Shown here: in pieces, positions 1-64,000 of the stretch
Layout: every line of letters begins with the position of its first letter
Numbering within the stretch: position 1 is the first letter of the stretch
Origin: Shinisaurus crocodilurus
Taxonomy: Eukaryota > Chordata > Lepidosauria > Squamata > Shinisauridae
Direction of reading: 5' to 3'
DNA length: 64,000 bases
Assembly (NCBI GenBank): GCA_021292165.1
Contig: CM037877.1
Coordinates: 309,322,834-309,386,833 of the forward strand
Made by a program: the position numbers and the translations under genes
Notes under the pieces: model-generated
What the model was told of the DNA's origin: nothing
The model's input: the letters and a program-made list of their open reading frames with translations, nothing else
Databases searched by the model: none

Positions 1-590
1 GGCTTTTCGAAAGGGCGAGCGACACCAGTGGGTTTTTCTAAATAATTTTTGTACTTCTGAAAACCTCAGGCTTCCCCCCAAGGCTGCCGACGATACCTCC
101 CTCTTAAATATGGGCCATGCCATTAGGGCTACGTAAGGACCGGCACACAGAGAACCGAGAGCACTGTTCATATATACAGTTGGGACCTGCAACAGTCAGC
201 CAGCCATGACCTCCCCCACAATACTCCATTCCATTCCATTCTCTCTCCCATCTGGTTTTCTGTCTCCCCGTCCGCAGACAGTCAGCATTCTACGGCCACA
301 GAGTATCCCCAGATCCTCACTGGGCTCCTCTCTGTAGAGTTTGTTTTTCCAAAATATGTTTCCTGCTTCTGCAAGGTTTGGGGTTCCCGTAAGCCTGCTA
401 GTACCCTCTCTTGTCCCCAGATGGCCCAGTTCTGGCTACATAAGGAATGGCACTCACACCTGTACATCAGAATTAGAGGGGATGGCGATTAGAGAAATGC
501 ACAGAGCTCAGCTCTGTCGAGGACGGGGGTGGGGGGGGTGGGGCAGCTCTCGCTTAACTGCACCCCCATTTCATGAGCTCGGCCCTTTGT
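1..590. other. Intergenic/intronic, no recognised feature
   Basis: I see no gene, RNA or recognisable transposon here. Short open frames on both strands lack family resemblance and look like chance ORFs. Confidence 0.4.
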
Positions 591-594
591 TGTA

Positions 595-716
595 AGTTTG
601 TCAAACAAACTTCGTTTGCTTTTTTTATCTTTGTATTTTAATTGTTTTAATGAATCTTGCACACCGCCCTGCAATTTGATAAACGAAGGGTGGTACAGAA
701 ATATTTTGAATAAGCA
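595..716 (+). mobile_element. L2-like LINE 3' end (relic)
   Basis: An AT-rich stretch is followed by the phrase encoding 'accgccctgc...gggtggtacagaaat' and an AATAA-rich tail, the usual organisation of old L2-type 3' UTRs in reptiles. No coding part remains. Confidence 0.4.
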
Positions 717-1024
717 ATAATAAGGACAGCTAAATGACTCACACTGCTAGAGCAGATTTTATCTCCCTCCCCACCCCCAACCGGGGCTGTGGCTGAAGCA
801 GCATTCCTGGCATTGCATCGGCCAAAGCTCCAGGAACAGGATTGGTCAGAAAACAGGCCGGCCAGAGAAGTTGCCAAGCCTGACCTGCACAGTCCCAGTC
901 CGGCGGAAACGCTGACCTTTAGCACCCACCTGTACACAGAGAATCTCTGCTTGAAGAGATTCCTGGTTGAGAGGGTTGAGGGGGGAGAAATCTCCTTCTA
1001 CGCAGGAACACGGGCACGCCAGAA

Positions 1025-1205
1025 GCTGGTGTACCAGGAGGAGGGCCTTTTCTGCTGTGGCACCCCGGCTGTGGAATGAACTCCCCAAAGAGGCTCGCCT
1101 GGCGCCTACATTGTACTCTTTCCGGCGCCAGGTGAAGACCTTTCTATTCTCCCAGGCATTTTAATCATCTTAAATCATTTTAATCTTGTAGTGGTCAGAC
1201 AACCG
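1025..1205 (+). mobile_element. L2 LINE fragment, ORF2 C-terminus
   Basis: The translation includes RRRAFSAVAPRLWNELPKEA and ends in FLFSQAF, the conserved C-terminus of L2-clade ORF2. It lies tail-to-tail with the minus-strand L2 copy that follows and is nearly complementary to it. Confidence 0.75.
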
Positions 1206-1211
1206 GGGTCA

Positions 1212-1895
1212 CTGCAGTATTTATTTATTTATTTATTTAATACATTTTTATACCGCCCAATAGCCGAAGCTCTCTGGGCGGTTTACAACAGTTAAAATCA
1301 TAAAATACAATATAAAATATAAAATTTAAAACCACAGATTAAAAACAAACAGCAGAGCTAGCAGCAGCAGTTACAATAACGGAATTAAAAACAATTACAA
1401 GATTAAAATGATTAAAATGATTAAAATGCCTGGGAGAACAGAAAGGTCTTCACCTGGCGCTGGAAAGAATACAAAGTAGGCGCCAGGCGAGCCTCTTTGG
1501 GGAGCTCATTCCACAACTGGGGTGCCACAGCAGAAAAGGCCCTCCTCCTGGTAGCCACCTGCCTCACTTCCTTTGGCGGGGGCTCTCGGAGAAGGACCGC
1601 TGATGCAGATCTTAGTGTCCGGGCAGGTACATATGGGAGGAGACGCTCCTTCAGATACCCTGGCCCCAAGCCGTTTAGGGCTTTAAATGTTAGCACCAGC
1701 ACTTTGAATCGGGCCCGGAAACAGACTGGCAGCCAGTGCAGATGAGAAAGCACTGGCATAATATGTTCTCGTCGGCCAGTCCCGGTTAATAATCTCGCTG
1801 CCCTATTTTGGATCAGCTGAAGTTTCCGGACCGTTTTCAAAGGCAGTAATCCCACGTATAACGCATTGCAGTAATCCAATGCAGTAGCTCCTCCT
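1212..1895 (-). mobile_element. L2 LINE fragment (3' part)
   Basis: The minus strand reads LDYCNALYVG, HLHWLPV, FKVLVLTFKALNG, RRRAFSAVAPQLWNELP and FLFSQAF, in the order of the L2 ORF2 C-terminal region. A 3' UTR with the cccaatagccgaagc phrase and a TTTA-repeat tail lies at the left end. It is truncated before the catalytic RT motifs. Its right end is uncertain because the frame continues into unrelated sequence. Confidence 0.8.
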
Positions 1896-2092
1896 ATTTC
1901 TACCTCCTCAACCAGCAGCACAGAATCCGAGGTTTGGGAGGCGATCAAGAGGCCCACCTGTAAAGGCAGCATCCTCCCATTTGCAACTCACATACCAATA
2001 TGAACCCAAATCCTTCAGGAGAAAGCTGCCATGAGCACACTCCGTAGCTGATGAGATTGCAGAGCAAAGAGTTGCAAGGCGACACAGAACTA

Positions 2093-2511
2093 GGGATCTG
2101 TGAATCGGCAAAACTCGAACTCACCGGAGTTCTCCAAATTCCATCTCGAAAGTTCGTTTCGACTCAGTCCATATCAGATTGCAAACTTTGGGGGGTTTTG
2201 CATGAAAATCCATGCTTATTTTCATGCGTATTTTTCCAAATGTACACATCAGTCGTGCGCATCTCTGAAATGTGCGCACTCTTCTCCCACTGATTAAAGT
2301 GTATTTGTGCACATTTTTCAAACGAATGCATTTTTTTTCATGCGCATTTTTCAAATGTACACAATATTTTTGGGTCCGTGAATCACATGGCAAGCTCAGA
2401 AATGTACAGACTTGAACCGCAGATTGTATCTGAGTCCGTGTTCGATCTGGAAGGTGCAAACTGGGTAGATCCGGATCAAAAATGAACTGAAACAAATTCC
2501 TCATGCATCCC
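2093..2511. mobile_element. MITE with TA flanks
   Basis: The ends are imperfect inverted repeats (GGGATCTGTGA at the left; reverse complement GGGATGCATGA at the right), and each is bordered by TA. The interior is non-coding with repeated 'tttttcaaatgtaca' blocks. This fits a non-autonomous element of a TA-targeting superfamily; the family is not named. Confidence 0.5.
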
Positions 2512-2647
2512 TACATACAACTGAGCCAAGCTGGGAGCAGAGGTGGTAGCAGGGCAGAGAAACCAAAGTCAATAGCCACTCTGGCTCAGATGGAAATTCC
2601 TTTTCGGAGTACGCAATATGAAATACACCCCAAAAATGATCCAAAAT

Positions 2648-2811
2648 ATTGCCTCCACTATCAGAGGCAGTCCACCAGTTGCTGGGGAACACGAGCAGAA
2701 CACTGATTATTTCCCTCAGGTCCTGCTCGTGGGGCAGCTGGCTGGCCCACTGTGGGAACAGATGCTGGACGAGACAGACCCTCGGTGAACGGCTCTTCTT
2801 ATGTTCTTACA
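2648..2811 (+). mobile_element. Old CR1-type LINE 3' end
   Basis: It matches the 3' part of the older CR1-like family also seen at 9001-9349: 'tatcagaggcag', 'gctggggaacac', 'gctggctggccc', 'gatgctggac', ending in 'cttatgttctta'. No complete coding region. Confidence 0.65.
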
Positions 2812-2973
2812 GAAGCAAAGTGACAATGCGTTTATTACGAGGGGAATGGTGCAGCCCACCGTCACTTCTATGAACACGAGGGAGGGAGCAAAAGCCAGAG
2901 TTCTGGGACTGGGAGGTGTGCAACAGAGGAAGACGAGGAGGAGGAGGAGACAATGGGAGGGGCATTTCCTGAA

Positions 2974-3095
2974 GCAGGGTCAGGCCTGGTTATTACTTGG
3001 ATGAGACCCCTCCTCTAGTTTCCTGCATTGAGCAGGGGGTTGGACTCGATAGCCTTGTAGGGTCCATCCAACTCTATGATCTATGAAATCTATAA
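2974..3095 (+). mobile_element. 5S rRNA-headed SINE with CR1-like tail, 5' truncated
   Basis: It starts inside the 5S-like part (agcagggtcaggcctggt, then tacttggatgagacc, resembling the 5S internal promoter). It continues into the young CR1 3' tail (gagcagggggttggactcga) and ends in 'ctatgatctatg'. See the fuller copy at 25286-25453. Confidence 0.65.
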
Positions 3096-3616
3096 GGAGG
3101 AGGGGAAGGAGAAGGCCAAGGAGAGGCTTGGAAGTTATGAAAACAGCAGAGGGTCCTGTTGTCTTAGGCCAAGGCAACAGCCGGGGGGGGCAGCGGGGAT
3201 TGCCAATTTCCCTTTAAAACAAGGGTGGGGGGCACAAGCCTTCTTTCAAAGCAAAACTGGGCTCCCTGCCTGGATATTTTCGGGAGCGTGACTTTGCTTT
3301 AAAACAAGCCACACACTCCCCACGTGCCAGGTTTTAAAGGGAAATCAGGTTTTTTTCCCCACCTGCCATGCCGCATTTCCGAATTCCGGCAGCACATTCA
3401 GCAGCAGGCAGGGCAGCGGGGGGGGGGGGACCCCACATGCTTTTTCTCTTTCTTTCTCACTCACCATTCTCTCACACACACAAATACGAGACAGACAGAC
3501 AGACAGGGTACTGAATTTAACTTAAGATCCTCATCACCCAGCACTGAACTTGAAAGAGAAAGGAAGAGGAAGGATGGCTCTGGCCCCTCCCACAGCCAGC
3601 ATGAGCCCTCTGGAGA

Positions 3617-3618
<2 letters not shown>

Positions 3619-3652
<34 letters not shown>
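3619..3652. repeat. (GAT)n microsatellite
   Basis: About a dozen GAT units. They produce artificial poly-Met, poly-Ile and poly-His frames on the two strands. The run directly abuts the 3' end of the minus-strand Sauria SINE. Confidence 0.9.
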
Positions 3653-3654
<2 letters not shown>

Positions 3655-3868
3655 CATTTATATCCTGCCTTTTTCCCTCCTGCATGGAGCCCAAGGTCCT
3701 CCTCCCCCTCCCATTTTATCCTCACAACAACCCTGTGAGGTGGGTTAGGCTGAGAGTCAGTGGCTGGCCCAAAGTCACCCAGTGAGCTTCATGGGCTGAA
3801 GTGGGGACTCGAACCCAGGTCTCCCAACTAGACCCAGTCCAACACTCTAACCACTAGGCCACACTGGC
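3655..3868 (-). mobile_element. Sauria SINE
   Basis: In reverse complement it begins GCCAGTGTGG (tRNA-like A-box region), carries GTTCGAGTCCCC (B box) and the central 'tgggccagccactgactctc' type block, and ends at a GGCAGGATATAAATG tail. These parts in this order define the squamate Sauria SINE. Confidence 0.8.
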
Positions 3869-4116
3869 TGTCCAGATTCCCTCCAAAGGAACGTGGCTGT
3901 TGGCAGACCTAATTAGTTCTCCCATCCCTGTTTCTTAGGACAAGGACTGGAACTAGCAGAAGGTGCTAAGATGGGATGATGGGAGAAAAGGGGTGATGTG
4001 TTGCGAGACAGGAAAAGCCTTAAGCAGAGCGCGCGAAAGAAGATGTGTGCCTTCTTCCAAAAAGCTCAGAGTATTGTGTGTGGGGAGGCGAGGGGTGTTT
4101 TATATTAATAAAATAA

Positions 4117-4378
4117 GCCAGTGTGGCATAGCAGTGAGAGTGTTGGACTGGGACTCGGGGGATCCGGGTTCTAGTCCCCGCTCGGCCATCAAACTCACTG
4201 GGTGACTTTGGGCCAGTCACTGACTCTCAGCCTAACCTACCTCACAGGGTTGTTGTGAGGATAAAATGGAGAGGAGGAGGATGATTATGTAAGCCACCTT
4301 GAGGTTCCTTGTAGGAAAAAAGGCGGGGTATAAATGTAATAAATAAAAAATAATAATAATAATTAATAATAATAAATA
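4117..4378 (+). mobile_element. Sauria SINE, near complete
   Basis: GCCAGTGTGGCATAG head, GGTTCTAGTCCCC B box, 'gggtgactttgggccagtca' core, 'cacagggttgttgtgagga' block and GGCGGGGTATAAATGTAAT tail running into an AATAAT-rich simple repeat. One of the best preserved copies here. Confidence 0.85.
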
Positions 4379-4983
4379 ATACCCCTGCAAGGTAGGCTAG
4401 GCAGAGACAGGGACCTGCCCAAGCCCCACACCGACTTCCCTGGCTGAGCAAAGATTCAGATGTCCACTTCCCACACCAAGCCCTTTGCTTCATCAGCTAT
4501 TCTTGTGTTTATTTTTGGAATGAATGCATTTGCCTTCACCAGCTTCAGAACAGGAACTGTTTATATATATATATTTATTTTTAAAAAAAGTCTCAGTGTG
4601 AAAAACAGAAGAACAATCACAGCAACAGAGAAACCAGAAGAGAGCTGGGAGCAGTGCAGCAGCTAAAAGCGAGTCCCGCCGCCTCAGCTCCCCACCTGGA
4701 ATATGGGGGATAACAACACCGACCTACCTTACAGGGCTGTTGTTACAATAAGATCAGATGTGTTGAAAAGTATACTTTATAAGCGTTAAGGAATATTCTT
4801 GCAAGCATTTTCTCTGGCATGGCGACTTTCCAGTTTTTCCGCATAGAGGGGGGTTTTCACTTCAGAAAGAAATGCACGGACTGGTCCCTTGTCAGGGCAG
4901 AGGCGTAAAGGGCAAGCCAAGCAGGGGCAGAATGAGAAGGAACAAACGAGCGGAACTGACTGAAGGGATCCCATCATTTTAGG

Positions 4984-5052
4984 GCAGTGTTCTCCAAGCT
5001 TGGGTCCCCAGATGTTTTTGGCCTACAACTCCCAGCATGCCCCAGCCAGCTG
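4984..5052. mobile_element. Palindromic hAT MITE (family A), single arm
   Basis: It begins CAGTGTTCTCCAA and reads through the motif CTACAACTCCCAGCATGC to the hairpin centre, then diverges. Only one of the two arms remains. Full copies are at 15109-15243 and 17487-17621. Confidence 0.75.
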
Positions 5053-5212
5053 AGCCCCCACCCACAGCCCACCTCTCTGCCAAGTCCAGACATGCAGTCC
5101 TGCGAAAGGCAGGGCCTTTAGGGGGGGGGGGTAGACCAGGGCAAGAAGGGGGAGGTCCCCAACCAGAGCCCTCTGCTTCCAGCAGAGCCACCGCTCGCTC
5201 GCTCTCTCAAAA

Positions 5213-5936
5213 GTCCCACTTGGCTCAACAATACTACAAGTGAGAAGGATCTTGGAATTGTTGTAGATCACAAACTGAATATGAGCCAGCAATGCGACGT
5301 GGCTGCAAAGAAGGCAAATGCAATTTTGGGCTGTATTAATAGAAGTATAGCTTCCAAATCGCGGGAAGTGATAATTCCCCTTTACTCGGCACTGGTTAGG
5401 CCTCATCTTGAGTACTGCGTCCAGTTCTGGGCACCACACTTTAAGAAGGACATAGACAAACTGGAGAGGGTTCAGAGGAGGGCAACAAGGATGATAAAGG
5501 GACTGGAAACAAGGCCCTATGAGGAGAGACTGAAAGAACTGGGCATGTTTAGCCTTCAGAAGAGGAGACTGAGGGGAGATATGATCGCACTCTTCCAGTA
5601 TTTGAAGGGATGTCACACAGAGGAGGGCAAAGATCTCTTCTGGTTCATCCCAGTTTGCAGGACACGGAATAATGGGCTCAAGTTACAGCAACCCAGATTC
5701 CACCTAAACATCAGGAAAAATTTCCTGACTGTCAGAGCAATAAGACAATGGAATCAACTACCTAGGGAGGTGGTGGGCTCTCCCACTCTGGAGGCATTCA
5801 AGGTGCAGCTGGACAGACATCTGTCAGAGATGCTTTGACCTGGATTCCTGCATTGAGCAGGGGGTTGGACTCGATGGCCTTGTAGGCCCCTTCCAACTCT
5901 ACTTTTCTGTGATTCTATGATTCTATGATTCTTTGC
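5213..5936 (+). mobile_element. CR1 LINE, 5'-truncated
   Basis: This holds the last third of CR1 ORF2. An open frame at 5281-5838 reads [20 protein letters not shown] and ends in RHLSEML. The 3' UTR ends with repeats of the ATTCTATG type that mark CR1 termini. The RT catalytic motifs lie upstream of the truncation, so this copy cannot encode an active enzyme. Confidence 0.9.
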
Positions 5937-6088
5937 AGCATCCCCACGGGAAGTGCCATGAATTGTCATTTGGAGGGTTCTCGCCAAGGCCAAACCGGAC
6001 GGGACACATGGCCAGGATCTAGCAATTGAAAAACGGAAAATAGGAGCAGGCATGGGCGGAGGAAGGGTCAATCCAGATCAGGGCAATG

Positions 6089-6091
<3 letters not shown>

Positions 6092-6131
<40 letters not shown>
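6092..6131. repeat. (GT)n microsatellite
   Basis: About 20 uninterrupted GT dinucleotides immediately upstream of the longest CR1 copy. Confidence 0.95.
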
Positions 6132-6132
<1 letters not shown>

Positions 6133-6189
6133 TTTTCTCCCCCTCTCTTCATACCAGAACCCAACAGGGTCATCCCTGTTGCCCAGAGT

Positions 6190-6800
6190 ATGGGCAACAA
6201 ACAGGACGAATTTGATCTCTTGATACATGAGGGCAAATACGACTTGATAGGGATAACTGAAACCTGGTGGGATGACTCCCATGGCTGGAATACAGCAATT
6301 GAAGGGTATAACTTGTTCAAAAGGAACAGAAGCAACAGAAAGGGAGGTGGAGTTGCGCTGTATGTTAAAGATACGTATCTCTGCACAGAGATACAGGAAG
6401 AGGAGCTTGGCAGCCCCATTGAGAGCATCTGCGTTAAAATAAAGGGGGCAAAGAATAAAACGAACATGGCGGATTGGAGTCTACTACCGACCACCCAATC
6501 AAGGAGAAGACGAGGATGGAACTTTGGAAAAGCAAATTGCCATTGTTTCAAGGAGGCACGAGGTGGTAGTAATGGGTGACTTCAATTTCCCTGATATCTG
6601 TTGGGAGACTTATTCAGCCAAACATGGCCCCTCCAAGAAATTCCTGAGCTGTGCTGCTGATAACTTCCTCTACAGAAAGTGGAGGAAGGAACTAGAGGAT
6701 CGGCTACCCTTGACCTGATTCTAACCAACAGAGACGAGTTAGTGGATAAAGTGGCAGTTTCGGGAACTCTGGGGAAAGTGACCATGTTATACTTGAGTTC
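6190..6800 (+). pseudogene. CR1 AP-endonuclease domain, frameshifted
   Basis: Recognisable endonuclease blocks occur in three different frames: GITETWWDDSHGW near 6250-6290, GGGVALYVKDTYL near 6345, [16 protein letters not shown] near 6560-6610, and a GESDHV block near 6770-6790. GDFN and SDH are conserved active-site blocks of the APE-type LINE endonuclease. The frame changes between about 6460 and 6530 and again near 6660-6760, so no continuous endonuclease can be made. Confidence 0.8.
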
Positions 6801-7386
6801 TTGATTCTACAGGAAGCAAAAGCTGAGTGTAGCCAAACACGTACCCTGGATTTTAGGAAAGCCAATTTTAACAAACTCAGAACAATGATAAGTAAGGTCC
6901 CATGGCAAGCGACTCTCATGAGAAAAGGAGCCCAGGATGGGTGGGAGTTTTTAAAAAAGGAAATTTTAAAGGCACAATTGCAAACAAGTCCCACAAGGAA
7001 AAAAGGCAAAGGGCAACAGAAGAAGCCAATGTGGCTTCACAATAAACTCAAAGATGACCTGAAAACAAAAAAGGACACATAAAGGAAGTGGAAGGAGGGA
7101 CAGGCTACAAGGGAAGAGTACAGACAGGTAGCACAGAACTGCAGGAATAGTGTCAGGAAGGCTAAAGCTGAGAATGAGCTGAGGTTAGCGAGGGATGCTA
7201 AAAACAAGAAAGCGTTCTTCAAATACATGCACAGTAAAGACAGAGGAAAGAAATGGTGGTTCAACTACTGCAATGAGGATGGCAAATTGATAACAGAAGA
7301 CAAAGAAAAGGCAGAAGTGTTCAATTACCTACTTCGGCTCGGTCTTCTCCCAAAAGAGGGTCTATGACCCCCCTGGCAAACCTGAA

Positions 7387-8922
7387 GTGCAGACTGAAGG
7401 GGCAGGATTGCAGCTTGAGATTGATAGGCAAATGGTCAAGGAGCACCTGATTGCTCTGAACGAGTTTAAATCTCCAGGGCCTGACGAGCTGCATCCTAGA
7501 GTAATAAAGGAACTGGCAGAAGAACTCTCAGAACCACTGTCTATTATCTTTGAGAAATCATGGAGGACAGGTGAAGTGCCAGACGACTGGAGGAGGGCAA
7601 ATGTTGTTCCCATCTTCAAAAAGGGCAAGAAGGAGGAACCTGGGAACTATAGGCCAGTCAGTCTGACATCAATCCCTGGGAAAATTTTGGCGCAGATTAT
7701 AAAGCAGTCAGTCTGCAAGCACCTTGAAAACAATGCAGTGATTACTAGAAGCCAGCATGGATTTGTCAAGAACAAATCCTGCCAGACTAATCTGATCTCA
7801 TTTTTTGATCGGGTAACCTCCCTTGTGGACTGTGGGAATGCTGTGGACATCATATATCTGGACTTCAGCAAAGCTTTCAACAAAGTGCCTCATGATATCC
7901 TGATTAGCAAGCTAGCTAAGAGTGGGCTAGATGGAAGAACTATCAGGTGGATCCACAATTGGCTACAGAATCGGACTCAAAGAGTGCTTATCAATGGTTC
8001 CTTCTCAAACTGGGGAGAGGTAACGAGTGGGGTACCACAGGGCTTGGTCCTGGGCCCAGTGCTCTTCAACATTTTTATTAATGACTTGGATGAGGAGGTA
8101 CAGGGAATGCTTATCAAATTTGCAGATGACACAAAGTTGGGTGGAACAGCTAATACCCTGGAAGACAGAAACAAAATTCAAAGTGACCTCGATAGGCTGG
8201 AGCGCTGGGCCGAAAACAACAGAATGAAATTTAATAGGGATAAATGCCAAGTGCTGCACCTAGGGAGAGGAAACCAAATGCAGACTTACAGAATGGGGGA
8301 CACTTGGCTCAACTATACTACAAGTGAGAAGGATCTTGGAATTGTGGTAGATCACAAACTGAATATGAGCCAGCAATGCGATGTGGCTGCAAAGAAGGCA
8401 AATGCTATTTTGGGCTGCATTCATAGAAGTATAGCGTCCAAATCGCGGGAAGTGATAATTCCCCTTTACTCGGCACTGGTCAGGCCTCATCTTGAGTACT
8501 GCATCCAGTTCTGGGCACCACACTTTAAGAAGGACATAGATAAACTGGAGAGGGTTCAGAGGAGGGCAACAAGGATGATAAAGGGACTGGAAACAAGGCC
8601 CTATGAGGAGAGACTGAAAGAACTGGGCATGTTTAGCCTTCAGAAGAGGAGACTGAGGGGAGATATGATCGCACTCTTCCAGTACTTGAAGGGATGTCAC
8701 ACAGAGGAGGGCCAGGATCTCTTCTCGATCATCCCAGTTTGCAGGACATGGAATAATGGGCTCAAGTTACAGGAACCCAGATTCCACCTAAACATCAGGA
8801 AAAACTTCCTGACTGTTAGAGCAATAAGACAATGGAATCAACTACCTATGGAGGTGGTGGGCTCTCCCAGTCTGGAGGCATTCAAGGTGCAACTGGACAA
8901 TCATCTGTCAGGGATGCTTTGA
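7387..8922 (+). CDS. CR1 reverse transcriptase (ORF2 C-terminal part), open frame
   Basis: A single 511-codon frame covers the whole RT and C-terminal domain of CR1 ORF2. In order: the SPGPDELHPRVIKELA approach region, the fingers block NYRPVSLTSIPGKI, HGFVKNKSCQTNL, the palm block IIYLDFSKAFNKVPH with the first catalytic Asp, SGVPQGLVLGPVLFNIFIND, and the catalytic box FADD (residues about 244-247). It ends with [37 protein letters not shown] and HLSGML. The annotated Met is only the first in-frame Met after upstream stops, not a natural start, since the real ORF2 begins in the lost 5' part. PQGL replaces the PQGS of the 50.7-kb copy. The role would be target-primed reverse transcription of CR1 RNA in the nucleus. 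The element cannot be autonomous because its endonuclease is broken. Confidence 0.85.
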   Translation: MQTEGAGLQLEIDRQMVKEHLIALNEFKSPGPDELHPRVIKELAEELSEPLSIIFEKSWRTGEVPDDWRRANVVPIFKKGKKEEPGNYRPVSLTSIPGKILAQIIKQSVCKHLENNAVITRSQHGFVKNKSCQTNLISFFDRVTSLVDCGNAVDIIYLDFSKAFNKVPHDILISKLAKSGLDGRTIRWIHNWLQNRTQRVLINGSFSNWGEVTSGVPQGLVLGPVLFNIFINDLDEEVQGMLIKFADDTKLGGTANTLEDRNKIQSDLDRLERWAENNRMKFNRDKCQVLHLGRGNQMQTYRMGDTWLNYTTSEKDLGIVVDHKLNMSQQCDVAAKKANAILGCIHRSIASKSREVIIPLYSALVRPHLEYCIQFWAPHFKKDIDKLERVQRRATRMIKGLETRPYEERLKELGMFSLQKRRLRGDMIALFQYLKGCHTEEGQDLFSIIPVCRTWNNGLKLQEPRFHLNIRKNFLTVRAIRQWNQLPMEVVGSPSLEAFKVQLDNHLSGML

Positions 8923-9000
8923 CCTGGATTCCTGCACTGAGCAGGGGGTTGGACTCGATGGCCTTGTAGGCCCCTTCCCACTCTACTTTTCTATGATCCC

Positions 9001-9349
9001 ATGAAGCTGATTGGTGGGAGATTCAGCACAGATAAAAGGAAGTACGTACTTCTTCTATGGAATTCACTTCCACAGGATGTAGTGATGGCCACCAATTTGG
9101 AGGGCTTTAAAGGGGGACTGGACAAATTCATAGAGGAGAAAGCTACTAGTCCTGGTGGCTCTATGCTTCCTCCAGTATCAGAGGCAGGATGCTGGGGAAC
9201 ATGGGCGGGAGGGTACTGTTGCGCTCCTGTCCTGCTTGTGGGATCCCACTGGGGCAGCTGGTTGGCCCCTGTGTGAACAGAATGCTGGACTAGATGGACC
9301 CTGGGTGCGATACCAGCAGGGCTCTTCTGATCTCCTTATGTTCTTAATG
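9001..9349 (+). mobile_element. Old CR1-type LINE 3' end
   Basis: The translation gives LLWNSLPQDVVMATNLEGFK and LDKFIEEKATSPGGSML, a diverged CR1 C-terminus, followed by a 3' UTR ending 'ctccttatgttctta'. This is a different, older subfamily than the young CR1 it abuts; the same 3' end recurs at 2648, 15500, 21430, 25505, 34524 and 42430. Confidence 0.75.
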
Positions 9350-9497
9350 TCAAACACACACACTCTGAGCATTGAACAAATGTGTGATGAACATCTGTAA
9401 GGGGCTGAAGACTTTTCGACACAATGCTGGTGGACTGGCCCACCATACACTAGTGCAGGGCACTCAGAGAAGGAGTTTGCTGTTAGTATATTTATAG

Positions 9498-9588
9498 CAG
9501 CCTTCTCCAACCTGGGGCCCTCCAGATCTAGGGGATGCTGGGAGTTGTAGTCCAACACATCTGGAGGGCCCCAGGTTGGGGAAGGCTG
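9498..9588. mobile_element. Short palindromic MITE
   Basis: The ends CAGCCTTCTCCAACCTGGGG and its near-perfect reverse complement bracket a small core with CTGGGAGTTGTAGTCC. The terminal CAG...CTG is hAT-like, but I do not see an 8-bp flanking duplication. Confidence 0.6.
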
Positions 9589-9591
9589 CTT

Positions 9592-11290
9592 CCCCGTACA
9601 GCCGTCACAACCAGTTGCTGTCCCCACCTCAACCCAGGAACCGCAAGTGCCCCAGATCTGGGATCCAATCAAAAGGGTCACCCAGCTAGAGAGTCCCAAC
9701 GGGAAGCCTCGCCTCGTCACAGCCATCCGGACGCCTTCCCTCCCCAACTATTGCACCAACGGTGGCTACTGCACTGAAAACAATGCGCCTGCTAGCAGGC
9801 ATCTTCCACACCTATCTCACCATCTGCAGATAAACAAGACGTTCAGCTTCCTGGACGGATGTTTCTCATCTTTCCTGGTGTCTTCCCCCAATCCCCACCC
9901 TGAGTTTCTTCATTCATTTTAACCATTTCTGTTTTCTTTTGTTACTGCTTTAATATCAGCCTATAAGCTGCTTTAGACAAAAGATGGTGGAAAGATGGAA
10001 TACGGTACTTTTTTTTTTTTTTTTTAACATGAATCAATATTCTGGGGCTCAGCCTCCCCCAACCTATTACCCGCCAGATCTGTGTTGGACTACAATGCCC
10101 ATCCTCCCCAGCCAGCACAGCCAATGGCCAGCTCCATTCACACTCTATAAATATAAGCTTTCATCCGCAAATAGCCAAGGCCGACACCAGCAGGGGTGGG
10201 GAAGGGAGGAATCACACGGGCCAGCAGAGGAAAGCCAAGAACGGCACCTGCTTGCATGCTTTATGCATGACAGATACCTGCTGAAGCTATCTAGTTCCCA
10301 TATGGCCAGTTATCAAGCCCTAAATCTCAGCAAATGAACTCATCCTTGAGAAACCCCCAAACAGGACAGTTACGAGATGCAGCACTCCGACACCTCAGAT
10401 GATCCCAGTAGTTTGGGCAATGATATTTGGACATATTTGAACTGGTAGTGCAGCAGAGGGGTAATGCAGGGTCTCTCTCCAGGACTTTTGTCAGCAGTGA
10501 TGTAGGAGCACCAGGTGAATGTGGTGATAACAACGGTTTCAGGTGTCACTCTTGTTTGTGACAGATTAGCATAAAAATAGGAAGTCAGGGAATGAGGAAT
10601 ATAACCAAGTAGAGGTCAGCTACTTCTTTCCTTTTGTTTGATGCGTGCGTTCCTGCTTCAAGGTAACACCTCTTGGCAAGATTGGTTGCAATTCCTAATT
10701 AAAAGCTAAATGCTGCATTTCAGCCAGCTTAAGATCTTTTGTTAAAGCTCAATGCATCTTTTGTTAAAGCTCAATGCATTTTACAAGTCCAACCCATGCA
10801 GACAGACCACTGGGTTCAATGGGACTCACTCCCAGGTAACTATGCAGAAGACCGAAGTTATGCATGATCCTAATGAAGTTGGCTTCTAGACAAGGCCTTT
10901 CTCTAGCCTGGCAGCCTCATTCACAGAACTTCAGGGATGGGGTGGGTGGGATCCAGACAATATTGTCTTCAACTTGTAACCCCCCCCCCCCCGTGGTGTT
11001 TTACCATCACTTCTTTTGTCTTTTTTTCCTTTTCACAAAAAAAAAAAATCCATTAAGGAAGGAAGGGCAGAATAGCTACAGAGCTAGGAGTCCCTCCCTG
11101 TGGAAGGCACCCAGGAACTACTGGTAGATCGCTGGGTGATTTGCAGTAGATCCGGCAAGGATTTCTCACTCCCAATTGCTTAGCAGCAGCCTGCGACAAA
11201 TTAACTCCCTTCCCACCCTAAATTATACTGCTGAAATGACGAAGGCTGGGTTGTTGGGGAGACAGGAATGGATTTTGTTTGGGAGGACTG
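9592..11290. other. Non-coding tract, mostly unassigned
   Basis: It holds an L2-like 3' end relic near 9915-10000, a poly-T run near 10009-10025, one MITE-like arm near 10043-10125 (TTGGACTACAATGCCCATC), and a relic of the ATG-rich 'tcaatgggactcactccc' MITE near 10785-10870. No supported gene. Confidence 0.4.
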
Positions 11291-11295
11291 CAAGG

Positions 11296-11326
<31 letters not shown>

Positions 11327-11803
11327 GGCGATCACTCGTGACCGAGTAAGACTGTCTTCCGGGATAAAAGGAGGAAATTCTAAAGAAGATTGTGTAGACT
11401 CTAGCGATGGGGTCCGTAAGTGACTGTGGAGGCCAATTCTAGATCCACACAGCTTCCCACAGTGAGGACACAGGTTACCAGATAGAAGATGGTCCTGTAA
11501 AGGATTCATTTGATGTGCTTTTCGCTTAGCACGTTTCTCCCTTTCACCTTGCACTCGGGCTTCTTCAAAGTCCATGGAAAACTTTGTGAAAGGCCAACCT
11601 CCATTTAGATCGTTCATGGGCCAGAGCTTCCCAGTTTTCGATGTTTATTTTGCATTTTTTTAGATTTAGCCTTATGAACATCTTTAAACCTCTTATATTG
11701 ACCACCGATATTCCGCTTTCCATCCTTGAGTTGGGAGTAGAGTAACTGCTTTGGGAGACGGCAGTCAGGCATTCGAACAACATGACCGGTCCACTGAAGT
11801 TGG
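11296..11803 (-). mobile_element. Zinc-finger LINE fragment (copy 3)
   Basis: The minus strand encodes parts of the same protein as 49040-49873: LAHERSKWRLAFHKV, VQGEREKRAKRKAHQMNP and LCPHCGKLCGSRIGLHSHLR. It ends in a (GAT)n tail, read on this strand as CATCAT at 11300-11325. A frameshift splits the reading frame near 11570-11620. The right end stops at a palindromic hAT MITE. The clade is uncertain (Vingi/Ingi-like or another C-terminal-finger LINE). Confidence 0.7.
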
Positions 11804-11938
11804 CAGTGTTCTCCAACCTTGGGTCCCCAGATGTTTTTGGCCTACAACTCCCAGCATGCCCCAGCCAGCTACGCTGGCTGGGGCATGCTGGCAGTTGTAG
11901 GCCAAAAACATCTGGGGACCCAAGGTTGGAGAACACTG
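11804..11938. mobile_element. Palindromic hAT MITE (family A)
   Basis: A 135-bp almost perfect inverted repeat begins CAGTGTTCTCCAACC and ends with its reverse complement. The arms meet at AGCTACGCTGGCT. One arm has GGCAGTTG instead of GGGAGTTG. The 8 bases on either side do not match, so no target duplication is visible. It lies at the broken end of a LINE fragment. Confidence 0.85.
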
Positions 11939-12266
11939 CTCCAAAGAGTCTGTCCCTCCTCACTGAGGAAACAGCAGTCATCTCGAACACCTTTGGGATT
12001 AAGAGTTTCACAGCATTCTGCTGTGAAAAGTGGAGCAGTCCCAGCTCTGGCTTCCAGTTTGAAGCCCCTCTCTGTGGCAGGATGCTGCTCAGAAAGTCAG
12101 AAACTTGCTACAAGACTGGCTTTCAGGGCGGCGCGGGGAACAACTGTCCAAAGGCCACCCTGAAGAGTGTCCACGAACAGACCCTTTGGGTCCTGCTCTT
12201 ACAATCTGAATAACATGCAATTTCCAGAGTGGTAGCCACGTTTGTCAGCTGCATCAAAAAAAAAAC

Positions 12267-12435
12267 AGGTGGCGTAAGGAGGGTATGGACGGACCGGGAG
12301 AAGTCGTCCGCTCGGCCATGAAACCACTGGGTGACTTGAGTCACTGCCTTCAGCCTAACCTACTCCACAGGTTGTGTGAAACGGGGAGAGAGGAGTAGTC
12401 CGCTTGGGTTCCTTGCAGAAAAAGCGGGTACTAAT
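12267..12435 (+). mobile_element. Sauria SINE, heavily deleted
   Basis: Short blocks in the right order (GTGGCGTA, CGCTCGGCCATGAA, ACTGGGTGACTT, CAGCCTAACCTACTCCACAG, CCTTGCAGAAAAAGCGGGTA) match the Sauria SINE, with many small deletions between them. Confidence 0.65.
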
Positions 12436-12553
12436 TACACACGATTTGACACCATTATAAAGCTTCTGCCCTGATTTTTTTTTTCTTCTTTAATCTCTAA
12501 CATGCCACAATACCCTTTATTTATTTATTTATTTATTTTACCTTTAACTGTAA

Positions 12554-12778
12554 AGCCAGTGTGGCGTAGTGGTGAGAGTGTTGGACTGGGACTCGGGAGA
12601 TCCGGGTTCTAGTCCCCGCTCGGCCATGAAGCTCACTGGGTGACTTTGGGCCAGTCACTGACTCTCAGCCAAACCTACCTCACAGGGTTGTTGTGAGGAT
12701 AAGATGGAGAGGAGGAGGATTATGTAAGCCGCCTTGTGTTCCTTTCAGGAAAAAAGGCGGGGTATAAATATATATATT
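12554..12778 (+). mobile_element. Sauria SINE, near complete
   Basis: GCCAGTGTGGCGTAG head, GGTTCTAGTCCCC B box, 'gggtgactttgggccagtca' core and GGCGGGGTATAAAT tail. It runs directly into the TTTA tail of a minus-strand L2 copy. Confidence 0.85.
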
Positions 12779-12784
12779 TATTTA

Positions 12785-13180
12785 TTTATTTCCTTATATT
12801 TATTAATCGCCTCATCTGGCCGGTCACCCGGCCACCCTGGGCGATGTACAATTAAAATGATACAATAAAACAATACAATAAAATATGATAATTAAAACAG
12901 TATTAAAAAAATTCTTTTAAAATCCTAACCCAGCCCATATTCCCGCCTGAACAGCCATGTTTTTAATGCACGGCGGAAGCTCATCACGGAGGGGGCATGG
13001 CGAGGGTCACTAGGGAGGGAGTTCCATAATGTGGGGGCCGCCACAGAGAAGGCCCTCTTCCTAGTCCCCACCAACCTGGCTGCTCTGGCTGATGGGATAA
13101 GGAGAAGGTCGTCCGTGGCAGATCTTGTTGAGCGGCCTACTTGATGTTGCTGGAGGCGCTCCCTGAGATAAGCGGGATAA
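12785..13180 (-). mobile_element. L2 LINE 3' fragment (young family)
   Basis: The 3' UTR phrase 'ctgggcgatgtacaatt' and the region encoding the MSFRRALKTWLFR end of ORF2 match the full copies at 40.3 and 57.6 kb. The copy is truncated about 400 bp from its 3' end. Confidence 0.85.
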
Positions 13181-14960
13181 TGAATTAATAAATAATAAAC
13201 TGTACGTTTTACAAAAACAACAAGGGTAAAAACACATCCACTGTGCCTGGCTGGGAAAAGTCCTGCTGACCCGCTCCGCTGGCTCCGCCTGACGGGCAGG
13301 TCTTGTGCACCAAGGTCTATGCGCCGCTCTGCTCACGGGGCAGAGGTCAAGGGCAGGACCAGCTGGGTTGCACATACATCATGTGTTGCCGGTACATGTG
13401 CCTTGCTGGGAAAGATATGAACCTTGCCAGCCCATAGGACTAGGAACAGCTTGGGGTGGATTCTGACTCGGGAGGGAGGAGGAGGAGGAAGGTTACAGGA
13501 TGAATCCAGCCGCTGAGCTTCTTCACTCTCTCTCTCTCCCTCTCTGCCTTTTCCTAAGCATGGGGCCACGGGAGGGGGGAAAAAACACAACCCCATCAAT
13601 ACTAGCCCTGAAATCCCGGGGAATGAATGAACCGGAGGCATTCAAGCTCAGCCCCTGCTCCAAATCTAGATGCCCGAGTGTTCCCGCTGCCATCAGACAC
13701 TTCCTGAGAAGAGCAGATCTGGATGACTCAGGATGGGTGAGAGGGAAGGGGGTTGATTTATGTGCAAGGGTCGTGGGGTTAAAGGTCAGGGAGAGAAAGA
13801 GGGCGAGGGACCAAATGGAAAAGACACTTCGCGCCTTATTAAATATTTACCAACCGAGGAGGGGGATGAGAGGGAGAGACAGAGAGGCCCAGGTGGCCAC
13901 TGCATTGATCTCAGCCACTGGGCAGCCCAGAGGTGATGCAAGCACAGATGACCTGCAAGTCCAGCCCTGTTGGGTGGGTTAAGGTTGCCACCTTACCAAG
14001 AAAAACACACACACACACATTCCTGGTGTGCGGGTGTTTTGCTTGGGGGGTTTCTCTGCTTTCAGGCCAATTGCCGGAAGAGCACGGGGGGGGGGGGGGA
14101 ACGACCTGCCCCACACCGCACCGGTTTGCTGTGATTGGTACCCTGCCTTTCTTTCCGCCAAGAAAACAGCGCTCGCGGCAGCGAACAATCATAGGAACTA
14201 AAAGAATAAAAATAAAAACTTGGTTAAAGCCGTCAGAAAACACACCCATTAAAAACACCGCACGCAAAGCGATGGGATAAAAACAGCGCACCCAGCCCAG
14301 GCCTTCATCCCTCGGCCCGCCCAAAACCACCGGACTTGCACCCCCAGGTCCCGGGGACGTCTGACGGCATGAGCTCTCAGCCGCTGGCTACAGTCGCTCA
14401 GTGGTGCGATGGTCCACCTTGAAATGCAGGCGCTCATCATGACAGCCGCGTCCCCAAGGAAAGTCCAAAAACTCAGGCAGCTGTATTGAGCCATAGCAAG
14501 AAACCAATTCCAGCAGTTTTCATCTCCACCAGGAGCAGGCCTTTTGTAAAGCTAATGGGTCTTTTTTACCCATTCAAGACCAAGCCACCCCAAGCGGGAT
14601 CCTCCAGCATCCAGAGGACAAATTACAACTGTGTTTGACCTGTTGCAGCACAGAAGCAACAAGCAAACTAAGACAGGTAAACCAGGAGATCCAAGGAGGA
14701 AATGACACGTTATGTGCAACACTCTTGTTTCCTCTTGTTCCCTGAATATTAAAATATTCAGGGAACAGACTCAGACTCTCAACACTCGGCACACAGCAGC
14801 CCGTTATGAAATCCAGTGCCGGGATCAGGCAGCCCTGAGCCAGCCAAAGAGGGGCGGCAGCAATATTAAGCGCACGTTCAATGCACATCAGGTGAGACTA
14901 AGAAAAAGCAGGTGTGTGAAAAGTCAGGCAGGACGACACTTGTCGCTGCACCAGTCCTCC
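13180..14960. other. Non-coding tract with one unassigned repeat
   Basis: No supported gene. It contains a short (AC)n near 13999-14018, a poly-G run near 14087-14099, and a block at 14422-14488 that recurs at 37142-37215. Confidence 0.4.
14422..14488. repeat. Unclassified dispersed repeat (pair with 37142-37215)
   Basis: AATGCAGGCGCTCATCATGA followed by CCCCAAGGAAAGTCCAAAAA and CTCAGGCAGCT matches the later locus almost base for base. I do not recognise the family. Confidence 0.5.
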
Positions 14961-14961
14961 A

Positions 14962-15108
14962 GCATGGCTGGCTGGGGGGGGGGGTGCTGGGAGTTGTAGC
15001 CCAACACATCTGGAGGGCACCGGGATGGGGAAAGTGCTGGGTGTGGATGCTGGGGGTTGTAGTCCCAACATATCTGGAGGGCGTCTGGTTGAGGAAGGTG
15101 GCCCAGAC
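14962..15108. mobile_element. Two tandem MITE right arms
   Basis: Two successive units each read tgctgggRgttgtag, then YccaacaYatctggaggg, then a 'ggttgaggaagg'-like end. They look like right halves of a 9498-type palindrome lying head to tail, just before a complete family A palindrome. Confidence 0.5.
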
Positions 15109-15243
15109 CAGTGTTCTCCAACCTTGGGTCCCCAGATGTTTTTGGCCTACAACTCCCAGCATGCCCCAGCCAGCTACGCTGGCTGGGGCATGCTGGGAGT
15201 TGTAGGCCAAAAACATCTGGGGACCCAAGGTTGGAGAACACTG
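15109..15243. mobile_element. Palindromic hAT MITE (family A) with exact 8-bp target duplication
   Basis: The 135-bp element is a near-perfect hairpin from CAGTGTTCTCCAACC to its reverse complement. It is flanked by GCCCAGAC at 15101-15108 and GCCCAGAC at 15244-15251. An 8-bp duplication and CAGTG ends are diagnostic of hAT transposase activity. Each arm carries CCTACAACTCCCAGCATGCC. Confidence 0.95.
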
Positions 15244-15499
15244 GCCCAGACCGTGAGCAAAGGCCATCCGCCAAGTTCATCCCGGAGACATCTGTTCAGA
15301 TGAAACGCCTGCACACCTTCCCGCTCTCTGCCCACAGCAGCCTAAGTTCCACCCAAAAGCAGAAACTAAACCAAGGTCCTCCTATGTAGGAATAAAAAGC
15401 CCTTCCCGGTCCCCGAGATCCACAACAGAAGCAACAGAACTAAAGCCAGACGCTATCTTTCATCAGTTATCCAACTGATAACTGCCCCCGTGGCTCTCG

Positions 15500-15595
15500 T
15501 TCCGCGGCAGTGGCATCTGTTTGGCCACGGTGTGAACAGAATGCTGGACCACAGAGGCCTTTGGTCAGATCCAGAACGGCTCTTGTTATGCTCAC
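15500..15595 (+). mobile_element. Old CR1-type LINE 3' end, degenerate
   Basis: GGTGTGAACAGAATGCTGGA followed by a 'ggctcttgttatgctca' end matches the old CR1-type 3' UTR at 9001-9349. Confidence 0.5.
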
Positions 15596-15768
15596 ATCAC
15601 TGCAACCAGGACCTCAGACAGCCAAAGTAAGACCCAGAAACCGATCCCAGGTGCTTTCTAACCAAAGCACCTCCACAACGCAAGCCCTCCGGGATTTTCA
15701 TACAGCAGTGGCTCAACCTATCTGCTTTGAAGCACGGAAACTTTCTAGGATCGATGCGCTGAGAGAAA

Positions 15769-16295
15769 TCATAGAATCATAGAATCATAGAAAAGTAGAG
15801 TTGGAAGGGGCCTACAAGGCCATCGAGTCCAACCCCCTGCTCAATGCAGGAATCCAGGTCAAAGCATCCCTGACAGATGTCTGTCCAGCCGCACCTTGAA
15901 TGCCTCCAGACTGGGAGAGCCCACCACCTCCCTAGGTAGTTGATTCCATTGTCTTATTGCTCTGACAGTCAGGAAATTTTTCTTTGCCTTTTCTTTGTCT
16001 TCTGTTATCAATTTGCCATCCTCATTGCGTAGTTGAACCACCATTTCTTTCCTCTGTCTTTTACTGTGCATGTATTTGAAGAAAGCTTTCTTGTTTTTAG
16101 CATCCCTCGCTAACCTCAGCTCATTCTCAGCTTTAGCCTTCCTGACACTATTCCTGCAGTTCTGTGCTACCTGCCTGTACTCTTCCCTTGTAGCCTGTCC
16201 TTCCTTCCACTTCCTTTATGTGTCCTTTTTTGTTTTCAGGTCATCTTTGAGTTTATTGTGAAGCCACATTGGCTTCTTCTGTTGCCCTTTAGCAA
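15769..16295 (-). mobile_element. CR1 LINE with large internal deletion
   Basis: Read on the minus strand, it begins in the pre-RT region equivalent to about 7012-7310 (FLFLKYMHSK-type sequence) and jumps near 15982 straight to the C-terminal [17 protein letters not shown] equivalent to about 8805. About 1.5 kb, including the entire RT core, is missing. The 3' end with ATCATAGA repeats is intact at 15769. Confidence 0.85.
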
Positions 16296-16509
16296 GCAAT
16301 GGTGGAACTAGATGATCCATCAGCCAACGCCCAGTTCTAACATTGTGTTTGCCAGGAAAAACCCGGGAATGCAGGCGGTGGGGCCACGGGAGGGTTGCTG
16401 GGAGAGACAGGTGCTTAACCCCTTCTGTGCCTGCTTATTCTCCCCACCTGGAAATGCCAGCCATGCTAGTTTCCACCCAGCCACGCTCAATTCCAATTCA
16501 CACTGTAGA

Positions 16510-16735
16510 GCCAGTGTGGCGTAGTGGTTTGAGTGTTGAACTGGGACTGGGGAGGCGAAGTTCACTGGGTGACTTTGGGCCAGTCACTGACTCTCAGCCT
16601 AACCTACCTCACAGGGTTGTTGTGAGGATAAAATGGAGAGGAGGAGGAGAAGGATCATGTATATGCCGCCTTGGGCTCCTTGGAGGAAAAAAAGGTGGGG
16701 TATCAATGAAACAAACAAACAAATACATACATTTA
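16510..16735 (+). mobile_element. Sauria SINE, B-box region deleted
   Basis: GCCAGTGTGGCGTAG head and 'gggtgactttgggccagtca' core are intact. About 40 bases between GGACTGGGGA and GTTCACTGGG, including the B box, are lost. The tail reads AAGGTGGGGTATCAATGAAA. Confidence 0.8.
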
Positions 16736-16817
16736 TTTGTTATCTGAACCGCAGCATCCCAAATTGCTTTGCCTCAGATACGCATTGCAACAAGCTGACG
16801 TTACTCGCAGAGATAGA

Positions 16818-16936
16818 CAACCTGGTGACCTCCAGGGATTTCGGGCTACAACTCCCACAATCCCTGAGCACTGGCCATGCTAGGGCTGATGGGAGTTGTA
16901 GTCCAACACAACTGGAGGGCACCAGGTTGCCTACCA
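16818..16936. mobile_element. Palindromic MITE, diverged
   Basis: GACAACCTGGTGACCTCCAG at the left pairs with CTGGAGGGCACCAGGTTGCC at the right. Both arms carry the CTACAACTCCCA / GGGAGTTGTAGTCC motif around a short centre. It is an older relative of the 9498 type. Confidence 0.6.
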
Positions 16937-17486
16937 AACTGTGGAGGCGGCAAGACTGGCAGTCCGTCCCTGTCCTTCTGTCTGCGGGGGGGGGGGGGGG
17001 AAGCCACCCCCCCTTCTGCTAGGCAGCGCCATTCCCTTATCTGCCTTTTCCATCTCCTTATCTCCCCCAAGCATGTCAAACAGCCCAGCTTCTCTCCCCC
17101 TTGAATAAACAAGACAGAAATCCACCATGTCCATTTCCTAATTCCAAAGGGCATTATTTCCTACCAGGAATTTTAGAGGAAGGCAAAAGGAGTGTCTGGG
17201 AATTGTCACCTTTTTTTGCTTGACCGCCTTCAGAAGACACTTTGCACTCGAAGCACCCATCATCCTGACATGGGAGAGGCAGATCCTGCAACTTTCCTCT
17301 GTGATCTGCTGAGATTGACTGAAGCCAACCAGGAACTGCCGTGTAAGCGTGGCAGAATCAAGTCCTCGACTGAAACAGGGTTACCCGCCGGAGTAAAGAT
17401 GGTGCGGCAACAGTAAAGCTGGCTAACAGATCTTTCGCTATAAGATATCTTAGGAACAGAGGGTTGCATCCCATGTTAGTCTAACT

Positions 17487-17621
17487 CAGTGTTCTCCAAC
17501 CTTGGGTCCCCAGATGTTTTTGGCCTACAACTCCCAGCATGCCCCAGCCAGCTACGCTGGCTGGGGCATGCTGGGAGTTGTAGGCCAAAAACATCTGGGG
17601 ACCCAAGGTTGGAGAACACTG
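17487..17621. mobile_element. Palindromic hAT MITE (family A) with exact 8-bp target duplication
   Basis: This 135-bp near-perfect hairpin has the same ends as the copy at 15109. It is flanked by GTCTAACT at 17479-17486 and again at 17622-17629. Confidence 0.95.
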
Positions 17622-17685
17622 GTCTAACTTAAGTCCAATTGCAATGGATCTACTCTAAGAAGGACTAGCATTGGATACCACCCAT

Positions 17686-18147
<462 letters not shown>

Positions 18148-18159
18148 TTAAGTACTGGG

Positions 18160-18940
18160 GAAAGCGCCAACATTATTTCACTAAGTAAGTACTGTAAAGC
18201 ATGATTAAGGAAAGTCTTCACAAAGAACGACTCCTGAAGTTCAAAACCCGGGGCCATGCGTTATGTTCCCTGTAGCCACATAGACACACACACTCCATTG
18301 AAGTATGATTACTGTAAGCAAGAAGAGGTCTCTCAACCCATCATTGGCACAAGAAAAGCAAAGACTCATCGGTTGGCTGGATGTCTGATCTGACGAATGC
18401 TGACATGCGCTAGCCCTGAAAAGATGGACACACCAACATTTGCCGCACCACAACAAGGCCGTATTAACTTTCTCAGGAAAGCTTAAGCAGGTGTACAAAT
18501 CTATTCTGCAGCAATCACCGCGACTTTATAATTTTGCAATTTCCCAGAGTCTTGATATTAAAATAGTTCATTCAAGATGGACAGAATGCACGTGGACATC
18601 TTAAGAGACCAAGAGCTGCTTGAAATGGGATGAATTTCTTTGCATGTAAAGCACTTCCATGTAGGAAGGAGCCAACACGCAGATCAGTGTGTACACACAC
18701 CAATTGTGGCTTCCCAGTGCATCTACACTGCGTGTGCAATGAAGAATGATGATTTTTCTCAATGTTTCCAACATGGAATTGCTTTTGCACATAGAAAACT
18801 TACTGCATTTGAACTGACCTAAATTGGTTTCTTTTCTGGCACCTTTATAGACAACAGCCTACTTCATCAGATACAAGAAGTGGATGGGAAAGGTAGGAAG
18901 CATGCATAAACGGGTTTAGCTACACCGAAGAACATGCTTT
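18160..18940. other. Non-coding tract, nothing recognised
   Basis: No transposon family or exon is recognised; short ORFs on both strands lack conserved features. Confidence 0.35.
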
Positions 18941-18944
18941 AGCA

Positions 18945-19051
18945 CAGTGTTCTCCAACCTTGGGTCCCCAGATGTTTTTGGCCTACAACGCTGGGGCATG
19001 CTGGGAGTCGTAGGCCAAAAACATCTGGGGACCCAAGGTTGGAGAACACTG
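18945..19051. mobile_element. Palindromic hAT MITE (family A), shortened, exact 8-bp target duplication
   Basis: The same ends as other family A copies are present, but one arm has lost about 28 bases around the CTCCCAGCATGCCCCAGCC core. It is flanked by CTTTAGCA at 18937-18944 and 19052-19059. Confidence 0.95.
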
Positions 19052-19059
19052 CTTTAGCA

Positions 19060-20065
19060 AGAACATGCCAAGAACATGTCTGACTCAGCTTAAGGCAGCT
19101 TCCTAGGTTTCTGCGTTCCTAACAAAAGATACCAGGAGTCACACACGCACACACACACACACCTTGATGGTTGAAGCACCACTGCTGATTCTATGTAACA
19201 CGCCTAGGGTCAGAGTGCAAAGGTAACCAAAAATAGATAGCTGAGAGTAGTTCCCGGGGGGGGGGATGGAATCATTTCAAACAGGTCTCCAAGTACACAA
19301 TCATCCCCCTTTGGCAGAACCCCCAGAGATCACCGGACCGATATTGTGCCAAGCGGGGAAGGGAGCCGCCGCTGACCAAACCAGGCCAGAAATCAAGCGG
19401 CTAAATCGGCTTGTTCCCTCGAGCACATTCTCCTTGAGAATGAAGCTTGCCCGGCCCCTCCCTTCTTCTCCACCCCACCGGACCAACAGGGTCTGCAGAA
19501 CAATAATAAAGCAGGCTAAGAAGAGGCCAGGCAGATTCAGGAGTGAATCGGGGAGCCGTTTGGGCTGGGAACTCTGTTCACATCTTACAGTCTCCCCAAA
19601 CAAAAGCAAGACTATGTTTCTCATTCTGTTTCTGGACAAGTGACTGTAGTAGAGGCCCTTGGTTTGGTTCTTTCCCAATTGAAAAGGGACGCACGCAGAA
19701 GCATTATGTAGGCAAGATGGTGGCGGTCTCTGTAAATGCAGGTTGGTCCTAATCACGTATAAAGTGTGCCGGGTGTGTGTGTGTGTGTGTGACTTAAGGA
19801 ACAAAACGGTGTAGCGTCCTGAATACTCTGTCCTCCGATATCACTTTGCCCTCAACCCGGCTCCAATAATGGAACTTAGCCTGCATCGAAGAAAAGTGCC
19901 AAGCGGAAGGGCTGCCAGGAGGTGGGAGATGAGGACTCAGCACCTGTGCACCTCTTTTGCTCTTTAAATCGGATGTCTTTTCCCCTCATACGCACACTTC
20001 ATATCTCTGCCATACATCATTTGGGGCCCTTCCTCTCTTTGCAACTCCAAAGCAGGATTCAGGGC
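19060..20065. other. Non-coding tract, nothing recognised
   Basis: It contains two short CA/GT microsatellites (about 19146-19162 and 19774-19791). No gene or transposon family is recognised. Confidence 0.35.
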
Positions 20066-20165
20066 AACAATATTTATGTATTTTATTGTGTGTACATCGC
20101 CCAGGGTGGCCGGTTGCCGGCCAGATGGGCGATAAATAAATATTAATAATAATAAATAAATAAAT
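20066..20165 (+). mobile_element. L2 LINE 3' terminus
   Basis: GTACATCGCCCAGGGTGGCC, then CCAGATGGGCGATAAATAAA and an AATAAATAAA tail, equals the 3' end of the 40.3-kb L2 copy. Only about 100 bp are present. Confidence 0.8.
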
Positions 20166-20299
20166 AAACAAGGTGCTAGCCCTCATTGTCCCCTGAGTAC
20201 CCTTCCAACTCCTTGTTCTCCACTGGAGGCAGAGATCCGGCAGCACAGAATAGCCAGGAGAGAGGAGCACGTCTTCAGAGAGGGGGGGGGGGGCGCAGC

Positions 20300-20400
20300 C
20301 TAACAGCCCAATCCTGGGCACCTTTACTTGGCTGTGAAGACCCGTTTTGTTCAAAGGGACTTACTCCCAAGCAAGAGCGTGCAGGATCACAGCAGTTAAG
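20300..20400. mobile_element. MITE relic (family C, 'aatcctgggcacc...cttactccca')
   Basis: AGCCCAATCCTGGGCACC, then GGGACTTACTCCCAAGC and a 'gcaggat' end match a family seen also near 10785, 26090, 31875, 46915 and 61086, whose outer ends resemble the family B palindromes. Confidence 0.5.
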
Positions 20401-20499
20401 TTGCAAAAGACGATGTAGCCAAGAAGAGCATTTTTAAAGGAAAAGACCGGGAATGGCAAAGGAGACGGGACAAGCAGCTGCAAGAGCTTTGACAATATA

Positions 20500-20743
20500 C
20501 AGCAATATCTTGGATTGCAAGTAACTTGGTTTGAGAGCGTTTTGCAAGACAAGCAAATTTTTAAATATTTATTTATTTACTTGATATACAAGCGACGTCT
20601 TGCAATACAAGTACTGCAGTACGGCTTAAATTAAAAATCTCTGTACACATTTTTTTGGTGGGGATTTCGTTTTGATATAAGAGTGTTTTGGATTACAAGC
20701 ACGTTTCCGGAACGAATTATGCTCTCAATCCAAGGCATGACTG
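20500..20743. mobile_element. TA-target MITE, Tc1/mariner- or pogo-like (copy 1)
   Basis: The ends CAGCAATATCTTGGATTG and the reverse complement CAGTCATGCCTTGGATTG are imperfect 18-bp inverted repeats. TA precedes the left end. The body matches the second copy at 26352-26625 almost throughout. Confidence 0.75.
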
Positions 20744-21059
20744 CATCACCATAAACTGGGAGCATCTTGCCAAGATGTTGAGCTGTGGGGCAGAAGCCGG
20801 CCGGCCGGGCGGGCATTCTGAGGACCAAGGCAGATTGGGAAGTGACACAAGCCAAAATTCCTACAGGGGGGGGGGAGTGGGGATGGACAACAAATGCAAA
20901 TCAAGGGGTCGCTGGGCGGAGGGGGGCTGAGTCCTTTCCCCTGACCGGAACCACTCCCCCCCCAGACGTTTTTTTCTCCCGGAAGGGTTGCCTCTAGCCT
21001 CACAACCCCACCAGGAGAAAAACATCTGGGGGAGGGTTCAGCATCCCCTTCCCACACTG

Positions 21060-21425
21060 CTCGTTAATTCACCTCCCACCCCCACCCCACGCCCACCCCC
21101 ACACTTTATAGGGGTTCAGCAACCATTCTAACACACCACTGCGTCCTTTTAGCTCCTGTTCAGCCTTCCCCAACCGGGTGCACTCCAGACGAGAGGGAGT
21201 TGCAGTCCAATGCATGGATGGGGAAAGATGGGTACCGTCTATTTAACCAGAGTAAAGGGGGGGGGGAATTCAGCAGCCATTTCCGAATATTGGGAGGAAT
21301 TTAAAGAAGAGGGAACCATCATACGCCCCCGTCCGTTGCAGGGCACTCAAGCAGCAATGGTTTTAAACTGCAGGGAAGGCAGACGTGGGCTAAATATTTT
21401 TCTCTTGCCCAAGATATTCAGAGAA
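21060..21425. other. Non-coding tract, one MITE arm
   Basis: It contains one arm-like relic near 21155-21222 ('ccttccccaacc', GGGAGTTGCAGTCCAA). No gene seen. Confidence 0.35.
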
Positions 21426-21429
21426 AGGT

Positions 21430-21645
21430 AATTAAGAACATCAGAAGAGCCCTGCTGGGTCAGACCCAGGGTCCATCCAGCCCGCCTTCTGTTCTCACAG
21501 TGGCCAACCAGCTGCCCATGGGAAGCCCACAAGCGGGACAGGAGTGCAACAGCACCTTCCCGGCCATGTGTCCCCCAGCAACTGGTGTACATAGGCATAA
21601 CTGTGGGGGTAGAAGCTGTCCTGTGCCAACGTAGGGGGTGAACCA
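21430..21645 (-). mobile_element. Old CR1-type LINE 3' end
   Basis: In reverse complement it gives the 'gctggggacacatgg' and 'cccagcagggctcttctg' phrases and the 'atgttctta' terminus of the old CR1 family. Confidence 0.7.
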
Positions 21646-21735
21646 CTCTGATTCTGTATACGGGAAAACTGGTAAGTTTAAGGAGGTAAGAAGGATGCCC
21701 CATAATTTAATATATCCACTCGGGATAACCGAAAG

Positions 21736-22300
21736 ATACGGAGGAGTGAAAATTGAGAGGGGAAGTTGAGTTAGGAACACACTGGCAGAATATGCACAAT
21801 TCTGGCGACACAGGAGGCTGGAAGGGTGGTGGAATTAATAGGAGCAAAGATAATGAGATTTGGAAGCCGCTATCGCAACACTTGCAAATGGATTTGGGAG
21901 CAGAGATCCAAGTTATATTCGAGAGGCTCCAGGATTTGTGCGGCTGGACTACTCACTAAGGGGCTTGAGACACAAGTGAATATGTTGGAATCATCCTTAA
22001 AAAAGAATCGCAGGCAAGCTCAACACCCCAAAATTAGATTATTGGCTCTTAAAAATGTGATACAACTGGCACCTAGAAAATGGAAATATTGCTCCAGCCC
22101 TAAATATTGGAATAATTGGAGGGGAGATCGAGCTATTGGGGCACTTGGACCAAGAAAAGCCTGCCTACTAGATCATCTGTTAATAGTAAATATTATGAGT
22201 AGAGCAGATGGAGGAGAAGTTGCTCCTGGCAGGTATCGGATACCTGCTTTAGAAGACTGCCACATATGAAGCTGAGGGAAGTTAAGAATAAGGGAGAACA
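21736..22300 (+). other. Unidentified sequence with broken coding character
   Basis: Three partly overlapping plus-strand frames read stretches such as WEQRSKLYSRGSRICAAG and KTWLMKYPKI-like text without a clear family. It could be a decayed LINE ORF1 or a processed insertion. I cannot identify it. Confidence 0.25.
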
Positions 22301-22599
22301 TTAAAGAGCAGTGAACTAGACGGTTGATCCAATCTGGGACTAATTCACACAACTTACTGTGGTGCTAATATAAGAAAGGTGGGTTGGGGTGAGCGAAACA
22401 GATCTATGTGAATGGAGAAAGATTCAGGAGGCCAGGATGTCCCTACTTGAAGATCACCTCAAAGGAAGGCTACTCGTAAAGCCCCTTTTCACCGTGTAAA
22501 GCACCTTGAGAGCTTTTTGGTTTGAAAAGTGGCACCTAAATATTCCAAATGAATAAATACAGCGGTGGAGGGCATGTCCTGCTGAGCAATTAATGGGGC

Positions 22600-25260
22600 C
22601 GGGGGCATGATACATAGCTGGGGGGGGGCGGGCTATGGATGCAAGGAGGGGCAGATTTGGAAGCGAAGAAGGGATAATTTTGCGACGAGCAACCAAGTGC
22701 TGCCGAGGCATTCGAGGTGCGCCGGAGCCGGCAGCAGCAGGCCGCGGCGCGTTCGGGGTTCCCTGCGCGGCGGGGCGCGCCGGCGGGGCACGAAGGACTG
22801 GCCTGGGGCCCACTCTATTTACGGCTGGGGGCAATTATTGGCCTCCGACAATATGGGGGGGGGCACTTCGGAGAAGGCTGCGGAAGGAAGGATCGGAGGG
22901 GCTCTTGGATCGGGGGGGGGCAGATTCGGGGCGCCGCTTGGGGACAAGGGGGCGCCCGGAGAGGGGCCGGGGCGCCGCGGGTCCCTCCTACCTGCTTGAA
23001 CTGCTCCTCGTAGGTCCACTCGTGCTGCTGCTGCTGCTGCGGCGGGGCGGGCGGCGGCGGCGAGGCGAGGGCGGCGGGGCGCTGCGGCTGGCGGGGCTCG
23101 ACGGCGCCTGCCTCCGCTCGCTCCTGCGCGTCCCCCTCTTCTTCTTCTTCCTCTTCCTCCCCCTCGTCCTCCTCCTCTTCCTCGTCCTCCTCCTCCTCGC
23201 CGCCGCCGCCGCCGCCCTCCTCCTCCTCGGGGCGGCGGCGGGCGGCGGCGTCCGGCGAGGGGCGCGGAGGGGGCGGCGGGGCGCGGGCCGAGGGCAGCCC
23301 CCCGCAGCGCCCGCCCGCCGGGAAGTGGCGCAGCGCCGGCGGGGGCGCCGTCGTGCCGGGGGCCGGGGGCGGCGGGGCGTGCGTCTCCGGCGCCGGGCGC
23401 GGCTGCCCGTGGTGGTGGTGGTGGTGGCGGTGCTGGTGCTGGTGCTGCTGGGCCGGGTGGCCGCTCGCCCCGGCTCCGGGCTGGGCCGCGTGCGCCCGGC
23501 GCAGCTTCTCCTCGAGGCGCGCCGCCTGCGCCCGCTGCAGGTTCTCCATCACCGCTTCCAGCCGGAGGCCCCCGGAGGCGCCCACGCCGCGCCCCGGAGA
23601 GCACGGCGGCGGCGGCGACGAGAAGGCGGTGGCAGCCTGCGGGGGGGGGGAGAGAAAAGACGGGGGGGTCAGAGGAGAAAAAAAGCGGAAAGGAGAGAGG
23701 GGGAGAAGGAAAGGCGCGGAGGAAGAAGGGGAGAAAGGAGGGAAGGAAGGGAAAAGGGAGGAAGAGAAGGGCCCGGGGGGGGGGCTAGGGAGAAAAGTGG
23801 AGCCCCCCGAAAAGGGAGAGGGGCAGAAACTGAAGGGGAAGGACCGGTGGGGGGGAACGAGCCCGGGGGGGGGCAGGAAGGAAGTCTCCCCTCCCCGGGG
23901 ACCCCGCTCCCTCTTGGGACGAGCGCGCAAAAAGTTTGCAGGGAAAGCAACATCGCCGCAAGGAAGCAAAACAAAAACACCCAACGCCCGCCCCCCCCCC
24001 CGGGGTTGGGAATTAAAAATTAAGGAAGGGCGAGCAGAGGCGCCTCGGAGTCCCGCGTCCCCGCTTGGAAACCCCCCACCTCGCAAGCCCTGAAATTGCG
24101 CCTCCGACATCCTGGGTCTGCGGAGACGGATTTGGGGGCGGGGGGGGGCCCACGTCGAGTACTTCAGAAGTTGCAACGCGCACTTTTCTTCCCAAATAAC
24201 CCCCCACCCAGTTTCTCCTCCCCTCCCCCCGCGGCTACTCCTTGCAAACATTTGCAAACGAATTGGTTTTTCCAGCGCAAAGCTCCCCCCACCCCGCGCG
24301 CGCGCGCGAGCAACGCTCCGGCAGCCCAGGAGAATGGCGATCCGGGGGAAGGCGCCGCTTACCAGGGCAGATTTGGCGGCGAGGCTGGTGTTTTCGACCA
24401 TGCTCGGCCTCTCTCGTTCCGCACCTGGCCGCGCTTGGCAAAAAAATAAAATCGAGCCGCGGGGCGGCGGGGGGGGGGCGGCTGGGAAAGGAGGCGCGGG
24501 TCGCCTCCTCGTCCGAATGTAATTTTATTCACGATCTACGCGGTGGGCAGGTCTGGCGAGGGCTGTCTGGGTGCTGCCCCCCTCCTCCTCCGCCTCCCCC
24601 CCCCCAGGCATGTGTCAGATCGGTCCCAAATATTTCTCCTTTTTTTGATTCTGCAGCTTTGAGGGCGAGATCAGACGTCGGGGGTCCTTTTTCTCGCTTT
24701 GCCCCCCGCCTCGCCCTCCCGTTCCTCCCTCCCCCCCCCCCGCTCTTTTTCTGCAACAAGTGGCAGCAGGCGAAGCAAGACTGACCCCTTCCTCCTCCTC
24801 TCCTCCTCCTCCCCCCCTCCCGAGATCAGCCGTCGCTGCGTCCCCATTTGCTAACAACACGTCAAGGGAGTGATAAATCGACTGGGCCGCCTCGGCTGGG
24901 CTGGCTGACAGCCGGAGGGGGAACAACTGCTCGGTGTTTCCAGTCCCCCGGCAGGGAGAGGAGATCCCAGCCCGGCAGGGGGAAGAAGAGACCGGCAGAC
25001 CCGCTTGCTTCCTACCTAGGCGCATCCATCCACCTGGGAAGACGCCCCGTCGAAAGCGACGGGACGGCCTTGCGCATATTTTTAAGTGAAAGCGACGGGA
25101 CTGCCTCCCGAGGGAGGATGCGGAGGGCGACCAGGAGGAGCATCATCCAGCTGCCAAAGGGCACCTCTTTGGTCTCCGGCCCTTTGGCAGCCAGGCGGCT
25201 TGCCCAGCGGGCGCGGCTCACCAAAGCTTGGCTGCTTTTTTCCCCTCCTCGCCCGAGTTC
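22600..25260 (-). promoter_or_regulatory. CpG island covering the ARID3-family promoter and first exons
   Basis: Base composition changes abruptly to very GC- and CpG-rich from about 22.6 to 25.26 kb, unlike both flanks, and it lacks transposons. The region upstream of the ATG (24402-25260) would hold the transcription start; I see no clear TATA box. Poly-pyrimidine and poly-purine runs are frequent. Inside it, GCTGCCAAAGGG (25150-25161) and its exact complement CCCTTTGGCAGC (25180-25191) form a 12-bp stem. Confidence 0.75.
22992..24401 (-). CDS. ARID3C: ARID3-family transcription factor, exons 1-2 (partial), probably ARID3C
   Basis: Exon 1 CDS is 24401-24363, coding MVENTSLAAKSAL with A at -3 and G at +4 of the start, then a GTAAGC donor. 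Exon 2 is 23636-22992, with a pyrimidine-rich acceptor ending GCAG and a GTAGGA donor. Both junctions are phase 0 and give 13 + 215 residues. Exon 2 has an N-terminal helix RLEAVMENLQRAQAARLEEK, a His/Gln run, Pro-rich segments, a long Glu/Asp tract, a Gln run, and ends in HEWTYEEQFKQ. That last block is the conserved lead-in to the ARID domain of ARID3A and ARID3C. Family members are nuclear AT-rich DNA-binding regulators. ARID, REKLES and later exons should lie at lower coordinates; I found none in 1-22990, so intron 2 is either longer than 23 kb or the exons escaped me. ARID3C is preferred over ARID3A because DCTN3 is the neighbour. The unspliced 528-codon frame reads through intron 1. Confidence 0.72.
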
Positions 25261-25285
25261 TGTGACTCTGGGGGGTTATTAACAG

Positions 25286-25453
25286 GCCTGTGGCTAGCTC
25301 TGGCTCAGCTTGTCTGAGTGTGGAAAGCTAAGCAGGGTCAGGCCTGGTGATTACTTGGATGGGAGACCCCCCCATCCTCTAGTTTCCTGCATTGAGCAGG
25401 GGGTTGGACTCGATGGCCTTGTAAGACCCCTTCTGACACTATGATCTATGAAT
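25286..25453 (+). mobile_element. 5S rRNA-headed SINE with CR1-like tail (best copy)
   Basis: The head GCCTGTGGC...GGAAAGCTAAGCAGGGTCAG, then GCCTGGTGATTACTTGGATG and GGAGACC, closely tracks vertebrate 5S rRNA, including its internal promoter region. After GGAGACC it switches to CTAGTTTCCTGCATTGAGCA and GGGGTTGGACTCGATGGCC, the 3' tail of the local CR1, and ends 'ctatgatctatga'. It would be transcribed by RNA polymerase III and moved by CR1 machinery. Head and tail origins are read directly; mobilisation is inferred. Confidence 0.8.
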
Positions 25454-25504
25454 CAGTGGCGGTGCAGAGCCTCCATGGCAGAGAAGCGCTTAAGCACAGA
25501 CCTT

Positions 25505-25735
25505 CCGCCCTGCTGGATCAGACCAAGGGAGGGCCCCTCTAGCCCAGCACCCTGCTCCCCACAGGGGCCTCTGAAAGGTGATGCAGGGCAAGAATCCTCT
25601 CAGCTGTTGGGTTTCAGGGTATACTGCCCTTGAACGTGGAGGTTCTACTTGCTCAGCTTGTATTAGCCACTGGTAGACCCCATCCCCCTCAGACTTGTCA
25701 ATCCCCCTTTTCATCTAAGTACTTTTGTGGATAAT
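25505..25735 (-). mobile_element. Old CR1-type LINE 3' region, degenerate
   Basis: CCCTGCTGGATCAGACCAAG and the later 'ctcagcttgtattagccactg' phrases match the family at 42430-42765 in the same orientation. Confidence 0.5.
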
Positions 25736-26089
25736 TGCACGATTGAAGGACTCCTTGGTTCTGAATCTCCACGTCGCTTCATGGGATGATCCCACTGGTA
25801 GAGTGATGAGAGGCGAAGCCCGGCATCATGAGATGCAGTGTGAATTTCTCACTTTCTTTTCCACAAGCGTTCTTAGTTCTCTGTTCTCTTGATCCCTGGC
25901 GGGACGTACGTGTCAGCTTCTCTTGCAGCTACCTTCTGTACAGCTACTCGACATGATCCGCATCTCTGAGTCGCAAGTGCCGCATTTCTCGAATGAGAGG
26001 TCGAGGCGGATATTTGAGAGACAAAACCTGGTTTATGAGCCATGTTACCCTACGCCCCCATGCATGGTACAGTCACTGGAGTCTAATGG

Positions 26090-26192
26090 CATGGCACACA
26101 ATCCTATGCATGTTTTACTCAGAAACAAGTTCCACTGTGTCTAATAGGGCTTATTCCCTGGTAAGTGTGCTTACTATCCCAGCCTACAAGTA
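26090..26192. mobile_element. MITE relic (family C)
   Basis: AATCCTATGCATGTTTTACT, AACAAGTTCCACTGTGT, GGGCTTATTCCCTGGTAAGT and a 'cctac' end. This is the most complete copy of the 'cttattccctggtaag' family in the window. Confidence 0.55.
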
Positions 26193-26351
26193 GTTGACAA
26201 TAATAAAACTTTAAAAGGGGGGGAGGGCACCATAGAAATCTAGCTTTTACAGAAACATGACAGAAAACAGCACCTCTCTTTTAATCTGCTCTCGGACTTG
26301 CTGTTTTACACCCAAAAAGCTTTCTTTTTCTGCAGTGGCTCAAATGTTGTA

Positions 26352-26625
26352 CAGTAATACCTTGGATTGCAAGTAACTTGGTTTGAGAGCGTTTTGCAAG
26401 ACAAGCAAATTTTTAATTATTTATTTATTTATTTACTTGATATACAAGCAACATCTTGCAATACAAGTACTGTAGTACGGCTTAAATTAAAAATCTCTGT
26501 ACAAATTTTTTTGGGGGGGATTTCGTTTTGATATAAGAGTGTTTTGGATTACAAGCACCTTTCCGGAACGAATTATGCTCTCAATCCAAGGCATGACTGC
26601 ATGCTCTCAATCCAAGGCATGGCTG
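26352..26625. mobile_element. TA-target MITE (copy 2), with duplicated right terminus
   Basis: The left end CAGTAATACCTTGGATTG is preceded by TA (26350-26351). The right end CAATCCAAGGCATGGCTG is followed by TA (26626-26627). The last 26 bases (GCTCTCAATCCAAGGCATG unit) occur twice in tandem. The body matches 20500-20743. Confidence 0.8.
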
Positions 26626-26639
26626 TACTTGGATCAGGG

Positions 26640-26800
26640 AGACTTAATCCACACTCAGCCCATGAAGCTCACGGCATCACCTTCGGCCAGTCACTCTCTC
26701 TCCGTGTAGCCCACCTCACAGGGTTGTTGTGAGAATAAAATGGGGTGGTCCCTGTGTCCTCCATCCTGACCTCCTTGAGTGAGGAAAGGTGGGACTGACG
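26640..26800 (+). mobile_element. Sauria SINE, decayed 3' half
   Basis: CAGCCCATGAAGCTCAC, GGCCAGTCACTCTCTCTC and CACCTCACAGGGTTGTTGTG are in the correct order; the head is lost. Confidence 0.6.
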
Positions 26801-26899
26801 GACAGACATCTCTAGTCCAGATCTGATGAAGCCACTGCAGTTGCAGCCTTCATTGTTGGTGAGAAGAGGGGAAAGTTCAGTGGATGGTGAGAAAGGGGC

Positions 26900-27545
26900 T
26901 TTTTAAAATTTACATCATGTATTTATTTAATTAAAATATTTCTTAAACTGCCCTCCATTGAAAGGATTCCTGGCCAGTGTACAGTGATAAAACTATTCAC
27001 ACACAAATATATGCATACAATATAATAAAAGCAACAATCAAATACAAAATACAGTAACAACAGACACCCAGCCCAGCCAGCCAGGCACCTTCCAGGGGTT
27101 TTGGACTACAACTCCCATCAGCCCTTCCCATTGGTCATGTTGGCTGGGGCTGATGGGAGCTGAAGTCCAAAACATCTGGAAGGTGCCACATTGGGGAAGG
27201 CATAAAAACAAACAGAGATTTCCTCTAAAATGCCCGAGCAAGTAGGAGAGTGACGCCCCAACCCTGGAACATTCTCGCCAAAGAGGTTCACAGAATAAAA
27301 CATTAGTTTATATACTTTAAAACACAAACCATTTAAAACACAAGAACAAGGCTGGCAGCAAAATCTGATAAATTCAGCTCCCCAAAGCTTAGTGGAATAG
27401 GAATGCTTTCACTTGTTTCCAAATGGAAGAGAAGGGGAGAAATGAACTTTCTGAGGTAAAAAAGCGTTCTAATTTTGCAGGCCACCACAGAAAAGGCCCT
27501 GCTCCTTGTGGATAACAGCCAGGTGTCCCTAAATGACAAAATGTA
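26900..27545 (-). mobile_element. Old L2-like LINE fragment split by a MITE
   Basis: The left tail TATTTATTTAATTAAAATAT, the 'aactgccctcc' 3' UTR phrase and the right-hand GGCCACCACAGAAAAGGCCC block (RAFSVVA on the minus strand) belong to an old L2-type copy. A palindromic MITE sits inside it at about 27083-27205. Confidence 0.55.
27083..27205. mobile_element. Palindromic MITE, 'gggctgatgggag' type
   Basis: Left GGACTACAACTCCCATCAGC pairs with right GGCTGATGGGAGCTGAAGTC, and the outer ends 'aggcaccttccag' and 'ctggaaggtgcc' also pair. It is a diverged relative of the other TACAACTCCCA palindromes. Confidence 0.65.
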
Positions 27546-27989
27546 GAAGAGGGCCTCATTGGTGGATCTCAGAAATGGGGGAGGGAATTGCATGGGTGAA
27601 CATGCTTCCAGAGTTTGGATGTTTTTTGTGTGTTTTTTTTAAGTTCAACAGGAGTACCTTGAGCCCCAGCAGCAGCAATGCATTTTCCTCTGCAGTCATT
27701 TTAGATTTCATCCTGTCCCATGGTTCATTTATATGAGTGTATTTTTGCTCACGTATAAAGTGATGACAAGGAGTTCAATCCAATGTCACGTGAGCAGGCG
27801 TCCCCTTATGGGATCTCCCCCTCGTGGCAGCCCTGCATGCACCCTAAATCTGCCCCTGAGGGTCTCCCAACTCTCCAGCGCAGATCTGGGAGGCATGCAG
27901 GGTGCTGAGGAGAAATCCATTCTACCAGTGGTTTCCATTCTGCTGGTGGACAGCCAGCATTGGACACAACCCATATACACTGACTTGCT

Positions 27990-28190
27990 TATATTTTTAC
28001 ACCTATATCCTGCCCTTCTACCAAGGAACAGAGTGTAGCATTTTAGCTGCATAATAATCCTGTGGCTAGAGAGAGATGGGCTTTGTCATGTCTACCTCAT
28101 CTTCTTCGTAGTTGAAGAGGGATCTAAACCTGGATTTCCCACATCTGAGCACACAACCTAACCACTGCACCGTGCTGTCCAAGCCACAGA
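27990..28190 (-). mobile_element. tRNA-derived SINE relic (CORE/Sauria type)
   Basis: Reverse-complement blocks such as TTTAGATCC near the B-box position and 'gtgcagtggttaggttgtg' near the head suggest an old tRNA-type SINE. Confidence 0.45.
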
Positions 28191-28398
28191 ACCTAACCAC
28201 TACATCGTGGGGTTTGTAGTCTTAAGGCTGCATAAACAGGAGTTCAGAGGAACTTACTCAAGTGTAAGTGAGCCTAGGATTGCAGCTCCCTTCTCATGCA
28301 TGAGTGATTTGTTCTAAATCACACTGCATTGTGGGTTTTGTAGTCCGTGGCATGGCGAACAGTTTAGCATTCCCACATGTCCATGTTTTGCTCTAGAG

Positions 28399-28534
28399 CA
28401 GTGTTCTCCAACCTTGGGTCCCCAGATGTTTTTGGCCTACAACTCCCAGCATGCCCCAGCCAGCGTACGCTGGCTGGGGCATGCTGGGAGTTGTAGGCCA
28501 AAAGCATCTGGAGACCCAAGGTTGGAGAACACTG
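28399..28534. mobile_element. Palindromic hAT MITE (family A), 7/8 target duplication
   Basis: A near-perfect hairpin whose arms meet at AGCGTACGCTGG. It is flanked by CTCTAGAG (28391-28398) and CTCTAGAA (28535-28542). One arm carries AAGCATCTGGAGACC where other copies have AAACATCTGGGGACC. Confidence 0.9.
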
Positions 28535-28780
28535 CTCTAGAATGTTCACACCTGTTCTCACGGAGGTGTTTGGCGCAAAAAGGGTCACAATATCGTGCGA
28601 ATGCAGTTAGTTAACCACTTAAGAGGCTGCCTTACACTGAGACCATCATTCCCCCCAGTCCACTGCTGTCTCATCTCCCGGGTCTCTGGCAGCCATATAC
28701 CGGAAGTCCTAGAGCTGCCAGGGACGGAATGGAACCGAGCAAAACATAGGTCCTGCGACGTGCCATGGCCTCGCCCTATA

Positions 28781-28949
28781 GATTTCATCGATCATAGAGT
28801 CGGAAGGGGCCTACAAGGCCATCGAGTCCAACCCCCTGCTCAATGCAGGGAAACTAGAGGAGGGGGTCTCCCATCCAAGTAATCACCAGGCCTGGCCCTG
28901 CTTAGCTTTCCACGCTCAGACAAGGCTGAGCCAGCGTGAGCCACAGGCC
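28781..28949 (-). mobile_element. 5S rRNA-headed SINE with CR1-like tail
   Basis: The reverse complement reads GCCTGTGGCTCACGCTGGCT, then GGAAAGCTAAGCAGGGCCAG, TACTTGGATGGGAGACC and CTAGTTTCCCTGCATTGAGC, with a 'cgatgaaatc' end. It supports the structure of the 25286 copy. Confidence 0.8.
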
Positions 28950-29032
28950 TGTATATATAAGGCCTGCTGATGTCAAACTATCACCACAGTGGATAGCCCA
29001 AGCCTATGCAGAGTCAGACGTGCCCAATTTCA

Positions 29033-29165
29033 TAGATTTCATCGATCATAGAGTCGGAAGGAGCCTACAAGGCTATCGAGTCCAACCCCCTGCTCATGGC
29101 AGGAAACTAGTGGAGGGGTCTCCCATCCAAGTAATCACCAAGCTGAGCCAGCGTGAGCCATACCA
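29033..29165 (-). mobile_element. 5S-headed SINE, internal deletion
   Basis: Same tail and tacttggatgggagacc junction as the neighbouring copy. About 35 bases of the 5S-like head, around the AAGCTAAGCAGG block, are missing. It lies only about 80 bp from the previous copy in the same orientation. Confidence 0.75.
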
Positions 29166-29583
29166 CTATCACCAATTATTTCTTTATTCTTTCTTTTATT
29201 TGTTTAAGAGCATTTATACACCACTTACCATATTTAAAAATATATATCTCATAGGTTTGTGCTCAGGATGAACGTGCGGCAAATGTTGGTATGGTGTCTA
29301 TGCAAGAATGTTCAGAGCAGGAACCGCAACTGCCCGAACCACAACATTTATTAAAAAAAAAAAAAAAAAAATTGCGTCCAAATTACATTTTCCTGTAAAT
29401 TTCATCAGCAAATTGAGTCCCCCTTTGTGTAGCCTGTTCCTTTCCAACAATCTCCCATCCTAGTATACAATGATGCCTCTAAAAATACAAAGTTTACTGG
29501 CTATCCATTTCATGGCACAATAATTCCAGCTGCCCTAAGCTGATGCATCCCAGGAAATGCCCATAAGGCCAGTCTGTTTAGAC

Positions 29584-29718
29584 CAGTGTTTCTCAACCTT
29601 GGGTCCCCAGATGTTTTTGGCCTACAACTCCCAGCATGCCCCAGCCAGCGTAGCTGGCTGGGGCATGCTGGGAGTTGTAGGCCAAAAACATCTGGGGACC
29701 CAAGGTTGAGAAACACTG
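29584..29718. mobile_element. Palindromic hAT MITE (family A) with exact 8-bp target duplication
   Basis: Ends CAGTGTTTCTCAACC and its reverse complement. Flanked by GTTTAGAC at 29576-29583 and 29719-29726. Both arms share the same C-to-T difference near the ends (TTTCTCAACC versus TTCTCCAACC), as if the arms evolve in step. Confidence 0.95.
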
Positions 29719-30219
29719 GTTTAGACCCTACATTCAGAATCGGAAGCATAACAGCGACGCCTTAAAATTGGATGGTAAGAGTAAGAGATACTAGGAAGGA
29801 AGGTGGGAACAAAAGATGAATCCAGCCACCCTAAAAGCATCTTCTGCAGATAATTCTCCCTTCTGACACTTTGTAGGAAAATGCTGGGCCTCTTCTTATC
29901 CACTGGCACATAATCTATAAGGTAATCTATATTTATAGAGTGTTGGTTGGCCAAGTATCTCAGCAACTGGAGTCTATTATTTACCTTGCGCTGACATGGA
30001 CATTCGTTGTGAGCAAATAATATTCTGAAGGGGGTCTGGAAGTAATAGGAGGTTTTTGGTGCTACCACAGTTTATCACTGGGAATTTGCAATCTGTCCAG
30101 GATCAGGATCTGTGGAGTCCGGATGAGTAAAACCCCACAAGTTATATCCCACATTTATAACTAACTTTGACCTACTTGTAGCTGAGACGCTGCTTGGATG
30201 TTAAAAAAAGAAATATTTA

Positions 30220-30410
30220 GCTTTTCTTATAGCACTTTATAGAGTGTTCAGAGCACTTCATATGCAATAGCTCAGTAATCCCTACAACAGCCTGGTAGTG
30301 TAGGCCAGTATTAACCCCCCAATATTGCAGATGGCTGGGGGACTGAGGCTGACAGAACAGTAACCCATCTAAGGCCTCCCTGTGAGTTTGTGGCAGAGGG
30401 AAGCTTTGGG
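30220..30410 (-). mobile_element. MIR-like CORE-SINE
   Basis: 'agcactttatagagtgttcag', 'ccctacaacagcctggtagtgtagg' and 'gcagatggctgggggactgagg' parallel, in inverted order, the conserved core and 3' part of amniote CORE-SINEs. Old and diverged. Confidence 0.6.
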
Positions 30411-30899
30411 GTGCCTCCAGATCAGGCTTTCCATGTGCAATCAGCGATTCCTCCTTCATGCAATTTTACAGGGGTTCAAGATGACTTCAGAGGCCAATTG
30501 CAATCCTCCTGTGGAGGGAAAGAGCAGAACAGGAGCGCAATGTCTTTGCAGGGAAATGTGCAGTTGAGGCAGTGTGGGAGGGGCTGTCCCTGGAGGAGGT
30601 GGAGGACATGTTGGAGGTGCCCCTCCTTTCTCCAGCACTTCCCTTCATGTCCACTTTCAGAGACATTTCCTCCTGCCCTACACTGCAAGCCCTTCCCTCT
30701 GATTTACCTGCTGTCAGCCTTAATTAATTGCTTCCTGGAATTAGGTCTCCTCAACCGACACACTTCAATTCGCTGTTTAATTAGTAGATTACATTGAAAA
30801 CTGCAGCACCTGAGCACAGATGTGTAGGTTCTGGCTGTATTCCCCGTATGGCTGCAGTCCTAAAGGCAGGCAAGCTTTAAGATAACACAGGACTCACTC

Positions 30900-31428
30900 A
30901 AAGACTACTAGCATTGAAAAAATGATCCTTCAGCGCCAACTTCAGTGGACCGGTCATGTTGTTCGAATGCCTGACTGCCGTCTCCCAAAGCAGTTACGTA
31001 CTTTACTCCCAACTCAAGGATGGAAAGTGGAATATCGGTGGTCAATATAAGAGGTTTAAAGATGTTCATAAGGCTAATCTAAAAAAATGCAATATAAACA
31101 TCGAAAACTGGGAAGCTCTGGCCCATGAACGATCTAAATGGAGGTTGGCCTTTCACAAAGGTTCCATGGACTTTGAAGAAGCCCGAGTGCAAGGTGAAAG
31201 GGAGAAACGTGCTAAGCGAAAAGCACGTCAAATGAATCCTTTACAGGACCATCTTCTATCTGGTAACCTGTGTCCTCACTGTGGGAAGCTGTGTGGATCT
31301 AGAATTGGCCTCCACAGTCACTTACGGACCCATCGCTAGAGTCTACACAATCTTCTTTAGAATTTCCTCCTTTTATCCCGGAAGACAATCTTACTCGGTC
31401 ACGAGTGATCGCCTGATGATGATGATGA
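30900..31428 (+). mobile_element. Zinc-finger LINE fragment (copy 2)
   Basis: This truncated copy of the element at 48960-49965 starts at the KTTSIEKMILQRQLQWTGHV block. A 3-bp GTA duplication near 30996 and other changes shift the frame. The frame 30956-31339 then runs to CPHCGKLCGSRIGLHSHLRT, a stop and a GATGATGATGATG tail. Confidence 0.8.
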
Positions 31429-31762
31429 AGCCGGAGGACTGACATCATAGGTTTTCCTCCGTTCTTAGTTTTCTTGTCTCCATGGTTTCACTCAGAATTT
31501 GATGCCCCTTTTGTCCGGGGGGTGGGGGGGTGGTTGCTACACTGCAGGACTTGCCCTTTGGGGGAATTTCAAGAGATACCAGGAGGGAGGGAGGGGAACG
31601 AGGCTGCACTGAGTAGCAGCGTCTAGCTGTCTCTACTCCCAGGAAGAGACCACCTGCTCTGCGGCACCCACTTCTTTTCCTGTGGCTTATCTGCAACATA
31701 AACGCGTGGGGGAATGCTGGGATGTTAATGGAGTTTGCTAGCCAGCCGGCTTTGCATTAGAG

Positions 31763-31839
31763 CAGTGTTCTCCAACCTTGGGTCCCCAGATGTTTTTGGC
31801 CTACAACTCCCAGCACGCCCCAGCCAGCGTAGCTGGCTC
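31763..31839. mobile_element. Palindromic hAT MITE (family A), one arm
   Basis: CAGTGTTCTCCAACC through the hairpin centre AGCGTAGCTGGCT, then an abrupt change to unrelated sequence. It has CAGCACGCC instead of CAGCATGCC. Confidence 0.8.
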
Positions 31840-31874
31840 TGTATGGTTCACTTTGTTCTTGCCTTTTCAGTGGG

Positions 31875-31982
31875 GGATCTAGGCTGCATCCTTCTGCACA
31901 CTCACCTAAGTGTAAGCTCCATTGAACTAAGCTGGATTTACTTCTGAGTAAACATGCACACGGTTGTACTGCACAGCAGCCT
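31875..31982. mobile_element. MITE relic (family C)
   Basis: 'taggctgcatcc', CTAAGTGTAAGCTCCATTGA and TTACTTCTGAGTAAACATGC are the inverted form of the family C sequence. Confidence 0.5.
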
Positions 31983-32250
31983 TGTAAAGATGCCACAAAA
32001 GTTACTAGCCTGCGAACAACATTTACTAGACCGCTGGAGGCTAGAACGTGTGGGATGGAGAGCTGCATCTCTGTGCCGGGCGCAGTGGAGAGAGCTTTCC
32101 TCCTCTAGCAGCCTGCTTGGTTTCTATGCTGGGTGCAGAGAAGGGAGGTGGCATCCCACCCTTCTTCCGGCCGTCAGCGGACTCGCCTGCTTGCAATTGC
32201 TGGTCTCCTGTGGCTATTAGGCAAGTGCTTGCGTGCAAGGTTGCTATACA

Positions 32251-32597
32251 GCAGAGGTGCAGAACCTCTCTCAGCCCGAGGGCCAAATTCCATTTTGAAG
32301 AAGCTTGGGGGGCTGCATTCCAGTGGTGGGAGGGAGGAGCCAAAGGCAAAAGGGGCGGGGCAAAACACCCACATAGTGTAGTTTAACGCTTTCACTGCTA
32401 GTAACTAAGCCTTGGGAGAGGCATTTCAACCTTTTAGAATGGGGTGGGGGGAACTGCACAAAAGCAACACACACACACACCCCAAATAGATCAGTGGTTG
32501 CAGGAAAGGGGGTGGGGCTAGGGGGAAGGGCGTGGCCATGTGGGGAACAGAGTGGGACCCTAGGAGGGCTTGATTTGGCCCTCATGGGTGAGGTTCT
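32251..32597. mobile_element. hAT-like MITE
   Basis: The left GCAGAACCTC...GAGGGCCAAATTCC pairs with the right ATTTGGCCCTCATGGGTGAGGTTCTGC. Imperfect 8-bp flanks GCTATACA (32243-32250) and GCTATGCA (32598-32605) fit a hAT target duplication. The interior is non-coding with a short AC repeat. Confidence 0.65.
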
Positions 32598-32641
32598 GCT
32601 ATGCAGCATTGCTTTTCCTCTCTGCTTGGCCCATCATGCTA

Positions 32642-32786
32642 GGGCTCAATCCTGTGCATGTTTAGACAGGGGAAAAAGGCCTACAACTCCCAGCATGCCC
32701 CAGCCAGCCTGCAACTCACAGCTGTCTGGGGCATGCTGGGAGTTGTAGGCCTTTTTTCTGTCTAAACATGCATAGGATTGTGCCTC
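32642..32786. mobile_element. Palindromic MITE family B, TA flanked
   Basis: Outer ends GGGCTCAATCCTGTGCATG and its near complement, then TTTAGACAG, enclose the core CCTACAACTCCCAGCATGCC that family A also carries. TA lies on both sides (32640-32641 and 32787-32788). The hairpin centre is an irregular 'tgcaactcacagctgt'. Confidence 0.85.
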
Positions 32787-32886
32787 TAATCAGAAAAGTA
32801 TAGGCTATCCCATGTTCCCTTGTCTTATGCTGCTTTTAAAAAGGGTACTCTGCTGATGCTACTAATTTTGCCAGCTGGGAGAAAGT

Positions 32887-32887
<1 letters not shown>

Positions 32888-32920
<33 letters not shown>
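32888..32920. repeat. (AC)n microsatellite
   Basis: About 16 AC units. A second short run is at 33087-33102. Confidence 0.9.
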
Positions 32921-32923
<3 letters not shown>

Positions 32924-33469
32924 CTCAGAACTGCCTGTACTGTTTCAAGTTTCAAGCATCCCAGTGGGAAACAGTAATACACAATTCGAATTTGTTCCTT
33001 CAAACTGACATCGTGTCTTTGAACAACTAAACTGAAGGTGGGTTAAAACCATTAAAAATCTGCTTAGCATCATTTAAAAAAAAAACACACACACACACAC
33101 AAACCTATTGCTGTAAGTTTGATGGCAAGGGTGATGTACTTCTGTGGCCCTCGGAAGGCCAAAGATGGGGAGAGCTTTATTTCTGATCCCTCCTCCCTTT
33201 CAGCCCTTTGCGGAGAGGGCAGGTGTTCAACTTCAGCTATTCGACATGACGAGGCCTGCTTGGAAAGACCATTAGGACATGCCAGGGAGAGATGATGGGG
33301 GATTAGAAGAGGGCTAGTTTAGAGGAATCCAAGAGGTAAATATTATTACCTTGTCATGTGAGTTCTGGGGAAAATCAGGGACGTTTTCATTGCAGCAAAG
33401 ATAGTGCTTGTTGCTGAGCTGTTGCTGTTGACAGGTTCTGGTCACTGAACAGGTTCTGGTCCCTTTAAA

Positions 33470-33502
33470 ATATTATTGTTATTATAAAATAATAATAATA
33501 TA

Positions 33503-33546
<44 letters not shown>

Positions 33547-33660
33547 GTGTTTTTAAAATGTTATTTTGTAATTATTTTGATTATGTTTTCTTTTTGCTTT
33601 GTATTTCTTATATGATGGTGAGTAGTTTTCCTCGAAAAAAATGTAAAAGTTAAATAAAAG
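33470..33660 (+). mobile_element. LINE-like 3' end with (ATT)n tract
   Basis: An ATT repeat (about 33500-33546) is followed by 'gtattttgcttt' text and an AAATAAAAG end, like an L2-type 3' terminus. Confidence 0.35.
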
Positions 33661-33662
33661 TT

Positions 33663-34127
33663 ATGAATATATGGTAGACCTGGGGAAAGCTGCAGAAAAG
33701 GGGAACCAAAATGATCCAGGGCCCCGGAGAAACTCCCCTATGAGGAAAGGTTACAACATATTGGGGCTTTTTAGTTTAGACGAAAAGGCGAGATGGGGAG
33801 GACATGATAGAGGTGTATAAAATTACGCATGGGGTGATGAAGTTTTTCTCACTCTCTTGTAATACTAGAACCCGACATAGTCATCGGATGAAGCCAAATG
33901 GTGGAAAAACCAGGACAGATAAGAGGAAGGATTCTTTCACACAGTGCATAGTCAAACTATGGGATTCACTACTGCACCATGGAGTGATGGGCGCCAACTT
34001 GGATGGCTCTAGAAGGGGATGAAACAAATTCCTGGGGGATGAAATAAATTCCTGGAAGTGAAGGATAACAATGGCTACTCGTCCTGATGGCTCTATGCTA
34101 CCTCCAGTATCAGAGGCACAATGCCTA
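33663..34127 (+). mobile_element. Old CR1-type LINE (left part)
   Basis: The frame at 33804-34022 reads MIEVYKITHGVMKFFSLSCN and CIVKLWDSLLHHGVMGANLD, an old CR1 C-terminus. The 3' UTR starts 'tatcagaggcacaatgcc', is interrupted by a younger CR1, and resumes at 34524. Confidence 0.75.
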
Positions 34128-34523
34128 GGGTTCAGAGGAGGGCAACAAGGATGATAAAGGGACTGGAAACAAGGCCCTATGAGGAGAGGCTGAAAGAACT
34201 GGGCATGTTTAGCCTTCAGAAGAGGAGACTGAGATAGGATCGCACTCTTCCAGTACTTGAAGGGATGTCACACAGAGGAGGGCCAGGATCTCTTCTCGAT
34301 CATCCCAGTTTGCAGGACACGGAATAATGGGCTCAAGTTACAGGAACCTAGATTCCACCTAAACATCAGGAAAAATTTCCTGACTGTCAGAGAGCAATAA
34401 GACAATGGAATCAACTACCTAGGGAGGTGGTGGGCTCTCCCACTCTGGAGGCATTCAAGGTGCGGCTGGACAGACATCTGTCAGAGATGCTTTGACCTGG
34501 ATTCCTGCATTGAGCAGGGGGTT
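34128..34523 (+). mobile_element. Young CR1 fragment nested in an old CR1
   Basis: It runs from GTTCAGAGGAGGGCAACAAG to GCATTGAGCAGGGGGTT, equivalent to about 8550-8950 of the long copy. Small deletions and a 'gtcagagagcaat' insertion break the frame. It stops before the normal CR1 3' repeat, which is unusual for a LINE insertion and implies a later deletion or a rearrangement. Confidence 0.8.
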
Positions 34524-34668
34524 CTATGTACACCAGTCGCTGGGGAACATGGGCAGGAGGGTGCTGTTGCACTCGTGTCCTGCTTGTGGGTTTCCTGTGA
34601 GCAGCTGGCTGGCCCCTGTGTGAACCCTTGGTCTGATCCAGTAGGGCTCTTCTTATGTTCTTATGCTC
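34524..34668 (+). mobile_element. Old CR1-type LINE (right part)
   Basis: It continues the 3' UTR from 34127: CAGTCGCTGGGGAACATGGG, GCTGGCTGGCCCCTGTGTGA, ending 'cttcttatgttctta'. Confidence 0.75.
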
Positions 34669-35739
34669 CAGGCTGGGAAACAGCAAGAGCATGGGAATAT
34701 GAGCAACCAATGTGCAAGGCAAACCGGAGCAGATACAGAAAACAACCAGGGGGGCAGAGGAGGAACCAAGCCTAATTCAAGGTTTTGGTTAGGACTTTTT
34801 TTCTGTATGAACATGCATAGGATTTCACCCTAAATGGCTGGAGGTCCAAGGACCTGAAGGACTGCCGCCTCCCATATTATCCTAGATTTGTGCTAAGATC
34901 TTCAGAGGAGGCCCTTCCGCGAACACCATCAGTGGGAGACGTACATTGTACATTTACTTTTTAAATTTTATTTGCAATTATAAAAAAAAACAAAAGAGGG
35001 GGTGGAACCACAAACATCAACACCGCTAGCAAGAACATAGCCAAAAAAAACTCATATCCTTTCGCAATAACTATTCACAGCACACTCAACTGAAGAAGAA
35101 AAAACTAGAGAGAGAGAGAAAAAGGATCCGGCACTTCTGTTTCAAATATATTCGTTGATATAAGCAGTCGATATATCTAAATAAGCACCCAGACAAAATT
35201 GATGACTGTAAAATACGCATTTAAATACAGCAAGAGCAGTAAGATCTTCAGATCATTTGGTGGGAGTTTATCCATCCAGGCTTGGAGTATAAGTTTGCTT
35301 GCAAGCGCTAGGTCTCACAGAGTCCACTTTTGCTGTTTATCACAGGAATATAATTTAAGACCGCACCAGTATCTGCAACTACCACAGATTTTTCAAGAAC
35401 AAAATTTATGCAGGCGGTAACTTCCAACCAAAAAGAAGCCACCAGAGGGCATGCCCACGTCGTATGCCTCAGCGAGGACATTGTCTGCATTACATCGCCA
35501 GCAGCTGGCAGAGCTAGCCAGCTTCTTTCTAACCAGCCTCTGTGATGTCCAATATACACGAAACATCAATTTTGGTTGAACCAGCCTCAATTTTGAATCT
35601 AGAGAAATAATGCATATAAAAAGAGAGCTTTGGCTCTTGGGCAGTACAGAAATGTACTAAATAAAATCTTTTACCACCTCAATATTTTAGAATTGTTGGA
35701 TTTAAATTTTATTCATTGCTGAACCGAATTGTTTTTATT

Positions 35740-35972
35740 TATTAATTTATTTATTTATTTATTTATTATTACATTTATGAATCGCCCATCTGGCTGGTCA
35801 CCCGGCCACCCTGGGCGATGTACAGTTAAAACAATACAATAATAACACAACATAACAAAACAAGATTTAAAAAAATGTTTTTTAAAAAATCCTAACCCAC
35901 CCCATATTCCCGCCTGAAAAGCCATGTTTTTAAAGCCCAGCGGAAGCTCATCACAGAGGGGGCATTGTTGTA
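35740..35972 (-). mobile_element. L2 LINE 3' fragment
   Basis: A TTTA tail, 'gaatcgcccatctggctggt' and 'ccctgggcgatgtacagtt' 3' UTR, then the KPWLFRREYG end of ORF2, truncated after about 200 bp. Confidence 0.8.
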
Positions 35973-36218
35973 TTTTTGTTTGGCTTGCTGGCTGAAGAGT
36001 TGTTGTTTTCCTTTGTCTTGGGAAGCCCCATCCTATGTGGGTCCCCGTAACCGTCCAAACCCAGAAGATTACTGGCATCCTATTGAGGGCGGGAGGCGTG
36101 CGTGCGTGCCGCCGCCGTGCTTCCCTCGCCCTCCTGCGGAGAGGCTGATGCTCCATCTGGATTCCATCCTCAGAGGAATCCAGGCGGTGCCTCAACCCTC
36201 TCTCTCCTCTCTTGGGAA

Positions 36219-36243
36219 AACACACACACACACACACACACAC
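36219..36243. repeat. (CA)n microsatellite
   Basis: About 12 CA units. Confidence 0.85.
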
Positions 36244-36537
36244 GGAACCAAAGTTGGTCTTCTGGCTTCAGTTCCCAGCCAGTGTGGGAAGGACCGTTCT
36301 GGCTGCGAGGTGCGGTGGTGGACACTCCGTGCTCGGACGCCCCACTGTAACCTCGGGTTTTCCAAGGCCACAGCGGGGTGTCTGACTTCTCCTATGGCCC
36401 CCCCAAGCAAGATCGGGGGGGCATAAGATTGCGCCCTAAATGTATATGGTTTCATATCGGACTTGTTTATTTTAATGTGCCCTGGGATCCCTTATGGATG
36501 AAGGGTGGTTTATACATTTTAGAAAGAAAGAAATATA

Positions 36538-36670
36538 GGGCGCAATCCTAGGCATGTTTAGACAGAACAAAGTCCTACAACTCCCAGCATGCCCCAGCCA
36601 GCATAGCTGGCTGGGGCGTGCTGGGAGTTGTAGGACTTTGTTCTGTCTAAACATGCCTAGGATTGCGCCC
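36538..36670. mobile_element. Palindromic MITE family B, near perfect, TA flanked
   Basis: The 133-bp hairpin runs from GGGCGCAATCCTAGGCATG through TTTAGACAGAACAAAG to the core CCTACAACTCCCAGCATGCC and back. Almost every base pairs; one T/C difference lies in GGGGCGTGC. TA occurs on both sides. The outer 45 bases are unrelated to family A, but the inner core is the same. Confidence 0.9.
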
Positions 36671-37141
36671 TAATAACTCTTAACTGAAAAGGCAATGAAA
36701 CAAAAAGGACTTGACAACAATACAACTAAATATCATTAACGAAAGGGCCAGTTGTGCTTTTGCCTGTATTGCTCCCCTCTTTATGAAAGTGTTGCACAGA
36801 CTGGGGTTTGGTGCAGGTCAGGTTCCTTTCCCTTGGTAGGAGGATTCATCCAAATGGGGGGCCCCTCTCCAGAACTTGGGGCTTGCCTGTGGGAAAGAAG
36901 GCCTGCAATGGCCGGATTCAGACCTAATCAGGTTTTATCCATGGCCAAGTCAGTCACCTGTGTGGCAAAGTCCCGGCAGCAACGGAGGGGAGATGTGACA
37001 TCTAGTGAGAGGACATGAGAACTGCAACTGGAAGCGGATTTATTTGCAAAAGGGGAAGAACAGGCAGTCAAACAGTGGGCATACTTTTCTGGCAGGAAGC
37101 CCCATTTAACTCAGTGGGGCCGACAGTGGTAGTTTTCGAAG

Positions 37142-37215
37142 TGCAGGCGCTCCTCATGACAGTCCCCATAGCTAAGCCCCCAAGGAGAGTCCAAAAATCC
37201 AGGCAGCTTTTGTTG
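37142..37215. repeat. Unclassified dispersed repeat (pair with 14422-14488)
   Basis: GTGCAGGCGCTCCTCATGAC, CCCCAAGGAGAGTCCAAAAA and TCCAGGCAGCTTTTGTTGA match the earlier locus in the same orientation. Confidence 0.5.
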
Positions 37216-37219
37216 ATCA

Positions 37220-38530
37220 ATCCCAGCTACTATCCCAGTCTGAGGAGGTCGCAGGTGATGTCATGGTCTGCACTAGCCAAAACATCCCGGTGCTTCCACC
37301 CTGCGAGCCTCGAGTCCACTATACCACTGGTGACAAACGTGTCCATGCGCATAGCATAGTCTCCAAGTGCCCCGAAAATGCCAGGGCCGTCCCGAAAACC
37401 CTTAAGCCATCACGGCTTCTCACTTTGTTATGCAGAGTCCCGAATTCCCCTGCCTCCCACAACTGCAAGCTACTTTAAGGGGCCATGGGGCAAGATTGCA
37501 GCTAAGCCAAAACTTTTGGCTTAGCTGCAGTTTTGCCCATGGCTCCTTTAAGATAGCTCTGCTTAGGCTCAAACGGCTGCCCGGGCTGCCCACGGAGAGA
37601 AAGAGAGCAGGGAAGGAACAGATGTGAGGATATGTGCGTGCGCGCAGAGGGAAAGGTGAATGAGGGGATTTATCACATGATTCCTATCTTTATATTGCCA
37701 AAGATTTTATTTCCGCACAGAGCTGACTTTGTGCCTCTAACAGGTGAGTTTATAGTGTCAGAAGGAAATGCAAGAAACTTCCCCTTCTCTCTGAAGCTCC
37801 ATGTTTGGGGGTGTGGGGTGGGTGGGTAAGCTTCATCTGTTGAATTTGTGCCAATCCTGACCATTTTAAAACAAAAAGAAAGGGATTGCCCTGCAAGCAC
37901 TGACACCCTCCCATGAAAAACACCAGATATCAACAATTAAGGGTTTAAGTAAGGTAAAAAAAATATATTACAAAAGCCACTAATAAAAATATTGTAAAAT
38001 AATATATAATATAATAATGTAATAATTATAATATATAAGATTTTGTGTGTTTCCTCTAATAACTTTTGTACCTGGCCATGCCCTTTGGTTGCCTGGCTAT
38101 ACCCTTGGCCACGCCCTCATGTTGCCTGGCCACGCCCCCTTGATCACCCCTCCATGTTGCTCAACCATACCTCTTACAAATTCACATGTGTGTCCCTAGT
38201 TTCATCTGTGAAATGTTGGAGGGTATGGCATAGGAGGGGACTGGCCTGCACAATTGCAACCCCCACACAGGCTGATCTGGGAGAAACTTAGTGGGATTTA
38301 CTGCTTAGTAAAGATGCATATAGACTCCGACTGAACATCACATTCTCCCAGCGAATGGGTGTTTCCTAAACATGTGTCCCTTGGTTCCTGAGAACCCAGG
38401 GAGGGCTGTTGGCAGAGCACAATCCGAGGAAGGGAGGGGCAGAGCTTGCCCCTTTCCATGCCTGCCTATTCTTTCCTGCAAAGTGTGTGTCTCCCCACCC
38501 CCAGTTGTTTACCCCCACCGCTGGGCTTCT
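37220..38530. other. Non-coding tract, nothing recognised
   Basis: It includes a palindromic-looking AAGCCAAAACTTTTGGCTTA at 37504-37523 and a 'ggccacgcc' repeated block near 38080-38145. A short family C relic lies near 38280-38335. No gene seen. Confidence 0.35.
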
Positions 38531-38534
38531 TTCT

Positions 38535-38900
38535 TATTTAATTATTTCCAGCATTTTTATCCAGCTCTTCAGCTAAAAAAAAAAAAAAGCTCCCAGAGCG
38601 ACTTACAAAGATCAGTAATAAATAAGACAGGCTTACAATCTAAAAGACATGGCACAAAAGGAAAAGGGATTGGGAGGGAGGAGGAAAAATTAAAACGCGG
38701 GCACCGGTTCTTAGTTCGTATAGGTGTTCTTTCTGGCAGGGAAGGGCGAAAGACGCTCCCTGCGGCTGTTCCTTCTCTGGCCAGGTTGGTCTCCTTCTAG
38801 GGATACAGCCAGCCAGCCTCCCAGCGGCCCTTGGTTCTTCTGCCCTCAGAAACCAGCTGGGGGAAACGGAGGAATGAGAGGGGGGCATGCGGGGTACGTA
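38535..38900 (-). mobile_element. Old L2-like LINE 3' region
   Basis: TTTTTATCCAGCTCTTCAGC, a poly-A run, 'cagagcgacttacaaagatcag' and AATAAGACAGGCTTACAATC have the layout of an inverted L2-type 3' UTR. Confidence 0.45.
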
Positions 38901-39690
38901 GGAGGCCCCAAGTGAGCGCTTGTGTTGCCGGGTGTTGTGTTTTCTTCGTGGTAGCCTTTGCCTGGTTTCCCCAAATGCCTCTTGTCACAATAGTGCCATA
39001 TCCCACTCGTACATAATACATGGAAGCCCAACCCTGCTGCTCCTTGCCTGGCTTTTTACTTATTATTAATTTCTTTGTTTTATGTAGACAATTTTCATCC
39101 CACTCCTCAGCACACGTGTTCTCTGGGCATCTAACAAATCCCTCCCCCCCCAAAAATTAAATTAGTAGCATAAAAGCCATGACAATAAAGCAGTAGCACA
39201 ACAGACATAAAAACACAGCCAGCAACCAGACAATATCATGATCAATCAGAGATTCAGAAGGCTCCCGTGTGGTACCAAAAAGCCAGAATGGTCAGCAGCA
39301 CCAGGCAAGACTTCCTGGGGAGGCTATTACAAAGGCAGGACACCACGACCCAAAAGGTCCTTTCCCTGGTCACCAGAAACCAGTCTTAATGTGGGTCATG
39401 CACCTCAGGCTGAACCTCAGGGCCAAAGTCCAGGGCAGCATCCATTATTATTTCTTCTTCTTCTTCTTTAAAAAAATATTATCCTTTACTACCACAAACT
39501 GGCACTCATTCCCAAGTCAATGTGTTTAGCATCAAGGCAGCAGAAGCAAACTCCAATTTATTCCTGTAAAGTCCTGATGCTGCCATGATTTAAAGGAGTT
39601 TAAAATGTGAAACTGAACAAACTCAGAATATGTCTTCTTCTTTTTTATCTGCGTTGGCAAAGCATCTTCTTTGAGGGTTTTGTTCTAGCA

Positions 39691-39814
39691 CAGTGTTCTT
39701 CAACCTTGGGTCCCCAGATGTTTTTGGCCTACAACTCCCAGCATGCCCCAGCCAGCTACACTGGACTTTTGTAGGACTTTTTTCTCTCTCCAAACATGCA
39801 TAGGATTGTGCGCC
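39691..39814. mobile_element. Chimeric MITE: family A left arm joined to family B right end
   Basis: The left half is family A from CAGTGTTCTTCAACC through CCTACAACTCCCAGCATGCC to the hairpin centre. The right half is the family B outer arm, GTAGGACTTTTTTCTCTCTC then AAACATGCATAGGATTGTGC. The inner core of the B arm is missing. The two ends therefore do not pair. Confidence 0.75.
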
Positions 39815-39882
39815 TTAAGATCTAGGGTCTGAAATCACCTAGCTTCATCACCGCTTAGTGTGCATGCATGTTCAAGAATATT

Positions 39883-40135
39883 TATTTATTTATTTATTTA
39901 TTACATTTCTATACCGCCTTTCTGCTAAGGCACCCAAAGCGGTTTACAATGTTTAAATAAACAAACAAACAAACGTAACCCCAACACAAACGAAACATAC
40001 ACCAGTTCTCTCAGGCCAACTGAAGGCTTCTTCTGGAGCTGCTGGTACAATCTCCCTGGCCTGGGCTTTTCTTCTGTCTTCCCTCTGTAGCCCCAGGGAA
40101 GGTGGGGGAGGGGCTGCCCCAACAGCCCTCTCAGG
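39883..40135 (-). mobile_element. L2-like LINE 3' end (second family)
   Basis: A TTTA tail, 'atttctataccgcctttctg' and AAAGCGGTTTACAATGTTTA are a 3' UTR like the one at 1212-1330. The sequence beyond about 40000 is less certain. Confidence 0.55.
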
Positions 40136-40140
40136 CCGGT

Positions 40141-40239
40141 GATGGTCATTTCAGGAGCTGATGGCATCTGGGTGATGGTCATTTCAGGAGCTGATGGCAT
40201 CTGGGTGATGGTCATTTCAGGAGCTGATGGCATCTGCTC
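40141..40239. repeat. 33-bp tandem repeat, three units
   Basis: The unit starts GATGGTCATTTCAGGAGCTG and ends ATGGCATCTGGGT, three times with only terminal changes in the last. It encodes MVISGADGIWV repeats in one frame because 33 is divisible by three. Confidence 0.9.
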
Positions 40240-40267
40240 CCTGGCCTGGGGAACTGCCTCTGTGCCG

Positions 40268-40325
40268 AAGAAGAAGAAGAAGAAGAAGAAGAAGAAGAAG
40301 AAGAAGAAGAAGAAGAAGAAGAAGA
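40268..40325. repeat. (GAA)n microsatellite at an L2 insertion point
   Basis: About 19 GAA units directly upstream of the L2 copy. A short AAGAAGAAG follows the L2 tail near 42403-42412, which fits insertion into a GAA tract. Confidence 0.9.
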
Positions 40326-42402
40326 AGCTGCGAGCTCTGAAACAAGAGGTGAGAAGGCTAGAGCGCCGATGGCGAAATTCCCGCTCCGAAGACGATCGGA
40401 CACGGGTTAGAGCTGCATCTTCAGCCTACCGGGTGGCGGTGAAGGCAGCAAAAAAGAATTTCTATGCTGCCTCCATTGCGTCTGCAGAGTGCTGCCCCAG
40501 GAGGCTGTTCCAAGTGGTCCGGAGTCTGGTCGGTCCAGTCGCTCCGGACCCACTGGAACAGTCAAAAGCCTCCTGTGAGGCTTTAGCGAAGCACTTCGCA
40601 GATAAAATCGATCGGATTAGGAGTGGGATATCGTACGTCGTGGACACAGGGAGTGAGCGGGAGGAGGCCAATGGCAGACCGTTTTTGTGGGATCGGTTTC
40701 GGCTTCTTCCTTCTGATGAAGTGGACAAGGTGCTTTCATCTGTGAGGCCGACCACCTGCTTGCTTGACCCTTGCCCATCCTGGCTCATCATGAGCTGCAG
40801 GGAGAGACTGGGTGAGGGGATCAAGGCGGTGGTGAATGCCTCCCTCGAGGAGGGAGTGATGCCATCAGCCCTCAAGGAGGCAGTAATAAGACCGCTTCTA
40901 AAGAAGCCCTCCTTGGATCCCCAGGATTTAAACAACTTTCGCCCAGTCTCCAATTTACCATTTCTGGGCAAGGTGATCGAGCGGGTGGTGGGTGCTCAGT
41001 TGAAGGCACACTTGGATGAAGCCGATTATTTGGATCCGTGCCAGTCGGGCTTCAGGTCTGGACATGGGACGGAGACGGCCTTGGTCGCCTTGGTGGATGA
41101 TATGAGGAGGGCTTTGGATAGGGGCGAATGCTCCTTTCTAGTCCTCCTCGATCTCTCAGCGGCTTTTGATACCGTTGACCACGGTATCCTCCTGGACCGT
41201 CTGGAGGGGTTGGGCTTAGGAGGCACTGTATTGCAGTGGTTCCAGTCCTTCCTCTCTGGAAGGTATCAAAGGGTAGTTCTCGGGGAGGAGGCTTCGGACC
41301 CTCGGCTGCTCACTTGTGGAGTGCCGCAGGGTTCCATCCTCTCCCCGATGTTATTCAACATCTACCTCAAGCCGCTGGGAGCTATCATCAGGAGGTTTGG
41401 GGTGCAGTGTCATCAGTATGCGGATGACACGCAGCTCTACCTCTGTTTTAAGTCCTCACCGAGGTTGGCCGTTGAAACCCTGTCCAAGTGCCTGGAGTCA
41501 GTGGCTGGCTGGATGGGAAGGAACATGCTGAAACTGAACCCCGACAAGACCGAGGTACTTCTGGTGGGGGACAAGGGAAGGTTAGGGGATGTTGACCTGG
41601 TGCTGAATGGGGTACATCTACCCCTGAAGGACCAGGTCCACAGCTTGGGGGTCATTCTAGACTCCCAGCTGTCCATGGAGGCTCAGGTGGCAGCTGTGAG
41701 CCGGGCGGCGCTGTATCAACTCCATCTGATACGGCAGCTGCGCCCCTACCTTCCTAATCACCTGCTCCCATCAGTGGTTCATGCCTTGGTCTCCTCTCGC
41801 CTAGACTACTGTAATGCGCTCTACGTGGGGTTACCCTTGAAGACGGTCCGGAACCTTCAGCTGGTACAGAACGCGGCGGCTCGCCTGATTAAGGGCAGCC
41901 GCCGGCGTGATCACATCACGCCAGTGCTTAAAGAGTTGCACTGGCTACCAGTTGCTTGCCGAGCCGAATTCAAGGTGTTGGTTTTGACCTTTAAAACCCT
42001 ACACGGCTCCGGCCCAGCTTATCTCAAGGAGCGCCTCCAGCAACATCAAGTAGGCCGCTCAACAAGGTCTGCCACGGACGGCCTTCTCCTTATCCCATCA
42101 GCCAGAGCAGCCAGGCCTTCTAGGAAGAGGGCCTTCTCTGTGGCGGCCCCCACATTATGGAACTCCCTCCCTAGTGACCTTCGCCATGCCCCCTCCGTGA
42201 TGAGCTTCCGCCGTGCATTAAAAACATGGCTGTTCAGGCGGGAATATGGGGTGGGTTAGGTTTTTAATGAGAATTTTTTATATTGTTTTAATTATTATAT
42301 TTTATTGTGTTTTATTGTATTTTAATTGTACATCGCCCAGGGTGGCCGGGTGACCGGCCAGATGGGCGATTGATAAATGTAATAAATAAATAAATAAATA
42401 AA
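40326..42402 (+). mobile_element. L2 LINE, long copy with open RT frame
   Basis: It starts within ORF2 downstream of the endonuclease (RALKQEVRRLERRWR) and runs to the 3' UTR GTACATCGCCCAGGGTGGCC and an AATAAATAAATAAATAAA tail. It is nearly identical to the minus-strand copy at 57610-59322, so insertion looks recent. The endonuclease domain is absent. Confidence 0.92.
40328..42259 (+). CDS. L2 reverse transcriptase (ORF2 C-terminal two-thirds), open frame
   Basis: The uninterrupted frame begins in the pre-RT helical region LRALKQEVRRLERRWRNSRS. Blocks in order: ADKIDRIRSGI, LKEAVIRPLLKKPSLDP, the fingers block NFRPVSNLPFLGKVIE, QSGFRSGHGTETALV, LLDLSAAFDTVDH (first catalytic Asp), CGVPQGSILSPMLFNIYL, and the catalytic QYADDTQLY. 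Then come LNPDKTEVLLV, SRLDYCNALYVG, LKELHWLPV and LKTWLFRREYGVG. The frame stays open upstream through the GAA run and the 33-bp repeats to an ATG at 40139, giving an apparent 706-residue product, but that leader is host simple-sequence DNA. RT motifs look intact. The protein would lack the endonuclease needed for normal insertion. Confidence 0.85.
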   Translation: MRALKQEVRRLERRWRNSRSEDDRTRVRAASSAYRVAVKAAKKNFYAASIASAECCPRRLFQVVRSLVGPVAPDPLEQSKASCEALAKHFADKIDRIRSGISYVVDTGSEREEANGRPFLWDRFRLLPSDEVDKVLSSVRPTTCLLDPCPSWLIMSCRERLGEGIKAVVNASLEEGVMPSALKEAVIRPLLKKPSLDPQDLNNFRPVSNLPFLGKVIERVVGAQLKAHLDEADYLDPCQSGFRSGHGTETALVALVDDMRRALDRGECSFLVLLDLSAAFDTVDHGILLDRLEGLGLGGTVLQWFQSFLSGRYQRVVLGEEASDPRLLTCGVPQGSILSPMLFNIYLKPLGAIIRRFGVQCHQYADDTQLYLCFKSSPRLAVETLSKCLESVAGWMGRNMLKLNPDKTEVLLVGDKGRLGDVDLVLNGVHLPLKDQVHSLGVILDSQLSMEAQVAAVSRAALYQLHLIRQLRPYLPNHLLPSVVHALVSSRLDYCNALYVGLPLKTVRNLQLVQNAAARLIKGSRRRDHITPVLKELHWLPVACRAEFKVLVLTFKTLHGSGPAYLKERLQQHQVGRSTRSATDGLLLIPSARAARPSRKRAFSVAAPTLWNSLPSDLRHAPSVMSFRRALKTWLFRREYGVG

Positions 42403-42429
42403 AGAAGAAGAAGGTAAAATTCAACAATA

Positions 42430-42765
42430 GGTTAAGAACATAAAAGAAGAGCCCTGCTGGATCAGACCAAAGGCCTCTCTAATTCAGCATTCTGTTCACA
42501 CGGGAAGTGGCCAACGGGAAGCCCAGGAGCAGGACAGAAAGACCACAGCAGCAGCACCCGCCAGCCTGGCCGTGTTCCCCAGAAACTGGTATTGAGAGGT
42601 ACAGTAGATGGCCTGGAGGGGATATAAACCTGTTGTGGCTAGTAGCCACTGATGATAGCCTTACCCTCCGTGAATTTATCTCAACCCCTTTCAAAGCCGT
42701 CCAAGTTGGCAGCCATCAGCACACCCTGTGGAGACGGATGCCCATAGTTTAACTATGCGCGGTGT
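42430..42765 (-). mobile_element. Old CR1-type LINE 3' region
   Basis: 'taagaacataaaagaagagccctgctggatcagac' text, GGAAGCCCAGGAGCAGGACA and the LWRRFESG-type end region match, inverted, the old CR1 family. Confidence 0.65.
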
Positions 42766-42799
42766 TCCCTAACCAGCAGGCCATGCGTCGTTTCAGGGG

Positions 42800-42970
42800 A
42801 AGGTAACATATGAAGCTGACGTATACTGAGCCAGCCCGTCAGCCCATCCGGGCTGACTATCAGGGTCTCTCCAAAGCCTTTCCCGGGTTTTCTACTTGAG
42901 TTGCTGAGGTCCTGGGGCTGCCTGCTTCCAGAGAGGTCCTCTGCCACAGAGTTACTGCAACATCCAAAGA
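42800..42970 (-). mobile_element. tRNA-derived SINE, diverged
   Basis: 'gaagctgacgtatactgagccag', 'gactatcagggtctctcc' and GTCCTCTGCCACAGAGTTAC parallel the inverted SINE at 17686-18147. Confidence 0.5.
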
Positions 42971-42999
42971 AGGGGTTTGATGGGGAAAACATTTATGGC

Positions 43000-44088
43000 T
43001 AGATGAGAGACCCCCGCCCCGCCCTGCCCCACGCTAGAATTGCATGGCGAGTGGGGGAAGCAGCAGGCATGCCCCCAGTTTTTCCATTGGCTAGGGTGGG
43101 CACTGGGCAGACAGAGGAGGCGCCAGGCCACTGGGTAGTGTTGAGACAAGATGTTCAGGGGGGTGAAGAAGGTAAGTGCATCGTTCGGAAAACACCTCCC
43201 CATAATTCCAGTTCCGTGGGAGCTGATTGTGGCTATTCACTGGTGAGGAATATATACTCCGTGCATGTTCAGAGCTGCTGGACTGAAGATCCCTTCATAT
43301 GTTGACATCCCGAGCCTTGGAAAGTGGGCTGCAGAGCAGATAAGCCCTGTTTAGCTCTCCTTTGGGGAATGGCTTAGAACTGGTCACCATGATGCTGCTC
43401 CGTTTCACTGCCTCTTTTTTATGTTTCTTTTTATCTTACCTTTGTTGTTGTAATTTGATTTTTTTTAGTGTTATATCACATTACATATGCATTTTTATTG
43501 TGATTTTTAATGTTTTTCATATATATATATAAACTGCTTAGAGGTTTTATTATATTAAGCAGTATGCAAATACTCCAAAACAAAACAAATGACCACCAGC
43601 AGCACATCCAGTTTATAAATTTTATAGATTTAGAATTATATCTGTATATAATTATAGATAGATTTTAAAATGAGGAACATATCAGTATAAAACACCAGCT
43701 TCAGTCACTTCAGTTAGTATCTAAATAATAACAATAACAGAAGGGAAGGGAAAGAGGCAGACTAGGGAAGTCAGTCCTCTCTACTGGGGAAAAATAAAAA
43801 CCAACTCAAAATTATAATATTTGCTGTGTGTGTGTTGTTTTTCTTTTCTGAAAAAAGTAGAGAAGTTTTAATCATGGCATCTTCTCCTCCACCCCCACAC
43901 CGAACTCTCTTCCCCAGTTCCACAAATAAATCCACTTCACAGATTTTACATTTCGGTTCATGTCTTTATGGATTTTTAATACATTTTAAATGATTAAAAA
44001 AAAAATTGTCATCACTGCAGAGTGCTTGGATATTGGGTGCTATTGGATATTAAGCACCCAAGCACTCAATATTGGATATTGAATGCTT
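43000..44088. other. Non-coding, AT-rich, no gene
   Basis: A probable LINE 3' end lies near 43390-43585 (atatatataaactgcttaga, then 'tatgcaaatactcc'). A short direct repeat of 'attggatatt' near 44032-44092 precedes the CR1 insertion. Nothing else recognised. Confidence 0.35.
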
Positions 44089-44666
44089 GGGAAATTTTTG
44101 GAGCAGATTATAAAGAAGTCAGTCTGCAAGCACCTTGAAAACAATGCAGTGATTACTAGAAGCCAGCATGGATTTGTCAAGAACAAATCCTGCCAGACTA
44201 ATCTGATCTCATTTTTTGATCGGGTAACCTCCCTTGTGGACTGTGGAATGCTGTGGACATAATATATCTGGATTTCAGCAAAGCTTTCGACAAAGTGCTT
44301 CATGATATCCTGATTAGCAAGCTAGCTAAAACTGGGCTGGACAGAACAACTATCAGGTGGATCCACAATTGGCTACAGAATTGTCAGACTCAAAGAGTGC
44401 TTATCAATGGTACCTTCTAAAACTGGGGAGAGGTAACGAGTGGGGTACCACAAGGCTCGGTCCTGGGCCCGGTGCTCTTCAACATTTTTATTAATGACTT
44501 GGAAGAGGAGGTGCAGGGAATGCTTATCAAATTTGCAGACGACACGAAGTTGGGTGGAACAGCTAATACTCTGGAAGACAGAAACAAAATTCAAAGCGAT
44601 CTCGATAGGCTGGAGTGCTGGGCCGAAAACAACAGAATGAAATTTATTAGGGATAAATCCCAAGTG

Positions 44667-45479
44667 CAGGGCCGGCGCTACCGCTAGGCAGACCCAGGCG
44701 ACTGCCTAGGGCGCATGGCGGAAGAGGGCGCAGAGTTTCTGCGCCCCTTCCTCGCCTACGGCGCGCTCCTGCCCTGCCTGCCGCCGCCGCCGCCGCTGCA
44801 CCTCCCTCCGGAGCCAGAGGGACGGAGGGAGCGCTGCAGGAGCCGCCACCCACCCCCTCGCTCCCTAGGGGCGAACCTGAGCGCTTGCGGCGGCGGCGGC
44901 GTCTTCCCCCTGCGGAGAGCGCGCGCACGCAATGAGCGAGCCTCGGGAGAAGAAGAAGCCTGCGGCTTCGCCCCAAGGCGGCTGCCGGTGCGCCGGAGGC
45001 GCGGGCAGGGCCCCCGTCATCCTCTCGCTGCTCTTCTCACTCCTCTCGGTGGGCGCCTGCTTTTTGCTCAGCGCCAAGACCTCCAAGCTGCAGGGCCGGC
45101 TGGTGGCCCTTGCGGAGGAGTTGGCCAGCCACGCTTGGAGCCCGGGAGACCAGCTCCGCGCCGAGCCTTTGCTCGCCGTGCTGCAGCCTCAGGTGGACCC
45201 TTCTGCAGGAGGTGAGAGACCTTCGCCCGCCCACCAACCACCTACCTACCTTCCCGTCCTAAAGCGCGGGGGTCCCATCGCGTCGGAGGAGATGGCGGCA
45301 GCAGCAGCCAGCAGCGGGGGCGGGGGGAAGGTAGGTGGTGGTGGTGGCGGCGGCGGCGGCGCGGGGGGGGGGCGTTGCAGAGCAGGGCTGCTTTGCTCCG
45401 GAGCCCCCCCCCCACGGCACGAGGGGGGGCGCTAAATATAATTTGGCCTAGGGCGCCAAACAGCCCTGCACCGTTCCTG
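44667..45479. mobile_element. Non-autonomous hAT carrying a captured gene fragment (Pack-hAT candidate)
   Basis: The left end CAGGGCCGGCGC and right end CCGTTCCTG (complement CAGGAACGG) are imperfect inverted repeats. The next inner blocks also pair loosely: GCCTAGGGCGC at 44705-44715 and GGCCTAGGGCGCC near 45445-45457. It sits in a CR1 copy with CCCAAGTG (44659-44666) and GCCAAGTG (45480-45487) flanks; uninterrupted CR1 has GCCAAGTG there, so the left base has mutated. The 0.7-kb interior is CpG-rich, unlike the surroundings, and contains an exon-like ORF with a splice donor. No transposase is encoded. Confidence 0.82.
44932..45211 (+). pseudogene. Captured first exon of a type II membrane protein (membrane-collagen-like)
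   Basis: An ATG at 44932 opens a frame of 93 complete codons, followed by CAGGAG|GTGAGA, a good splice donor at 45212. The N-terminus MSEPREKKKPAAS is charged. A hydrophobic segment VILSLLFSLLSVGACFLL (about residues 29-46) would cross the membrane as a signal anchor. Then comes SKLQGRLVALAEELASHAW, a heptad-like stretch. The layout and the LLSVGACFLL...LQGRLVALAEE pattern recall the first exons of membrane collagens, most like COL23A1, but I am not certain of the gene. No collagen repeats lie in the element. Because it sits between hAT ends inside a LINE, I read it as a duplicated fragment, not the parental locus. Confidence 0.55.
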
Positions 45480-46253
45480 GCCAAGTGCTGCACCTAGGGA
45501 AAGGAAACCAAATGCAGAGTTACAGAATGGGGGACACTTGGCTCAACAATACTACAAGTCAGAAGGATCTTGGAATTGTTGTAGATCACAAACTGAATAT
45601 GAGCCAGCAATGCGATGTGGCTGCAAAGATGGCAAATGCTATTTTGGGCTGCATTAATAGAAGTATAGCTTCCAAATCGCGGGAAGTGATAATTCCCCTT
45701 TACTCGGCCCTGGTTAGGCCTCATCTTGAGTACTGCGTCCAGTTCTGGGCAGCACACTTTAAGAAGGACGTAGACAAATTGGAGAGGGTTCAGAGGAGGG
45801 CAACAAGGATGATAAAGGGACTGGAAACAAGGCCCTATGAGGAGAGACTGAAAGAACTGGGCATGTTTAGCCTTCAGAAGAGGAGACTGAGGGGAGATAT
45901 GATCGCACTCTTCCAGTACTTGAAGGGATGTCACACAGAGGAGGGCCAGGATCTCTTCTCGATCATCCCAGTTTGCAGGACACGGAATAATGGGCTCAAG
46001 TTACAGGAACCTAGATTCCACCTAAACATCAGGAAAAATTTCCTGACTGTCAGAGCAATAAGACAATGGAACCAACTACCTAGGGAGGTGGTGCCACAGG
46101 CTCTCCCACTCTGGAGGCATTCAAGGTGTGGCTGGACGGCCATCTGTCAGGGATGCTTTGACCTTGATTCCTGCATTGAGCAGGGTGTTGGACTCGATGG
46201 CCTGGTAGGCCCCTTCCAACTCTACTTCTCTATGATTCTGTTATTTTATTTTA

Positions 46254-46795
46254 AGAAGAGCACAAGATGTGACACGTTTCCACCTGCCGTCATGAAGAGG
46301 AGCAAAGGAGAAGGCCGTCGATATTCCGGGCCAACGCTATGTGCTGATGGATGCTGCAGGTAAATCGCTAGACAGCTGCTGCAGACAGACAGATAGCTGC
46401 AGTAGATATCCAGATAACTGTAGACTAAGGGATACAGGAGATATATAGACACTTCACGGAGAATCCGGGGAGAGCTCTGAGAGACGGATAGCCCTGTAAG
46501 CAAATCAATGGCTACTGTACACAGGAAGACAGCAAGACAAAGCAAGGGGGAGAGAGAATATGTTTTGAGGAGCAAGGCGGCGCATTTGTTCCTGTCGTCA
46601 CAGGGAGGGGAAGCATCAGAGAAGTAGGGGGTGGCCTTACTTTTTGTTCCACACCTAATTCCAGCTTATGCCAGAGTACTACAGTACTCCTGTCTGGATG
46701 GTGCATCTTTGTAGAACTCAGGTTTTGCTCATTAGTTCTCCTTTTGAAAGAAATAGAACAATGGCAATTCTAGTCCTTCGCTCAGGGAAGGAAGG
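46254..46795. other. Non-coding tract, nothing recognised
   Basis: It has several 'gacagatag/agatag'-rich lines near 46370-46490. No gene seen. Confidence 0.35.
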
Positions 46796-46797
46796 AA

Positions 46798-47209
46798 CCG
46801 GGCCGGCCCTTCCATGAGGCAGAGTGAGGCAGCCTCCTCAGGCGGCAGAATTTTGGTATCGTGAAAAGGCAGCAAATTGTTCGTTATTAATGCCTTATTA
46901 TTGGGTTGGACTTTGAGTGGACCTATTGAAATCAATGGGACTTAACTAACTTCAGTCCCATTGGTTTTAATGAGTCTGCTCTAAGTATGACTAAGGTTGG
47001 ATCCAGCCCATTTTATTTATTTTTTTAATGCCAGCGGGAGAGAGGTGCTCGTGGGATTTTCTGCCTCGAGTGCCAAACCCAAGTACTATTTATTTATTTA
47101 TTTATTTATATTTGTTAATTGCTCATCTGGCCGGTCACTATGCACCTTGACCTGGGGGGGCAGCATTTGCTGTGCCGCCTGAGGCAGCAAATGTCTTGAG
47201 CCAGCCCTG
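46798..47209. mobile_element. hAT MITE related by its ends to the gene-carrying element
   Basis: Ends CCGGGCCGGCCC and AGCCAGCCCTG (complement CAGGGCTGGCT) form an inverted repeat of the CAGGGCYGGC type. GGAAGGAA lies at 46790-46797 and again at 47210-47217, although the right flank is a GGAA repeat. Inside are paired GGCAG-rich blocks (AGGCGGCAGAATTTT and GCCGCCTGAGGCAGCAAAT), a family C relic at 46915-47010 and an L2 3' end at 47085-47148. Confidence 0.7.
47085..47148 (-). mobile_element. L2 LINE 3' terminus nested in a hAT MITE
   Basis: TTTA repeats and GCTCATCTGGCCGGTCAC equal the inverted end of the L2 3' UTR; it stops after about 60 bp. Confidence 0.65.
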
Positions 47210-47344
47210 GGAAGGAAGGAGGGAGGGAAGGAAGGAAGGAAGGACCTAGTACTGTCTGCATTGCCCAGTAAATCAGAAAGACAAGTAGTAAGAACAGGAA
47301 TAGCTGAACTTCACCAAAGGAGTTGAGACCCTCCAACTTCGCCT

Positions 47345-47520
47345 ATTTAATATTGAATCAGATGGCGGTTCCCTTCTACTGGGTCAGACCATTGACTGGC
47401 ACTGGCTCTCTGGCGGCTCAGAGTGGAGACTTCCCCAGACCCACTGAGAGATGCTGGGGGTTGAACCTGGGACCAGCTGCCTGCAAAGCAGGTGCTCCAC
47501 CACTGAATTAAGCCCCTTTC
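47345..47520 (-). mobile_element. tRNA-derived SINE
   Basis: 'tactgggtcagaccattgactgg', then GGGGTTGAACCTGGGACC and AAAGCAGGTGCTCCACCACT; these last are an inverted B box and A box of an alanine-tRNA-like head. Confidence 0.65.
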
Positions 47521-47904
47521 CTTGTCAATACTTGCTTGATTGGAACTGGACCCCAATGTCTCACAGTCTGCAATGGTTATTAGTGAGGATGGATCTGAAA
47601 TGTGATGATGGTGTTTATCTGCCAGCAATGCTGGTTTGGCTGGCATAAGATTGCCCCTTCTTCGTAGGGTTGCCATTTTCTTTTCCAAGCGGGTGAAGTT
47701 ATGCCCTTCATGGCATCTCCGTGCTGAGAAAAGCTTTCCCTGCTGAACTTCTGGCTGTCATACAATTGTTGAAGGCAAAGGGGCTCTGCCAGTTGATAGG
47801 TGTATGGCGGGGGAGGGGGGCAGCGGCAACCCTGTTCTTAAATAGGACTAGAACCAGAGTATATTGGATTGAAGCTTCAACTATTCAGCTAGTTTAGGTG
47901 AGTA

Positions 47905-48146
47905 CAGGCAGTCCCCGGGTTACGAACGAGATCCGTTTGCAAGTCTGTCTTTAAGTCGAATGTGTACGTAAGTCGGAACAGAAGCCGCACAATGTTTTCA
48001 AAGTGTTGCAAAGTGTCGCAAAGTATAGTGTGTGCGTTCTTAAGTACGAACCATTGTATTTAACTCAGATTTTTACATATATGGCAGTCCGTTCTTAAGT
48101 AGGAGTTGTCTGTAATTTGGGACGTTTGTAACCCGGGGACTGCCTG
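47905..48146. mobile_element. Tigger/pogo-like MITE (MER2-like ends)
   Basis: Ends CAGGCAGTCCCCGGGTTACG and its complement are long inverted repeats with TA on both sides (47903-47904 and 48147-48148). The 'aagtcg...cttaagtacgaac' interior is of the MER2/Tigger kind. No transposase. Confidence 0.85.
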
Positions 48147-48159
48147 TACTCAGCTTTAC

Positions 48160-48770
48160 CCAACCTGTGTCTAAACATCTTAGCTGGTTACACTCTCAGG
48201 CTTTGTGTGACTTCAAGCCCAGTCTTCTGATTAACTGGGAGATTATAGCCCTTCTAGACCAATAATTCTGGACATTTCATGACGACCATGGCTGTGGCAA
48301 GGTAGGAAAAGGTCCAGTCATCTCCACTCTTCTCCCTTGATGCTTTCCCCTTACAATGGTAGTTGACAACTCTCCATGCTGGGCAGAGGCATGATGTACA
48401 CACACCATTCCACACTTCCGAGGGGCAGATCTAATCCAAGAATCAGCTCTAAAAGACCTGGAGACACAGCAATATCTGCTTCGAGGTTTCCTAGAGCGCA
48501 CTTCCAGATTAGGCTTTTATTGTACAATTGTCTTGCCTCAAACATGGATTTTTTTTGGGTGGGCAGGGGCAGTGGAAGAGCCCAGATATCATCACCTTCC
48601 ACTTGTAACCCTCCTGTGTTTTGCCACTGCTTCATCCACCTTTTTTCCTTATCAATTACCACCCAAAAAAATCTGTAAAGGAGCTTAAGGAAAGATGAAA
48701 ATGCTGCACATCTTTTGATGGGTCACATTGACAGCCACCTACCTAGAAGCACCATAGGACTTAGAGTGCT
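48160..48770. other. Non-coding tract, nothing recognised
   Basis: No gene, and no transposon I can name. Confidence 0.3.
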
Positions 48771-48773
48771 TCT

Positions 48774-48820
48774 AGATAGATAGATAGATAGATAGATAGA
48801 TTAATTAATTAATTAATTAA
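48774..48820. repeat. (GATA)n and (TTAA)n microsatellite
   Basis: About seven GATA units, followed by five TTAA units. Confidence 0.9.
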
Positions 48821-48959
48821 GCCATGTGTTGTTGAATCAAGGGTTGTTGTTACATCCAAATCCATGACTATGGGTTGACTGTGGGTTGTTAACTGGCGGA
48901 GGCTGCCCTGTCTCTGCCTGGAGACAAGTCACTGATTTGCAATTCTAATCAATTAGCTT

Positions 48960-49965
48960 TTATTATGTAAACTATCCTAAATGCTTTTGCAGAAGCATAC
49001 GAAAAACTTGGTCTCTCACTTAACATCAAAAAAACCAAAGTGCTTCATCAGCAAGTGCAAGCCAATCCTTTGGTGATGCCATCTATCCAGCTTGGCGGGA
49101 CAATACTGGAAAATGTCGATCATTTTCTCTATCTTGGCAGCTATCTTTCTGTTACAGCTAACATCGACAGTGAAATCCAGCATCGTCTGAGCTCCGCAAG
49201 TGCCGCATTTTCTCGAATGAAACATAGAGTGTTCGAGGATCGGGATATTTGTAAGAAGACCAAAACACTGGTTTATGAAGCCATTGTATTACCAACTTTA
49301 TTGTATGCCTGCGAAACATGGACTATCTATAAACGTCACTTCCACCTCCTTGAAAGGTTTCATCAACGTTGCCTCCGGAAAATCCTGCAAATTACTTGGG
49401 AAGATAGGCGAACAAATGTCAGTGTACTGGAAGAAGCAAAGACTACTAGCATTGAAAAAATGATCCTTCAACGCCAACTTCAGTGGACCGGTCATGTTGT
49501 TCGAATGCCTGACTGCCGTCTCCCAAAGCAGTTACTTTACTCCCAACTCAAGGATGGAAAGCGGAATATCGGTGGTCAATATAAGAGGTTTAAAGATGTT
49601 CATAAGGCTAATCTAAAAAAATGCAATATAAACATCGAAAACTGGGAAGCTCTGGCCCATGAACGATCTAAATGGAGGTTGGCCTTTCACAAAGGTTCCA
49701 TGGACTTTGAAGAAGCCCGAGTGCAAGGTGAAAGGGAGAAACGTGCTAAGCGAAAAGCACGTCAAATGAATCCTTTACAGGACCATCTTCTATCTGGTAA
49801 CCTGTGTCCTCACTGTGGGAAGCTGTGTGGATCTAGAATTGGCCTCCACAGTCACTTACGGACCCATCGCTAGAGTCTACACAATCTTCTTTAGAACTTC
49901 CTCCTTTTATCCCGGAAGACAATCTTACTCGGTCACGAGTGATCGCCTGATGATGATTATGTAAG
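48960..49965 (+). mobile_element. LINE fragment with C-terminal zinc finger (best copy)
   Basis: It begins in the RT thumb region (YEKLGLSLNIKKTKVLH) and ends with a short untranslated region CTCGGTCACGAGTGATCGCC and a GATGATG tail. Truncated copies at 30900-31428 and 11296-11803 share the same 3' end, which defines the terminus of the family. Confidence 0.85.
49040..49873 (+). CDS. LINE ORF2 C-terminal domain with zinc finger, open frame
   Basis: The 277-codon frame reads YLGSYLSVTANIDSEIQHRL, LVYEAIVLPTLLYACETW, RFHQRCLRKILQITWEDRRT and LQRQLQWTGHVVRMPDCRLP. These are the post-RT conserved blocks of many LINEs. It then has a basic segment QGEREKRAKRKARQMNP and ends with CPHCGKLCGSRIGLHSHLRT, a C-x2-C...H finger, just before the stop. 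Catalytic RT motifs are upstream of the truncation. The clade is not certain: a terminal finger of this type occurs in Ingi/Vingi-like elements. The protein fragment has no predicted activity alone. Confidence 0.75.
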   Translation: MLHQQVQANPLVMPSIQLGGTILENVDHFLYLGSYLSVTANIDSEIQHRLSSASAAFSRMKHRVFEDRDICKKTKTLVYEAIVLPTLLYACETWTIYKRHFHLLERFHQRCLRKILQITWEDRRTNVSVLEEAKTTSIEKMILQRQLQWTGHVVRMPDCRLPKQLLYSQLKDGKRNIGGQYKRFKDVHKANLKKCNINIENWEALAHERSKWRLAFHKGSMDFEEARVQGEREKRAKRKARQMNPLQDHLLSGNLCPHCGKLCGSRIGLHSHLRTHR

Positions 49966-49969
49966 TTAC

Positions 49970-50655
49970 CAGGGAGCCAGTCTTGCTTCAGGCTACACAG
50001 CAGGTTTTGTTACAAACAATTCCTACAAAAGAGGCAAGCTGTTTTAGCATCCTATAAAGCTAATGCAGCAGATTAGACAGTTGAGACCAAACTATTAGGA
50101 AATTGTTAGAGAACCTGTGCTCAGGCCAGGCATGCTACGGAAGCCCTGCCTTCAAGGTGGATCCTTTCCTAGAGGAGTGTCTTTTGCAGCAAATCACGGG
50201 GGTGGGGGTTGGACTCGATGGCCTTACGAGCCCCTTCCAACTCTACCATTCTATGATTCTATGACTCCCTTCTCTTTCTCCCTCTGGCTGTTGGACTATC
50301 AGTGCTATTCCCACCTGTCTCCTTGAGGCCTCAGCCACCTCTTCCCTCTCCTCATCTGAGTCAGAATCAAATCCCACGTGTTCTTGAGGCCCCTTTGCAG
50401 AGGTGCTGGGCTTAACCCTTACATTAACCACGAACAACCCTCAAAGAGAACCCATGGCTTGTTGCTGGGTTGTCAATTGTGGGTTGTTCAAGCCATGGGC
50501 TGTTACGTGGGTAACCTAGAATCATGGGTTGTGTGTAGGTTGTTCTGCCAGGCTACAGATATGGCTCTTTGGTGTTGCAAAGGCTCCTGGGATACAGGCT
50601 AGGAGCCAGTGAGGGGGAGGAACAAAACAACCCACAAATTGGAAACAACAACCTA
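49970..50655. other. Non-coding with a CR1 tail scrap
   Basis: GGGGGTTGGACTCGATGGCC through TTCTATGATTCTATGA at about 50205-50266 is a bare CR1 3' end. The rest is unassigned. Confidence 0.45.
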
Positions 50656-50661
50656 CAAAAC

Positions 50662-51799
50662 TTTCGACAAAGTGCCTCATGATATCCCGATTAGCAAGCT
50701 AGCTAAAAGTGGGCTGGACGGAACAGCTATCAGGTGGATCCACAATTGGCTACAGAATCGGACTCAAAGAATGCTTATCAATGGTTCCTTCTCAAACTGG
50801 GGAGAGGTAACGAGCGGGGTACCACAGGGCTCGGTCCTGGGCCCAGTGCTCTTCAACATTTTTATTAATGACTTGGATGAAGAGGTACAGGGAATGCTTA
50901 TCAAATTTGCAGATGACACAAAGTTGGGTGGAACAGCTAATACCCTGGAAGACAGAAACAAAATTCAAAGCAACGTCGATAGGCTGGAGCGCTGGGCCGA
51001 AAACAACAGAATGAAATTTAATAGGGATAAATGCCAAGTGCTGCACCTAGGGAGAGGAAACCAAATGCAGAGTTACAGAATGGGGGACACTTGGCTCAAC
51101 TATACTACAGGTGAGAAGGATCTTGGAATTGTGGTAGATCACAAACTGAATATGAGCCAGCAATGCGATGTGGCTGCAAAGATGGCAAATGCTATTTTGG
51201 GCTGCATTAATAGAAGTATAGCTTCCAAATCGCGTGAAGTGATAATTCCCCTTTACTCGGCACTGGTTAGGCCTCATCTTGAGTACTGCGTCCGTTCTGG
51301 GCAGCACACTTTAAGAAGGACGTAGACAAACTGGAGAGGGTTCAGAGGAGGGCGACAAGGATGATAAAGGGACTGGAAACAAGGCCCTATGAGGAGAGAC
51401 TGAAAGAACTGGGCAATTGGGCATGTTTAGCCTTCAGAAGAGGAGACTGAGGGGATATAGGATCACACTCTTCCAGTACTTGAAGGGATGTCACACAGAG
51501 GAGGGCCAGGATCTCATCTTGATCATCCCAGTTTGCAGGACATGGAATAATGGGCTCAAGTTACAGGATCCTAGATTCCACCTAAACATCAGGAAAAATT
51601 TCCTGACTGCCAGAGCAATAAGACAATGGAATCAACTACCTAGGGAGGTGGTGGGCTCTCCCAGTCTGGAGGCATTCAAGGTGCTGCTGGACAGACATCT
51701 GTCAGGGATGCTTTGACCTGGATTCCTGCATTGAGCAGGGGGTTGGACTCGATGGCCTTGTAGTCCCCTTCCAACTCTACTTTTCTATGATTCTATGTG
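50662..51799 (+). mobile_element. CR1 LINE, 5'-truncated in the RT domain
   Basis: It begins at the TFDKVPHDI block. The frame runs through SGVPQGSVLGPVLFNIFIND and FADD to a one-base deletion near 51292 (LEYCV then RSGQHTLRR). A duplicated 'ctgggcaattgggcatg' stretch follows near 51410. The second frame, 51417-51716, ends RHLSGML, and the 3' UTR ends ttctatgattctatg. Confidence 0.9.
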
Positions 51800-53175
51800 C
51801 TCGATCATCTGGCGGACGTATCATGGGTTAAATCAACATCCCATCGCTTAATTAAGCCATAGGTTGTCAGTATGTGCGAACAGGGCCATTATGTCAACAT
51901 AATGGTTCCCAACTCCACTGTTGCATGAGACAATGAGAAATGAGGAGGGGACATTTACAGGGGAGAATCAGTGGACAGGAAGCAGGGTTGTTTAACCCCC
52001 CGCCCGCCCCTCTTGGCCTGAGTGGCACAAAACCTTGGGGCAGCATCTCCCTGCCAGCAAAAAGTTGCACTTGAAGATTCCCGAGTGCCTGAATAACCTT
52101 TTGTGGTTTAGAATGGAGTTGCTTGACCTTTGTCAGCTTAATCACCCTCTGGCTTTCCAAGTGTTGAGCCCCTGCGGACATTCCTGCTTTGCCGAGACTG
52201 TACCCGCTCACAGGCACCTGAGGGTTGGGAAACGTACCGAGCAGAACTCCAGCCAAGAGGCAACGTGATCTTGATGCTTCCGTGGGTCACCCTTATTGCT
52301 CCCTCCTCGGTATGGCAGGGAAGGTCACCGTAAAGGACCAGCCCTTCCCCTGAACTGCCTGCTGAGCAGGGTGGCCCCCAAATGCACAGAGACGACCTGC
52401 AATTGGGTTATTGACACACAATCTGCGGAAAACACTATCGAGATGGTTCACACTAATGTTATTTAGCTGCAATACTTCCGTAATAAAAGGAATCAATGGA
52501 GGAGAGAAAAGACCTGTCTGGGGGTTTGATTTTCTCATTTTAATGGCATACTTATTTACTCCCGCCAGTCCTCTGATCGGATTTTCATTACACCGCCTTG
52601 CGCTGTAAGTGGACCGGTATTGATAGGAGCTGCTGACTTCAGCTGGCTTCCTGAGGGCACAAATTAAAAATTACTCATATTCAGTGACGATGTGGTGTGC
52701 TAAACGACTGGGCGCGTAACGGGTGTGCACAGTTATTTGGGAGGCTAGCAAAGTTTTTAACATACATGGTCATGGGTGTGCTCACTGACGCCCCACACCA
52801 GAAGGCACATTTTCGTGACTTTCTGTAATGGGACTGAAGAGAGAACTCCTTGTTCGCAACACAGAGACAGGCCACTCGGCACTCGCCCATCTAGCTTGGT
52901 ATTGTCACTCTGCATTGACTGGGATTGTGTCTGGGGCCTTCTGTGTTCAAAGCATCTGCTCCACCACTGAGCTGCAGTCCTTCCCTGGGATGCAAAGTGG
53001 AGCCGCCACCAGCTGTGTGTGGCCCGTGTACGTAGGACACAAAAGGAGAAATGCTAGATGGGGCAGCCGGAGCTCTGCCTCCAGGACAGCATTCTGCACT
53101 CAGTATAATCTGGGGCAGGAGGAGTCAGGGACTGGAATAAGGAGTAAAAGAGGGACTGGGAGCCATGGGGAGGAG
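51800..53175. other. Mostly unassigned non-coding tract
   Basis: A tRNA-derived SINE relic in minus orientation lies near 52855-52985 (AAAGCATCTGCTCCACCACT). I see no gene in the remainder. Confidence 0.35.
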
Positions 53176-53177
53176 TA

Positions 53178-53240
53178 AAGAGCAGCTTGCTGGATCAGAC
53201 CCAATGTCCATCTAATTGCCTTGCTTGATCAGACCCGGGG
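53178..53240 (-). mobile_element. Old CR1-type LINE 3' scrap
   Basis: CTTGCTGGATCAGACCCAAT and a second 'cttgatcagaccc' match the inverted terminal part of the old CR1 family. Confidence 0.45.
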
Positions 53241-53244
53241 CACA

Positions 53245-53830
53245 AATGACAGGGCTTTCTGTGTGGTGGCACCTAGACTCTAGGAATGCCTTGATCCACC
53301 AGGCCCACCCTCTTCCTGCTTTGAAATGTGCAACCAAAACATTGTTCCTCCAGCAGGTTTCCGCTTTGCATCTTTGATCTGCAAATTTCAAACCTTGCTG
53401 ATGGCTGGCGTTGCATTGGTTCAGCTGCTATGCTTTTGGTTTTAATTTTACTGTGATGTTCTTAATCTTAATAGTTATTTTAAATATTTTTATTAGACAC
53501 TTTGGTTATAATTTTTAAAGGTTACAAATACAGATATAGCAAATAAATAAACCAGCATTCTCTTTTCAACAACAACCAGCCAGATGCCTCTGGGAAAATC
53601 ATAAGCAGAGCATGCAAGTTACGATGATCATCGCTAGAGACGGTCCGGGGATTTGGAGTGCCGTGAAACAATATGCTGAATGCTGACGACACCCAGCTCT
53701 CCCGCTCTCCTTTCCGGCTTGCCCCAGGGAGGCTGTCGAGCTTCTGAACCAGTGCCCGAAGTCAGTAACGGACTGGATCACAGCGAACAATGCTTGATCC
53801 AGACAAGACAGAGGTGCTCCCAGCCAGTAG
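53245..53830 (+). mobile_element. Old L2-like LINE pieces, rearranged
   Basis: 53245-53560 resembles an L2 C-terminus and 3' UTR ('gggctttctgtgtggtggcacc', then an AATAAATAAA end). 53645-53830 resembles the RT palm region (ADDTQLSRSP-like text followed by DPDKTEVL-like text), which normally lies upstream. The order is therefore rearranged. Confidence 0.5.
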
Positions 53831-54059
53831 AAATGTTGATACGGGAACAGAAGTTCAGCCTAACTCCCTTCCATTCATATCCCTCAAAGAGTTTTAGGGT
53901 TCACGGGTCTTTGCCGTGGATCTTGCAAAGGCAGAGCGCCTTTGAGACATGCACAGAGTGCCTTTGCCTCTCAACACTGCGTAATCACAGCCAGCTTCCA
54001 CACAACTGGGAGCAGGCAACAGGGCCGCTAGCTCCATCCTGCAAGGCTTCCAGGCCAGC

Positions 54060-55120
54060 TTGAACCCCAATGCCTATCTTTTGAGAAAGTAACTACTGAA
54101 TGTTTTTAGTCAATATTGGCATTTTCTTCCCAACACAAAGTCAAGCTCAGATGCTTTGCAAACAAATAAAGACTGCACATTTGTATTGATTTTTTAAAGT
54201 ACTTATTAAAGATACTGTATTGTACTACTGTAGATACTGTAATGTCTACAGGAAGCACATTACAGGTCATTTTCCTCACCTTTTATTATTTTCCCATAGA
54301 GACCATTTCAGCCTTGCAGTGTGTGTGTGTCTGTGGGAGGACGGGACGGGATGGACTCTCAACCAGTGGAAACCTGAGTGTTCGCTAGGCAGAAGTAAGC
54401 CCAAAGTGTTCAAACTTTAAATGGTGGAGCCACTGCAGAAGCACTCTCACCACAGTTTGTTCAAATGTCATTTTCTCCTCAGAATCTAGCATGGGGGGGA
54501 AGCAGTTCTGCATGTATGGGGCAAATGCCGTCTCTGTATAATACTGATTGGAAGGAAAACAGGCTGTGTGAAACATGGGGTGGGATGGGTAGATGAAAGA
54601 CAGATGACTCAAACAGAGTTGGATTCACTGACTACATAAAAGCACTGAAAAGCATTGCAAAGTGTGAGGGCGGCAATCGGGCTGACTGCATAAGGGAAGA
54701 AACATGGCGAGTTCTCATTTTAAGGTATCTCTGTACACACCCCAAGATTTATGTTCTAACCTGCTAAGGCAGCCTTTCCCAACTTAAGGTCCCCAGAGGT
54801 TGTTGGACTACAGCGACCATCATCTCCAGCCATGGTCTGGATAGATGGATGGATGGTAATTTACTGATGATTATTACATTTTCCTCCTACAGATTTACTT
54901 TGAGGTGCTCTCTTCTGAAAACACAATATTCCCAAGTGTACGTTGGAAATAGTTACACAAGTAATTCTTGCAGAACCAGTGCAGTGAGAAGGATCCAGTA
55001 GAAACATTTGGATTCTAAGAATCTAGGAGCCAACTGAGAGACAGTTCAGACATATGAGCACATTTGTTTATTTATATGAAATTTATATTCCACCTTTCCA
55101 CGAAGAAGAGTGACCTAGGC
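54060..55120. other. Non-coding, one MITE arm
   Basis: An arm-like relic at about 54768-54835 reads CCTTTCCCAACTTAAGGTCC, then GTTGGACTACAGCGACC. Otherwise nothing recognised. Confidence 0.35.
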
Positions 55121-55200
55121 AGCTATGAAGCTGCGTGGCACTGAGTCAGGCTACTGGTCTATCTAGTGTTGTGTTATCAGCAGCAAGCTAGGAGTTTTCA

Positions 55201-55955
55201 TGTTATGGTACATGGCTGTCTCGGGCAGTATGTTTACGTCTGAGCCATCTGCATGTTGTTGTGTTATCCTATTCTTGGCTACAGTGTGGGAACCAGGCTG
55301 TCACGTGTCTGTTTCTGTGACGTGTACTGCTCCAGACAGAAGCCATTTTAAGGGGAAGAGCTTTAGCTTTGGCTCTGTTCTTCTTGGTTCTTTTCCACTG
55401 TAACTTTGAGTAGGTGGGGTGAAGTTCTCCTTCTCTCCACTGGACTGTTGTGATATGTATCACTTCACCAGCTGCAGCACATTGTTTACACATGGAAGGG
55501 ACAGAATGGCTGTAAACAGGTTTGTTGAGTCTTTCTGGGATCTCGTGTTTTCGCATGGGAAACTGGACTGTGAGGACAATATGAGCTGGTCACATGGTTT
55601 GCATGTTCTGATGACGTGCTAACTTGTTTTCTGTCTGAAGCCATCTTAGAGAGAAGCTGGACTGCTTTCTCTCTTCTTCTTGTTCTTCTTGCTGGACTTT
55701 GTTACTGCAACAATGTAACGTCTTTGCTGAGGTGGAGTGAAGCTCAACTTACTCCACTGGATGTAATGCTTGCTATGCATTTATACTCTGCACATGGACT
55801 GTAACTAGGAAATGTATACTCTGTAGAACTTTACTTGCTAAGTGAATAAACAGGTAGAATTAGACCTGTGGTGTTACAGAGTGTTTCCTGACTCCATGGA
55901 TTAATCTGCAACGGGGAAGCTGGAAGCAGTCTGACAACAGGGCAGACTGGGCTGG
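55201..55955 (+). mobile_element. Candidate LTR-like element
   Basis: It starts TGTTATGGTACATGG and carries a late AATAAA (about 55845), then 'tgttacagagtgtttcctga' and 'ggattaatctgcaac'. Non-coding with a polyadenylation-signal region near the right end, it resembles a solo LTR. I see no internal genes, and the exact ends are not proven. Confidence 0.35.
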
Positions 55956-56099
55956 TCAAACTGGCACAACACGCTGCACGCTGCGCAGGGGGAGGTGAGA
56001 TCTGGAAGATCTGTGTGTGGAATTTCAGGCGTCTGCTAGCACACAGACAGGATTATAAATCTCCCACACTCTGCATACTCTCAAACACCAACATGGACT

Positions 56100-56265
56100 T
56101 ATGCTTGCAATGCATTTATACTCTGCACATGGACTGTATCTATGGAATGTATACTCTGTAGTGCTTACTTTGAATAAGTAAATAAACGGGTAGAATAGAC
56201 CTGTTGCTGGTTACAGAGTGATTCCTGTGTCCTGGATTAATCTGCAACTGGAGTGGTGAAGCTGC
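56100..56265 (+). repeat. Partial direct repeat of the candidate LTR 3' part
   Basis: ATGCATTTATACTCTGCACA, TGGACTGTA, AATGTATACTCTGTAG and GGATTAATCTGCAAC repeat, with mismatches, the sequence at about 55770-55920. Both copies contain AATAAAC. Confidence 0.7.
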
Positions 56266-56269
56266 TGGG

Positions 56270-56745
56270 TCGCTGCTGTGTGTGAGAGAACTCTGCTGCT
56301 GTGTGTGGACAGTCTGGCAAGGCTAGCACACAGATCACAAACTCTTTCAACACCAACATCTAGCCCATACATGCATCATCCGAGACTTAACTCCTGTTGT
56401 AATGTGTGAGGTGTGACTCTTCCCTGTTGAGAGATCCATGAGCCCCAGAAGACCTCAGGCGCTCATGGATCGCACTGCTGGTGAAATCCTGCCACTTCCC
56501 ACTTTATAAGTGATACAAGAAAAAGGAGAGCAGTCTCTCACACTGCTCCTCTGTAACATATAAACCAGCCCACAGATGTTATAATGTGCAGCTGTTTAAA
56601 TTCTTGTGAACATATAATGTACGATCCGGAAGCTGCAGTCAAGAACAATTCCCATGAGTTAAATTGTATGCTTCATGGAAGTTGCTGCAGGTGGGCTGAC
56701 TCGCATAACTATTTCAGCAAAGTCACCCAGTGAGCTTCATGGCCG
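56270..56745. other. Non-coding tract, nothing recognised
   Basis: Only a short Sauria-type scrap (AAGTCACCCAGTGAGCTTCA) near 56722-56742. Confidence 0.35.
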
Positions 56746-56749
56746 AGCT

Positions 56750-57240
56750 TCATTTATTTATTGATTGATTGTATTTCTAGATCGCCCATCTAGTCGGTAC
56801 CCGGCCACTCTGGGCAATGTACAACATACAATGAAACAAACACAGATAAAATACACTTAAAACAGTATAAAATGTTAAAATCCTAACCCACCCCATATTC
56901 CCACTTGAAAAGCCATGTTTTTAATGAATGGCGGAAGCTCATCAAGGAGGGGGCATGGCGGAGGTCCCTGGGGAGAGAGTTCCACAGTTTGGGGGACGCC
57001 ACAGAAAAGGCCCTCTTCCTAATCCCCTCCAGCCTGGCTGCTCTGGCTGATGGGACAAGGAGAAGGACAAGTCTGTGGCGGATCTTGTTGAGCAGCCTAC
57101 TTGATGTTGCTGGAGACGCTGCTTGAGATAAATTAGACCGGAGCCATATAGGGTTTTAAAGGTCAAAACCAACACCTTGAATTCGGTTCAGCAAACAACT
57201 GGTAGCCAGTGCAGCTCCTTGAGCACCAGAGTGATATTCA
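56750..57240 (-). mobile_element. L2 LINE 3' fragment, older
   Basis: TTTATTTATTGATTGATTG tail, 'gatcgcccatctagtcggt' 3' UTR, and a minus-strand frame 57175-56942 reading MLVLTFKTLYGSGLIYLKQR and LQQHQVGCSTRSATD. It shows more changes than the 57.6-kb copy, including frameshifts. Confidence 0.85.
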
Positions 57241-57609
57241 TCACCATAAGCAGGATTTAGCTTTCAGCCTCCCATGGCAATCACTCAAAAGCCAACGTTT
57301 GCAGTGATGTGCTCAGAGGCGAATATTGTGCATTACTATGCATGTGACTGGCTTCTCCCAGGCTGAAGTGGTTGGACACTGGCAAGGACTGAGCATTTCC
57401 CACAGCCACAGGGCATGAAAGTGGTGATGAGAAGGGAACCAGAGAAACCTGTGAGCTCACAATATTTTGCTTACATGAATAAACACGAAATAAAGAGCAA
57501 GTGAATTAAATGGTCCAAACTGACAGACCTTGCAGAAAAATATACATTATAAAAATATTTATGTTATAATAAGTCAGAATTTCACTGTGTGACATGCAGC
57601 TACGAGAAT

Positions 57610-59322
57610 TTATTTATTTATTTCTTTATTTATTATATTTATCAATCGCCCATCTGGCCGGTCACCCGGCCACCCTGGGCGATGTACAATTAAAATACAA
57701 CAAAACAACACAATAAAATATAATAATTAAAACAATATAAAAAATTCTCATTAAAAACCTAACCCACCCCATATTCCCGCCTGAACAGCCATGTTTTTAA
57801 TGCACGGCGGAAGCTCATCACGGAGGGGGCATGGCGAAGGTCACTAGGGAGGGAGTTCCATAATGTGGGGGCCGCCACAGAGAAGGCCCTCTTCCTAGTC
57901 CCCACCAGCCTGGCTGCTCTGGCTGATGGGATAAGGAGAAGGCCGTCCGTGGCAGACCTTGTTGAGCGGCCTACTTGATGTTGCTGGAGGCGCTCCTTGA
58001 GATAAGCTGGGCCGGAGCCGTGTAGGGTTTTAAAGGTCAAAACCAACACCTTGAATTCGGCTCGGCAAGCAACTGGTAGCCAGTGCAACTCATTAAGCAC
58101 TGGCGTGATGTGATCACGCCGGCGGCTGCCCTTAATCAGGCGAGCCGCCGCGTTCTGTACCAGCTGAAGCTTCCGGACCGTCTTCAAGGGTAACCCCACG
58201 TAGAGCGCATTACAGTAGTCTAGGCGAGAGGAGACCAAGGCATGAACCACTGATGGGAGCAGGTGATTAGGAAGGTAGGGGCGCAGCTGCCGTATCAGAT
58301 GGAGTTGATACAGCGCCGCCTGGCTCACAGCTGCCACCTGAGCCTCCATGGACAGCTGGGAGTCTAGAATGACCCCCAAGCTGCGGACCTGGTCCTTCAG
58401 GGGTAGATGTACCCCATTCAGCACCAGGTCAACATCCCCTAACCTTCCCTTGTCCCCCACCAGAAGTACCTCGGTCTTGTCGGGGTTCAGTTTCAGCATG
58501 TTCCTTCCCATCCAGCCAGCCACTGACTCCAGGCACTTGGACAGGGTCTCAACGGCCAACCTCGGTGAGGACTTAAAACAGAGGTAGAGCTGCGTGTCAT
58601 CCACATACTGATGACACTGCACCCCAAACCTCCTGATGATAGCTCCCAGCGGCTTGAGGTAGATGTTGAATAACATCGGGGAGAGGATGGAACCCTGCGG
58701 CACTCCACAAGTGAGCAGCCGAGGGTCCGAAGCCTCCTCCCCGAGAACTACCCTCTGATACCTTCCAGAGAGGAAGGACCGGAACCACTGCAATACAGTG
58801 CCTCCCAAGCCCAACCCCTCCAGACGGTCCAGGAGGATACCGTGGTCAACGGTATCAAAAGCCGCTGAGAGATCGAGGAGGACTAGAAAGGAGCATTCGC
58901 CCCTATCCAAAGCCCTCCTCATATCATCCACCAAGGCGACCAAGGCCGTCTCCGTCCCATGTCCAGACCTGAAGCCCGACTGGCACGGATCTAAATAATC
59001 GGCTTCATCCAAGTGTGCCTTCAACTGAGCACCCACCACCCGCTCGATCACCTTGCCCAGAAATGGTAAATTGGAGACTGGGCGAAAGTTGTTTAAATCC
59101 TGGGGATCCAAGGAGGGCTTCTTTAGAAGCGGTCTTATTACTGCCTCCTTGAGGGCTGATGGCATCACTCCCTCCTCGAGGGAGGCATTCACCACCGCCT
59201 TGATCCCCTCACCCAGTCTCTCCCTGCAGCTCATGATGAGCCAGGACGGGCAAGGGTCAAGCAAGCAGGTGGTCGGCCTCACAGATGAAAGCACCTTGTC
59301 CACTTCATCAGAAGGAAGAAGC
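57610..59322 (-). mobile_element. L2 LINE, long copy with open RT frame
   Basis: The 3' tail TTTATTTATTTCTTTATTTA lies at the left and the 5' truncation is near 59322, within the LPSDEVDKVL region. It is nearly identical to 40705-42402 on the other strand. The 40.3-kb copy extends about 380 bases further 5'. Confidence 0.92.
57759..59303 (-). CDS. L2 reverse transcriptase (ORF2 C-terminal part), open frame
   Basis: A 514-codon frame starts at an internal Met, MDKVLSSVRPTTCLLDP. It contains NFRPVSNLPFLGKVIE, LLDLSAAFDTVDH, CGVPQGSILSPMLFNIYL and a catalytic box that reads QYVDDTQLY, where the 40.3-kb copy has QYADD. YVDD and YADD both occur among reverse transcriptases, so this need not kill activity. 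It ends LKTWLFRREYGVG. Other differences from the sister copy are few, for example LNELHW for LKELHW, and a small insertion giving ARLVGTRKRAF for ARPSRKRAF. It lacks the endonuclease. Confidence 0.85.
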   Translation of the reverse strand: MDKVLSSVRPTTCLLDPCPSWLIMSCRERLGEGIKAVVNASLEEGVMPSALKEAVIRPLLKKPSLDPQDLNNFRPVSNLPFLGKVIERVVGAQLKAHLDEADYLDPCQSGFRSGHGTETALVALVDDMRRALDRGECSFLVLLDLSAAFDTVDHGILLDRLEGLGLGGTVLQWFRSFLSGRYQRVVLGEEASDPRLLTCGVPQGSILSPMLFNIYLKPLGAIIRRFGVQCHQYVDDTQLYLCFKSSPRLAVETLSKCLESVAGWMGRNMLKLNPDKTEVLLVGDKGRLGDVDLVLNGVHLPLKDQVRSLGVILDSQLSMEAQVAAVSQAALYQLHLIRQLRPYLPNHLLPSVVHALVSSRLDYCNALYVGLPLKTVRKLQLVQNAAARLIKGSRRRDHITPVLNELHWLPVACRAEFKVLVLTFKTLHGSGPAYLKERLQQHQVGRSTRSATDGLLLIPSARAARLVGTRKRAFSVAAPTLWNSLPSDLRHAPSVMSFRRALKTWLFRREYGVG

Positions 59323-59995
59323 CTTCCTCATCATATTCTCTCATCATAGCGAAGAAGCAAAACAAGTGAGATCAAGCAAGCATGCACCCCCCTGCAAAAT
59401 GTTGATTTATTCCAAACAGGTGACTGCTTTGGTCAATTAATGGGAGGGGGGAGCCAAGCAGGGGGTAAAGGGATACACGTCTTACGACTAACCTTGATTC
59501 ACAATGGGCTGTGTGAGCTTTCAAGTTTCACGGAACTCTTCGTCTAGTAGGATGTTAAACAAAAGAAAAAAAATGGTGAAGGGAGAAACTGATAAAAGCT
59601 GGTGTAGGATACCGGGTAGGAGAGTGACTGCTTCTTCCTGTGCATGTTGCTGCTCAGAAATAAGCCCCACAATAAGGCTATGCCTAGATTAGCGCAGCTT
59701 GAGCTTACGAATCAGGTTCAAACCTCTCCTCACCATCCGTCAAATTCACTAGGTGGCCCCCAGCAACTCTCTCTCTCCCCCCCCCCGCCTCTTCTGTTGC
59801 CTCACACCGGTAATACGGGGAAATGCAACACTGACCTACCCTACAGGGCTGTTGTAAGGATTATTCAGATTATGCCTTTGAATGCCCTAAAGCACTACAT
59901 AAATGCTTAGAATGATTGGTATTAAGAAATTGAATAAGCCTAATGCTGAAGCGCAGTCAGAATCAAGGCATTTTCCTCATCACCACTATAACGCC
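59323..59995. other. Non-coding tract, nothing recognised
   Basis: A possible relic of a tRNA-type SINE lies near 59800-59905 ('taatacggggaaatgc', 'ctacagggctgttgtaagg'). No gene seen. Confidence 0.35.
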
Positions 59996-59998
59996 AAG

Positions 59999-60080
59999 GC
60001 TGCAATCCTAACCAAGTTTAGACAGAAAAAAAGGCGTACAACTGCCAGCATGTCCCAGTCAGCATAGCTGGCTGGGGCAT
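59999..60080. mobile_element. Palindromic MITE family B, left half
   Basis: GGCTGCAATCCTAACCAAG, TTTAGACAGAAAAAAAGGC and TACAACTGCCAGCATGTCCC, then AGCATAGCTGGCTGGGGCATG. The hairpin is interrupted here by a minus-strand CR1 and continues at 61032. Confidence 0.8.
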
Positions 60081-60082
60081 GA

Positions 60083-61031
60083 ATCATAGAATCATAGAAA
60101 AGTAGAGTTGGAAGGGGCCTACAAGGCCATTGAGTCCAACCTCCAGCGCAACGCAGGAATCCAGGTCAAAGCATCCCTGACAGATGACTGTCCAGTTGCA
60201 CCTTGAATGCCTCCAGAGTGGGAGAGCCCACGACCTCCCTAGGTAGTTGGTTCCATTGTCTTATTGCTCTGACAGTCAGGAAATTTTTCCTGATGTTTAG
60301 GTGGAATCTAGGTTCCTGTAACTTGAGCCCATTATTCCATGTCCTGCAAACTGGGATGATCGAGAAGAGATCCTGGCCCTCCTCTGTGTGACGACCCTTC
60401 AAGTACTGGAAGAGTGCGATCATATCTCCCCTCAGTCTCCTCTTCTGAAGGCTAAACATGCCCAGTTCTTTTAGTCTCTCCTCATAGGGCCTTGTTTCCA
60501 GTCCCTTTATCGTCTTTGTTGCCCTCCTCTGAACCCTCTCCAGTTTGTCTATGTCTTAAAGTGTGGTGCCCAGAACTGGACGCAGTACTCAAGATGGGGC
60601 CTAACCAGTGCCGAGTAAAGGGGAATTATCACTTCCCGCGATTTGGAAGCTATACTTCTATTAATGCAGCCCAAAATAGCATTTGCCTTCTTTGCAGCCA
60701 CATTACATTACTGACTCATATTCAACTTGTGATCTACAACAATTCTAAGATCATTCTTGCTTGTAGTATTGTTGAGCCAAGGTTCCCCATCCTGTAACTG
60801 TGCATTTGGTTTCTTTTTCCTAGGTGCAGCACTTGGCATTTATCCCTATTAAATTTCATTCTGTTGTTTTCAGCCCAGCGCTCCAGCCTATCGAGGTCAT
60901 TTTGAATTTTGTTTCAGTCTTCCAGAGTATTAGCTGTTCCACCCAACTTTGTGTCATCTGCAAATTTGATAAGCATTCCCTGTACCTCCTCATCCAAGTC
61001 ATTAATAAAAATGTTGAAGAGCACTGGGCCC
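60083..61031 (-). mobile_element. CR1 LINE inserted in a palindromic MITE
   Basis: The 3' end ATCATAGAATCATAGA lies at the left. The frame 60459-60166 ([20 protein letters not shown] to HLSGML) covers the C-terminus. Further right come frameshifted equivalents of the FADD region, out to the GPVLFNIFINDL equivalent near 61020. CATG at both junctions may be a short target duplication. Confidence 0.88.
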
Positions 61032-61083
61032 ATGCTGGGAGTTGTAGGCTCTTTTTCTGTCTAAACTTGGATAGGATTGCGCC
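61032..61083. mobile_element. Palindromic MITE family B, right half
   Basis: CATGCTGGGAGTTGTAGGCT, CTTTTTCTGTCTAAACTTGG and ATAGGATTGCGCC complete the hairpin begun at 59999. Confidence 0.8.
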
Positions 61084-61085
61084 TG

Positions 61086-61170
61086 AAGGCTGCAGTCCTA
61101 TAGCCACTTGCCTGGGAAATGGAAAGTAATCCCCATTGAACTCAATGGGGCTTACTTGACATATATAGGC
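61086..61170. mobile_element. MITE relic (family C)
   Basis: GGCTGCAGTCCTATAGCCAC, then AATCCCCATTGAACTCAATG and GGGCTTACTTGACATATATA. The centre CATTGAACTCAATG is palindromic. Confidence 0.6.
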
Positions 61171-61179
61171 CTTTTCAAT

Positions 61180-61730
61180 GGGCGCTTCTTTCAGCGCCCT
61201 GCCGGAAGAAGGGGCCTGTGAAACCCGGAAGCGCCCACCGCGTATCTCGACTCCTAGGAGCCACCCCACCCCCGGCCGGCTCCCTCCGAGGCCTCTCAGC
61301 AGGGAACAAGGCCTCACAGTCTCCATAGCAACCCCCTGGGTTCCCTATGGCAACGCTGAAGCCAAGGAAAGGCGCTTCCGGTTCTTAAGAGGAGGGACTT
61401 CCGGGCTTTCCGACTCCCTTCCAAGTGCTTACCATAGAGCTTCGACGCAGGTCTCCATGGAGACAGAACCACGCGACATGGCAGCCCTTCCTCATCATTT
61501 CCGTTCTACGATTGAACAGGGCTTTACCCCTCCCTCTCACGTCCAAATTCAAAACACAGAGAAGCTTTCACCATAGAGATGCTAAAGGGAATAGAGCGGC
61601 GCCGCTCTGCGTTTCAATTCCTAACTCTATGTTCCTCCACCCCCTCTTCTCCGGCCCTCCTACTTCCGGCCACGTCGTTCCCGATTGGTTCCCCTTCTCG
61701 TAGACTTCCGGTGCCTCGGCTGTGGGCAAG
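61180..61730 (+). promoter_or_regulatory. DCTN3: DCTN3 CpG promoter with repeated ETS-type sites
   Basis: The tract is GC-rich and TATA-less. It repeats CTTCCGG several times: about 61375 (GCGCTTCCGG), 61398 (GACTTCCGGG), 61662 (TACTTCCGGC) and 61704 (GACTTCCGGT). It also has an inverted CCAAT box (GATTGG, 61683-61688). The start codon lies in CAAGATGGCGG, a YY1-type initiator motif common at housekeeping genes. Protein binding is inferred from motif matches. Confidence 0.65.
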
Positions 61731-63320
61731 ATGGCGGCGGCGGCGGCGGCGGCGGAGGTGCGGCAGCTGCAGGGCCGGCTCGACGCCTTGGAGGAGCGCG
61801 TTTTCGGGGCGCCCGCAAGGACCGAAGGCGCGGGGGGTCCCCGGAAGGTAACGGCTTCCCGGCCCGGCCGCCTCCTCACCATCGCTCTTGCTGTTAGTTA
61901 AGCGGCCCCAAAGTGCTGGGGCGGAGCGCCCGCAGCCCGCCCAGACGTTGCTGGACTACAACTCCCATAATCCCTGCCCGTTGGCCGGGCTGGCTGGGGC
62001 TGATGGGAGTTGGGAGACCAACCAGATCTGGAGGGCCGCAGGTGCCCCACCCTTGCAGTAGGCGCTGTATGGGAGGCATCTCGGGCTGATGATCTTCAGA
62101 GAGGGAATAAAAAACCCCAAGATGGGAAAAAACGAGGCGGGCAAGGAGGGCGCCGAAACTAAATTAGAGCCAGTGTGGTGCAGTGGTAAACTGTGATAAA
62201 TAAATAAAAGTAAATCCGCTGCAGCGCAGTCCCGAGCAGAAGCAGCGTCCCCGCTAATAGCAGTGGGGTTTACTCTCGGGCAGGCACGCATAAGGTTGCT
62301 GCCTTGAACTGAGGAGCCACGAGACGACGGAGGAAAATAATTTAGCCCGATTTCAGAGCCCGATGTCAGCTGGCCACCAATCCCGCAGGCTGAGGAAAAA
62401 GCACAAAGCCACAAAATGAAATTCAAAAATAGAGAACAAGCAGAACACACAGATCAAGAAGGTAAATCTGCAGAAATCAAAAGAAGGAGCAGGGTACACT
62501 TTAAAAGTAAAGCCGGTCAAAACAAAACATAATGACAAGGTAATGCTGCCCCTCCCCTGCTCTCATCTGCCTTAGCAACACATGGCCCATTTCCCATAGC
62601 AATAAACTCCTCAATAAGAGCACTTGCCCCCTTTTAATGCATCTTCCCCCATTAGCAGTGCTGGTGTCTTTGCAAGGGCGCATTTCTTTGCTTTTGATTA
62701 TAACCTCTTGTTTCTCAAAGGCTTCTGGAAAGTAATAATTGTTATCTATGGGCCTCTGGAGGCCTTCTCTGCCTCTGAAGGGATATTGGGAGGCTACAGG
62801 GCAGAACAATATGGTTATGGAGTTGGTTGTGTCCTTTTTTAGCCACAGTGGAACAATCCTGTGAGGTAGTTTAGGCCAAAGATAGTGAGTGGCCCAGGGT
62901 AACCCAGCAAGTTTTGTGGCGGAGCAGAGATTTGAACCTGTATCTCTTCCGTCTTAAGTCCAGCACTAGCCGCTACCCAACACAGGTTACTCTTACATGC
63001 TTCTTCACTGCTATGAAAATGGCTCCCCTGTAGAGAGAACCTGGCAGGTAGTTGAACACAAATGGGTCCCTGTTCTAAACCAGCAGGCAAAGCACAGTTG
63101 CACCAAAACCTGCTCACATTTAAATTTTCTGCTTCCTGTGTATGTTCCATGTATTGCTAATTCTGGAGTTGCAGTTCAAAGTGTCTTGTATGTAGTTGAT
63201 CTGCTTAGTTGTTAACAGTATCATTTCTCTTCTAGATAGCAGATGGCATGGTCAAAGTCCAGGTGGCTTTGGGGCACATTGCAAGCAAAAGAGAGAGGGT
63301 TAAAATTCTTTTCAAAAAAA
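61731..63320 (+). CDS. DCTN3: Dynactin subunit 3 (p24), exons 1-2, partial
   Basis: Exon 1 CDS is 61731-61847 (39 codons), with A at -3 and G at +4 of the start. It codes seven alanines, then [20 protein letters not shown], ending RK with donor GTAACG, phase 0. Exon 2 is 63236-63320, preceded by TTCTCTTCTAG. It codes [20 protein letters not shown] and RVKILFKK plus one base, then donor GTGAGT, phase 1. The block [26 protein letters not shown] is the hallmark of dynactin p24. The family protein is about 186 residues, helical, and sits in the shoulder/projecting arm of dynactin, the dynein activator. The remaining exons lie beyond 64000. Intron 1 is 1388 bp and contains a MITE and SINE scraps. 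The poly-Ala run is a GCG repeat. Confidence 0.93.
61940..62060. mobile_element. Palindromic MITE in DCTN3 intron 1
   Basis: GGACTACAACTCCCATAATC pairs with GGCTGATGGGAGTTGGGAGA across a GGCCGGGCTGGC centre. The outer ends are diverged. It is of the 27083 type. Confidence 0.6.
62850..62995 (-). mobile_element. CORE-SINE/MIR-like relic in DCTN3 intron 1
   Basis: 'aatcctgtgaggtagtttagg', AGTGAGTGGCCCAGGGTAAC, 'gcggagcagagatttgaacc' and 'ccagcactagccgctaccc' are the inverted core, B-box and A-box regions of an old tRNA-derived SINE. Confidence 0.6.
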
Positions 63321-63551
63321 GTGAGTACTTTTACATTTTTCAAAAACAAATTGTCAGTTTCCAACAAGCTTAAGAGCAGCTGAAATAAGAGAGGACTTGC
63401 AATTGCTGGATATTGCAGAAGTCTGAAGAGTCTGTTTTAGAAGGGCAATATTGTCAGGAGAGGGAGAGCGATGGAAGGAGAAGTAGTTTCTTGAACATAA
63501 TGCATCTTCTTCTTCCCCTAAGGTTGCTGTGAGTAGCATGAATCTTTCTTG

Positions 63552-63970
63552 AGGCGCAATCCTACCAATTGTGCCCTCAATGATTGGAAGCCTCCAAACT
63601 CAAGAGACTTCCGATCATCCAGTGCAGGGTGAGAGGAGCAGCAGAGGCAATCTTCACCTTCCTCTCCTCCCGCCCTGCATTTTTTGCTAGACAGACTTTT
63701 TAGCTTGGCTAGCAGTGACGCTTCAGAGGGAGAGGGAAGGAGGCTGGAGAACCCTCAGGATAGCTTGTATCTGTGCCTCCAGTCTCCTCCCCTCCCCACC
63801 CCCTTTCCCCCCTCTCCGAGGTTGCTTTTCCAACCTTGGAGAGCAGCCAGCGTGGTTCTTTCCACGCCGGCTGCAAGGGAGGGGGGCGGATTCCAACTCC
63901 CCCTTCCGGGGGAATCCCCAATATCCCGTGGCCCCTCAGGCAATGTCTAGGGGCCATAGGATTGCTCCCT
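63552..63970. mobile_element. Possible MITE with family B/C-type ends in DCTN3 intron 2
   Basis: GAGGCGCAATCCTACC at the left and CCATAGGATTGCTCC at the right form an imperfect inverted repeat of the type that ends families B and C. The roughly 390-bp interior is unlike either, and pyrimidine-rich. Confidence 0.4.
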
Positions 63971-64000
63971 CCATCTTGGAATGAGGCTGTGGGTGTATCC

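Follow-up and report, generated by a model that had tools for sequence, protein, structure and literature searches.

An 813-bp insert at 44667-45479 splits one CR1 LINE copy in the analysed window, a 64,000-nucleotide stretch of the Shinisaurus crocodilurus genome, and is very probably a Pack-hAT, i.e. a non-autonomous hAT element that lies inside the CR1 and carries a collagen first exon, by whichever route that exon was acquired. A sequence-only reading had proposed a hAT-type insertion in CR1 carrying the CpG-rich first exon of a gene, and the empty sites, the element ends and the identity of the exon agree with this proposal. The features are as follows.

44080..44666, + strand: 5′ part of the host CR1 LINE (94.0% identity to 7671-8253, 92.8% to 50656-51040, 93.6% to 61032-60830)
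44659..44666, + strand: left 8-bp target-site duplicate, CCCAAGTG, with one mismatch to the empty-site GCCAAGTG
44667..45479, + strand: probable Pack-hAT element, 813 bp, interrupting the CR1; ends 9/12 complementary, flanks 7/8
44667..44714 (right limit approximate), + strand: hAT 5′ end, CAGGGCCGGCGC plus a subterminal stem; 32/48 identical to 46798-46845
44932..45211, + strand: first coding exon of a type XXIII-like transmembrane collagen by sequence match, captured from the ATG to ...LLQE, with a 2-bp deletion after PQVD; 91% amino acid identity to Varanus P0001
45212..45425, + strand: probably the first part of parental intron 1 (gtgaga...), GTGAGA following GAG; right cargo limit approximate
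45426..45479 (left limit approximate), + strand: hAT 3′ end, ...GCACCGTTCCTG; alignable, as reverse complement, with the 3′ end of 46798-47209
45480..45487, + strand: right 8-bp target-site duplicate, GCCAAGTG, as in the empty sites of CR1 copies
45480..46260, + strand: 3′ part of the host CR1 LINE (93-95% identity to copies at 51033, 8246, 60837 on the − strand and 5217)
46798..47209, + strand: second hAT-like element, 412 bp, without GC-rich cargo; ends CCGGGCCGGCCC...GAGCCAGCCCTG, related to those of 44667-45479
Element ends: CAGGGCCGGC...

Insertion site in the host CR1 LINE

Both CR1 flanks were colinear with three site-crossing CR1 copies in the same window (7671-8997 on the + strand, 50656-51794 on the + strand and 61032-60082 on the − strand; 93-95% identity per half), and in 3/3 of these the empty site AAATGCCAAGTGCTGCAC ran without interruption and contained a single GCCAAGTG. 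Around the insert the 8-mer occurs on both sides, CCCAAGTG and GCCAAGTG matching at 7/8 positions, and the 8-bp target-site duplication of a hAT element is thus present. Omitting the 813 bp together with the left 8-mer restored the CR1 sequence at the site, which fixes the coordinates exactly and indicates that the insertion is younger than its host CR1 copy. The same bounds inside a CR1 LINE, and the reduction of the two 8-bp flanks to one copy in intact CR1, had been claimed beforehand, and both were reproduced from the three empty-site copies. Longer CR1 matches to the flanks of the insert were 92-95% alike, and an RVT_1 (Pfam) reverse transcriptase domain was detected in the long ORFs at 7294-8919 (+) and 57762-59327 (−), which probably belong to non-LTR elements.

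Element ends and a related element nearby

Short terminal inverted repeats beginning with CAG are characteristic of the hAT superfamily. The insert begins with CAGGGCCGGCGC, which is complementary at 9/12 positions to its other end (reverse complement CAGGAACGGTGC), and both repeats begin with CAG. Such ends were rare in combination with matching flanks: among 113,141,700 start-end pairs lying 200-1999 bp apart in the window, only 44 combined ends complementary at 9/12 positions or more with flanks matching at 7/8 or more, and 44667-45479 was the only one of the 44 to have a CAG start and a CTG end; about half of the other 43, as judged by eye, were simple or GC-rich repeats. The single-stranded 44667-44770 segment gave a more stable fold than 200/200 shuffles, and no fold advantage was found for the 3′ end at 45426..45479 (171/200 shuffles equally stable).

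The same list of 44 pairs yielded the second hAT-like element at 46798-47209, whose flanks GGAAGGAA match at 8/8 positions but sit in a GGAA repeat, so that the duplication is weak evidence in this case. For the first 48 bases of the insert, 46798-46845 was the best other site on both strands of the window (32/48 identical, the next site reaching 27/48). Gapped alignment of the two 5′ ends scored 49, compared with a maximum of 32 over 500 random pieces of the window, and that of the two 3′ ends scored 29, a value reached by 2/500 random window 45-mers. The interiors of the two elements have just short matches in common and are otherwise unrelated; an imperfect inverted repeat was observed at 46910-46986 inside the second one. 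Chance resemblance of the ends was rejected on the grounds of the window-wide scan for ends plus flanks and of this second element.

The hAT-like ends claimed for the insert were therefore borne out by their complementarity and their rarity together with the flanks. As to whether such ends form a family, related ends do exist at 46798-47209, 1.3 kb downstream of the insert and missed by the sequence-only reading, but just two members of this family were seen, in one window. Searches with two end patterns in viral contigs and with one in prokaryote genomes returned 0 matches each and are uninformative on lizards.

A transmembrane collagen exon as cargo

The left hAT end takes up ∼48 bp of the element and the right one ∼54 bp, which leaves ∼0.7 kb (44715 to ∼45425) between them, of which 280 bp are gene-derived by sequence match. 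The interior (44715-45430) has 73% GC and a CpG observed/expected ratio of 0.78, versus 0.38 and 0.25 in the CR1 flanks and 0.43 in the window, in line with the very GC-rich, CpG-island interior described earlier; such a ratio would suit an insert that is young or unmethylated. An ATG at 44932, a hydrophobic segment and a donor GAG/GTGAGA with 45211 as the final exon base were located in it, just the start codon, membrane segment and consensus donor already noticed from the letters. The GC-rich stretches at 44715-44931 and beyond 45217 are candidates for a parental-gene origin as well. The 5′ leader upstream of 44932 had a weak similarity to P0016 in a search run without filtering, in which low-complexity matches were also numerous, and beyond the exon six relatives (P0001, P0005, P0008, P0009, P0010 and P0017) read E-V in 6/6 and E-V-R in 3/6.

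Searching 5.8 billion proteins with the translation from the ATG at 44932 gave 15 matches out of 35 candidates, and all 15 represent the same exon. The best match to the protein of 44932-45211 was P0001 of Varanus komodoensis with 91% amino acid identity, and the others came from Hemicordylus capensis (three isoforms), Pantherophis guttatus, Candoia aspera, Sphaerodactylus townsendi, Lerista edwardsae, Podarcis muralis, P. lilfordi, Phrynocephalus forsythii and Anolis carolinensis, plus three contig proteins. By source label, seven are collagen alpha-1(XXIII) chain-like, four uncharacterised or hypothetical and three nameless, and the Varanus protein is named collagen alpha-1(XXV). In 8/15 matches (P0002, P0003, P0004, P0006, P0007, P0012, P0014 and P0015, three of them isoforms of one species) the exon is continued by exon 2, EKL.EGLAKLRTAR, followed by SEC(R/H)CPP and in some by GPPGRRGKPGRRGEPG, i.e. 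the collagenous exon 2-3. The same exon followed by further exons, which the check named for capture looked for in related lizards among other places, was found in other squamates: 15/15 matches have the exon and 8/15 run on into collagenous exon 2. A second search with an X-padded query identified three proteins among 1631 candidates, from Podarcis raffonei (labelled engrailed-2-like), a contig and a parrot (labelled pro-resilin-like), and exon 2 was also present in two of the three (P0016 and P0018, from Podarcis raffonei and the parrot).

The first search reached proteins of ∼51-163 aa and the padded one those of ∼216-688 aa, lengths of 164-215 aa falling in neither, and no full-length collagen with this exon was found among the 1631 candidates of ∼216-688 aa in the padded search. 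The XXIII-like collagen models with the exon were short (115-162 aa in the first search, 236 and 261 aa in the padded one), for which these length limits are part of the explanation. The type II transmembrane collagens include XIII, XXIII and XXV, and the last two are recorded for Anolis in the available part of PMC4678570. The features of such a first exon recur in 44932-45211, namely the tail, the anchor LSLLFSLLSVGACFLLSAKT, LQGRL.AL.EELAS, PQVD.LLQE and the donor, the exception being the 2-bp deletion before LLQE. Judged by these protein matches, the cargo is the first exon of a squamate type XXIII-like transmembrane collagen, an identity that had escaped the sequence-only reading. Pfam returned 0 families for the exon and two relatives. 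Two kinds of match were taken as chance and set aside, namely 19 PDB sequence matches to the exon (best E 0.14) and a viral-contig match to the exon protein over 24 residues (58% identity, E 7e-6 relative to candidate stretches only).

Like the squamate type XXIII-like first exons (P0001-P0017), the window copy has the start, the anchor and the heptad-like stretch; unlike in the collagen genes, the exon stands alone, with 2 bp deleted and no exon 2 found after it. When the 15 proteins were compared with the window by tblastn, nothing else credible appeared (other hits had E 0.06 or weaker), and neither exon 2 nor a second copy of the exon was found in the window, that is, over 44.7 kb upstream and 18.5 kb downstream. 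The donor is kept and exon 2 does not follow it, which indicates that genomic DNA was copied. A retrocopy or a LINE-transduced fragment, as the location inside a LINE might suggest, is hence scarcely credible in place of DNA-transposon cargo: the donor is unspliced, exon 2 is missing, the 3′ end has no poly-A tail, and hAT-like ends and an 8-bp duplication surround the exon. The retrocopy was rejected specifically on the retained donor and intron-side bases.

The reading frame of the exon stays open over 89 residues, and Varanus has the same residue at 81 of these positions. Directly before the donor, all of P0001-P0017 (17/17, 13 of them from named squamates) have D-x-(L/I/V)-L-(Q/R)-E after PQV, and the window copy, GTGGACCCTTCTGCAGGAG, is 2 bp short of them, a deletion that is deduced by comparison with the proteins of other species and not with parental DNA, and that had likewise been overlooked before. 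LLQE and the donor consequently lie in a shifted frame (ORF 45110-45262) and the parental frame is broken. Two changes, E61A and R67H, are private to the window copy and fall at columns where 13 distinct relatives all agree; for this count four duplicate relatives had been dropped and the parrot left out. With 0 to 7 private changes per relative (7 in Anolis, 4 in Podarcis), two are unexceptional. Faster evolution of the window copy was not seen, the ratio of its changes to those of Varanus ranging from 2:4 to 5:1 depending on the outgroup. Decay of the copy would thus be indicated mainly by the 2-bp deletion. In-frame splicing to the EKL.EGLAKLRTAR exon 2, as in a functional collagen gene, does not fit this copy, whose frame is broken and for which no exon 2 was found in the window.

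These observations also bear on the reading of the exon as that of a genuine collagen gene around which mobile elements have inserted. The 89 open residues with 81/89 as in Varanus would suit it, but the CR1 halves join at one 8-bp site once the 813 bp are removed along with one 8-mer, no exon 2 was found within 18.5 kb, and the frame is broken. The meeting of the CR1 halves at one 8-bp site and the failure to find exon 2 in the window led us to reject a real gene, which we regard as highly improbable.

It is also unlikely, though less so, that the insert acts as a mobile first exon, with a CpG island still serving as promoter and the exon spliced to downstream exons into a new membrane-anchored chimera. 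The CpG observed/expected ratio of 0.78 and the retained start codon, anchor segment and donor fit such a role, and 5/8 human exonic Pack-TIR duplications are transcribed according to the available text of PMC8277862, but the parental frame is broken directly before the donor. Moreover, no downstream exon was recognised with collagen, ARID and SIGMAR1 queries, with Pfam on some ORFs or with Rfam, and the one recognised host-gene exon, which is ARID3C-like, lies 21 kb away on the opposite strand. No downstream gene to which the exon could splice was found in the window, whose annotation is non-exhaustive. The most likely state of the element today is that of a passenger without protein function.

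The ARID3C-like exon is a first coding exon at 22992-23555 on the minus strand, which ends EWTYEEQFKQ followed by a GT donor, lies in a 68% GC island (22.6-25.2 kb) and, apart from the insert, is the only host-gene exon that was recognised in the window; its transcription runs in the direction away from the insert. A padded protein search with it gave five ARID3C proteins among 7985 candidates scored, with Rhineura first by E-value and, by aligned identity, Elgaria (114/154) followed by Hemicordylus (107/149). Together with the Varanus match of the collagen exon, the ranking by identity weakly points to an anguimorph lizard as host. An approximate ARID domain query did not reveal the following ARID exon in the window. 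Another CpG-rich stretch was observed at 61501-62000 (64% GC, CpG observed/expected 0.93), to which an approximate SIGMAR1 query had no match, and Rfam at gathering thresholds returned 0 matches in the window.

Possible routes of capture and animal Pack-TIRs

According to the Pack-hAT reading, a non-autonomous hAT DNA transposon would have gained at most ∼0.7 kb of host DNA, including, from a type XXIII-like transmembrane collagen gene, a first exon rich in CpG and probably the beginning of the intron after it. The exon may have been captured at another locus, through template switching in the course of repair or replication, before the loaded element moved into the CR1 with transposase provided by another hAT element; none of the ORFs within 44667-45479 was matched to a transposase. 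Alternatively, within the same reading, an empty hAT could have entered the CR1 and a later internal break could have been repaired by copying the distant collagen exon, so that the loaded element never moved; we consider this gap filling quite possible, and transposition with cargo is mildly favoured over it.

The published survey of animal genomes bears on both routes. It lists 370 Pack-TIRs in 55 of 100 genomes, 208 of them hAT (Tan et al. 2021, PMC8277862), including 38 in American alligator and 25 in western clawed frog. As reported in its available text, only four animal Pack-TIRs (1.4%) are multicopy, gap filling was inferred for most of the single-copy ones, and an unloaded element occupied the orthologous outgroup site in 91/97 primate cases (PMC8277862), all of which speaks for gap filling; the same ends and target-site duplication are equally expected from it. 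However, gap filling prefers nearby donors, and none was found in the 64-kb window. Since the distance to the parent is <15 kb for 56.9% of animal Pack-TIRs and large for the multicopy ones (PMC8277862), the failure to find a parental copy over 44.7 kb upstream and 18.5 kb downstream leans mildly towards transposition with cargo. Pack-TIR breakpoints lie preferentially towards the interior of the element, with a median gap of 4.6% of the element (PMC8277862), whereas here hAT ends of just ∼48 and 54 bp are retained, a difference that weighs little against gap filling.

For an animal Pack-TIR, the same source takes an unambiguous same-genome parent with at least 90% DNA identity and 100-bp flanks without transposons (PMC8277862). 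In the insert, TIR-element ends enclose ∼0.7 kb of interior, within the 100-5000 bp of non-transposon DNA looked for in such elements, and with the donor kept and no exon 2 downstream in the window it is not an intronless retrocopy. Sequence comparison thus supports its assignment as a hAT-class Pack-TIR, with a parental gene known through proteins of other species alone.

No report of this particular element was present among the top-ranked literature matches, in which PMC8277862 was the relevant Pack-TIR paper. The sequence-only reading had considered gene capture by TIR elements much less documented in vertebrates, an assessment to be corrected, as capture by hAT elements is better documented than that in PMC8277862. 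One animal example in its available text is Pack-hAT-N8_XT of the western clawed frog, with a 291-bp piece of the CAPSL 5′ UTR. Like the animal hAT Pack-TIRs described there, the insert has hAT ends, a target-site duplication, a DNA-level copy of a 5′ gene part and a vertebrate host; unlike them, it has a cargo of up to ∼0.7 kb versus their median of 224 bp, a whole signal-anchor exon with its donor and a lizard host (PMC8277862). With the plant Pack-TYPE elements, including Pack-hAT, it shares the nature of a non-autonomous DNA transposon carrying coding DNA, as outlined in the accessible part of PMC8903248, but differs from them in its animal host and in the one loaded copy seen here.

The element is therefore a further case of the gene shuffling already catalogued in animals. 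We hold it to be quite improbable that a loaded hAT in several copies spreads a working CpG-island promoter and a membrane-anchor first exon through this lizard genome, and so gives other genes new promoters and N-terminal anchors. The insert provides a clean nested example from a lizard, a DNA transposon with a complete 5′ coding exon plus CpG-rich DNA, and the exact CR1 empty site together with the identified cargo gene makes copy number, donor distance and transcription addressable in one assembly, three quantities that would separate transposition with cargo from gap filling.
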